In this document: positions 1 through 42,789 of the stretch, piece after piece
Layout of the letters: every line of letters starts with the position of its first letter
Position numbering within the stretch: position 1 is the first letter of the stretch
NCBI GenBank assembly: GCA_024692825.1
Contig: JAILMB010000176.1
Location: forward strand, 1 to 42,789
Origin: Lachnospiraceae bacterium
GTDB lineage: Bacteria; Bacillota; Clostridia; Lachnospirales; Lachnospiraceae
Length of the DNA: 42,789 nt
Direction: 5' to 3'
Notes under the pieces: generated by a model
What the model was told of the DNA's origin: nothing
The model's database searches: none
Seen by the model: the letters and a program-made list of their open reading frames with translations, nothing else
Translations under genes and position numbers: made by a program

Positions 1-156
1 GGACAAAATGAGGAAGAAGAACACACAGTTTCTGTTCGAAGCAGATTCGAAGGTGATGAAGGAGTGAAGCCATTGGCTGACTTTGTAAATCAGATTTGTG
101 AAGAGATTCGAACAAAAGAAATCCGTAAGGAAAACCCAGAATTAAAAAACAAATAA
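1..156 (+). CDS. thrS: Threonyl-tRNA synthetase, C-terminal fragment (5' truncated by window)
   Basis: Open frame 1 from base 1 to TAA 154-156: GQNEEEEHTVSVRSRFEGDEGVKPLADFVNQICEEIRTKEIRKENPELKNK, resembling the ThrRS anticodon-binding C-terminus (…VSVRSR..GD.G…). Confidence 0.8.
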   Translation, partial: GQNEEEEHTVSVRSRFEGDEGVKPLADFVNQICEEIRTKEIRKENPELKNK

Positions 157-166
157 GGAAGTACTT

Positions 167-1285
167 ATGAAAAAATATGCTTATATTTTATCTCTTGCAT
201 TAGTTATAATGCTCTCTGTTTGTGCATGTAAGGATAAGGAGGAGGAAACTCCAAAAGATCCTACTGCAGAAGTAGAGGAAGAGGTAATCCTATACCCAGA
301 ACTTTCCATTCAAGAGCTCCAGGTGTACGCTCTTGAAAATGATGGAGAGGCTGCCTATTATTTAGGTCGCATTTATGATTATGGTTTAATGGATGAAAGT
401 CAAAACTTCCAGGAAGCATTAAAGTGGTATCAGGTGTCTGCGGACAATGGATTTGGTCAAGGCTATATGGGTCTTGGTTACATGTATCTCAGTGGATGTG
501 GCGTAGAAAAAAACTATGATACAGCCAAAGAATGTTTCCAAAATGCAATTAAAGCAAATTGCATGGAAGGCTATGTTGGAATTGCCCGATGCATTCTCGA
601 ACAGGAAGATACTGAAAACTATCACACAGTTTACGTAAATATCCGCAAGGCTTGCGATGAAAAATTATTAGATGGCTATTATTACATGGGGTATTTATAT
701 GAAAAAGGTATCGAAGTTACAGAGGATGTTACAAAGGCTGCAAAATACTACGAATTAGTGAGTGAATCAGACAGTACTGAAGTAAACGATCAGTATGCCA
801 TAAATTCAGCAAATACCAGATTGGGTTATTTATATGCCAAAGGCTTGCTTGGAGAAGTGGATGGAGAAACCGCCATATCTTATTTTGACAAGGCAGCAAC
901 AAATGAGTTTGCGCAAGCGCAGTATTATCTTGGTATTATGTATGAAATGGGTCAGGGCGTAGATAGAGATTATGAAAAGGCTTTGGCATATTTTGAACAA
1001 GCTGCAGCAAATGATTATGCACCGGCTCTTAGTCAAATTGGGTATATTTACTTCAATGGACGTGGAGTTGACACTGACTATGAACAGGCAGTGTATTATG
1101 AAAAATTAGCAGCTGCCCAGGGATATGTTCCGGCTCAGATTAACTTAGGTTATATGTATGAGAATGGAATTGGGGTAGAATTGAATTTGGAGACGGCTTT
1201 AGCTTATTATAAAATGGCCGAAGAGAGTGATTACGAGGGAGCTGAAGAGGCTGTTACCAGAATTGAGAATCTTTTGGTAAATTAG
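167..1285 (+). CDS. Sel1-repeat (SLR/TPR-like) lipoprotein
   Basis: N-terminal signal peptide with Cys (LSVCAC); repeated A..YLG.MYE.G.GV..DYEKAL.YF..AA motifs. Confidence 0.88.
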   Translation: MKKYAYILSLALVIMLSVCACKDKEEETPKDPTAEVEEEVILYPELSIQELQVYALENDGEAAYYLGRIYDYGLMDESQNFQEALKWYQVSADNGFGQGYMGLGYMYLSGCGVEKNYDTAKECFQNAIKANCMEGYVGIARCILEQEDTENYHTVYVNIRKACDEKLLDGYYYMGYLYEKGIEVTEDVTKAAKYYELVSESDSTEVNDQYAINSANTRLGYLYAKGLLGEVDGETAISYFDKAATNEFAQAQYYLGIMYEMGQGVDRDYEKALAYFEQAAANDYAPALSQIGYIYFNGRGVDTDYEQAVYYEKLAAAQGYVPAQINLGYMYENGIGVELNLETALAYYKMAEESDYEGAEEAVTRIENLLVN

Positions 1286-1300
1286 TTTTTGAGTATTGGT

Positions 1301-2677
1301 ATGAAAAAAGTAGCAGTAAGCATTTGTACTGTGTTATTTGCCTTTTGTTTGATTGCCTGTGGACAACATCAGATTTCGGAAACGAAGGAAGAAAAAGGAG
1401 AAATCCCCACAGAAGACAGACAGATAGAAGAATTAACAGATGCGGTGGATGTGATTTTAGAATCTGCCACAGCAGAGTTCATTGGAAATTATCCGGTGAC
1501 AGAAGGATTCTTTTATTGGGTGGCAAATACATATGGTTCCGATGTGATTTTTGACATTGTAAATAAAGGCGATGTTTCTGATAAAGAAATATGGTTTGAT
1601 GCCACCGGCAATAGTATTTATGTTCTGTGGCAGGGTTATTGTGATGCCACGGGATTGGATGCTTATGACTATTCTCGTATCAATTACATTACAACCAATG
1701 AAGAGGATGTGATTTCATTTGATTTCAGCGGAGATGTAAATCTTTGTGAAGAGGCTGCCACTACCATTTACATGGATCAGCAGACAAATGGAATACTGGA
1801 TTGTTTTTCCTCTGATTTATTAGAGGAGATGCAACAAACAGACGTCCTTGTCATCAATAATGAATTCTGTTATTCCACTAGAGGTACTCCGATTGCCGGA
1901 AAGGCCTATACTTTCCGGGCAAATCCAGAGAGGGTGAATTCCCTTTTGGCACTAGGTACAGATTTAGTTACCTTAGCCAACAATCATGTTTGGGACTATG
2001 GACTGGATGCCTTAAACGACACCATGGATACTTTAAGTTATTGTAATCTTGATTATGTTGGTGCAGGAAAGAATTTAACAGAAGCCTGTCGCCCACAGTA
2101 TTACATAGCCAATGGAAGAAAAATAGCCATAGTGGATGCGACGCAAATTGAGCGTTCTTATACCTATACAAAACAGGCGACTTTAGACACCCCCGGGGTA
2201 TTAAAGACTTTGGATTCGAAGCTTTATTGTCAGGTGATTCGTGAAGCAAAAGAAAATGCAGACCTTGTAATTGCCTGTGTTCATTGGGGAACAGAGGGAA
2301 ATCTTTTTTATGGACACGATCAGGAAAAGTTGGCAAAAGACTTTGTTTTTGCAGGTGCAGATGCCATTATTGGAGGTCACACCCATTGCCTGCAGGCGGT
2401 GGAATACATAGAAAATGTGCCTGTATTTTATTCCCTTGGAAACTATTGGTTTGCAACTACAAAGAATATGCCAAGTGATTATTACACTGGTTTAGCAAGA
2501 CTTGAAATCAATAAGGATTTAGAAATCAATTTGAAGTTTATTCCTTGCCAGTTTTCAAAAGGTGTTACCTCTATGCTTACTGGAGACGAGGCAAAAACGG
2601 AATATGAATTCCTTGAAAAATTATCAGAAACAACGACAATTTCCGATGACGGAGTAATAAATAGAAAACAAAAATAA
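1301..2677 (+). CDS. CapA/PgsA-family (capsule/poly-gamma-glutamate synthesis-like) metallophosphatase lipoprotein
   Basis: Lipobox LIAC; FSGDVNL, LVTLANNHVWDYG, HWGTE, GGHTHCLQ and SLGNYWF motifs of the CapA family; ATG 1301 preferred to TTG 1289 of the ORF track. Confidence 0.85.
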   Translation: MKKVAVSICTVLFAFCLIACGQHQISETKEEKGEIPTEDRQIEELTDAVDVILESATAEFIGNYPVTEGFFYWVANTYGSDVIFDIVNKGDVSDKEIWFDATGNSIYVLWQGYCDATGLDAYDYSRINYITTNEEDVISFDFSGDVNLCEEAATTIYMDQQTNGILDCFSSDLLEEMQQTDVLVINNEFCYSTRGTPIAGKAYTFRANPERVNSLLALGTDLVTLANNHVWDYGLDALNDTMDTLSYCNLDYVGAGKNLTEACRPQYYIANGRKIAIVDATQIERSYTYTKQATLDTPGVLKTLDSKLYCQVIREAKENADLVIACVHWGTEGNLFYGHDQEKLAKDFVFAGADAIIGGHTHCLQAVEYIENVPVFYSLGNYWFATTKNMPSDYYTGLARLEINKDLEINLKFIPCQFSKGVTSMLTGDEAKTEYEFLEKLSETTTISDDGVINRKQK

Positions 2678-2688
2678 AGGAGATAAAA

Positions 2689-4227
2689 ATGAGTAAGAAA
2701 CCTACCGTATTAATGATTTTGGATGGATTTGGAATTAATGAGAATCCAGAAGCAAATGCCATTGCAATGGCAAACACACCTGTAATCGATGGATTAAAGG
2801 AGACCTATCCTTGTGTAAAGGGATATGCATCTGGTCTTTCTGTTGGTCTTCCTGATGGACAGATGGGAAATTCAGAAGTAGGTCATATGAATATGGGTGC
2901 AGGTAGAATCGTATACCAGGAACTTACCCGTATTTCAAAAGAAATTGAAGATGGTGATTTCTATAATAACGAAGCATTAAAACATGCATTTGAAAATGCA
3001 AAGAAGAATAACACAGCGGTTCATATGTTTGGTTTAATGTCTGATGGTGGTGTTCATTCTCACAATACCCATGTTTATGGACTTCTTGAAATGGCTAAAA
3101 GAGAAGGTGTAGATAAGGTTTATGTACATTGCTTCTTAGATGGTCGTGATACAGCACCTACAAGTGGTATTACTTTTGTAAAAGCATTAGAAGATAAGAT
3201 GAAAGAACTTGGTGTTGGTAAGGTAGCTACTTTATCAGGACGTTTCTATGCTATGGATAGAGATAACAGATGGGATCGTGTAGAAAAGGCATATCAGAAC
3301 CTTACATTAGGTAATGGTGTAGCTGCTACATCTGCTACAGAGGCACTTCAGGCTTCTTACGACGCAGATACTACAGATGAATTTGTTTTACCTACAACTA
3401 TCATGGAAAATGGTGCACCTGTTGGCTTAATCTCTGATGGCGATAGTGTTATTAACTTCAACTTCCGTCCAGACCGTGCAAGAGAAATTACAAGAACATT
3501 CTGCATGGATGACTTTGACGGATTTGATCGTGGTGATAGAAAGAAAGTAACCTATGTTTGCTTTACAGAATATGATGTAACAATTCCAAATAAGGAAGTT
3601 GCCTTCAAGAAGGTTGAACTTAAAAATACCTTTGGTGAATTCTTGGCTGCAAATGGAAAAACACAGGCTCGTATTGCTGAAACAGAGAAATACGCTCATG
3701 TAACTTTCTTCTTCAATGGTGGTGTAGAAGAACCAAACGAAGGAGAAGATCGTATCCTGGTTAAATCTCCAAAGGTTGCTACCTATGATTTACAGCCAGA
3801 GATGAGTGCTCCTGAAGTATGCGACAAGCTTTGTGATGCTATCCGTTCTGATAAATATGATGTAATTATTATTAACTTTGCAAACCCTGATATGGTTGGA
3901 CATACAGGAGTAATTGAAGCAGCAGTTAAGGCTGTTGAAACAGTAGATGCTTGTGTTGGTAAAGCAGTAGAAGCATTGAAAGAAGTTGACGGAACAATGT
4001 TTATTTGTGCCGATCACGGTAACTGTGAAATGATGGTAGATTATGAGACAGGAGAACCTTGGACTGCTCATACTACAAATCCAGTTCCTTTCATTCTTGT
4101 AAATGCAGATCCTGCTTATAAGTTGGCTGAAAATGGTAGACTTTGCGATATTATTCCTACCATGATTGAACTTATGGGTATGGAACAACCTGCTGAAATG
4201 ACAGGAAAGTCATTACTTATCAAATAA
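2689..4227 (+). CDS. gpmI: 2,3-bisphosphoglycerate-independent phosphoglycerate mutase
   Basis: LMILDGFGIN, GNSEVGHMNMGAGRIVYQ, HCFLDGRDTAP, ADHGNCE motifs; 512 aa; AAGGAG SD. Confidence 0.97.
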   Translation: MSKKPTVLMILDGFGINENPEANAIAMANTPVIDGLKETYPCVKGYASGLSVGLPDGQMGNSEVGHMNMGAGRIVYQELTRISKEIEDGDFYNNEALKHAFENAKKNNTAVHMFGLMSDGGVHSHNTHVYGLLEMAKREGVDKVYVHCFLDGRDTAPTSGITFVKALEDKMKELGVGKVATLSGRFYAMDRDNRWDRVEKAYQNLTLGNGVAATSATEALQASYDADTTDEFVLPTTIMENGAPVGLISDGDSVINFNFRPDRAREITRTFCMDDFDGFDRGDRKKVTYVCFTEYDVTIPNKEVAFKKVELKNTFGEFLAANGKTQARIAETEKYAHVTFFFNGGVEEPNEGEDRILVKSPKVATYDLQPEMSAPEVCDKLCDAIRSDKYDVIIINFANPDMVGHTGVIEAAVKAVETVDACVGKAVEALKEVDGTMFICADHGNCEMMVDYETGEPWTAHTTNPVPFILVNADPAYKLAENGRLCDIIPTMIELMGMEQPAEMTGKSLLIK

Positions 4228-4282
4228 GTAATTTGACATAAATAAAATGTATGAACTAAGAAGTATGGAAAAGGAGAAAAAA

Positions 4283-5158
4283 ATGGCTGATTTGAAACCC
4301 ATGAAAGAAGGAAAAGTACGAGAGGTATATGATAACGGAGACAGCATTATTATGGTTGCTACGGATCGTATTTCTGCTTTTGATGTAATCTTAAAGAACA
4401 AGATTGTAAACAAAGGCGCAATCCTTACACAGATGTCAAAATTCTGGTTTGACTTTACAAAGGATATTATTCCTAATCATATGATTTCTATTGATGTAGC
4501 TGATATGCCTGAATTCTTCCAGAAAGAAGAATATGATGGTAACTCTATGAAATGTAAGAAGCTTGAAATGCTTCCTGTTGAGTGTATTGTACGTGGTTAC
4601 ATTACAGGAACCGGTTGGGCAAGTTATGAAAAGGATGGAACTGTCTGTGGAATTAAACTTCCAGAAGGATTGACAGAATCTTCTCAGTTACCTGAGCCAA
4701 TTTATACTCCTACTACAAAGGCTGAGATTGGTGATCATGATGAACATATCACATTTGAAGGCACTGTAGAGCTTTTAGAAAAATTATATCCAGGACGTGG
4801 AGAAGAGTTAGCATCTGCATTAAGAGATAACACCATTGCTATCTACAAAAAATGCGCTGAATATGCTAGAAGCCGCGGAATCATCATTGCTGATACAAAG
4901 TTTGAGTTCGGTTTAGATGAAAACGGAAACGTTGTATTAGGAGATGAAATGTTAACACCTGATAGTTCACGTTTCTGGCCTGTAGAAGGATACGAAGCAG
5001 GAAAGAGTCAGCCATCCTTTGATAAGCAGTTTGTTAGAGATTGGTTAAAAGCAAATCCTGATAGCGATTATCTTTTACCTGATGATGTAATCGAAAAGAC
5101 AATTGAAAAATACAAAGAGGCATATGAACTTTTAACAGGAGAAAAATTTAATGGATAA
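4283..5158 (+). CDS. purC: Phosphoribosylaminoimidazole-succinocarboxamide (SAICAR) synthase
   Basis: KEGKVREVYDNGD, VATDRISAFD, VRGYITGTGWASY; start moved to ATG 4283 behind AAGGAG 4271-4276. Confidence 0.96.
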   Translation: MADLKPMKEGKVREVYDNGDSIIMVATDRISAFDVILKNKIVNKGAILTQMSKFWFDFTKDIIPNHMISIDVADMPEFFQKEEYDGNSMKCKKLEMLPVECIVRGYITGTGWASYEKDGTVCGIKLPEGLTESSQLPEPIYTPTTKAEIGDHDEHITFEGTVELLEKLYPGRGEELASALRDNTIAIYKKCAEYARSRGIIIADTKFEFGLDENGNVVLGDEMLTPDSSRFWPVEGYEAGKSQPSFDKQFVRDWLKANPDSDYLLPDDVIEKTIEKYKEAYELLTGEKFNG

Positions 5159-6566
5159 TTTGCACGAGGAATGTGGTGTCTTTGGAATCTATGATTTAGA
5201 CGGAGCTGATGTAGCAAGAACGATTTACTATGGTTTGTTTGCGCTACAGCACAGAGGACAGGAAAGCGCTGGTATCGCAGTAAGCGATACCAACGGTCCA
5301 AAGGGAAAGGTAGATTCCTATAAAGACATGGGCCTTGTGAACGAGGCATTTGTGGGAGATAGTTTAGATAAACTTAAGGGAAACCTCGGAGTTGGTCATG
5401 TTCGTTATTCTACGGCAGGGGAATCAACACGAGAAAATGCACAACCATTAGTAATCAATTATGTGAAGGGAATCTTGGGATTAGCTCATAATGGTAACCT
5501 AATTAATGCCAATGAACTTCGTGAGGAATTATCACAAACGGGAGCTATTTTCCAGACCACCATTGATACAGAGACCATTGCTTATTTAATTGCCAGAGAG
5601 CGTTTAAATTGTAACAGCGTGGAAGAAGCTGTCGGATTGGTTACAAAGAAAATTAAGGGAGCCTATTCCCTTGTTGTTATGAGTCCGAGAAAGTTAATCG
5701 GTGCTAGAGATCCGTTTGGATTTAAACCACTTTGCTTAGGAAAACGTGATAATGCTTACATTTTTGCATCAGAAACCTGTGCACTTGATACCATTGGTGC
5801 TGAGTTTATCCGTGATGTTCGACCTGGTGAGATTGTAACCATTACAAAAGATGGTGAAATTATTTCAGATACATCTCATTGCTTAGATGAGAAAAAAGAG
5901 GCTCGTTGTATTTTTGAGCATATATATTTCTCTAGACCGGATTCCTACATTGATGGAATTTCTGTTTATGAAGCAAGATTGAAAGCAGGACGTTTTTTGG
6001 CTATGGATTCTCCAGTAGAAGCTGATTTGGTAGTTGGTGTTCCTGAATCAGGAAATGCTGCCGCTATGGGATACGCCCAGGAAAGCGGAATTCCTTATGG
6101 AACAGCCTTCGTAAAAAATACTTACGTAGGAAGAACCTTCATTAAACCAAAGCAGAGCGCGAGAGAATCTTCCGTTCGTGTAAAATTAAATGTCCTTCGT
6201 CAAGCAGTGAAGGGCAAGAGAATCATTATGATTGATGACTCTATTGTTCGAGGTACAACCTCAGATCGTATTGTAAATATGTTAAAAGAAGCTGGAGCAA
6301 AAGAGGTTCACGTTCGTATTTCTTCTCCGCCATTTTTATGGCCATGCTATTTTGGTACGGACATTCCTGTTAGAGAACAGCTGATTGCTTATAACAGATC
6401 TATCGAAGATATTCGAAAGATTATCGGCGCAGACTCTTTGGCATATTTAGAGATTAATCGTTTAGATGAAATGGTAAATCATCAGGGCATTTGCAAAGGA
6501 TGCTTTACTGGTGAATATCCGTTAGAACCTCCAAAAGAGGATATCCGCGGAGAATTTGAAGCATAA
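5151..6566 (+). CDS. purF: Amidophosphoribosyltransferase
   Basis: EECGVFGIYD N-terminal nucleophile Cys after a short propeptide, RHRGQESAGI-type motif, PRTase IIMIDDSIVRGTTS; Cys pattern consistent with the Fe-S-type PurF; overlaps purC by 8 nt. Confidence 0.97.
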   Translation: MDNLHEECGVFGIYDLDGADVARTIYYGLFALQHRGQESAGIAVSDTNGPKGKVDSYKDMGLVNEAFVGDSLDKLKGNLGVGHVRYSTAGESTRENAQPLVINYVKGILGLAHNGNLINANELREELSQTGAIFQTTIDTETIAYLIARERLNCNSVEEAVGLVTKKIKGAYSLVVMSPRKLIGARDPFGFKPLCLGKRDNAYIFASETCALDTIGAEFIRDVRPGEIVTITKDGEIISDTSHCLDEKKEARCIFEHIYFSRPDSYIDGISVYEARLKAGRFLAMDSPVEADLVVGVPESGNAAAMGYAQESGIPYGTAFVKNTYVGRTFIKPKQSARESSVRVKLNVLRQAVKGKRIIMIDDSIVRGTTSDRIVNMLKEAGAKEVHVRISSPPFLWPCYFGTDIPVREQLIAYNRSIEDIRKIIGADSLAYLEINRLDEMVNHQGICKGCFTGEYPLEPPKEDIRGEFEA

Positions 6567-6584
6567 AGAAAAGGAGATTATGAA

Positions 6585-8036
6585 ATGGGAACAGATCGCT
6601 ATACAAGCCCCTTGTCAGAACGTTATGCGAGTAAGGAAATGCAGTATATCTTTTCACAGGATAAAAAGTTTAAAACCTGGAGAGAACTCTGGATTGCATT
6701 GGCTGAAACTGAGATGGAATTAGGTCTTTCTGAGGATGGAAAGCCTGTTATTACTCAGGAAATGATCGATGAGTTAAAAGCTCATAAAGATGAAATTAAC
6801 TATGATGTTGCTAAGGCAAGAGAAAAAGAAGTTCGTCATGATGTTATGAGCCATGTATATGCCTATGGTCAGCTTTGCCCTAAGGCTGCTGGTATTATTC
6901 ACCTAGGTGCTACCTCTTGTTATGTAGGGGATAATACAGATGTTATTATCATGAGAGATGGACTTCGCTTAGTTCGTAAAAAATTATTAAATGTCATTGC
7001 CGAATTGGCAAACTTTGCTGAGAAGTATAAGGATTTACCGACCTTGGCATTTACACATTTTCAGCCTGCTCAGCCTACAACTGTAGGTAAGCGTGCTACT
7101 CTTTGGATCAACGAGTTTATGATGGATTTAGAGGATGTTGATTTCGTCCTTTCTACCATGAAATTATTAGGATCAAAGGGTACCACAGGCACACAGGCAA
7201 GTTTTAAGGAACTCTTTGATGGAAATGATGAAATCATCGATAAGATTGATCCAATGATTGCTGAAAAGATGGGATTTGATCAGTGTTATCCGGTTTCCGG
7301 ACAGACCTACTCTAGAAAATTAGATACTAGAGTGTTAAATGTTCTTGCTGGAATAGCAGCTTCTGCTCATAAGATGTCAAACGACATCCGTTTGCTTCAG
7401 CATTTGAAAGAAGTAGAAGAACCCTTTGAGAAGAATCAGATTGGTTCTTCTGCTATGGCTTATAAGCGCAATCCTATGAGAAGTGAACGTATCGCTTCTT
7501 TGGCAGACTATATTATTTGTGACGCCTTAAATCCTGCAATCATTTCATCTACACAGTGGTTTGAAAGAACCTTAGATGATTCTGCAAATAAGCGTCTTTC
7601 TGTACCAGAAGGATTTTTAGCCTGTGATGGTATGCTTGATTTATGCTTAAACGTAGTAGATGGTCTTGTGGTTTATCCTAAGGTTATTGAAAAGCATATT
7701 ATGGCTGAACTCCCATTTATGGCAACAGAAAACATCATCATGGATGGTGTGAAAAACGGTGGTAACCGCCAGGAATACCATGAACAGATTCGTGTTCGTT
7801 CTATGGAAGCAGGTCGCACCGTAAAAGAAGAAGGAAAGGATAATGACTTGTTAGAGCGTATTGCAAATGACGAGTTCTTCGGTCTTGATCTTGATGATTT
7901 AAAGGCATATATGAATCCTTCATTATACGTTGGACGTTCTCCACGTCAGGTAGAAGTATATCTTCGCGATACTGTTCGCCCTGTACTTGATGCAAATAAG
8001 GATGAACTTGGCCTTACTGCAGAGATTAACGTATAA
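6585..8036 (+). CDS. purB: Adenylosuccinate lyase
   Basis: GSSAMAYKRNPMRSER signature, HLGATSCYVGDNTD; AAGGAG 8 nt upstream. Confidence 0.97.
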   Translation: MGTDRYTSPLSERYASKEMQYIFSQDKKFKTWRELWIALAETEMELGLSEDGKPVITQEMIDELKAHKDEINYDVAKAREKEVRHDVMSHVYAYGQLCPKAAGIIHLGATSCYVGDNTDVIIMRDGLRLVRKKLLNVIAELANFAEKYKDLPTLAFTHFQPAQPTTVGKRATLWINEFMMDLEDVDFVLSTMKLLGSKGTTGTQASFKELFDGNDEIIDKIDPMIAEKMGFDQCYPVSGQTYSRKLDTRVLNVLAGIAASAHKMSNDIRLLQHLKEVEEPFEKNQIGSSAMAYKRNPMRSERIASLADYIICDALNPAIISSTQWFERTLDDSANKRLSVPEGFLACDGMLDLCLNVVDGLVVYPKVIEKHIMAELPFMATENIIMDGVKNGGNRQEYHEQIRVRSMEAGRTVKEEGKDNDLLERIANDEFFGLDLDDLKAYMNPSLYVGRSPRQVEVYLRDTVRPVLDANKDELGLTAEINV

Positions 8037-8070
8037 ACTATAGTTCATTAATAAAAATCTTTATAATAAA

Positions 8071-8110
8071 AAACAGCAGTGATAGTAATATCACTGCTGT
8101 TTTTGTTTTG
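8071..8110. terminator. Rho-independent, probably bidirectional terminator between convergent purB and the PLP gene
   Basis: Perfect stem AAACAGCAGTGATA-gtaa-TATCACTGCTGTTT with T-rich tail on one side and A-rich tract on the other. Confidence 0.9.
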
Positions 8111-8111
8111 T

Positions 8112-9200
8112 CTATCTTGTTAATACATCAATAAGATGCTTGTTATCCTCGTGATTCATAAAGCAGATTCGGATGAATTTGTCATCTAAGAATGGGAAGG
8201 TAGAACAATCCCGAATCATCATTTTTTCACGTATGCATCGATCAAATAATTCAGAAGAAGTCAGGTTTTCATCAAGAATTTTAACTAGCATGAAGTTTCC
8301 ATTTGGATAAAAGGGTTCATATCTTTTGGAATCTGATAATTTCTGGAAACAGTAGTCTCTTTCTTTTGAAATGAGACTTTTTGTTTTTTCGATGTAGTCT
8401 GTATCTGAAAACATAATTCTTCCTGCAATCTCTGCTAAAGAATTAATCATCCATGGATTTTTGTACTGGGTAATGTGGGCCAGTAAATCCGCATTTCCTG
8501 TGATGGCATAGCCTAGTCGAAGTCCTGGAGCAGCAAAGAACTTGGAAGTACCTCTTAGGATAATAATATTGTTGTAATAAGCGGTAAGGGGCACAGAGTT
8601 TACTTCTTCATAGTTTGGAGCAAATTCGATGTAGGTTTCGTCTACCATAACATAGATATCATGTTGCTTACATACGTCTAAAATTACTCGCATATCCTTG
8701 CGATTGATGCAGGTAGAAGTAGGGTTGTTTGGATTGCACAGAATCAGTAAATCAATGTCGTCGTTTAAGTGAGAAGTGAAATCATCTAAATCCAATCCAA
8801 ATCCGTTATGACTGTGGAGGGGATAGTAGGAGCTGCGTCCTCCTTCCAGGGAGATTTCTCTTTCGTATTCAGAATAGGTTGGTCCTAGAATTAATGCCTT
8901 TTTAGGTTTGGTGATTTGAATAAAAAGGGCAATTAATTCGGTAGAGCCGTTTCCTACAATAATATTCTCTTTTTGGGTGCCACAATAGGTTGCAATACAT
9001 TCTCTTAAAGCAGAATATTCGCGGTCTGGGTAAGAGGTAATTGCATCGATGTGATCAGATAATGTCTCTCTCAATTTTGGAGAAATTCCAAGTGGATTTA
9101 CGTTAGCAGAAAAACTAATGATTTCTTCCTTTTTTATGCCATAAATTTTCTCGATTTTTTCAAGGTCACTACCATGAAAATGGTCTTTGTGTTTTATCAT
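8112..9200 (-). CDS. PLP-dependent class I/II aminotransferase-fold enzyme (CobD threonine-phosphate decarboxylase-like / HisC-like)
   Basis: HGSDLEKIEKIYG…FSANVNPLGIS, LCNPNNPTS, VDETYIEF, RGTSKFFAAPGLRLGY (PLP Lys). Confidence 0.82.
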   Translation of the reverse strand: MIKHKDHFHGSDLEKIEKIYGIKKEEIISFSANVNPLGISPKLRETLSDHIDAITSYPDREYSALRECIATYCGTQKENIIVGNGSTELIALFIQITKPKKALILGPTYSEYEREISLEGGRSSYYPLHSHNGFGLDLDDFTSHLNDDIDLLILCNPNNPTSTCINRKDMRVILDVCKQHDIYVMVDETYIEFAPNYEEVNSVPLTAYYNNIIILRGTSKFFAAPGLRLGYAITGNADLLAHITQYKNPWMINSLAEIAGRIMFSDTDYIEKTKSLISKERDYCFQKLSDSKRYEPFYPNGNFMLVKILDENLTSSELFDRCIREKMMIRDCSTFPFLDDKFIRICFMNHEDNKHLIDVLTR

Positions 9201-9217
9201 TTGTTTGCCTCACAAAA

Positions 9218-9246
9218 TTGAATTATAAAACTAAATAGTTTATAAT
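9218..9246 (+). promoter_or_regulatory. Sigma-A-type promoter for the 9305-16146 cassette
   Basis: TTGAAT (9218-9223) - 17 nt - TATAAT (9241-9246). Confidence 0.65.
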
Positions 9247-9263
9247 TCATTATAACTGTTTAG
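9231..9263. repeat. Large imperfect palindrome covering both -10 boxes
   Basis: CTAAATAGTTTATAAT-TC-ATTATAA-CTGTTTAG; core TTATAATTCATTATAA is a perfect inverted repeat around TC. Confidence 0.75.
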
Positions 9264-9276
9264 ATTGGAAAATCAA
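9249..9276 (-). promoter_or_regulatory. Sigma-A-type promoter for the divergent PLP-enzyme gene
   Basis: On minus strand TTGATT (9276-9271) - 16 nt - TATAAT (9254-9249). Confidence 0.6.
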
Positions 9277-9304
9277 CGGAATATCTGCGGTTAGGAGACT
9301 GAAA

Positions 9305-12300
9305 TTGCGTAAACGTATTTGGCGAATGTCAGAGGATAAATTCGATGACATTGCCCCCATCATTGAATTTCATAATGATAAACTAGAACTGTTTGGCTTT
9401 GAAGAAGAGAATTTTGAAAGTTTTTTTGATATACATAGCGTAAATGATGTTCGTGTCCGAGGAATGGTATATTCTTCTAATCCATATGTCGTAGTATTAA
9501 ACCCGCAGTTTGACGATGTTGATGTAAAGATTCGATTTAAAACTACCCATAACGGATTTCGAGCAGGAGATGAGTTAAAGGGAGAGTTTTATGTAACAGC
9601 AAATCAAGTAGTTAAGGTTCTTCCTTATACCATTTCATTCGATAAAAAGTATCCCATAGTAAATGATATGGAAATCAGAAGTTTGAAGGATTTTGCTCTT
9701 TTGGCAAAGGACAATTTCACCGAAGCTCTTCAGTTGTTTTCCACAAACAAATTGGATATGATCATGAAAAACGAGAGCATGAAGAATCGTCTGTACTATG
9801 GTGGGTTTAAATCCACTAGTATTTCGGCGTTGCATCTTGAGGAGTTTTTAGTAGCAGTAAAACAAAAAGACCGCTGTCGTTTTGATGTGAAGGAAGATAG
9901 CCTTAGTTTTTATAACATCAAAGAAAATCAAAAAGAAAGCATTCATATATCAAAGAATACTTGGGGCTATGTAGAGTTTCGTGTTACCTGTGATGCAGAT
10001 TTTATTACCATAGAAAAAGAACATCTAAATTCAGATTTCTTCCTTGGTAATAATCTGGAGTTGAATTTTTATATTCATAAAGAACGCCTTCATTCTGGAA
10101 TCAATGAAGCAAAAATTGTATTTGAAGGGTTGGACAATCGAAAAGAAATATCCCTTGTTTGCTCCTTATACGATAAGGATGCCCATCGAAATGATCAGAT
10201 GATTTCCGAAAAGAAGGATCGTTTCGAGTTATCCCGTCTCTATGTGGATTATCGTTTAAAGAAGATGACCACAGGGGATTGGACCACAAAATCCATCGAA
10301 TTATTAGATCAGTTAATTGAGCTTCATCCAACGGATTATATGTATCCTCTTCAAAAGGCACAGGCTTTGATCGTCAATAAACAGCGTCAAGATGCCCTTT
10401 GGATGATTACGGATTTAAAGCGGGATATTGAGGATAAAAAGAGTGTCGAGTGGGCTTATTTGTTGTACCTTTGTACCTTGTTAGAACAAGAGGACAATTA
10501 CGTTAACAAACTGACAGAAGAGATAGAATATATCTTTAAAGAACACCCGGATGACGTTAGGGTTTTTTGGTTTTTACTCTTTTTACGTGAAGCTTATATT
10601 AAGGATTCAAGAAGAAAGCTCTATGCCATTAAACAGTGGGTTGATGCAGGCTGTCACAGTCCATATTTATACATTGAAGCCTACCAGATATTTTTACAGG
10701 ATCCTATTCTTCTAACAGAGTTAAATGGATTCTCCCTAAAAATATTAAACTGGGCTGCAAAACATGGACAGGTTTCTGTGAATTTAGCAGTGAGATTTCA
10801 GGAACTTTTGCCGGAAGAAAAACAGTATAGCGAGCTAGTCTTTACCTTAGCTTGCCGAATTTATGAAAGATATCCGGAGAAAGAACTTTTATTCTCTATT
10901 ATGTCTTATTTGTTAAAGAACAATAAGGTAGGGGAAAAGTATTTCAAATGGTATGCAAAGGCTGTGGATAAGGAGCTAAAGCTGACAGGTTTATTTGAAG
11001 CATATATTTTATCCCTGCCTGAAAATTATGGAGAGAGACTTCCTGAAATTGTCACCCTGTTCTTCCGATATGAGAATCGTTTGCCAGTGGATAAAAAGGC
11101 AATGATTTACGCCAATGTGATTAATTACAAGAAGAATAACATTCATTTGTATGAGCAGTATTTGCCTCAGATTCAAAGATTTTCATTAGAGCAGATGCAT
11201 CTTGGTCGAATGAATGATGATCTGGCTACCTGTTATCAGGATATGCTTGAGGCTGGCTTGATTGACGAAGAAATTGCAACGGATTTATCAAAACTTGTGT
11301 ATACGAAACGATTTGTTTGCCTTCGAAATGACATTAAACGAATTGTTGTCTTCGAAGAGATGTTCCAACGTCCAAGAATTTCAAATGTAAAAAATGGAAT
11401 TGCATATTTTACAGCATTAACAGAGAACTACGTTGTATTTTTAGAGACCTTTGATGGAAATTACATTACAGACCAACAGGGATATTACATTGATGAGATG
11501 ATGAAAAAAGATGCCTTCATTGGAAAGCTGAATTATCTTTCAAATTATGCGATGTACTATTTCCTTGCTGGATTTGATCAGGTTTCAAATGTAGAGGATA
11601 TCAATCAAAAGCAGTTAGGAAAAATCAAAGACTTTTTATACAATGATGAACTTTCTCTTTCTTATAAGAGAAAGAAGTTAAACTTTATTTCATCCCTACT
11701 TCGAGAACATGAGAGGGAAGATTTACTGGTGAAATTTTTGGTGGACTACAAGGAGTATCGAAATCTTGATTCCAATACTGCTGCCCATATTATAGATTTA
11801 TTAATTGTTTCCGATGATTATATGACCGCTTATGAAATGATGGGAATTTACAATGGGTTACTAGTGCCGGCAAAATCTCTTCTTCGTTTGTGTAATTACA
11901 TGATTATGGAAATCGGCGATCAGGCAGAGGACTTTTTGATTTCCCTACTTGCTTATTTGATGAAACAGTATTTATTTACAGATGAGAGTATTGAGTATCT
12001 TTGCAATTATTTCGTAGGACCTACAGATGATATGTTATCCCTATGGAAGTTTGCGGAGGCCAGAGGATTTTCTACAGGTGCACTTGAAGAGCGAATTCTT
12101 ACACAGATGCTATACTCTGATGATGTACGTTTAGAGTCAGGAGAAATCTTTGATTCCTACATGAAAAAACGTGTATCACCAATGATTGTGGAAGCTTATT
12201 TGACCTATTGGTCAAGGATATATATTTGCGACAAGAGTGAAGTTCCAGAGCAAATCTTTCAACGGATTTATTTGATGTTTGATCAAAAACGACCTATGAA

Positions 12301-12865
12301 TAATAGTTTAAGGATTGGCTTGTTAAAATACTTATGCACCAAGCCTCAGCTAGAAGAAAGAGAGTATAAGGTCTTAGACTTTTTGCTTCGAGATTGTCTG
12401 TCGAAGAATATTTACTTTGAATTCTATCGTCATATGGATGAAAATCTTTTGATTAAATATCATTTATATGACAAACAGTTTGTAGAATTTCGAGGTACAA
12501 AGAATCAGAATATCACCATGTCTTATGTTATGAATTCTTCCAGAGAAGAATCGGAACGTATGATGGAAATGTACGATGGAATCTATGTAAAACAATTTGT
12601 TTTGTTCTTTGGAGATGTGGTGCGTTATGAGATTATCGACTCTGATAATAATGATGTTTTAGTTGAGGATGAACTGACTTATCAGGAAGTGATTGAACGA
12701 GAAAAACAATCACGATTTGGTATGTTAAATCAGATTAAGAGCGACTTTGTATATAAGAATGAAAAAGAGCTCTTAAAAGATTTGAAGTTTTATGAAGGAT
12801 TGGATGTTACCACAAGAAATATCTTTAAGATAATACATAGTACAGAGGGTATGAAGGAGAATTAG
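9305..12865 (+). CDS. Very large conserved protein (DUF5717-like): N-terminal beta-rich domains plus long alpha-helical repeat region
   Basis: 1186-aa ORF; TTG start with AGGAG at 9293-9297; two beta-rich segments at N-terminus, then TPR-like helical repeats; DUF5717 label is from memory, not a search. Confidence 0.8.
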   Translation: MRKRIWRMSEDKFDDIAPIIEFHNDKLELFGFEEENFESFFDIHSVNDVRVRGMVYSSNPYVVVLNPQFDDVDVKIRFKTTHNGFRAGDELKGEFYVTANQVVKVLPYTISFDKKYPIVNDMEIRSLKDFALLAKDNFTEALQLFSTNKLDMIMKNESMKNRLYYGGFKSTSISALHLEEFLVAVKQKDRCRFDVKEDSLSFYNIKENQKESIHISKNTWGYVEFRVTCDADFITIEKEHLNSDFFLGNNLELNFYIHKERLHSGINEAKIVFEGLDNRKEISLVCSLYDKDAHRNDQMISEKKDRFELSRLYVDYRLKKMTTGDWTTKSIELLDQLIELHPTDYMYPLQKAQALIVNKQRQDALWMITDLKRDIEDKKSVEWAYLLYLCTLLEQEDNYVNKLTEEIEYIFKEHPDDVRVFWFLLFLREAYIKDSRRKLYAIKQWVDAGCHSPYLYIEAYQIFLQDPILLTELNGFSLKILNWAAKHGQVSVNLAVRFQELLPEEKQYSELVFTLACRIYERYPEKELLFSIMSYLLKNNKVGEKYFKWYAKAVDKELKLTGLFEAYILSLPENYGERLPEIVTLFFRYENRLPVDKKAMIYANVINYKKNNIHLYEQYLPQIQRFSLEQMHLGRMNDDLATCYQDMLEAGLIDEEIATDLSKLVYTKRFVCLRNDIKRIVVFEEMFQRPRISNVKNGIAYFTALTENYVVFLETFDGNYITDQQGYYIDEMMKKDAFIGKLNYLSNYAMYYFLAGFDQVSNVEDINQKQLGKIKDFLYNDELSLSYKRKKLNFISSLLREHEREDLLVKFLVDYKEYRNLDSNTAAHIIDLLIVSDDYMTAYEMMGIYNGLLVPAKSLLRLCNYMIMEIGDQAEDFLISLLAYLMKQYLFTDESIEYLCNYFVGPTDDMLSLWKFAEARGFSTGALEERILTQMLYSDDVRLESGEIFDSYMKKRVSPMIVEAYLTYWSRIYICDKSEVPEQIFQRIYLMFDQKRPMNNSLRIGLLKYLCTKPQLEEREYKVLDFLLRDCLSKNIYFEFYRHMDENLLIKYHLYDKQFVEFRGTKNQNITMSYVMNSSREESERMMEMYDGIYVKQFVLFFGDVVRYEIIDSDNNDVLVEDELTYQEVIEREKQSRFGMLNQIKSDFVYKNEKELLKDLKFYEGLDVTTRNIFKIIHSTEGMKEN

Positions 12866-12867
12866 AG

Positions 12868-14118
12868 TTGGCTGATTTTGTTGCTTCAGGAGTTTATTTT
12901 GGTCTCGATATTACAGAAAAATATGCCCTGATTAGTTATTACAAACAAAATATGGAAGAACCGGAAACCATTAGTACTGTTGTGGGATCTGAAATGTTTC
13001 AAATACCGTTGTATCTATCAAAGCGCCATGGAGTAGGTCAGTGGTACATTGGAAATGAAGCACGACGTCAGGTGCAATTAAATGCTGCTGAAGGAGTGGA
13101 TCACTTGCTAAAAAGAGCCCTTCACAGAGAAAACATTTGGGTAGATACCCAGGAGTACCAGGCCCTGGATTTATTCATTATTTATTTACGAAAAATCCTT
13201 ACCTTGCCAGGTCAATACTGTGGAAATTCCAGATTGGAAAAGCTGGTAATTACCGTTCCGAATCTGGATATGGAATATATGGAGTTTTTGGCCGTGGTTT
13301 GTAATCGATTGGGACTGGATTCCTCCAAGGTATTGTTTATTGATCGAGGAGAAAGCTTTTATTACTATTCCCTGAATCAAAGGGCAGATGTGTTTTATAA
13401 CGATGTCATGTTATTTGATATAGAAGACAATCAATTAACTGGCTGTAAGCTTCATAGAAATGAGGATACGACCCCTCAGCTGATTAAACTAGAACCAGCA
13501 AATTATGGACCTTTAATTGATAATAAGGATATGAATTTTTTAAAGGTTTTAGAATCTTCCTTTGAAGGAAATCAGATTTCCTCTGTCTTTTTGACAGGAG
13601 ATGGGTTTGATGGAGATTGGATGAAAGCATCCTTGGCGTTTTTATGTCACAACAGACGAGTATTTGCCGGAAAGAATCTTTACTCAAAGGGGGCCTGCTA
13701 CGCTGGCTTTGTAAAGGATGGAAATAAGCCCTGGCCATTTGTGTTTATGGGAGATCAGGAATTAAAGGTAAACCTGTCCCTTAAGGTGTTAAAGCAAAAT
13801 GAGATGCAGTTTATTTCTCTTTTAGATGCCGGGGACAACTGGTTTGAATCTGAGTTTTCCTGTGAAGTAATATTAGATGGTACAAAGGAAATTGAGTTTT
13901 GGATTCAAAGACCGGAAAAAAGACAGGCTACAGTGGAAGTATTAGAATTAAACGATCTTCCTGATAGGGAAAACCGGACTACAAGACTTCGAATTACCGC
14001 CAAACCAATTTCCGATAAAGACATTAAAATTATTATTCGGGATTTAGGATTTGGTGATATTGTTCCTTCTTCGAACAAGGTGTGGGAACATGAATTATCC
14101 ATAGTGGTACAGGAGTAG
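12868..14118 (+). CDS. Hsp70/actin-fold-like protein with degenerate nucleotide motifs (DUF5716-like)
   Basis: Order of DnaK-like segments: YFGLDITEKYAL, LVITVPNLDMEYMEFLAVVCNRLGLDSSKVLFIDRGESFYYYSLNQ, DVMLFDIEDNQLTG, SVFLTGDGFDGDWM, then a beta-rich C-terminal ~130 aa; TTG start with AAGGAG 8 nt upstream. Confidence 0.75.
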   Translation: MADFVASGVYFGLDITEKYALISYYKQNMEEPETISTVVGSEMFQIPLYLSKRHGVGQWYIGNEARRQVQLNAAEGVDHLLKRALHRENIWVDTQEYQALDLFIIYLRKILTLPGQYCGNSRLEKLVITVPNLDMEYMEFLAVVCNRLGLDSSKVLFIDRGESFYYYSLNQRADVFYNDVMLFDIEDNQLTGCKLHRNEDTTPQLIKLEPANYGPLIDNKDMNFLKVLESSFEGNQISSVFLTGDGFDGDWMKASLAFLCHNRRVFAGKNLYSKGACYAGFVKDGNKPWPFVFMGDQELKVNLSLKVLKQNEMQFISLLDAGDNWFESEFSCEVILDGTKEIEFWIQRPEKRQATVEVLELNDLPDRENRTTRLRITAKPISDKDIKIIIRDLGFGDIVPSSNKVWEHELSIVVQE

Positions 14119-14120
14119 AT

Positions 14121-14948
14121 ATGGGTGAATTAATATATTGTCGAAAACCGATAGCAGCGAATCCTTTTTACATTGATGAGGTAGGATTAAACGTATATTC
14201 TTTAGAGGAGTTATCCTATTTTATTTTTCATAATCCATATCTTTTGGATACATCCCTTTGCAGTATGGATTTGATTCAATGGATTATGAAGGAATTAGAT
14301 GAAAAAGATGTTGCAAATCAATTGAAGGAGCTTTTAGCAGAAAATGCACCCTTTCACATGTTTGTGGGAAGACTCTTAAGCTCTTGTGGTTATTTGACTC
14401 AGGCGGAAATCAGACAAACCATGGAGCTGGTTGCTTTTATTGAAAATAAAAGCGAAGGGGAACGGAAAAAGATCCGAGCAGATCGGTTAATGGAAAAAAA
14501 TAAAATCGAAGATGCCATTTATGAATATGAAAATATTCTATTGGATACAAAGGACTTATCCAATGTGTTAATTGGGGATATTTATCACAATCTTGGAACG
14601 GCCTATGCGAGACTTTTCTTTTTCCAGCAGGCCATAACAAATTTTGAAAAGGCCTATTCCTATAATCAGAGAAAAGACAGTTTGAAGTCCATGTTTTATG
14701 CCATTCGTTGTAACAGAAATGAGCTGCAATTTGAGTCAGCAGTTCAAAAATACAATATTTCGGAAGAAGAGGCAGAGCGCTATAAGACAGAGGTGACAGA
14801 GGCCAGTACCTGTCAGGAGATTACTGCCTATGGAAAACAAATGGATGAACTTCGTTCCAATTACAGTTCAGAAGAACTATACGAAGAACATTTAAATGAA
14901 ATGATTTTGGATATACAATCGAAATACAATAGTATGTGTAGAATGTAA
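14121..14948 (+). CDS. TPR-like helical protein
   Basis: GDIYHNLGTAYARLFFFQQAITNFEKAYSYN TPR-type repeat; AGGAG upstream; 2 nt after previous stop. Confidence 0.75.
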   Translation: MGELIYCRKPIAANPFYIDEVGLNVYSLEELSYFIFHNPYLLDTSLCSMDLIQWIMKELDEKDVANQLKELLAENAPFHMFVGRLLSSCGYLTQAEIRQTMELVAFIENKSEGERKKIRADRLMEKNKIEDAIYEYENILLDTKDLSNVLIGDIYHNLGTAYARLFFFQQAITNFEKAYSYNQRKDSLKSMFYAIRCNRNELQFESAVQKYNISEEEAERYKTEVTEASTCQEITAYGKQMDELRSNYSSEELYEEHLNEMILDIQSKYNSMCRM

Positions 14949-14961
14949 TTGAGGAAAGCAG

Positions 14962-16146
14962 ATGTTTTTTAAGAAGAAGCAAAATAAAAAAGAACAACTG
15001 GATTTGTCCTTTGAAAAAGTAGTTTCTGAGATTCAAAAAATTGAAGATTGGGACAATCCGAAGAAAATCGAACATTATATTTTGGATTCTTGTGAACACA
15101 TAATTGCTACCACAAAAGAGATTGAATCTCTAAAGGCGGAGTATCGGGTTCTTACGTCATATCTTGAAGATATTGATAAGCTTCGCAAACTTCCCAAAAA
15201 AGAATTCGGTGAGATTTCTCTGGTGGCAAAAAATATAGAGGATTTAGAAAAATCACAAAAGCTTTTTAAATCTACAGAGCCGAAGTTAAATGAAGAGACC
15301 TTTGTGCTGATGTCGGAGAATGAAGATCAGATTCCCGATACGATTTTAAGAATGCAAAGTAATGAGAAATATCAGGCCACAGTAGAAAAGAACATGAAGA
15401 TGTTAGAGGCGGAAAAGAGTGAATACGAGATTGAACGAAATGAGATTCTTCATTCCAACAAACTCATTCGACGTTTGTCTGTATTGATTTTGATTGCTTT
15501 TGCTTCCTTTTTGGTTTTGGCCTTTGCTCTAAAGTCATCGGTCGAGATGGATATCGGAATGTTTTTAGTGACCATTTTATTCATTGGTGCCCTTGGAGTA
15601 TTTATCATTTTTTTGATTCATTCCAAGAATATTTCAAGAAATCGAGTATTGGTTCGGGAAATTAATAAAAATATTTCTCTTCTAAACGTGGTACGTATGA
15701 AATATGCCAATGTAACAAAGGCCTTGGAGTTTGAAAAAGAGCGTTATAATGTGACAAATTCCTATGAGTTAAATTATATCTGGGAAGCATATTTAGATAT
15801 GGTAAGAGCCCAGGAACAGTTTATTCAGGACAATGATGACTTTGAATACTTTTCAAAACGATTGATGCGAATGTTAAAAAAGCTGGAACTTTATGATGAA
15901 AAGATTTGGTTAAATCAGATCTCAGCGTTGGTACACAGTGATGTCATGAATGAAGTTAATCACGATTTGGTGAAGCGCCGTCAAAAAATTCGTGATCAGA
16001 TAGCTGAAAATACGAAATCTGTAAAGTCAGAGCGTGATGAAATTGACCGATTGATGAAGATTCATAATTACTATGTTCCGGAAATTTTAGAAATTATCAC
16101 TTCAGTAGATCGTTTGTGTGGACTGAAAAAACCGACTGTGGTATAA
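14962..16146 (+). CDS. Coiled-coil membrane protein with central two-TM hairpin
   Basis: LSVLILIAFASFLVLAFAL and IGMFLVTILFIGALGVFIIFLI hydrophobic segments flanked by long charged helical regions. Confidence 0.75.
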   Translation: MFFKKKQNKKEQLDLSFEKVVSEIQKIEDWDNPKKIEHYILDSCEHIIATTKEIESLKAEYRVLTSYLEDIDKLRKLPKKEFGEISLVAKNIEDLEKSQKLFKSTEPKLNEETFVLMSENEDQIPDTILRMQSNEKYQATVEKNMKMLEAEKSEYEIERNEILHSNKLIRRLSVLILIAFASFLVLAFALKSSVEMDIGMFLVTILFIGALGVFIIFLIHSKNISRNRVLVREINKNISLLNVVRMKYANVTKALEFEKERYNVTNSYELNYIWEAYLDMVRAQEQFIQDNDDFEYFSKRLMRMLKKLELYDEKIWLNQISALVHSDVMNEVNHDLVKRRQKIRDQIAENTKSVKSERDEIDRLMKIHNYYVPEILEIITSVDRLCGLKKPTVV

Positions 16147-16147
16147 T
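16119..16147 (+). promoter_or_regulatory. Putative promoter for gltX
   Basis: Extended -10 TGGTATAAT (TATAAT 16142-16147) containing the upstream TAA stop; weak -35 TGGACT 17 nt upstream. Confidence 0.45.
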
Positions 16148-16182
16148 TTCGGTTTGGATTAATGAAGAAGGAGTTAATGGAA

Positions 16183-17634
16183 ATGAAAATCAGAACCAGA
16201 TATGCACCGTCTCCAACAGGACGTATGCATGTAGGAAACTTAAGAACTGCATTATATGCATATTTAATAGCAAAACATGAAGGAGGAGATTTCATCCTTC
16301 GTATTGAAGATACAGATCAGGAACGTTATGTAGAAGGTGCCGTTGAGATTATTTATCGTACCTTACAGGATACCGGATTAATTCATGACGAAGGTCCTGA
16401 CAAAGATGGTGGCGTAGGCCCTTATGTTCAGAGTGAGCGCCAAAACCAGGGTATTTACTTAGAATATGCAAAGAAGCTCATTGAAAAAGGTGAAGCATAT
16501 TACTGTTTCTGTGATCAGGAGCGTTTAGAATCTTTAAAGACAGAGGTTGTAGATGGAAAAGTAATTTCTATCTATGATAAGCATTGCCTCTCTTTATCAA
16601 AAGAAGAAGTGGAAAAGAATTTAGCAGAAGGAAAGCCTTATGTTATTCGACAGAACAATCCTAGAGAAGGAAAGACTTCTTTTGAAGATGAGATTTATGG
16701 AACCATCGAAGTAGATAACTCAGAACTTGATGATATGATTTTAATTAAGTCTGATGGATATCCTACCTACAACTTTGCAAATGTAGTAGATGATCATTTG
16801 ATGGGCATAACACACGTTGTTCGAGGAAATGAATATTTATCTTCCTCACCAAAGTACAATCGTTTATACGAAGCGTTTGGATGGGATGTACCTGTTTATA
16901 TTCACTGTCCTTTGATTACAAATGAAGAGCATCAGAAGCTTTCAAAGCGTTCTGGTCATTCATCCTTTGAAGACTTAATTGATCAGGGATTTGTAAAAGA
17001 GGCAGTTGTTAACTTTGTAGCACTATTAGGATGGAGCCCTGCAGATAATCAGGAGATTATGTCCTTGGAAGAGTTGGTAAAATCCTTTGACTATCACCAT
17101 ATTAACAAGTCACCTGCAGTGTTTGATATGGTAAAACTTCGTTGGATGAATGGTGAATACATTAAGGCAATGGATTTTGATACCTTCTATGAGATGGCAG
17201 AGCCATACTTAAAGGAAGTAATCCATAAAGATTTGGATTTGAAAAAAATTGCTGCTATGGTTCAAACTCGAATTGAAACATTCTTAGATATCAAAGATCA
17301 CGTAGATTTCTTTGAAGAATTACCTGAGTATGACACTGAGATGTACTGCCATAAAAAGATGAAAACCAACAAGGAAACTTCACTTTCCGTATTGAATGAA
17401 GTTCTTCCAATGTTAGAAAAGTTAGAAGATTATTCCAATGATTCATTATTTACATCTTTAAAGGCTTTTGCTACAGAACACGAGTATAAGAATGGATATG
17501 TTTTATGGCCACTTCGTACCGCTGTTTCAGGAAAGCAAAATACTCCTGGTGGAGCCACTGAATTAATGGAACTTCTTGGAAAAGAAGAGTCCATTGCCCG
17601 CATTAAAAAGGGTATTGAATTATTAAGCAAATAA
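16183..17634 (+). CDS. gltX: Glutamyl-tRNA synthetase (class I, GluRS)
   Basis: [29 protein letters not shown]-type motif, KLSKRSG KMSKS-type motif; start at 16183 or 16162. Confidence 0.97.
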
Positions 17635-17711
17635 TCATTTGCAAAATAATCCATAGGGAATTATTCCGTAAGAATTGCATATATTTCGACAAGAAGAGCG
17701 GAAAGGAATAT

Positions 17712-19382
17712 ATGCTAAATGAATATCAAAAACAGGCTGTGGAACATTTCCGTGGCCCATGTCTAACCATTGCCCCTCCGGGGTCTGGAAAAACAAAATG
17801 TCTGGTAGAACGAGTGATGCATCTGATATGGGTGCATCACTGTGAACCTGACAAAATTCTAGTTGTTACATTTACAAAAGATGCTGCCTGCGAAATGAAA
17901 GAACGATTTTGCAAGGAGTTTTCTTCTGATGAAAAGCTGCCGTTTTTTGGTACCTTTCATTCTTTGTTTTATCACATTTTAAAAGAAGAATATCACTTGG
18001 GTCATGCCAGTATTATGACTTCTGGCAAGGCTTATTTGTTGTTGAAAAAAGCCTTTTTCGAAACGAAAGAATCCTATGATAATATTCCTTTGTCTGATGT
18101 GTTAAAGGAACTTTCCTACTGTATTAACAATGGAATTAAAGTAGAGGAGTATGCTTCCGTTACACTAAAAAATAAGTTTGTAAAAATTGTAAGAGCTTAT
18201 GAAAGATTAAAGGAAGAAGAAGGGGTTATTGATTTTGATGATATGATGACAAAGGTGTATGAATTATTTATTCATAATCCCAAGATTTTGCAAAAGTGGC
18301 AGAATCGATTTTCCTTTGTGCTTTTAGATGAGATGCAAGACATTAACCAGCTTCAGTTTGACATAATAAAGCTGCTTTTAACCAAAGAGGAAAATATTTT
18401 TGCTGTAGGGGATGATGATCAATCCATTTATGAATTTCGCGGTTCAAAACCACAGATTATGTTAGATTTTAAAAAGACGTTTCCAAAGGCCTCCATTATT
18501 ACACTTGAAATGAACTACCGGTCGTTGCGACAGATTATATCTTGCGCCAATCATCTTATTAGAAACAATCATTCTCGTTATGAAAAAAATGCAAAAGGCT
18601 TTTTAAAGGAATATGGTAAGGTGACCTATTTGCAGTTTGAAGACGAGATGCAACAGGCCCTTGGCATTATTCAAAAAATTGAAACTATGAAGGAAAATCG
18701 TTCCTTAGGTGTGTTGTATCGGAATAAAAGCGATGTGTTTTTGCTGACGCAGTTGTTAGAGTGGAAACATATTCCTTATTTTTCAAAAGAAATCATAAAT
18801 CAAAAACTGACCTATTCTGTGGTATCTGATATGATTGCATACTTTAAGAAAGGCTATGGAATAGAAGAGGATTCCACCATAAAAGAAGATGTGAGTGCTC
18901 TTAGAAATTTGTCCTTTTACGCAGGGGTAAACTATATTCGAAAAGGCCTTGGTTATGATAGAAAGCTTTTAAAAATGTATGAAAACGCTCCTTATTTATA
19001 TGAAGGGGCAATGGAGTTATGTAATTTGATTCAGGAAGAAATGGGAAAGTTTAAAAAGGGGGAGGCCATTTTGACGGTCATTTCTCATTTAGAGTCCTTT
19101 CAGGTAAGCCAGAAGTATCTTATAAAGGATAAAAATGAGGCGAAGGTTTGTCTGTATACCTTCCATGGATCCAAAGGATTAGAGTTTGATGAAGTGGTTT
19201 GCATTAATATAAATGAGGGAATCGTTCCTAGTATGTACAATGAAATGGGGTTAGAAGAGGAACGTCGTATGTTTTATGTTGCCATTACAAGAGCAAAGTT
19301 TTCACTTACGATTTCCTGCATAAAAAATAGAGGGGGTAAACCATACCAACCCTCTAGGTTTATTAATGAAATGAAATATTAG
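17712..19382 (+). CDS. Compact UvrD/Rep/PcrA-family (SF1A) ATP-dependent helicase
   Basis: APPGSGKTKCLVERV Walker A, LLDEMQDIN, VGDDDQSIYEFRGS, MNYRS, YTFHGSKGLEFDEV, RRMFYVAITRAK; only 556 aa. Confidence 0.93.
   Translation: MLNEYQKQAVEHFRGPCLTIAPPGSGKTKCLVERVMHLIWVHHCEPDKILVVTFTKDAACEMKERFCKEFSSDEKLPFFGTFHSLFYHILKEEYHLGHASIMTSGKAYLLLKKAFFETKESYDNIPLSDVLKELSYCINNGIKVEEYASVTLKNKFVKIVRAYERLKEEEGVIDFDDMMTKVYELFIHNPKILQKWQNRFSFVLLDEMQDINQLQFDIIKLLLTKEENIFAVGDDDQSIYEFRGSKPQIMLDFKKTFPKASIITLEMNYRSLRQIISCANHLIRNNHSRYEKNAKGFLKEYGKVTYLQFEDEMQQALGIIQKIETMKENRSLGVLYRNKSDVFLLTQLLEWKHIPYFSKEIINQKLTYSVVSDMIAYFKKGYGIEEDSTIKEDVSALRNLSFYAGVNYIRKGLGYDRKLLKMYENAPYLYEGAMELCNLIQEEMGKFKKGEAILTVISHLESFQVSQKYLIKDKNEAKVCLYTFHGSKGLEFDEVVCININEGIVPSMYNEMGLEEERRMFYVAITRAKFSLTISCIKNRGGKPYQPSRFINEMKY
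19321..19355 (-). terminator. Intrinsic terminator for the minus-strand DUF1292 gene, embedded in the helicase 3' coding end
   Basis: Minus-strand AGAGGG-TT-GGTA-TGGTT-TACC-CCCTCT followed by ATTTTTTA. Confidence 0.7.
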
Positions 19383-19684
19383 ACTTCGTCCTGGATTTCG
19401 TCAAAACGCTTACCGACTTTTTCATATTCTTCATCTGACTGAATATTGTCCAAGTATGGTTCGCCGGTTTCTTCATCTTCAAAGTAACGATAAATCAAAG
19501 CTTCTTCGTCGTTTAATGGTTCTCCATTGTCATCCACAGGCATTAAAACGATGTAGTCCTGATCGTCGCAATCAAAGATGGTAAGAATCTCACAGTCTAA
19601 CTGACTGCCATCATCCATATCCAAAGTTACCATAATATCGGTATCATTTTCATCAATGGGAAAAATTTCTTCGTTTTTACTCAT
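19379..19684 (-). CDS. DUF1292-domain protein (YrzB-like)
   Basis: Acidic ~100 aa: MVTLDMDDGSQLDCEILTIFDCDDQDYIVLMPVD…EALIYRYFEDEE; start corrected to ATG at 19684 behind GGAGG. Confidence 0.85.
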   Translation of the reverse strand: MSKNEEIFPIDENDTDIMVTLDMDDGSQLDCEILTIFDCDDQDYIVLMPVDDNGEPLNDEEALIYRYFEDEETGEPYLDNIQSDEEYEKVGKRFDEIQDEV

Positions 19685-19708
19685 TGTGTTACCTCCAAAT
19701 TTTTTCTC

Positions 19709-19737
19709 ATTATATTTCATTCCATGTTAGAAAACAA
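19709..19737 (-). promoter_or_regulatory. Sigma-A-type promoter for the DUF1292 gene
   Basis: Minus strand TTGTTT - 17 nt - TATAAT (19714-19709). Confidence 0.6.
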
Positions 19738-19764
19738 GTTTATATAGCACCGAATAGCTAAAAA

Positions 19765-19773
19765 TGTTATAAT
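19765..19773 (+). promoter_or_regulatory. Extended -10 promoter element for the GH13-like gene
   Basis: TGTTATAAT (TGn + TATAAT 19768-19773); no convincing -35. Confidence 0.45.
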
Positions 19774-19803
19774 TTATTCGATTTGGCTGAAAAGAGGACA
19801 TTT

Positions 19804-21654
19804 ATGGCAGTAAAAGTAACAAAGGGAAATTTCAAAGAATACGGAGCAGTGAAAAAAGGAAAGGAAGTAACCTTTACCTTTGTGGCACCCAAGCTAAAAG
19901 AATCAACAATTCTCTTATTTGATAAAGAGACTTTGAAATTGAAGCATAAGATAACCGTCCCTTGCGAGTATCGTATAGGGAAAGTCTTTTCCGTTACGAT
20001 TTTTGGATATAAGTGGAATCAACTTTGCTATTTATTACAATGTGAAAATGAGGTTTTCCTGGATTCCTATGCAAAAAGCATTGTGGGTCGTGAAAAATGG
20101 ATGGATGAAAACCGATTCAAAAAAGACTATAAGGTTTATGGTGGATTTGTAGAAGAAGAGTACGCCTGGAAGGTTGAAAAACAAAGTTACATTCCATCAA
20201 AAGACATGATTCTATATAAACTTCACATGCGTGGGTTCACTATGGATCACAGGAGAAGAGCGGGAGAAAAAGGAAATTATAAAGGACTGATTTCCTTGCT
20301 GCCTGAGCTTTGTGATTTAGGTGTTACATCTTTAGAATTTCTGCCGCTATACGAATTTGAAGAGATTCGTTATAAGTCTAGTCAGGTAGTGGAAAGCTCA
20401 AAGAAAACAAGACGTGTATATGAGATGCCCTATGGAACCAATTATTGGGGCTATGGAGAAGGAAATTACTTTGCACCAAAGGCATCTTACTTTGGAGGAA
20501 AAGATGCATCCCTTCATATGAAGGAAATGGTGGATGCCATTCATGAACATCACATGGAAATCATTATGGAAATCTCCTTTGGTGTGGATGCTACATCTGA
20601 TTTTATCCGGGATGTTTTAATGTTTTGGATGGAGGAATACCATATTGACGGCTTTCATTTATTAGGTGCAGCACTTCCGGTAGAGCGTATTGTATCGAAT
20701 CCTTATTTTGCAGATACAAAGATTTTCTATGATTGCTTTACTCAGGAGTTGTTATTATCAGAAGATGATGAGAAACATCTATTTGTATACAATGATGACT
20801 TCTTTTATCCTTTAAGACGATTACAACATCATATGGATGGCAGTATTTCTGATTTTGCAGATCAGCTTCGTCGTCAGGGAGAACATTTTGGTTTTGTAAA
20901 TTATGCAGCATCCAATACGGGATTCTGCCTGTTAGATGCTTATAGTTACGGAGAAAAGCACAACCTCGACAATGGGGAAGATAACACCGATGGAAGTAAT
21001 TACAACTGCAGTCACAACCATGGGGTAGAAGGACCAACAAAGAAGTCGAGCATTAATAAAATCCGATTAATGAATGCGAGATGTGCCATTACTACCGCAT
21101 TACTGGCTCAGGGAATTCCTATGATATTAGCAGGTGATGAGATAAATAATACCAATTTTGGAAATAACAATCCCTATTGCCAGGACAATGAAATTGGCTG
21201 GTCTTTGTTTCCAAAAAGAAAATCAGCTGTTGAATTTCGAGAGTATGTAAAACAGATAATTGCTTTTCGAAAGGAACATGGAGTCCTTCATTTGCCAACT
21301 CCAATGCAGATGAATGACTATATGCATACCGGTATGCCGGATGTGTCTTATCATGGAAAAGAACCATGGATTATGGGGATTGGACCGGAAAAAAAGGCCA
21401 TAGGAATTCTATATAACGGAGAATACTCACCTTCTGATAATAAAGAAGATGTGATGTTATTATATAATTTCTATTACGATAGTGAGGTGTTTGCAGCACC
21501 TAAATTACCGGGAAATAAAAAATGGTATTTTGTTACAAATACCGGACAAACAAAGTTCGAACCGTCAAGTGAGCCTCTTGAAAATCAGTTAGAGGTTACT
21601 GTACCCGGAGGAACGGTTACGATTTTGGTTGGAAAGGAAACTTCAAATGAGTAA
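19804..21654 (+). CDS. GlgX/isoamylase-like GH13 family protein, probably catalytically degenerate
   Basis: GH13-type barrel segments (YGTNYWGYGEGNYFAPKASY; YHIDGFHLLGAA; LDAYSYGEKHNLDNGEDNTDGSNYNCSHNHGVEGPT; GIPMILAGDEINNTNFGNNNPYCQDNEIGW); ATG 19804 behind AGAGGA. Confidence 0.88.
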   Translation: MAVKVTKGNFKEYGAVKKGKEVTFTFVAPKLKESTILLFDKETLKLKHKITVPCEYRIGKVFSVTIFGYKWNQLCYLLQCENEVFLDSYAKSIVGREKWMDENRFKKDYKVYGGFVEEEYAWKVEKQSYIPSKDMILYKLHMRGFTMDHRRRAGEKGNYKGLISLLPELCDLGVTSLEFLPLYEFEEIRYKSSQVVESSKKTRRVYEMPYGTNYWGYGEGNYFAPKASYFGGKDASLHMKEMVDAIHEHHMEIIMEISFGVDATSDFIRDVLMFWMEEYHIDGFHLLGAALPVERIVSNPYFADTKIFYDCFTQELLLSEDDEKHLFVYNDDFFYPLRRLQHHMDGSISDFADQLRRQGEHFGFVNYAASNTGFCLLDAYSYGEKHNLDNGEDNTDGSNYNCSHNHGVEGPTKKSSINKIRLMNARCAITTALLAQGIPMILAGDEINNTNFGNNNPYCQDNEIGWSLFPKRKSAVEFREYVKQIIAFRKEHGVLHLPTPMQMNDYMHTGMPDVSYHGKEPWIMGIGPEKKAIGILYNGEYSPSDNKEDVMLLYNFYYDSEVFAAPKLPGNKKWYFVTNTGQTKFEPSSEPLENQLEVTVPGGTVTILVGKETSNE

Positions 21655-22186
21655 TTTTTGGGGCCATTTGAAAACAATTAATCACCATAAAAAACTGGTG
21701 ATGGAACATTGTTTTAAATTGGGCTTATATAAGCAGGGCCTGTTACATGATTTATCGAAATATTCTCCTACGGAGTTTTTTGTGGGAGTGAAATATTTTC
21801 AAGGTGATCGCAGCCCAAACAATGCAGAGCGAGAAGCCACAGGTGTATCAATGGCCTGGCTTCATCACAAAGGCAGAAACAAGCATCATTTAGAATACTG
21901 GATTGATTATACCCTGGATGAGGATTCTCCCATGGGAGGCATGGAGATGCCTGTAAACTATGTTGTAGAAATGTTTGCAGATCGAATTGCTGCCAGTAAA
22001 ACGTATCAAAAAGAAAACTATAGGGATCAAAGCCCGCTAGAGTACTACAACAAAAGCGTCAATCACTATATGATTCACCCCAATACTGCCAAACTACTAC
22101 ATTTCATGTTAGAGATGTTAGCAGAAAAAGGGGAAGATGAAACATTTGATTATATCAGAAGAAATATCTTACACAATAAAAAATAA
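21647..22186 (+). CDS. DUF5662-family protein, HD-like metal-dependent hydrolase candidate
   Basis: HHKKLVMEHCFKLGLYKQGLLHDLSKYSPTEF…AWLHHKGRNKHHLEYW; ATG 21647 overlaps upstream stop by 8 nt; DUF number recalled, not searched. Confidence 0.75.
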   Translation: MSNFWGHLKTINHHKKLVMEHCFKLGLYKQGLLHDLSKYSPTEFFVGVKYFQGDRSPNNAEREATGVSMAWLHHKGRNKHHLEYWIDYTLDEDSPMGGMEMPVNYVVEMFADRIAASKTYQKENYRDQSPLEYYNKSVNHYMIHPNTAKLLHFMLEMLAEKGEDETFDYIRRNILHNKK

Positions 22187-22200
22187 AGGCGAGGTTTATT

Positions 22201-23208
22201 ATGGAAAAGGAAAAAAAGATTTTATACAGTGGAATGCAAGCTACCAACACCCTTACTTTGGGAAATTATCTTGGAGCTTTAAAAAACTGGGTAAAAATGT
22301 ATGAAGAATATGAATGCTTTTTTGGCGTTATGGATTTGCACAGCTTAACTGTACGTCAGAATCCTGCAGAGTTTCGCAAGAATGCCCGTTCTTTGTATGC
22401 CCTCTATGTAGCAGCAGGATTAGATCCTGAGAAGAACTGTGTATACTACCAGTCTCATGTGCCTACACATGCGCAGCTTGCATGGGTATTAAACTGTTTT
22501 ACTTATATGGGAGAGCTTTCCCGTATGACTCAGTTTAAGGACAAGTCTGCAAAGCACGCAGATAATATTAACGCCGGATTATTTACATATCCGGTTCTTA
22601 TGGCAGCTGATATTTTATTATATCAGGCAGATGTGGTTCCTGTTGGAGCAGACCAGATGCAGCATTTAGAGATTACAAGAGATATTGCAGAGCGTTTTAA
22701 CAACGTATATGGAGATGTCTTTACCATTCCAGAACCTTATTTAGGAAAGTCTGGAGCAAAGATTATGTCATTGCAAGAGCCTGAAAAGAAGATGTCAAAG
22801 TCAGATGAAAATGCCAATGCAACTGTACTGTTATTAGACGATAAGGATACCATTATCCGCAAGTTTAAACGTGCTGTTACAGATTCTGAGACAGAGGTAC
22901 GTTTTGATGAAGAAAACAAGCCTGGTGTATCAAACCTTATGTCAATCTATGGTTGTGTAACAGGTAAAACAAATGAAGAGATTGAACGTGAATTCGCTGG
23001 TAAAGGATATGGAGACTTCAAGATGGCTGTTGGAGAAGCAGTTGCAACTGAGCTCGAACCTCTTCACAAACGCTATGATGAACTTATGAAGGATAAGACC
23101 TTTATTGATAAGTGCATCAAAGAGAATGATGAAAAGGCATACTACTTCTCAAACAAAACCTTGAGAAAGGTCCACAAAAAAGTAGGCCTTACAGAATTAA
23201 TTCGTTAA
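22201..23208 (+). CDS. trpS: Tryptophanyl-tRNA synthetase
   Basis: SGMQATNTLTLGNYLGALKNWV, KKMSKSDENANATVLLLDD. Confidence 0.97.
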   Translation: MEKEKKILYSGMQATNTLTLGNYLGALKNWVKMYEEYECFFGVMDLHSLTVRQNPAEFRKNARSLYALYVAAGLDPEKNCVYYQSHVPTHAQLAWVLNCFTYMGELSRMTQFKDKSAKHADNINAGLFTYPVLMAADILLYQADVVPVGADQMQHLEITRDIAERFNNVYGDVFTIPEPYLGKSGAKIMSLQEPEKKMSKSDENANATVLLLDDKDTIIRKFKRAVTDSETEVRFDEENKPGVSNLMSIYGCVTGKTNEEIEREFAGKGYGDFKMAVGEAVATELEPLHKRYDELMKDKTFIDKCIKENDEKAYYFSNKTLRKVHKKVGLTELIR

Positions 23209-23222
23209 TGAACATATGGCTC

Positions 23223-24968
23223 TTATTTTACAAGTTCTACGCCTTCTTTAGAGGGGTGAACCGTAATAGAGTAATTTGTGTGGTAGATGACGTACCCTGG
23301 TGCGGCACCTGCCACTTTTTTTAGTTGTTTCTTTTGGGTGTAATCAATTTCAATTTTATCCTGATCCCGACCATTGGAATAATATCCGGCTAAAGAAGCA
23401 GCCAGTTCAAAAATGTGGTCTGGCAGTTCTTCATTGTTGGATTTTACAATGACATGTGATCCGGGAATGGTTTTGGAATGAAACCACCAGTCGTTTCCTG
23501 TTGCAATCTTAAAGGTAACTTCCTCATTTTGATAATTGTTTTTTCCAACGTAAATATGAAATCCATCCTCCGTAACAAAGTGAAGAGGCTTCGTCTTTTT
23601 TGTCTGTCCCTTTTTTGTTTGAGGACGTTTTTTTGTAAATCCGAATTCGTACAATTCCTGACGAATCATTTGCAAATCAGCTTCGTTTTCTGCAATGGAA
23701 AGGGAAGAGAGGATAGAGTTTAAGTGATCGATGGACTTTTTTGTCTCTTCCATATAAGTATTTAGAGCTTCTTTTGTTCTCTTTAACTTATTGTATTTTG
23801 CATAAAACTTATTGGCGTTATCCATGATGGATAAGGATTCATCCAAAGGAATTTGAATTTCCTCATTGGTGTAGTAATTCAATACCTTCACCTTCTTTTC
23901 GCCAGCGGGAAGCTGATAGGCATTGGCCGTTAAAAGCTCTCCGTATAGCTGAAATTTATCCATGGAATCGGTATCTTTTAGCTGCTTGGATTGGATGTTT
24001 AATTTTTTTACATTTCGTTCTAAAAGAATATGGATCTGCTTTCGTAAATCCTGAGACTTTTGCTCCATATTGTTTTTCAGATTCTTAGAAGCGTAGAAAC
24101 TTTCTAAGGCCATGGAGATAGACTCATAGCTTTGAGATACTTTGTCTTTGTACATCTGTAGTGTAAAAGGATATACCTCCATGGGCTTTTGGGTGTTTTC
24201 TTCTGTAATAACAACAGGAGAATAGTTATTGTTTGATAAATCGGATATCAGACTTAAAAAGGCCTGATAGAAAGCATCTTTTTGCCAATCACTTAGGGAT
24301 AAGACAGAGGCATCTGAGTCTAAATCACTTCGGATACAAAGTTCTTCTGCCATAACTGGTCCAAATCCGGTAAATGAAGACAGAATCATCTTTTTTAAGG
24401 AGAGTGGACGCTTTAACACATCTTCATAAAAGTCCTCTTTTGAAATCTCAAAGCAGTTGTAGTGATTTTCCTGGGTAGGAATAAAGTAATCTCTGTTTGG
24501 AAGAACTTCTCGAACAGAAGATACCATGGCGCTGACATGTTTGATACTGTCTAAAACCTTATTGTCTTCATCACAGAGAATGATATTTGAGTGCTTTCCC
24601 ATAATTTCCACATAGAGATGCTTTTTTGCAGGATCACCGAGTTCATTTAAATGTTCGATTTCAATATCAAGTACTCGTTCCATCCCTATTTGTGACACAC
24701 TAGAGATTCTTCCGCTATTAATGTATTTTCGTAAAAGCATACAAAAATTAGGGGCAGACATAGGACTTTCTTTGTTTTCAGTTGTAAGATAAATCACAGG
24801 AAGTGAAGCCAAAGCAGATATCAGTAAACGATAGGTACGTCGATCTTTTGAGGCGGTAATAATGATTTCCTCTTTTTCCGGCTGGGCAATCTTTTTGATA
24901 TGACTTCCTGATAAAGTTTCATTTAATTCGCTTGCAAGAGCGTGTAAACATATTCCGTCAATAGACAT
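23223..24968 (-). CDS. rqcH: RqcH / NFACT-family (Rqc2 homologue, 'fibronectin-binding protein') ribosome quality control factor
   Basis: MSIDGICLHALASELNETLSGSHIKKIAQPEKEEI, DWWFHSKTIPGSHVIVK, IDYTQKKQLKKVAGAAPGYVIY. Confidence 0.95.
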   Translation of the reverse strand: MSIDGICLHALASELNETLSGSHIKKIAQPEKEEIIITASKDRRTYRLLISALASLPVIYLTTENKESPMSAPNFCMLLRKYINSGRISSVSQIGMERVLDIEIEHLNELGDPAKKHLYVEIMGKHSNIILCDEDNKVLDSIKHVSAMVSSVREVLPNRDYFIPTQENHYNCFEISKEDFYEDVLKRPLSLKKMILSSFTGFGPVMAEELCIRSDLDSDASVLSLSDWQKDAFYQAFLSLISDLSNNNYSPVVITEENTQKPMEVYPFTLQMYKDKVSQSYESISMALESFYASKNLKNNMEQKSQDLRKQIHILLERNVKKLNIQSKQLKDTDSMDKFQLYGELLTANAYQLPAGEKKVKVLNYYTNEEIQIPLDESLSIMDNANKFYAKYNKLKRTKEALNTYMEETKKSIDHLNSILSSLSIAENEADLQMIRQELYEFGFTKKRPQTKKGQTKKTKPLHFVTEDGFHIYVGKNNYQNEEVTFKIATGNDWWFHSKTIPGSHVIVKSNNEELPDHIFELAASLAGYYSNGRDQDKIEIDYTQKKQLKKVAGAAPGYVIYHTNYSITVHPSKEGVELVK

Positions 24969-25051
24969 TTTATTACTCCAAAAAATATTTTTAAAATTCG
25001 TGCAGCCCTTATTTTACAAGGCTTTGAAGCAATTGTAAAGGAGAGAAAAAT

Positions 25052-25081
25052 TTGACAAAGAAAGAGGATGTTTACTATAAT
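25052..25081 (+). promoter_or_regulatory. Consensus sigma-A promoter upstream of yicC
   Basis: TTGACA (25052-25057) - 18 nt - TATAAT (25076-25081). Confidence 0.85.
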
Positions 25082-25102
25082 ACAAATATTGTGAATATTT
25101 GT
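25082..25102. repeat. Perfect palindrome at the predicted transcription start of the yicC operon
   Basis: ACAAATATT-GTG-AATATTTGT. Confidence 0.9.
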
Positions 25103-25140
25103 GCCTAATTTTAGACATACAAATTATATTTGGAGGCGTT

Positions 25141-26019
25141 ATGGCAAGCAGTATGACAGGGTTTGGTCACTATGAAGTGGTATCAAACTCACTTAAAATT
25201 GTAGTGGAAATTAAGTCTGTTAATCACAGATTTTTAGATATGAATCTAAAGCTTCCACGTAAGTTTACTTTTTTCGAAAATGATGCAAGAAATCTCATTA
25301 AGAATCGTATTTCTCGTGGTAAAGTGGATGTCTATGTGAGTTATGAAGAAACAGTAGATGGTAGCATGGAAGTTACCTATCATCCTGAAGTTGCACAGAA
25401 ATACTATGATGGATTATTGCAGTTAAAGGATCAGTTCCAATTAAACGATAGCATTTCTATTGGCCTATTGGCAAAATTCCCAAATGTATTTACCGAGGAA
25501 GCAAAAGAAGAAGACCAGGAAGAACTATCAAAACATCTAACAGAAGCTTTTAATGGAGCGTTAGATGAGTTTGTTAAGAATCGTAAAGAAGAGGGAGAAC
25601 GTTTGGTTTCTGATTTGATTTCGAAATTAGATGATATGGAAGCTTTGGTTTCAAAAGTGGAAGAGCGAGCTCCAGAGATTGTAGAAGAATACAAATCGAG
25701 ACTTCTTTCAAAGACAAAGGATTTGATTGATAATAATCAAATTGAAGAGTCAAGAATTGCAGCTGAGGTTGTACTGTTTGCAGATAAGATATGTGTTGAT
25801 GAAGAAATCGTTCGTCTAAAAAGCCATGTCAAAGAGGGAAAAGATACCTTGCTTCATAAAGATGAAGTGGGAAGAAAAATGGATTTCTTAGCTCAGGAGA
25901 TGAATCGTGAATCAAATACGATTTTGTCAAAGTCAACAGATGTGACCATTGCTGATATCGGCATTGAGCTAAAGACATTGATTGAAAAAATCAGAGAACA
26001 AATTCAAAATTTAGAGTAA
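25141..26019 (+). CDS. yicC: YicC family endoribonuclease-like protein
   Basis: MASSMTGFG N-terminus, EIKSVNHRFLD, NRESNTILSKS C-terminal motif; start at ATG 25141 behind GGAGG. Confidence 0.94.
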   Translation: MASSMTGFGHYEVVSNSLKIVVEIKSVNHRFLDMNLKLPRKFTFFENDARNLIKNRISRGKVDVYVSYEETVDGSMEVTYHPEVAQKYYDGLLQLKDQFQLNDSISIGLLAKFPNVFTEEAKEEDQEELSKHLTEAFNGALDEFVKNRKEEGERLVSDLISKLDDMEALVSKVEERAPEIVEEYKSRLLSKTKDLIDNNQIEESRIAAEVVLFADKICVDEEIVRLKSHVKEGKDTLLHKDEVGRKMDFLAQEMNRESNTILSKSTDVTIADIGIELKTLIEKIREQIQNLE

Positions 26020-26029
26020 GAGGCGAGTC

Positions 26030-26671
26030 ATGGATTTTACTAAGGGATTAGTTATTGTTTTATCAGGTTTTTCCGGAGCAGGAAAAGGCACCATTATGAA
26101 ACACCTTTTAAAACATCACAAAGATGAGTATTTCCTTTCTATTTCTGCCACTTCAAGACAGATGAGAACAGGTGAAAAGGAAGGAAGAGATTATTTCTTT
26201 AAAACGAGAGAAGAGTTTGAAGAGATGATTCAAAAAGGAGAATTATTAGAGTATACCGAGTTTAATGGAAACTACTATGGTACACCTAAGGAATATGTAG
26301 AGTCATTGGTAAATGATGGAAAAGATGTGGTTCTTGAAATTGAAATTGATGGTGCCCTTCAAGTAAAAAAGATTTACCCTGAGGCGCTGTTATTATTTGT
26401 TACTCCGCCTGATGCCACATCCTTAAAGGATCGTCTGGTTGGCAGAGCAACAGAGACAAAAGAGGTAATCGATCAGCGATTATCCATTGCTTATGATCAG
26501 TCGTTTTTAATGGATAAATACGACTATTTGGTAGTGAATGATGATTTATCAAGCTGCGTGAAAAGAGTTCATAATACGATTCAGTCAGAACGTTATCGCG
26601 CATCTAGAAATCTTAAAAATATAGACATTATTCAAAAAGAATTAAAGATGTTTTCGAAAGGAGAAAATTAA
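26030..26671 (+). CDS. gmk: Guanylate kinase
   Basis: VLSGFSGAGKGTIMKHLL P-loop, TSRQMRTGEKEGRDYFF, YGTPKEYV. Confidence 0.96.
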   Translation: MDFTKGLVIVLSGFSGAGKGTIMKHLLKHHKDEYFLSISATSRQMRTGEKEGRDYFFKTREEFEEMIQKGELLEYTEFNGNYYGTPKEYVESLVNDGKDVVLEIEIDGALQVKKIYPEALLLFVTPPDATSLKDRLVGRATETKEVIDQRLSIAYDQSFLMDKYDYLVVNDDLSSCVKRVHNTIQSERYRASRNLKNIDIIQKELKMFSKGEN

Positions 26672-26672
26672 T

Positions 26673-27017
26673 ATGATACATCCATCTTATGTAGAATTAA
26701 TGAAAGTTGTAAATGAGGATACTGCTTTAGTAGGCGAAGAACCAGTAGTTAACAGCCGTTATAGCATCGTTTGTGCAACTGCAAAGCGTGCTCGTCAGAT
26801 CGTTGCCGGAGATGAGCCTTATATCGATGACGCTGCCGGAAAGAAGCCTCTTTCTGTTGCAGTAGAAGAGTTATACGAAGGAAAGTTAAAGATTTTAACA
26901 GCTGATGAAGTAGCTGAAAAAGATGTTGAATTAGCAGCATTCAAGGAACGTAAGGCTCTTGAAAAGAAAGCTATGGAAGAGGCAAATGAAGCTGAAGAGG
27001 ATACAGAGGAGGCATAA
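26673..27017 (+). CDS. rpoZ: DNA-directed RNA polymerase omega subunit
   Basis: RYSIVCATAKRARQIVAGDEP, KKPLSVAVEELYEGKL; acidic C-terminal tail. Confidence 0.93.
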   Translation: MIHPSYVELMKVVNEDTALVGEEPVVNSRYSIVCATAKRARQIVAGDEPYIDDAAGKKPLSVAVEELYEGKLKILTADEVAEKDVELAAFKERKALEKKAMEEANEAEEDTEEA

Positions 27018-28352
27018 ATGAAGGCCTGTTTTGTTTCGTTAGGTTGCGACAAGAATCTTGTTGATACTGAGCATATGATGGCCATACTTTCTAAAGATGG
27101 GTATGATTTCGTTTCAGACCCGGAAGATGCGGATGTGGCGATTATTAACAGCTGCTGTTTTATTGCGGATGCATTGGAAGAAAGTATCAATACCATTATT
27201 GAAATTGGAAAACTAAAGACAGAAGGAAATTTAAAAGCCCTTATTCTGGCTGGTTGTTTAGGTCAGCGCTTTACGGATGGGGTATTAGAGGATTTACCAG
27301 AGGTAGATGGAATTGTAGGAACCAATTCCTACGATGAACTAAGTGCTGTTATTAAAAAAGCCCTTACGGGAGAGAAAGAAGTGATTAAAAAAGATTTTTC
27401 TTCCCTTCCTTCCAATGAAAAGGGCAGATTTTTGACGAATGTCGTACCTTATTCCTATTTAAAAATTGCTGAGGGATGCGATAAGCATTGTACCTATTGC
27501 ATTATTCCTTCCATCCGAGGAGATTTCCGAAGCGTACCTCTTAATGAACTTGTAGAAGAGGCGAAAATGCTTGCTGCTTCTGGCGTAAAGGAACTGAACT
27601 TAGTTGCTCAGGAAGTTACCCTGTGGGGAGTGGATTTGTATGGTAAAAAATCCCTAACCTTACTTTTAGAGCAGTTATCTTTGATTGATGGTATTGAATG
27701 GATTCGCTTGCTTTATTGTTATCCTGAAGAGATCAATGAAGAACTGGTTTCGTATATGGCATCAAATCCTAAGATTTGTCATTACATCGATATGCCTATA
27801 CAGCATTGTTCCGATACGATTCTTCGACGCATGGGACGTAAGACTTCCAAGGCAGATATATTAGAAAAGATTTCTTTGCTAAGAGAAAAAATGCCGGATA
27901 TTGCGCTTCGTACTACTTTGATTTGTGGATTCCCGGGAGAAACAGAGGAGAATCACAAAGAACTGCTTCAGTTTGTAAGAGAAACCGCTTTTGATCGATT
28001 GGGATGTTTTGCCTACTCTCAGGAAGACGGAACTCCTGCAGCGAAATTTGAAGATCAAATTGAAGAAGATGTAAAAAACACCTGGCGTGATGAGGTTATG
28101 GCATTACAGCAGGAAATAATTTTCTCTACCAATCAGACCTTGGTTGGAAAAACTCTTTCATGTTTTGTGGAGGGGAAGGTAGAGGATGGAGTTTATGCTG
28201 CTAGAACCTATCGGGATGCGCCGGAAGTGGATGGATATATCTTCATTGAAACGAATAGAGAATTAATAAGCGGTGATATTGTATCAGTTCGTGTTACCGA
28301 TTTTAAAGAATATGATTTAATAGGAGGCTTACAAGATGAATTTACCAAATAA
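27018..28352 (+). CDS. rimO: Ribosomal protein S12 (Asp) methylthiotransferase
   Basis: CFVSLGCDKNLVDTE, radical-SAM CDKHCTYCIIPSIRG, LVAQEVTLWGVDLYGK. Confidence 0.95.
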   Translation: MKACFVSLGCDKNLVDTEHMMAILSKDGYDFVSDPEDADVAIINSCCFIADALEESINTIIEIGKLKTEGNLKALILAGCLGQRFTDGVLEDLPEVDGIVGTNSYDELSAVIKKALTGEKEVIKKDFSSLPSNEKGRFLTNVVPYSYLKIAEGCDKHCTYCIIPSIRGDFRSVPLNELVEEAKMLAASGVKELNLVAQEVTLWGVDLYGKKSLTLLLEQLSLIDGIEWIRLLYCYPEEINEELVSYMASNPKICHYIDMPIQHCSDTILRRMGRKTSKADILEKISLLREKMPDIALRTTLICGFPGETEENHKELLQFVRETAFDRLGCFAYSQEDGTPAAKFEDQIEEDVKNTWRDEVMALQQEIIFSTNQTLVGKTLSCFVEGKVEDGVYAARTYRDAPEVDGYIFIETNRELISGDIVSVRVTDFKEYDLIGGLQDEFTK

Positions 28353-28878
28353 ATTAACGGTATTTCGTGTAATTTTAATTCCTTTTTTTGTAATTGCATT
28401 ATTAATAGCACCAGATAATTTTACCAATCGTGTTGTAGCTGAAGTTATTTTTATTGTAGCAAGTCTTACAGATATGTTAGATGGTAAGATTGCCAGAAAG
28501 TACAACCTGGTGACAAACTTTGGTAAGTTTATGGATCCTTTAGCAGATAAACTTCTCGTATGTTCAGCTATGATTTGTCTTGTTTCATTAAACCAGTTAC
28601 CAGCCTGGGTATGTATTGTGATTATTGCAAGAGAATTTATTATTTCTGGATTCCGTTTAATTGCATCTGATAATGGAATCGTAATTGCCGCAAGTTATTG
28701 GGGCAAATTCAAAACTGTTTTCCAGATGCTTATGGTAATTGTTATGATTATTGCAATCAACAATCCAGTGTTAACCTTAATTGGAGAAATCCTTATGTGG
28801 ATTGCTTTGGTACTTACCATAGTTTCTCTTATTGATTACATTGCAAAGAATAAAGACGTATTAAAAGAACAAAATTAA
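28336..28878 (+). CDS. pgsA: CDP-diacylglycerol--glycerol-3-phosphate 3-phosphatidyltransferase
   Basis: SLTDMLDGKIARKYNLVTNFGKFMDPLADKLLV = CDP-alcohol phosphatidyltransferase motif; overlaps rimO by 17 nt. Confidence 0.95.
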   Translation: MNLPNKLTVFRVILIPFFVIALLIAPDNFTNRVVAEVIFIVASLTDMLDGKIARKYNLVTNFGKFMDPLADKLLVCSAMICLVSLNQLPAWVCIVIIAREFIISGFRLIASDNGIVIAASYWGKFKTVFQMLMVIVMIIAINNPVLTLIGEILMWIALVLTIVSLIDYIAKNKDVLKEQN

Positions 28879-29348
28879 TGATGGATGTATTACGTATAAT
28901 TGATATATTAAAGGAGAGAGGCGAAAAGATTGCCACAGCAGAATCCTGTACCGGTGGTATGATTGCCTCCTCTATTGTGGATATACCAGGGGTCTCTGCT
29001 TTTTTTGATGAGGGCTATGTGACCTATTCAAATGAGGCAAAGCATAAGAACTTATTTGTTGACTGGGAGATTTTAAACACCTATGGTGCAGTAAGTGAAG
29101 AATGTGCCAAAGCCATGGCAGAGGGATTGTATCGCCAGACACAGGCGGATGTATGTGTCTGCAGTACAGGTATTGCCGGCCCTGATGGTGGTACAAAAGA
29201 AAAACCTGTTGGTACGGTTTATCTAAGCTGCAGGTACAAGGGAGATTGCAAGGTAATCCGTTGTCAGTTCCCCGGAAGCAGAAGTGAAGTTCGACAGGCA
29301 TCGGCAGAAAAAGCCTTTCAGTTGGTTTATGAATGTCTGACGAAGTAA
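28878..29348 (+). CDS. Stand-alone CinA C-terminal / PncC nicotinamide-nucleotide amidohydrolase
   Basis: ATAESCTGGMIASSIVDIPGVSAFFDEGYVTYSNEAK, STGIAGPDGGTKEKPVGTVY. Confidence 0.92.
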   Translation: MMDVLRIIDILKERGEKIATAESCTGGMIASSIVDIPGVSAFFDEGYVTYSNEAKHKNLFVDWEILNTYGAVSEECAKAMAEGLYRQTQADVCVCSTGIAGPDGGTKEKPVGTVYLSCRYKGDCKVIRCQFPGSRSEVRQASAEKAFQLVYECLTK

Positions 29349-29360
29349 CGAGGTAAGAAT

Positions 29361-29906
29361 ATGTTACGAGTAATTGCTGGAGAAGCAAGATCAGTTCCTT
29401 TGAAAACCCTAGACGGGTTAGATACAAGACCTACAACAGATCGGGTAAAGGAGACCTTGTTTAACCTGTTACAAAACTATATTTACGATTCCAGATTTTT
29501 GGATTTATTTGCAGGTAGCGGACAAATTGGAATCGAAGCTCTTTCAAGAGGAGCAAGAGAGGCTGTTTTTATTGAAAAAAATAAAAAAGCAGCGGACATC
29601 ATTGAACAAAATCTCGCAAAGACAAAACTCGAGGAAAACGCAGAGGTTTTAAAACGAGATGTGTTATCGAGTCTTCCTTTTTTAGGCAGCGAGTTCGATC
29701 TTATTTTTATGGATCCGCCTTATGCCTTAGAGATTGAAAAAGAAGTGCTTTCTTCTATAAAAGAACATCATGTTTTGGCAGAAGATGGACAGATTATAAT
29801 TGAAGCAGACTTGAAACGAGACTTTTCTTTTGCAGAAGAGATGGGATTCGAAATCGTAAAAGAAAAGGTGTATAAAACCAATAAACATGTATTCTTAAGG
29901 AGCTAG
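29361..29906 (+). CDS. rsmD: 16S rRNA (guanine(966)-N2)-methyltransferase
   Basis: [14 protein letters not shown]…[40 protein letters not shown]. Confidence 0.95.
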
Positions 29907-29908
29907 AA

Positions 29909-30388
29909 ATGAAAAGAGCGATTTATCCGGGAAGCTTTGACCCAATCACATTCGGACATATGGATATAATTGAACGCTCATCAAAAATGTTTGATGAAAT
30001 CATAGTTGCAGTGTTAAACAACAGTCAAAAAAACTCGTTGTTTTCTGTGGATGAACGTGTTACGATTATTAGAGGTTTAACGAAGGATTTTACCAATGTA
30101 AAGGTAATGTCTTTTGAGGGTCTTTTGGTAGATTTTGCAGATGCGGTAGATGCGAATATTATTATTCGTGGACTTCGAGCAGTGACTGATTTTGAATATG
30201 AGATTCAGATTGCGCAAACGAATCACGTTGAGAATCCGAAGTTAGATACTGTATTTTTAACTACATCACTGAATTATTCTTATTTAAGTTCCAGTGTTGT
30301 TAGAGAATTTGCATCTTATGGGGGAGATATTTCGAAATTTGTTCCGGAAGAGATTATTCCCCTTATTTTAGAGAAGTACAAAAAGTAG
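29909..30388 (+). CDS. coaD: Pantetheine-phosphate adenylyltransferase
   Basis: [51 protein letters not shown]. Confidence 0.97.
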
Positions 30389-30406
30389 ACAAGGAGAGAT
30401 TATTTT

Positions 30407-31129
30407 ATGGCCAGTGCAATTGAAGATATTATTGATGAGCTTGAAGAGTATATTGACAGCTGTAAACCATCGTCTTTTTTCTCTGATTCTAAAATAACAG
30501 TGAATCGTGATGATATTGAAGGCTTGTTAGAAGAACTTAGAAGTAAGACTCCGGAAGAGATTCGTAGATATCAAAAGATTATCAGTAATAAAGAAGCAAT
30601 TCTAGCAGATGCTAGAGCGAAAGCAGATCAGATTATTGCAGAAGCACAGATTACGACAAACGAATTAGTATCTGAGCATCAGATTATGCAACAGGCATAT
30701 GCCCAGGCAAATGAAGTGGTTATGATTGCTACCAAGCAGGCGCAGGAAATGCTTGATTCAGCAACGAAAGATGCCAACGATATCCGCACCGGTGCCATTG
30801 CTTATACAGATCAGTTATTAAAGAGTGTACAGGATGTTTTGACAAGCTCCATCGATACGACAAGAAGTCGAAATGAATCTTACTTAAAGACTATGCAGGG
30901 CTATCTTGATGTTGTAGTTGCAAATCGTACAGAACTTGCTCCAGAAACAGAAGCGCCAAAGGAACAGCCTAAAAAGATGTCTCCTCAGCCAAAACAGCCT
31001 GAGAAGCCTATAGCACAAAAAGAAGAACCGAAAGTGGAAGATGTAAAGAAGACGGAAGTGACCGGTACTACTTCAGAAGAAGCACAAGCGGTGTTAAACA
31101 TTCCCGAATCTTTCTTTAATAAAGAGTAA
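30407..31129 (+). CDS. Coiled-coil protein resembling stalk subunits of F/V-type ATPases or DivIVA-like proteins; function unknown
   Basis: Ala/Gln/Glu-rich helical region (ILADARAKADQIIAEAQITTNELVSEHQ…) and Pro/Glu/Lys-rich tail; no catalytic motif. Confidence 0.65.
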   Translation: MASAIEDIIDELEEYIDSCKPSSFFSDSKITVNRDDIEGLLEELRSKTPEEIRRYQKIISNKEAILADARAKADQIIAEAQITTNELVSEHQIMQQAYAQANEVVMIATKQAQEMLDSATKDANDIRTGAIAYTDQLLKSVQDVLTSSIDTTRSRNESYLKTMQGYLDVVVANRTELAPETEAPKEQPKKMSPQPKQPEKPIAQKEEPKVEDVKKTEVTGTTSEEAQAVLNIPESFFNKE

Positions 31130-31133
31130 TACG

Positions 31134-31166
31134 ATCCGGAAGAGTTTTCTTCCGGATTTATTTTTA
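31134..31166 (+). terminator. Rho-independent terminator
   Basis: ATCCGGAAGA-GTTT-TCTTCCGGAT perfect 10-bp stem followed by TTATTTTT. Confidence 0.9.
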
Positions 31167-31170
31167 AATT

Positions 31171-32118
31171 ATGAAAGAAATTAGAATAGATAAAACCTCA
31201 GAAAATCAACGATTTGATAAATTTTTAAAAAAGTATTTCAAGGAAGCATCCTCTGGATTTCTATATAAAATGCTTCGAAAGAAAAATATTACCTTAAATG
31301 GAAGAAAATCCGAAGGAAAAGAAATCCTAAAGGATGGAGATGTAATAAAGGTATTCTTTTCAGATGAAACTTTTCTAAAAATGAAGGGCGAATTAAAAGA
31401 CGAAGCGCTGGATGGATATTTGTTAAAGGACGATCAGAATCTAGTGATTCTTTATGAAGACGAAGATATTATTGCTATGAATAAACCCAAAAATCTTTTG
31501 TCTCAAAAATCCAGTCCAAAGGATGTGTCTTTAAATGAATGGATGTTATCCTATTTAGTCCGCAAGGGAGATTGTACAAAAGAGAGTCTTCATATTTTTC
31601 GACCTTCTGTTATGAATCGTCTCGACCGAAATACCACAGGGATAGTATTAGGTGCAAAGACGTTAAAAGGTGCCCATTACTTATCAGATGTGATCAAAGA
31701 TAAAGAGTCTCCAAAGGTATATCGGGCGATTTGTAAAGGGAAAATAGAAGAGGAAGTGCTCTACAAGGATTATCTTGTGAAGGACGATAAAGAAAACAAG
31801 GTAATGGTAAGCCATGACAAAATACAAAACAGCAAGGAAATCATTACCGGTATAAGGCCTTTAAGGTCCAATGGGGTGGTGACGCTTGTAGAGGTTAAAC
31901 TTTATACGGGACGTACCCATCAAATAAGGGCTCATTTAAGCTTTTATCATCATCCGGTAATCGGGGATATAAAATATGGGGATTCCACAGTGAATAAAGA
32001 TTTTAAGAATCGATATAATATTTCATCTCAGATGTTACATTCCTATGAGGTATCTCTACCGGGAATTGGTGAAATTATGGCAGATATGCCAAAGGAATTT
32101 GAAAGAGTATTTCAATAG
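31171..32118 (+). CDS. RluA-family (RluC/RluD-like) pseudouridine synthase with N-terminal S4 domain
   Basis: VMNRLDRNTTGIVLGAK catalytic motif, TGRTHQIRAHLSFYHHPVIGDIKYG. Confidence 0.94.
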   Translation: MKEIRIDKTSENQRFDKFLKKYFKEASSGFLYKMLRKKNITLNGRKSEGKEILKDGDVIKVFFSDETFLKMKGELKDEALDGYLLKDDQNLVILYEDEDIIAMNKPKNLLSQKSSPKDVSLNEWMLSYLVRKGDCTKESLHIFRPSVMNRLDRNTTGIVLGAKTLKGAHYLSDVIKDKESPKVYRAICKGKIEEEVLYKDYLVKDDKENKVMVSHDKIQNSKEIITGIRPLRSNGVVTLVEVKLYTGRTHQIRAHLSFYHHPVIGDIKYGDSTVNKDFKNRYNISSQMLHSYEVSLPGIGEIMADMPKEFERVFQ

Positions 32119-32127
32119 GAGAAGAAT

Positions 32128-32664
32128 ATGGCTACATGGAAATCCCGTGGATTGCGTGGCTCCACATTAGAAGATTTTATTAATCAAACCAATGAAGTAT
32201 ATAAAGAACACAATTTAGCTCTGATTCAAAAAATTCCTACCCCTATTACCCCTGTGAATATAGATAAGGAAACAAGACATATTACACTAGCTTATTTTGA
32301 GCAAAAGAGTACGGTGGATTATATTGGGGCAGTTCAGGGAATCCCTGTTTGTTTTGATGCAAAAGAGTGTAATACTGATACTTTTCCCTTACAAAATATT
32401 CATCAGCATCAGATGGATTTTATGGGACAATTTGAATCCCAGGATGGAATCGCCTTCTTTTTGATTTATTTTTCAAAAAAAGAACAGTTTTATTACTTAA
32501 GCTATGAAGAGGCATTGAGCTTTTGGGACAGGGGGCAATCTGGAGGCCGGAAGAGCTTTCGGATAGATGAGTTAAAGGAGGAATTTTTCTTTTCTTTTAA
32601 ACCGAATATCCCGGTGCCATATTTGGATATGATACAAAAAGATCTGGAAAAAAGAGAGGGTTGA
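32128..32664 (+). CDS. recU: RecU-like Holliday junction resolvase
   Basis: SRGLRGSTLEDFINQTNEVY, IQKIPTPITPV, STVDYIGAVQGIPVCFDAKE, FPLQNIHQHQMDFM. Confidence 0.9.
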   Translation: MATWKSRGLRGSTLEDFINQTNEVYKEHNLALIQKIPTPITPVNIDKETRHITLAYFEQKSTVDYIGAVQGIPVCFDAKECNTDTFPLQNIHQHQMDFMGQFESQDGIAFFLIYFSKKEQFYYLSYEEALSFWDRGQSGGRKSFRIDELKEEFFFSFKPNIPVPYLDMIQKDLEKREG

Positions 32665-32689
32665 CAGTTTCTTGGAAGTCCAATATAAT
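32661..32689 (+). promoter_or_regulatory. Consensus sigma-A promoter for the his operon
   Basis: TTGACA (32661-32666) - 17 nt - TATAAT (32684-32689); -35 contains the recU TGA stop. Confidence 0.88.
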
Positions 32690-32756
32690 TGGTTTTACTT
32701 GTTAGCACATTAGCAGACTAAAGTGAATGAAATTCCTAGGAGGGATAGGTGAATAT

Positions 32757-33938
32757 ATGAATAAGTTATTACATACACCAGAAGGTGTTCGCGATATCTA
32801 CAATGAAGAATTTAAAAAGCGTCAATATCTTGAAAAACAGATGTTAGAGTCTATCAAAGCCTTTGGCTATGAGAATATTCAGACGCCTACATTTGAGTTT
32901 TTTGATATTTTCGGAAAAGAGATTGGTACTATTTCAGCAAAAGATTTGTATAAGTTTTTTGATCGGGAAGGAAATACCCTAGTACTTCGTCCTGATTTTA
33001 CTCCATCGGTAGCCAGAGCTGCAGCAAAGTATTTTACAAAGAATAACGAAGTACCGATTCGATTATCTTATTCTGGAAATGTCTTTTTAAATAACTCCAA
33101 TTATCAGGGCCGTTTAAAGGAAACGACACAGCTTGGGGCAGAATTAATTGGTGATGATACACTAGATGCAGATTCAGAGATTATTTCTATGGTATGTAGT
33201 TGCTTATCTTCTGTTGGCTTAAAGGATTTTAAAATTTCCATTGGTCATACCAAAATCTTTGGCGGTTTGGTTGAGGCGGCCGGATTTTTGGATGATGAAG
33301 TGGAAGAGTTAAAAGACTTGATTTTAAATAAGAACTTTTTCGGTGTGGAAGAGTTTATTGATACCAAGAATCTTGATGAAGAACTTCGTAGCCTTTTTGG
33401 AATTTTAAAATGTTTTTATTCCTCTCCTGAAGAATGGAAGGATTTGGAACTAAAGGCAAAGGCTTATCCAAAGGTTTATGATGCATTTGTTTATTTTGAA
33501 AAGCTATATGAACTTTTAGATGTCTATGGGGTAAGCGATTATATCTCCTTTGAAATGGGATTGATTTCTCAGTATCAGTATTATACGGGAGTAGTTTTTT
33601 CCGGTTATTCATACGGTTCAGGAGAGCCAATTGTAAAAGGTGGACGATACGATCGCCTGCTTTCTAACTTTGGAAAAGATGCGCCTGCCATTGGATTTGC
33701 TGTCTTGGTAGACCAGTTACAGTTTGCTATTGATCGCCAAAAGATTGCCATTCCAATTGAAAAAAATAAAGATGTACTTCTTTATACGAAGAGCAATCGT
33801 CAAAAGGCCATTGCAAAGGCAAAGACTTACAGAGACTATGGAAAGGTTGTTCAGACCATTCGTATTTCAGATATGTCTGAAGTAGAAAAGTACAAAGAGA
33901 TATTTAAAGATTATTACGTGGAAGTCATTGAGGATTAA
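32757..33938 (+). CDS. hisZ: ATP phosphoribosyltransferase regulatory subunit
   Basis: TPEGVRDIYNEE, HisRS-like LVLRPDFTPSVARAAAKY, KGGRYDRLLSNFGKDAPAIGFA; MNKLLHTPEGVRD start preferred to ATG 32727. Confidence 0.94.
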   Translation: MNKLLHTPEGVRDIYNEEFKKRQYLEKQMLESIKAFGYENIQTPTFEFFDIFGKEIGTISAKDLYKFFDREGNTLVLRPDFTPSVARAAAKYFTKNNEVPIRLSYSGNVFLNNSNYQGRLKETTQLGAELIGDDTLDADSEIISMVCSCLSSVGLKDFKISIGHTKIFGGLVEAAGFLDDEVEELKDLILNKNFFGVEEFIDTKNLDEELRSLFGILKCFYSSPEEWKDLELKAKAYPKVYDAFVYFEKLYELLDVYGVSDYISFEMGLISQYQYYTGVVFSGYSYGSGEPIVKGGRYDRLLSNFGKDAPAIGFAVLVDQLQFAIDRQKIAIPIEKNKDVLLYTKSNRQKAIAKAKTYRDYGKVVQTIRISDMSEVEKYKEIFKDYYVEVIED

Positions 33939-33941
33939 ACT

Positions 33942-34598
33942 ATGAGTGAAGATCGTTATTTAACAGTTGCATTAGGAAAAGGTAGACTGGCAAAGTCAGC
34001 TATGGAAATATTTGAAGCTATTGGTATTACCTGTGAAGAGATGAAAGACAAAGATTCTAGAAAGCTGATCTTTGTAAATGAAGAGTATAAGATGCGTTTC
34101 TTCCTCTCAAAAGGGCCAGATGTTCCAACCTATGTGGAATATGGTGCAGCAGATATTGGTATTGTTGGTGAGGATACCATCTTAGAAGAGGCAAGAAACG
34201 TCTATGAGGTGTTGGATTTAGGATTTGGAAAATGTCGCATGTGTGTATGTGGTCCAAAGGAAGCTCAGGAATATCTTGAACATCAGGAATTGATTCGTGT
34301 GGCTACAAAGTATCCTCGAATTGCCAAAAACTATTTTTATAATCGAAAAGGTCAGACCATTGATATTATTAAATTAAACGGTTCCATTGAACTTGCTCCA
34401 ATCGTTGGACTTTCAGAAGTAATTGTTGATATAGTAGAAACAGGATCTACCTTACGGGAAAATGGATTAGTAGTTCTTGAAGAAGTATGTCCGTTATCAG
34501 CAAGAGTAATTGTAAATCAGGTTTCCATGAAGATGGAAAATGAACGCATTACAAAGATTATTACAGATTTAAAAAAGGTGTTAGAGGAAAGAAAATGA
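33942..34598 (+). CDS. hisG: ATP phosphoribosyltransferase, short form
   Basis: [61 protein letters not shown]; 218 aa. Confidence 0.97.
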
Positions 34599-35890
34599 GA
34601 ATACAGACATTAACAAAAGAATCAACAAAAACATTGTTATCAGAACTTTTAAAGCGTTCTCCAGCGAATTACACTACCTATGAAAACAGTGTAAAAGAAA
34701 TTGTAGACAATGTTCGAATCGAAGGAGACAAAGCAGTATTTCAGTACACTGCTTTATTTGATAAGGCAAATATTTGTGCAGAAAATCTAATTGTAACAGA
34801 AGAAGAGATTGAAGAAGCCTATAAGGAAGTGGATAAGACCCTTTTAGACGTAATTCGTAAGTCTTTAGTAAATATTCGTGATTACCATGCAAAACAGTTA
34901 CAAAACAGCTGGTTTGAAAGTAAAGACAAAGGAATTATTCTTGGACAAAAGGTAACACCTCTTGAAAATGTAGGTGTTTATGTGCCTGGTGGAAAGGCGG
35001 TATATCCTTCCTCTGTACTTATGAATATTGTACCGGCTAAGGTGGCAGGAGTAGATCATATTTATATGTGTACTCCACCAGATAAGGATGGTAAGGTATG
35101 TGCTTCCACCTTAGTTGCAGCAAAAGAAGCTGGAGCAGATGTAGTCTATAAAGTAGGCGGTGCACAGGCCATTGCAGCATTGGCATTTGGTACAGAATCT
35201 ATTCAAAAGGTAGATAAAATTGTTGGCCCTGGAAATATCTATGTGGCATTAGCCAAAAAAGCGGTATTTGGACATGTAAGTATTGATTCCATTGCTGGTC
35301 CTTCTGAGATTTTAGTACTCTGCGATGAAACAGCAAATCCTCATTTTGTTGCTGCAGATTTGTTGTCACAGGCAGAACATGATGAGCTTGCATCTGCAAT
35401 TTTAATTACTACATCAAATGAAATTGCACAGAAAGTTTCCGAGGAAATCGAAGGATATTTAAAGGTGTTATCCAGAAGAGAAATTATTCAAAAATCCCTG
35501 GATAACTATGGATATATTCTGGTTGCTGAGAATATGGAAGAAGCTATTGATGCAGCAAATGCCATTGCATCGGAACACTTAGAAATCGTTACAAAGAATC
35601 CTTTTGAAACCATGACAAAGATTCGAAATGCAGGTGCGATTTTCTTGGGAGAATATTCCTCAGAACCTCTTGGAGATTATTTTGCCGGACCAAACCACGT
35701 ATTGCCAACCAATGGAACGGCGAGATTCTTCTCTGCACTTTGTACCGATGATTTTATTAAAAAGTCATCTATTATTTCTTACTCAAAAGAAGCATTAGAA
35801 GAAGTGCATAAAGATATTGAACAATTTGCTACATGTGAACAGTTGACTGCACATGCAAATTCGATTAAAGTTAGATTTGAGAATGAATGA
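34595..35890 (+). CDS. hisD: Histidinol dehydrogenase
   Basis: [67 protein letters not shown]. Confidence 0.97.
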
Positions 35891-35902
35891 TGTGAGGGGA
35901 TT

Positions 35903-36496
35903 ATGTCAGAAGATAGAAAAGCTACCATTACTAGAAAAACAAAAGAAACAGATATTGTCTGTGAACTGAATTTAGATGGTACCGGAAAAGCTACCGTTGA
36001 TACTGGAATCGGCTTTTTTGATCACATGCTAGAAGGGTTCGCCAGACATGGTCTATTTGATTTAAAGCTTACCTGTAAGGGGGATTTAGTTGTAGATTGT
36101 CATCATACCATCGAAGACTGTGGAATCGTTTTAGGTTCAGCCATTCGTAAAGCAATTGGTGATAAATCCGGTATCAAACGCTATGGTAGTTTAATGCTTC
36201 CTATGGATGAAACTTTGGTACTTTGTGCCATTGATTTATCCGGAAGACCTTATTTGAATTTTGACGCAACCTTTGGTGTGGAGCGTGTAGGATATTTTGA
36301 TACAGAAATGGTAAGAGAATTTTTCTATGCTATTTCATATACTGCTGGTATGAATATCCATATTAAGGTCTTAGACGGCAGCAACGCACATCACATGATC
36401 GAAGCAATGTTTAAAGCTTTTGCAAAGGCTTTAGATGAGGCAACTATTAAAGATCCAAGGATAACAGATTTGTTATCTACAAAGGGCAGTTTGTAA
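35903..36496 (+). CDS. hisB: Imidazoleglycerol-phosphate dehydratase
   Basis: TGIGFFDHMLEGFARHG, CHHTIEDCGIVLG, NAHHMIEAMFKAFAKAL. Confidence 0.97.
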   Translation: MSEDRKATITRKTKETDIVCELNLDGTGKATVDTGIGFFDHMLEGFARHGLFDLKLTCKGDLVVDCHHTIEDCGIVLGSAIRKAIGDKSGIKRYGSLMLPMDETLVLCAIDLSGRPYLNFDATFGVERVGYFDTEMVREFFYAISYTAGMNIHIKVLDGSNAHHMIEAMFKAFAKALDEATIKDPRITDLLSTKGSL

Positions 36497-36514
36497 ATAG
36501 GAGTTTGTATTAAC

Positions 36515-37798
36515 ATGGAACATAAAAATATTGTAGCCACCATTTATTTAAAAGATGGTAAAGCTGTTAAAGGACTACATGACACAGACGCTGGTGTAGA
36601 TGTACTTGAGCTCGCACAAATGTACAATGACAGCGGAATTGATAAGATTATTTGTATTGATTTATCAAAGGAAGATGAAGAGCACGAAAAGAATATTTTA
36701 GCCATCAGAGAGATTAATCGAACCATCGATGTAAAGACCTGTGGTGGTGGAAATATTAAGCGTTTAGAAGACGTTAAAAAGTTTTTATATGCAGGATGTA
36801 TTGAAGTCGTATTAAATGGATCAAAACCGGAAACAGCAGAGTTGTTTGAAGAAGCTGCAAAGCGTTTTGGTCAGGAAAAGATTTTAGTATCTATTAATAC
36901 CTTGGATTTCTTATTTAAGAATGGAAAGGTGTTATCTTCCTACGTTCATGAATTAATTGTTATGAATAAGGAGTTGGTGTTAGGACTTGAGAACCTTACA
37001 GATGTTCCTTATATCCTGGTTCAGGATGAAGAAGATGTGGAAGAGATTCAAAAGGTGTTATCTTCTGAAAAGATTCGTGGTATTTACGGCGATTTTATCA
37101 ATAATACAGATACGGATATTATGAGCTTGAAGGCCACCCTATCAGAACGTGGAATCCTAATGGACAACTTTGAGCCAAAGCTGAAATGGAGCGATTTAAA
37201 GACAAATTCCGATGGATTGATTCCTTGTATTGTTCAGGATTATAAGACCAACGAAGTACTTATGATGGCTTATATGAATGAAGAGAGTTTTAATACCACC
37301 ATTCGTCTTGGAAAGATGACCTACTACAGTCGATCTAGAAGAGAGCTTTGGATTAAAGGAATGACATCAGGTCACACACAGTATGTAAAGTCTTTAACTG
37401 CAGACTGTGATTATGACACATTGTTGGCTAAGGTATCTCAGGTTGGTGGCATTGCCTGTCATACGGGAGCTCCTAGCTGTTTCTTTAATGAAATTGTTAA
37501 GAAGGAATACGTCGAACGTAATCCTTTGAAAGTATTCGAAGATGTGTATCAGGTTATTTGTGATCGCAAAGTGAATCCAAAAGAAGGCAGCTACACAAAT
37601 TACCTTTTCGATAAGGGTATCGATAAGATTTTGAAAAAAGTTGGTGAAGAAGCTACAGAGATTGTTATCGCTGCAAAGAATCCGAACAATGAGGAAGTAG
37701 TATATGAGACTTCTGATTTCTTGTATCACTTGATGGTACTTATGGTTGAGAAGAATGTTTCTTGGGAAGATATTGTCAGGGAACTGGCACAGCGATAG
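36515..37798 (+). CDS. hisIE: HisIE (phosphoribosyl-AMP cyclohydrolase / phosphoribosyl-ATP pyrophosphatase) with N-terminal HisF/HisA-like barrel domain
   Basis: aa ~1-221 HisF/HisA-like (YLKDGKAVKG…LAQMYNDSGIDKIICIDL); HisI LIPCIVQDYKTNEVLMMAYMN, YYSRSRRELWIKGMTSGHTQYV; HisE KVGEEATEIVIAAKN…DFLYHLMVLM. Confidence 0.93.
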   Translation: MEHKNIVATIYLKDGKAVKGLHDTDAGVDVLELAQMYNDSGIDKIICIDLSKEDEEHEKNILAIREINRTIDVKTCGGGNIKRLEDVKKFLYAGCIEVVLNGSKPETAELFEEAAKRFGQEKILVSINTLDFLFKNGKVLSSYVHELIVMNKELVLGLENLTDVPYILVQDEEDVEEIQKVLSSEKIRGIYGDFINNTDTDIMSLKATLSERGILMDNFEPKLKWSDLKTNSDGLIPCIVQDYKTNEVLMMAYMNEESFNTTIRLGKMTYYSRSRRELWIKGMTSGHTQYVKSLTADCDYDTLLAKVSQVGGIACHTGAPSCFFNEIVKKEYVERNPLKVFEDVYQVICDRKVNPKEGSYTNYLFDKGIDKILKKVGEEATEIVIAAKNPNNEEVVYETSDFLYHLMVLMVEKNVSWEDIVRELAQR

Positions 37799-37802
37799 AT
37801 AC

Positions 37803-37832
37803 TTGCAGATTGATTCGTTTATTATGTATAAT
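37803..37832 (+). promoter_or_regulatory. Possible promoter for the radical-SAM gene
   Basis: TTGCAG (37803-37808) - 18 nt - TATAAT (37827-37832). Confidence 0.45.
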
Positions 37833-37833
37833 G

Positions 37834-37866
37834 ATTCCGACCTATGTTTGGGTCGGAATTTTTATG
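37834..37866 (+). terminator. Rho-independent terminator of the his operon
   Basis: ATTCCGACC-TATGTTTG-GGTCGGAAT stem followed by T tract. Confidence 0.85.
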
Positions 37867-37879
37867 TTAAAGGTATTGT

Positions 37880-39742
37880 ATGAGAAAATTATTTTTAAGT
37901 GATGAAATATTAATGTCCGTAGAAAAATCTGCGCGCTATATTGGAAATGAAGTAAATTCCATTAAAAAAGATCCAAAGGAAGTGGATCTTCGTTTTTGCA
38001 TGTGCTTTCCTGATGTGTATGAAATCGGTATGAGCCATTTAGGAATTCAGATTCTTTATGAAATGATGAATCGAAGAGAGGATGTGTACTGTGAACGTGT
38101 ATATTCTCCATGGCCGGATTTGCACAAGATAATGAAGGAAAAAAACATTCCTCTTTTTGCACTAGAGACCCAAGAGCCAATCAAAAACTTTGATATGCTT
38201 GGAATTACCCTTCAATATGAGATGTGTTATACCAATATCCTTCAGGTATTGGATTTGAGTCAAATCCCTCTATTGACCAAGGATAGAAGTAATGATGACC
38301 CTATTATTATCGGTGGTGGTCCATGTGTATACAATCCAGAACCAATCGCTCCTTTCTTTGATATTTTATATATTGGAGAGGGAGAAACAAGCTATGATGC
38401 ATTGTTTGATTTATACATCAGTGAGAGAAATAAAGCGGACTATAACCGGCAAGACTTTTTAAGAAAAGCAAGTCAGATTCCTGGTCTTTATGTGCCTTCT
38501 TTGTATGAAGTTACCTACAAAGAAGATGGTACCATAGATACATTTCTTCCTATTTATGAGGATGTACCAAAGACCGTAAAAAGACAGGTGGTTGTAGATA
38601 TGAATACCTCAGCTTATCCTACAAAGCCGATTGTTCCTTTTGTACAGGCTACCCAGGATAGAGCTGTGTTAGAGATTCAAAGAGGCTGTATCAGAGGATG
38701 TCGATTCTGTCAGGCAGGAATGATTTATCGTCCAAATAGAGAACGAAGCTACGAGGTGTTAAAGGACTATGCAAAGGAGATTTTAGCTTCTACAGGTCAT
38801 GACGAGATTTCCTTGTCATCCCTAAGTTCCAGTGATTATACACAGCTTCCGGAACTGGTAAATTTTTTGATTGATGACTGCTGTAAAGATGGAGTGAATA
38901 TTTCCCTTCCATCTCTTCGTATTGATGCCTTTTCTTTGGATGTTATGTCTAAAGTGCAAGATATTAAAAAGAGTTCTGTTACATTTGCTCCAGAAGCTGG
39001 ATCTCAGAGAATGAGAAATGTTATAAACAAAGGTCTTACGGTAGAGGATATTTTAGGTGGAGCACAAAAGGCATTTATTGGTGGATGGAACAAGGTAAAA
39101 CTTTATTTTATGCTTGGACTTCCGTCGGAAACCGAGGAAGATATGAAGGCTATTCCAGAACTTGCCAATGAGATTGCTGCATTGTATTACGAAACAGTTC
39201 CAAAAGAACAAAGAAATGGAAAGTGTCAGATTACCATGTCTACTTCATTTTTTGTTCCGAAGCCTTTTACACCATTCCAGTGGGCTAGAATGTATGAAAA
39301 AGATGAGTATTTGCATCGTGCAAAGATTGTAAATGACACCATGAAAGAACAGTTAAACCACAAAAGTCTTCGCTACCAATGGCATCATGCTGATGTAACT
39401 GTATTAGAAGGCATCTTTGCAAGAGGAGATCGTAAGGTAGCGGATGTTATTTTATATGCTTATGAGCATGGACAGTATTTCGATGCCTGGGGCGAATTCT
39501 TTGATATGCAAAACTGGATTGACGCCTTTGATGCCTGTGGGGTAGATATGGACTTTTATATTATGAGAGAACGTGATATTGATGAAGTCTTCCCATGGGA
39601 CTTCATTGACTGTGGTGTAACCAAAAAGTTTTTACAAAGAGAATGGTTGCGTTCAAAGGAAGAAGTTGTTACAAAGAATTGCAAAGATCAGTGCAATGGA
39701 TGTGGTTGTGCAGAGTTTGATTGTGGAATATGTTTGAGATAG
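37880..39742 (+). CDS. TIGR03960-like B12-binding-like/radical SAM protein
   Basis: IQRGCIRGCRFCQAGMIYRPNRERS (CxxxCxxC), FAPEAGSQRMRNVINKG, Cys-rich C-terminus CKDQCNGCGCAEFDCGIC. Confidence 0.92.
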   Translation: MRKLFLSDEILMSVEKSARYIGNEVNSIKKDPKEVDLRFCMCFPDVYEIGMSHLGIQILYEMMNRREDVYCERVYSPWPDLHKIMKEKNIPLFALETQEPIKNFDMLGITLQYEMCYTNILQVLDLSQIPLLTKDRSNDDPIIIGGGPCVYNPEPIAPFFDILYIGEGETSYDALFDLYISERNKADYNRQDFLRKASQIPGLYVPSLYEVTYKEDGTIDTFLPIYEDVPKTVKRQVVVDMNTSAYPTKPIVPFVQATQDRAVLEIQRGCIRGCRFCQAGMIYRPNRERSYEVLKDYAKEILASTGHDEISLSSLSSSDYTQLPELVNFLIDDCCKDGVNISLPSLRIDAFSLDVMSKVQDIKKSSVTFAPEAGSQRMRNVINKGLTVEDILGGAQKAFIGGWNKVKLYFMLGLPSETEEDMKAIPELANEIAALYYETVPKEQRNGKCQITMSTSFFVPKPFTPFQWARMYEKDEYLHRAKIVNDTMKEQLNHKSLRYQWHHADVTVLEGIFARGDRKVADVILYAYEHGQYFDAWGEFFDMQNWIDAFDACGVDMDFYIMRERDIDEVFPWDFIDCGVTKKFLQREWLRSKEEVVTKNCKDQCNGCGCAEFDCGICLR

Positions 39743-39749
39743 GTGAATT

Positions 39750-40505
39750 ATGAAAATAAGACTTAGATTTTCGAAATTTGGTACGATGAAATATATTGGT
39801 CATTTGGATATGCTTCGTTATTTTCAAAAAGCATTTCGACGGGCAAAGGTACCAATGAAATACTCGGAAGGATTTAATCCTCATCCGATTATGTCTTTTG
39901 CTTCGCCTCTTGGGGTAGGTGTTACTTCAGAAGGTGAGTACATGGATATTGAAACCAAGGTGGATGTAGATTTAGATGCTATGATTTCTGATTTAAATAA
40001 AGAAATGGTAGAAGGAACTAATGTCTTATCTGCAAAGGTGTTAGACGACCATACGAAAAAAGCCATGGCGGCTGTGTCTTGTGCAAAATATGTTGTATTT
40101 TTAAAGAAAAACAGTCAGGTTCTTTCTGAAGTGGATTTAGAAAAAGCCACGAGAGAATTTTATGATAATCAAAATGAAATCGTTGTGTTAAAGAAAACGA
40201 AAAAAGGGGAAAAAGAAGTAGATATCAAACCTTATATTTTCATGTTTGAAGGTACTCGTTTTCAAAATGCATCTTTCTTAAAGGACTTATGTGTCGATAT
40301 TAAAGATGAAGAGTTTTGCTGCAATGATGATGATCCTGTATTCTTATTACAGGTATCCACGGGAAGTAACGACAATATTAAACCAGAACTTGTGATGAAA
40401 GCTTTTTATGAATACCTACAGTTGGAAGAAGAGGCTGTCATTGCAATTCATCGTGTGGAATTATATCAAGGGGAAAAGAATCAATTTGAATCTTTGGGAG
40501 TGTAA
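39750..40505 (+). CDS. Radical-SAM-linked protein (TIGR03936 / DUF2344-like)
   Basis: RLRFSKFGTMKYIGHLDMLRYFQKAFRRAKVPMKYSEGFNPHPIMSFASPLGVGVTSEGEYMDIE. Confidence 0.92.
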   Translation: MKIRLRFSKFGTMKYIGHLDMLRYFQKAFRRAKVPMKYSEGFNPHPIMSFASPLGVGVTSEGEYMDIETKVDVDLDAMISDLNKEMVEGTNVLSAKVLDDHTKKAMAAVSCAKYVVFLKKNSQVLSEVDLEKATREFYDNQNEIVVLKKTKKGEKEVDIKPYIFMFEGTRFQNASFLKDLCVDIKDEEFCCNDDDPVFLLQVSTGSNDNIKPELVMKAFYEYLQLEEEAVIAIHRVELYQGEKNQFESLGV

Positions 40506-40507
40506 CC

Positions 40508-41728
40508 ATGAAAACCTATAAGATGCATAAATTAATCATTACACGATTTGAGTATCATGAAAAAAATATTTTTTGTGGTATTTATTTTGATGCATCCAAT
40601 CATCCTTTAGATATTATGGTGGAAAAAGAAATGCCAAACGAAAATCCCTACCCAAATGAAGGGATTTTTGTGGGAAAGGTTAGTAAGATTTTGCCGGGAC
40701 AGGGTGCTTTTGTTCGCTTATCACCAGATGTGAGTGGATATTTACCTCTGAAAACAAATCAGGATTTTTACTATGTCCGCAAGATTGGAAAGAAGGAGTG
40801 CCTTCAACCTGAGGATGAAATCCTGGTTCAAATTCGAAAACAACCTATTAAAACAAAGGAAATGGTTTTGGATAATGAACTGGCATTTCACAGTGATCAT
40901 TTGATTTTAGTAACTGACTCCCAAACGATTTCTGTTTCTTCGAAATTAAAAAAATCGGAAAAGGAACACTTCCGTAATTTGTTAGAGCAAAAATTCCCCA
41001 ATATGGAAAGTTTTGGATTTGTGGTTCGTACCAATGCCATAAATATAGATGATGAACAGCTTTTAGATGAGGCTGTTTCCCTTTATGAAGAGTATCAGCA
41101 TGTGATTACCCATGCAAAAACAAGGGTTTGCTATGAATGTATAAAAAAGGGTAGAAATAAGATTGAAGAATTACTTCGTACACTAAATCCTGAAATAACA
41201 GAGATTGAAACCGATGATCCAAAGATTTTTTCATCCTTGTCAGATGTTGTAGAACGACAGCTGTTTTTGCCCTTCAAAAACAGATTGAAGTTTTATGAAG
41301 ATGAAAGCTATCCTCTCTACAAACTCTATGGAATGGAGACGGTTTTAGACAATGCAACAAAGCCTGTAGCCTGGTTAAACTCCGGAGCAAATCTGATTAT
41401 TGAACAGGTTGAAGCCATGACAGTGGTGGATGTAAACAGTAGCAAACAGATTACGAAAAAAGAAAGTAATGCATTTGAAATCAATGTGGAAGCGGCAAAA
41501 GAAATTGCCCTTCAACTTCGTCTTAGAAATATATCTGGAATCATTATTGTAGATTTTATAAATATGAAGTCTCAAAAACACAAGTCAGCATTGTTATCTA
41601 TTTTAAAAGAGGAGACAAAGTATGATCCTTGTAAAGTAACGGTGTTAGACTATACAAAACTTGGCTTAATAGAGATTACCCGGGAAAAGCGATATCCTTC
41701 TCTAAAAGAAGTGTTGACTTTACGATAA
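40508..41728 (+). CDS. Rne/Rng (RNase E/G) family ribonuclease
   Basis: S1-like GIFVGKVSKILPGQGAFVRLSPDVSGYLPL; TVVDVNSSK and IIVDFINMK catalytic Asp motifs. Confidence 0.92.
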   Translation: MKTYKMHKLIITRFEYHEKNIFCGIYFDASNHPLDIMVEKEMPNENPYPNEGIFVGKVSKILPGQGAFVRLSPDVSGYLPLKTNQDFYYVRKIGKKECLQPEDEILVQIRKQPIKTKEMVLDNELAFHSDHLILVTDSQTISVSSKLKKSEKEHFRNLLEQKFPNMESFGFVVRTNAINIDDEQLLDEAVSLYEEYQHVITHAKTRVCYECIKKGRNKIEELLRTLNPEITEIETDDPKIFSSLSDVVERQLFLPFKNRLKFYEDESYPLYKLYGMETVLDNATKPVAWLNSGANLIIEQVEAMTVVDVNSSKQITKKESNAFEINVEAAKEIALQLRLRNISGIIIVDFINMKSQKHKSALLSILKEETKYDPCKVTVLDYTKLGLIEITREKRYPSLKEVLTLR

Positions 41729-41742
41729 GACCGTGGTAGTAT
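41714..41742 (+). promoter_or_regulatory. Promoter of the rplU operon
   Basis: TTGACT (41714-41719) - 17 nt - extended -10 TGGTAGTAT (41737-41742). Confidence 0.65.
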
Positions 41743-41749
41743 ATTTGAG

Positions 41750-41825
41750 TATGCCGCACAGTGAGGTTTAAAAGTGTCTTATGACCACCGAAACTGGCGA
41801 GTAATGATAATAGGAGGTGCCAATT
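41750..41825 (+). ncRNA. Probable ribosomal protein L21 leader (autoregulatory mRNA leader)
   Basis: Position directly upstream of rplU and conserved-looking segments GCCGCACAGTGAGGTTTAAAAGTGTC…GACCACCGAAACTGGCGAGT; family call from memory. Confidence 0.65.
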
Positions 41826-42134
41826 ATGTACGCAATTATTGCAACAGGTGGTAAGCAGTACAAAGTATCTGAAGGCGATATCATTACCGTTGAAAAGCTT
41901 GGAGTAGAAGCTGGTGAGAAAGTTACCTTTGATCAGGTATTAGCTGTAAGCGATAACGGACTTAAGGTTGGTGAGCCTACTGTAGCAGGAGCTACTGTAG
42001 AAGCTTCAGTTCTTCGTGAAGGAAGAGCCAGAAAAGTTGTCGTTTATAAGTATAAACCAAAGACTGGTTATCATAAGAAGAACGGTCACAGACAGTCCTT
42101 CACACAGGTTAAGATTGAAAAGATCAATGCTTAA
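41826..42134 (+). CDS. rplU: 50S ribosomal protein L21
   Basis: [20 protein letters not shown]…[39 protein letters not shown]. Confidence 0.98.
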
Positions 42135-42136
42135 TT

Positions 42137-42460
42137 ATGATTACGGTCACGATTTTTAGAAAAGAAAATCAAATTACGGGAATTAAAAGTATAGGTCATG
42201 CAGGCTATGCTGATTACGGACAGGACATTGTTTGTGCCGCAGTGAGCGTTCTTTTGATCAATACAATGAATTCTATAGAGAAGTTTACAGATGAACAAGT
42301 TACTATGGCTGATGCAAAGCCTGGAGATTTGGAAGTTAGTTTTCCAAAGGGACTTGGTCATGATGGCAAACTTTTTATAGATTCTTTACTTCTCGGTTTA
42401 CAAGAAATTTCGAAAGAGTATGGAGATGAATACCTTACTCTAATCTTCAAGGAGGTGTAG
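42137..42460 (+). CDS. prp: Ribosomal-processing cysteine protease Prp (YsxB family)
   Basis: [29 protein letters not shown]: conserved His and Cys. Confidence 0.95.
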
Positions 42461-42464
42461 AAAC

Positions 42465-42749
42465 ATGTTACAGATGAACCTTCAGTTGTTTGCTCATAAG
42501 AAGGGAATGGGTTCTACTAAGAACGGTAGAGATTCTGAGTCTAAGAGATTAGGCGCAAAAAGAGCAGATGGTCAGTTTATTACTGCTGGAAGCATCATTT
42601 ATAGACAGCGTGGAACAAAGATTCACCCTGGTGTAAATGTTGGTATTGGTGGAGATGACACCTTATATGCAAAGACTAGCGGAGTTCTTCGTTTCGAAAG
42701 AAAAGGTAGAGACAAGAAGCAGGCTTCTGTTTATCCAGTAGAGAACTAA
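42465..42749 (+). CDS. rpmA: 50S ribosomal protein L27 with N-terminal Prp-cleavable extension
   Basis: [37 protein letters not shown]…[15 protein letters not shown]. Confidence 0.98.
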
Positions 42750-42761
42750 TATGTACTTAAG

Positions 42762-42789
42762 ACCCGACTCTTTTTTTGAGCCGGGTTTT
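42762..42789 (+). terminator. Rho-independent terminator after rpmA
   Basis: ACCCG-a-CTC-TTTTTTT-GAG-c-CGGGT followed by TTT at window end. Confidence 0.8.

Follow-up and report, generated by a model that had tools for sequence, protein, structure and literature searches.

In Hsp70 proteins the nucleotide cleft is closed by subdomain IIB, on which GrpE-type factors act. The Lachnospiraceae, the family from which the present locus comes, are common in the gut and the rumen. Two described systems lie closest to this locus: yeast Ssz1, a non-hydrolysing, lid-less Hsp70 that still binds ATP (PMC7083937), and the GTPase-centred GAP1-N2 systems of Firmicutes and Actinobacteria, which contain HSP70, GrpE and FNIII-TPR proteins and, in some cases, a second, truncated Hsp70 (eLife 2020, PMC7159879). 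The Pfam families DUF5716 and DUF5717, of which the products of genes B and A described below are members, carry no function, and the literature searched held no account of either family, nor of a set of Hsp70, GrpE, VWA and TPR proteins in Lachnospiraceae; a single paper contains the DUF term and, judging by its title, concerns something else. Relative to the papers searched, the Hsp70 origin of DUF5716, its operon context and its reduction are new.

The four genes and their products

The window, i.e. the whole 42,789-nucleotide stretch of DNA analysed here, belongs to a fragmented genome assembly that is 83% complete. An earlier note on this DNA had described four same-strand open reading frames (ORFs) at 9305-16146 (1186, 416, 275 and 394 residues), separated by 2, 2 and 13 nt, each with a plausible SD; the ORF coordinates confirm this layout, and SD-like motifs are present 5' of A (AGGAG), B (AAGGAG), C (AGGAG) and D (GAGGAAAG). 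The features are as follows.

9218-9246, + strand: promoter-like -35/-10 (TTGAAT-17-TATAAT) 5' of gene A; consensus match, conserved in two congeners
9305-12865, + strand: gene A, 1186 aa, TTG start
12868-14118, + strand: gene B, 416 aa, TTG start
14121-14948, + strand: gene C, 275 aa, ATG start
14962-16146, + strand: gene D, 394 aa, ATG start
16119-16147, + strand: promoter-like site overlapping the 3' end of D, also in congener L068

The TTG start of gene A is likewise conserved in two congeners. Promoter-like consensus matches show no enrichment across the region overall; the second site, which overlaps the end of D, suggests that gltX has its own promoter, and it probably serves that gene. 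According to the ORF list gltX (16162-17634) begins 15 nt 3' of D, with a likelier ATG slightly further in. Comparison of A-D with their counterparts in two congeners gives dN values of 0.08-0.30 against dS of at least 2.3 or saturated, with dN/dS of 0.07-0.10 where computable. Since the lengths of all four proteins are maintained among relatives and dN lies far below dS, A-D are real, constrained genes. Elsewhere in the window, Pfam offers nothing convincing for a 623-residue protein (19783-21654), whose best match is a weak one to alpha-amylase (E 4e-5); a 240-residue protein (30407-31129) resembles nothing beyond ATP synthase B and coiled coils of the HrpE/FliH type, and these weakly (E ~1e-3).

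Pfam searches, structure models and hydrophobic segments bear out the domain guesses of the earlier note (DUF5716/DUF5717, a degenerate Hsp70, TPR, a coiled-coil hairpin). The product of gene A exceeds curated cut-offs for PF18984 (residues 1-869, E 1.7e-222, 741 bits) and PF18983 (residues 875-1174, E 1.8e-79, 268 bits), so that DUF5717_N and DUF5717 cover its whole length. Its AF2 model has beta domains at ~27-290, a helical solenoid at 295-1050 with a beta insert at 667-731, and a C-terminal beta domain at 1057-1125 followed by end helices; the confidence values (pLDDT 86.9, but pTM 0.58) indicate more confidence in the individual domains than in how they are arranged. The closest Foldseek matches are chains of the ciliary central apparatus and TPR/PPR helical repeats, with the CEP192 SPD-2 domain ranking lower. 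On the basis of these matches, the model suggests that A consists of Ig-like domains of the ASH/SPD-2 kind and a helical solenoid.

The product of gene B exceeds the cut-off for PF18980 (DUF5716_C; residues 125-411, E 6.7e-104, 347 bits). A PDB search with the single B sequence gave no match; the B family profile succeeded, matching DnaK with E 9e-7, and the AF2 model of B (pLDDT 91.9) has DnaK as its best Foldseek match (E 3e-19), among matches that include DnaK, BiP, Ssz1 and Hsp110. B is thus a member of the Hsp70 superfamily by fold and descent, comprising a nucleotide-binding domain (NBD) and SBD-beta, but it lacks the catalytic residues, IIB and the helical lid of canonical Hsp70s. With B aligned to the DnaK of the window's own genome, the catalytic Lys and the catalytic Glu are each present in 0/45 B sequences and the phosphate-loop Thr in 2/45. 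Subdomain IIB is reduced to 18-27 residues in 44 family copies of B, versus 82 in DnaK, a loss that makes nucleotide binding by B unlikely. The lid (SBD-alpha) is gone, with a median of 4 aligned residues and no helix after residue 283 in the model. SBD-beta, by contrast, is the most length-constant part of the protein (83-85 residues in 45/45 copies), and within its conserved D-L-G-F-G motif the D-G-G residues do not vary among the 41 aligned copies.

The resemblance to Ssz1, in the lid-less SBD-beta and the lost ATPase function (PMC7083937) and in the Foldseek matches to Ssz1 structures, raises the question of whether the locus serves the housekeeping DnaK as a co-chaperone platform, as in yeast RAC, where Ssz1 hands nascent chains on to Ssb, the active Hsp70. 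The window's genome, with one true DnaK and one GrpE, has a single such set to be served. However, Pfam detects no J-domain in A-D or in the scanned cluster proteins of two genomes from other families (G030 and G027), and no ribosome-binding feature was seen, so we regard a RAC-like role as improbable.

The product of gene C matches TPR_2 (Pfam, E 2.4e-5), has a conserved N-terminal region, and is the orthologue of a 385-393 residue TPR protein in the extended clusters described below. The product of gene D has no significant Pfam family; it is a coiled coil with a central two-helix membrane hairpin (~172-190 and ~201-219), and exactly two hydrophobic segments occur at the same central position in 32/32 D homologues.

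Conservation of A-B-C and the optional status of D

DUF5716 is present in one copy in each of the 72/72 same-family genomes sampled (25 and 47 further), and the unmatched genomes listed in the larger survey all belong to other families. No DUF5716 was found outside the order in the class sample, in which the order itself is thinly represented. With simple ORF calling, A-B-C are contiguous on one strand at 42/45 loci. Two of the exceptions, apparent gaps at L066 (B) and L135 (C), are ORF-caller artefacts and the third is a contig ending before A, so A-B-C agree in 44/44 loci where they are visible. The ORF calls followed a longest-first rule, several of the genomes are incomplete, and scoring a gene as absent depends on profile sensitivity. 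A contig scan for relatives returned three close relatives only.

Across these 44 loci the gaps within A-B-C are a few nucleotides, while protein identities fall to ~20-25%, and an order of A, pseudo-Hsp70 and TPR protein is also common to the extended form of the locus. Although D is clearly separable, such retention of order makes it very hard to credit that these are unrelated genes that are neighbours by chance. The earlier proposal of a four-gene cassette therefore stands in part: A-B-C are co-conserved in the same order family-wide, so the refuting outcome named in that note, genes not conserved together, does not arise for these three, but a tight unit that includes D is not supported, D being absent from some genomes and located at a separate locus in others.

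Among the 42 loci with contiguous A-B-C, D adjoins C in 28, and it was not found in 15 family genomes that carry A-B-C. It also occurs in 16 of 23 control genomes of the order, 13 of these coming from the 20 that lack a DUF5716 match, and in every family checked except those of G027 and G030 it lies apart from the extended operon. We considered D as a marker of the system and rejected it, given that it is common in DUF5716-negative genomes of the order and missing from 15 family genomes; D is best called a recruited, optional (facultative) member. In regions from other families (L168-L180), valS lies directly downstream of D in 6/13, with no need for A-B-C nearby.

A family-type DUF5716 (E 3.9e-94) was also encountered at G486:C40:2962-3861, in a genome of family f8; the sampled f8 genomes G031 and G350 have no match, and the G486 copy is either a transfer or a misplaced contig. 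In a phage collection, three records cover at least 80% of B; two of them, L181 and L182 (MT835719.1 and MT835486.1), are filed as unverified bacteriophage clones and are pieces of bacterial chromosome carrying A-B-C-D, one of them with valS. A plasmid search gave no matches.

These distribution data bear on whether the locus is a conflict or defence system akin to the GAP1-N2 systems, which centre on a GTPase and draw in HSP70, GrpE and FNIII-TPR proteins (PMC7159879). The part list is similar and also comes from Firmicutes (Hsp70s, GrpE, an Ig-like and TPR protein). Against this, the locus is single-copy and universal in the family rather than patchy; plasmid matches are lacking and the phage-collection records examined are bacterial contigs; no window protein has a PADLOC match; and neither a GAP1-N2 nor a GTPase domain is found by Pfam in the cassette or in the scanned G030 and G027 cluster proteins, a scan that took in at most a minority of the relatives' flanking genes. 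A role in conflict is accordingly highly improbable.

The extended operon and the direction of change

A larger Hsp70/GrpE/Hsp70-VWA operon exists, of which the window's locus is a reduced version; the earlier note had overlooked this. The extended locus, seen in other families of the order, reads A1-A2-E(Hsp70)-F(GrpE)-G1-G2(Hsp70)-H(Hsp70-VWA)-C. All scored catalytic residues (K, E and the phosphate-loop T) are present in E (19/19), G2 (25/25) and H (18/18), i.e. in 62/62 sequences; H has a VWA domain after its Hsp70 part, and F a C-terminal GrpE domain. G1 is a catalytically dead Hsp70 (Lys 0/25, Glu 4/25, loop Thr 0/25) that has kept IIB. B and G1 are homologous, with an hhalign probability of 100% over 423 columns, and they fall on the same side of a supported branch in a midpoint-rooted tree with long branches.

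Family-wide HSP70 counts are ambiguous owing to other Hsp70 paralogues, and a GrpE-fusion profile was therefore used to survey losses. By this profile F is missing from 80/80 family genomes and from 148 class genomes; its sole matches there, at 26-34 bits and in short frames, are to the GrpE domain and are taken to be the housekeeping GrpE. In G027, a genome of family f4, E, F, G2 and H are all present together with a B-like protein retaining 71 residues of IIB. The ValS tree, which is midpoint-rooted without an outgroup and has long branches, places this genome as sister to the window's family, with 100/99 on the joining branch. Because this sister keeps the whole set and IIB, the window's family has probably lost IIB along with the GrpE partner and the ATP-driven parts; the simplest reading of the sequences is that E, F, G2, H and IIB were lost after the split from G027. 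As GrpE acts on IIB, the exchange-factor partner and its contact site would have vanished together. At a further locus (L064, genome G039), A1-A2-G1 stand alone, followed by a WecG/TagA glycosyltransferase gene, YitT and secA, and E, F, G2 and H are not at that locus; G039 is possibly a second, independent reduction.

Proposed mechanism and comparison with known systems

Taking the observed identities, orthology, conservation and loss of catalytic residues and IIB together, we propose that A-B-C, with D in many lineages, form one complex that descends by reduction from a dedicated machine with several Hsp70s, and that in this complex the dead B acts as a peptide or partner clamp on an A/C scaffold. 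We put the probability of this reading at slightly under one half (roughly 0.45). The ancestral machine would have comprised three ATPase-competent Hsp70s and an exchange factor with a GrpE domain, together with the scaffold protein A, the TPR protein C and one dead Hsp70, of which B, A and C would be the parts remaining in the window's family. B would no longer cycle with ATP nor respond to GrpE, and would instead be a fixed, nucleotide-independent module on a helical scaffold formed by A and C, its conserved SBD-beta serving as a constitutive clamp for a peptide, client or partner; D, where present, would hold the assembly at the membrane. Synteny suggests that A, B and C interact, and the conservation of SBD-beta could reflect a fixed protein contact rather than peptide binding.

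The same parts can be read as a purely architectural complex, in which B binds no client and A, B and C hold a cytoplasmic or membrane-proximal scaffold, e.g. in envelope growth or division. The absence of catalysis, IIB and lid from B, the large solenoid with Ig-like domains in A and the possible membrane anchor that D offers in many genomes would all suit such a role, as would the occurrence of the system in every family genome, which in itself implies that it is probably housekeeping. The length of SBD-beta, steadier than that of any other part of B, the ATP-driven, chaperone-like nature of the ancestral system and the loss of D from many genomes argue the other way, and we hold the architectural reading to be possible but unlikely. 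Returning to the clamp on an A/C scaffold, it is unlikely, though possible, that the locus represents a categorically new kind of machine, a nucleotide-independent and often membrane-tethered pseudo-Hsp70 scaffold that arose by stripping the ATPases off a multi-Hsp70 operon, with its dead subunit and scaffolds alone retained, and is found in every examined family genome.

The analysis gives family-wide genes that bear DUF names, or none, a starting point for annotation. It also sets out an evolutionary series that begins with an active multi-Hsp70/GrpE operon and ends with a set keeping only the dead Hsp70, and makes testable the idea of a pseudo-Hsp70 as the functional core of a complex.

With respect to the GAP1-N2 systems, the locus and its extended relatives have in common the combination of Hsp70, GrpE and Ig-like/TPR proteins; in contrast, the window's set is a vertically inherited core gene set with no detected GTPase or GAP1-N2 domain. 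Yeast Ssz1 in RAC is similar to B in being non-hydrolysing, in having no lid while keeping SBD-beta, and, as proposed for B, in working with partner proteins, but Ssz1 binds ATP whereas B, a bacterial protein, lacks IIB, the partners are unrelated, and no J-protein was found. The canonical DnaK/Hsp70 and GrpE system shares with B its fold (NBD and SBD-beta) and with the extended clusters their three Hsp70s with ATPase motifs and their GrpE domain. It differs in that B is without catalytic residues, IIB and lid, that no J-domain was found in the cassette or the scanned G030 and G027 cluster proteins, and that the window's system has dedicated TPR and Ig-like/solenoid partners.
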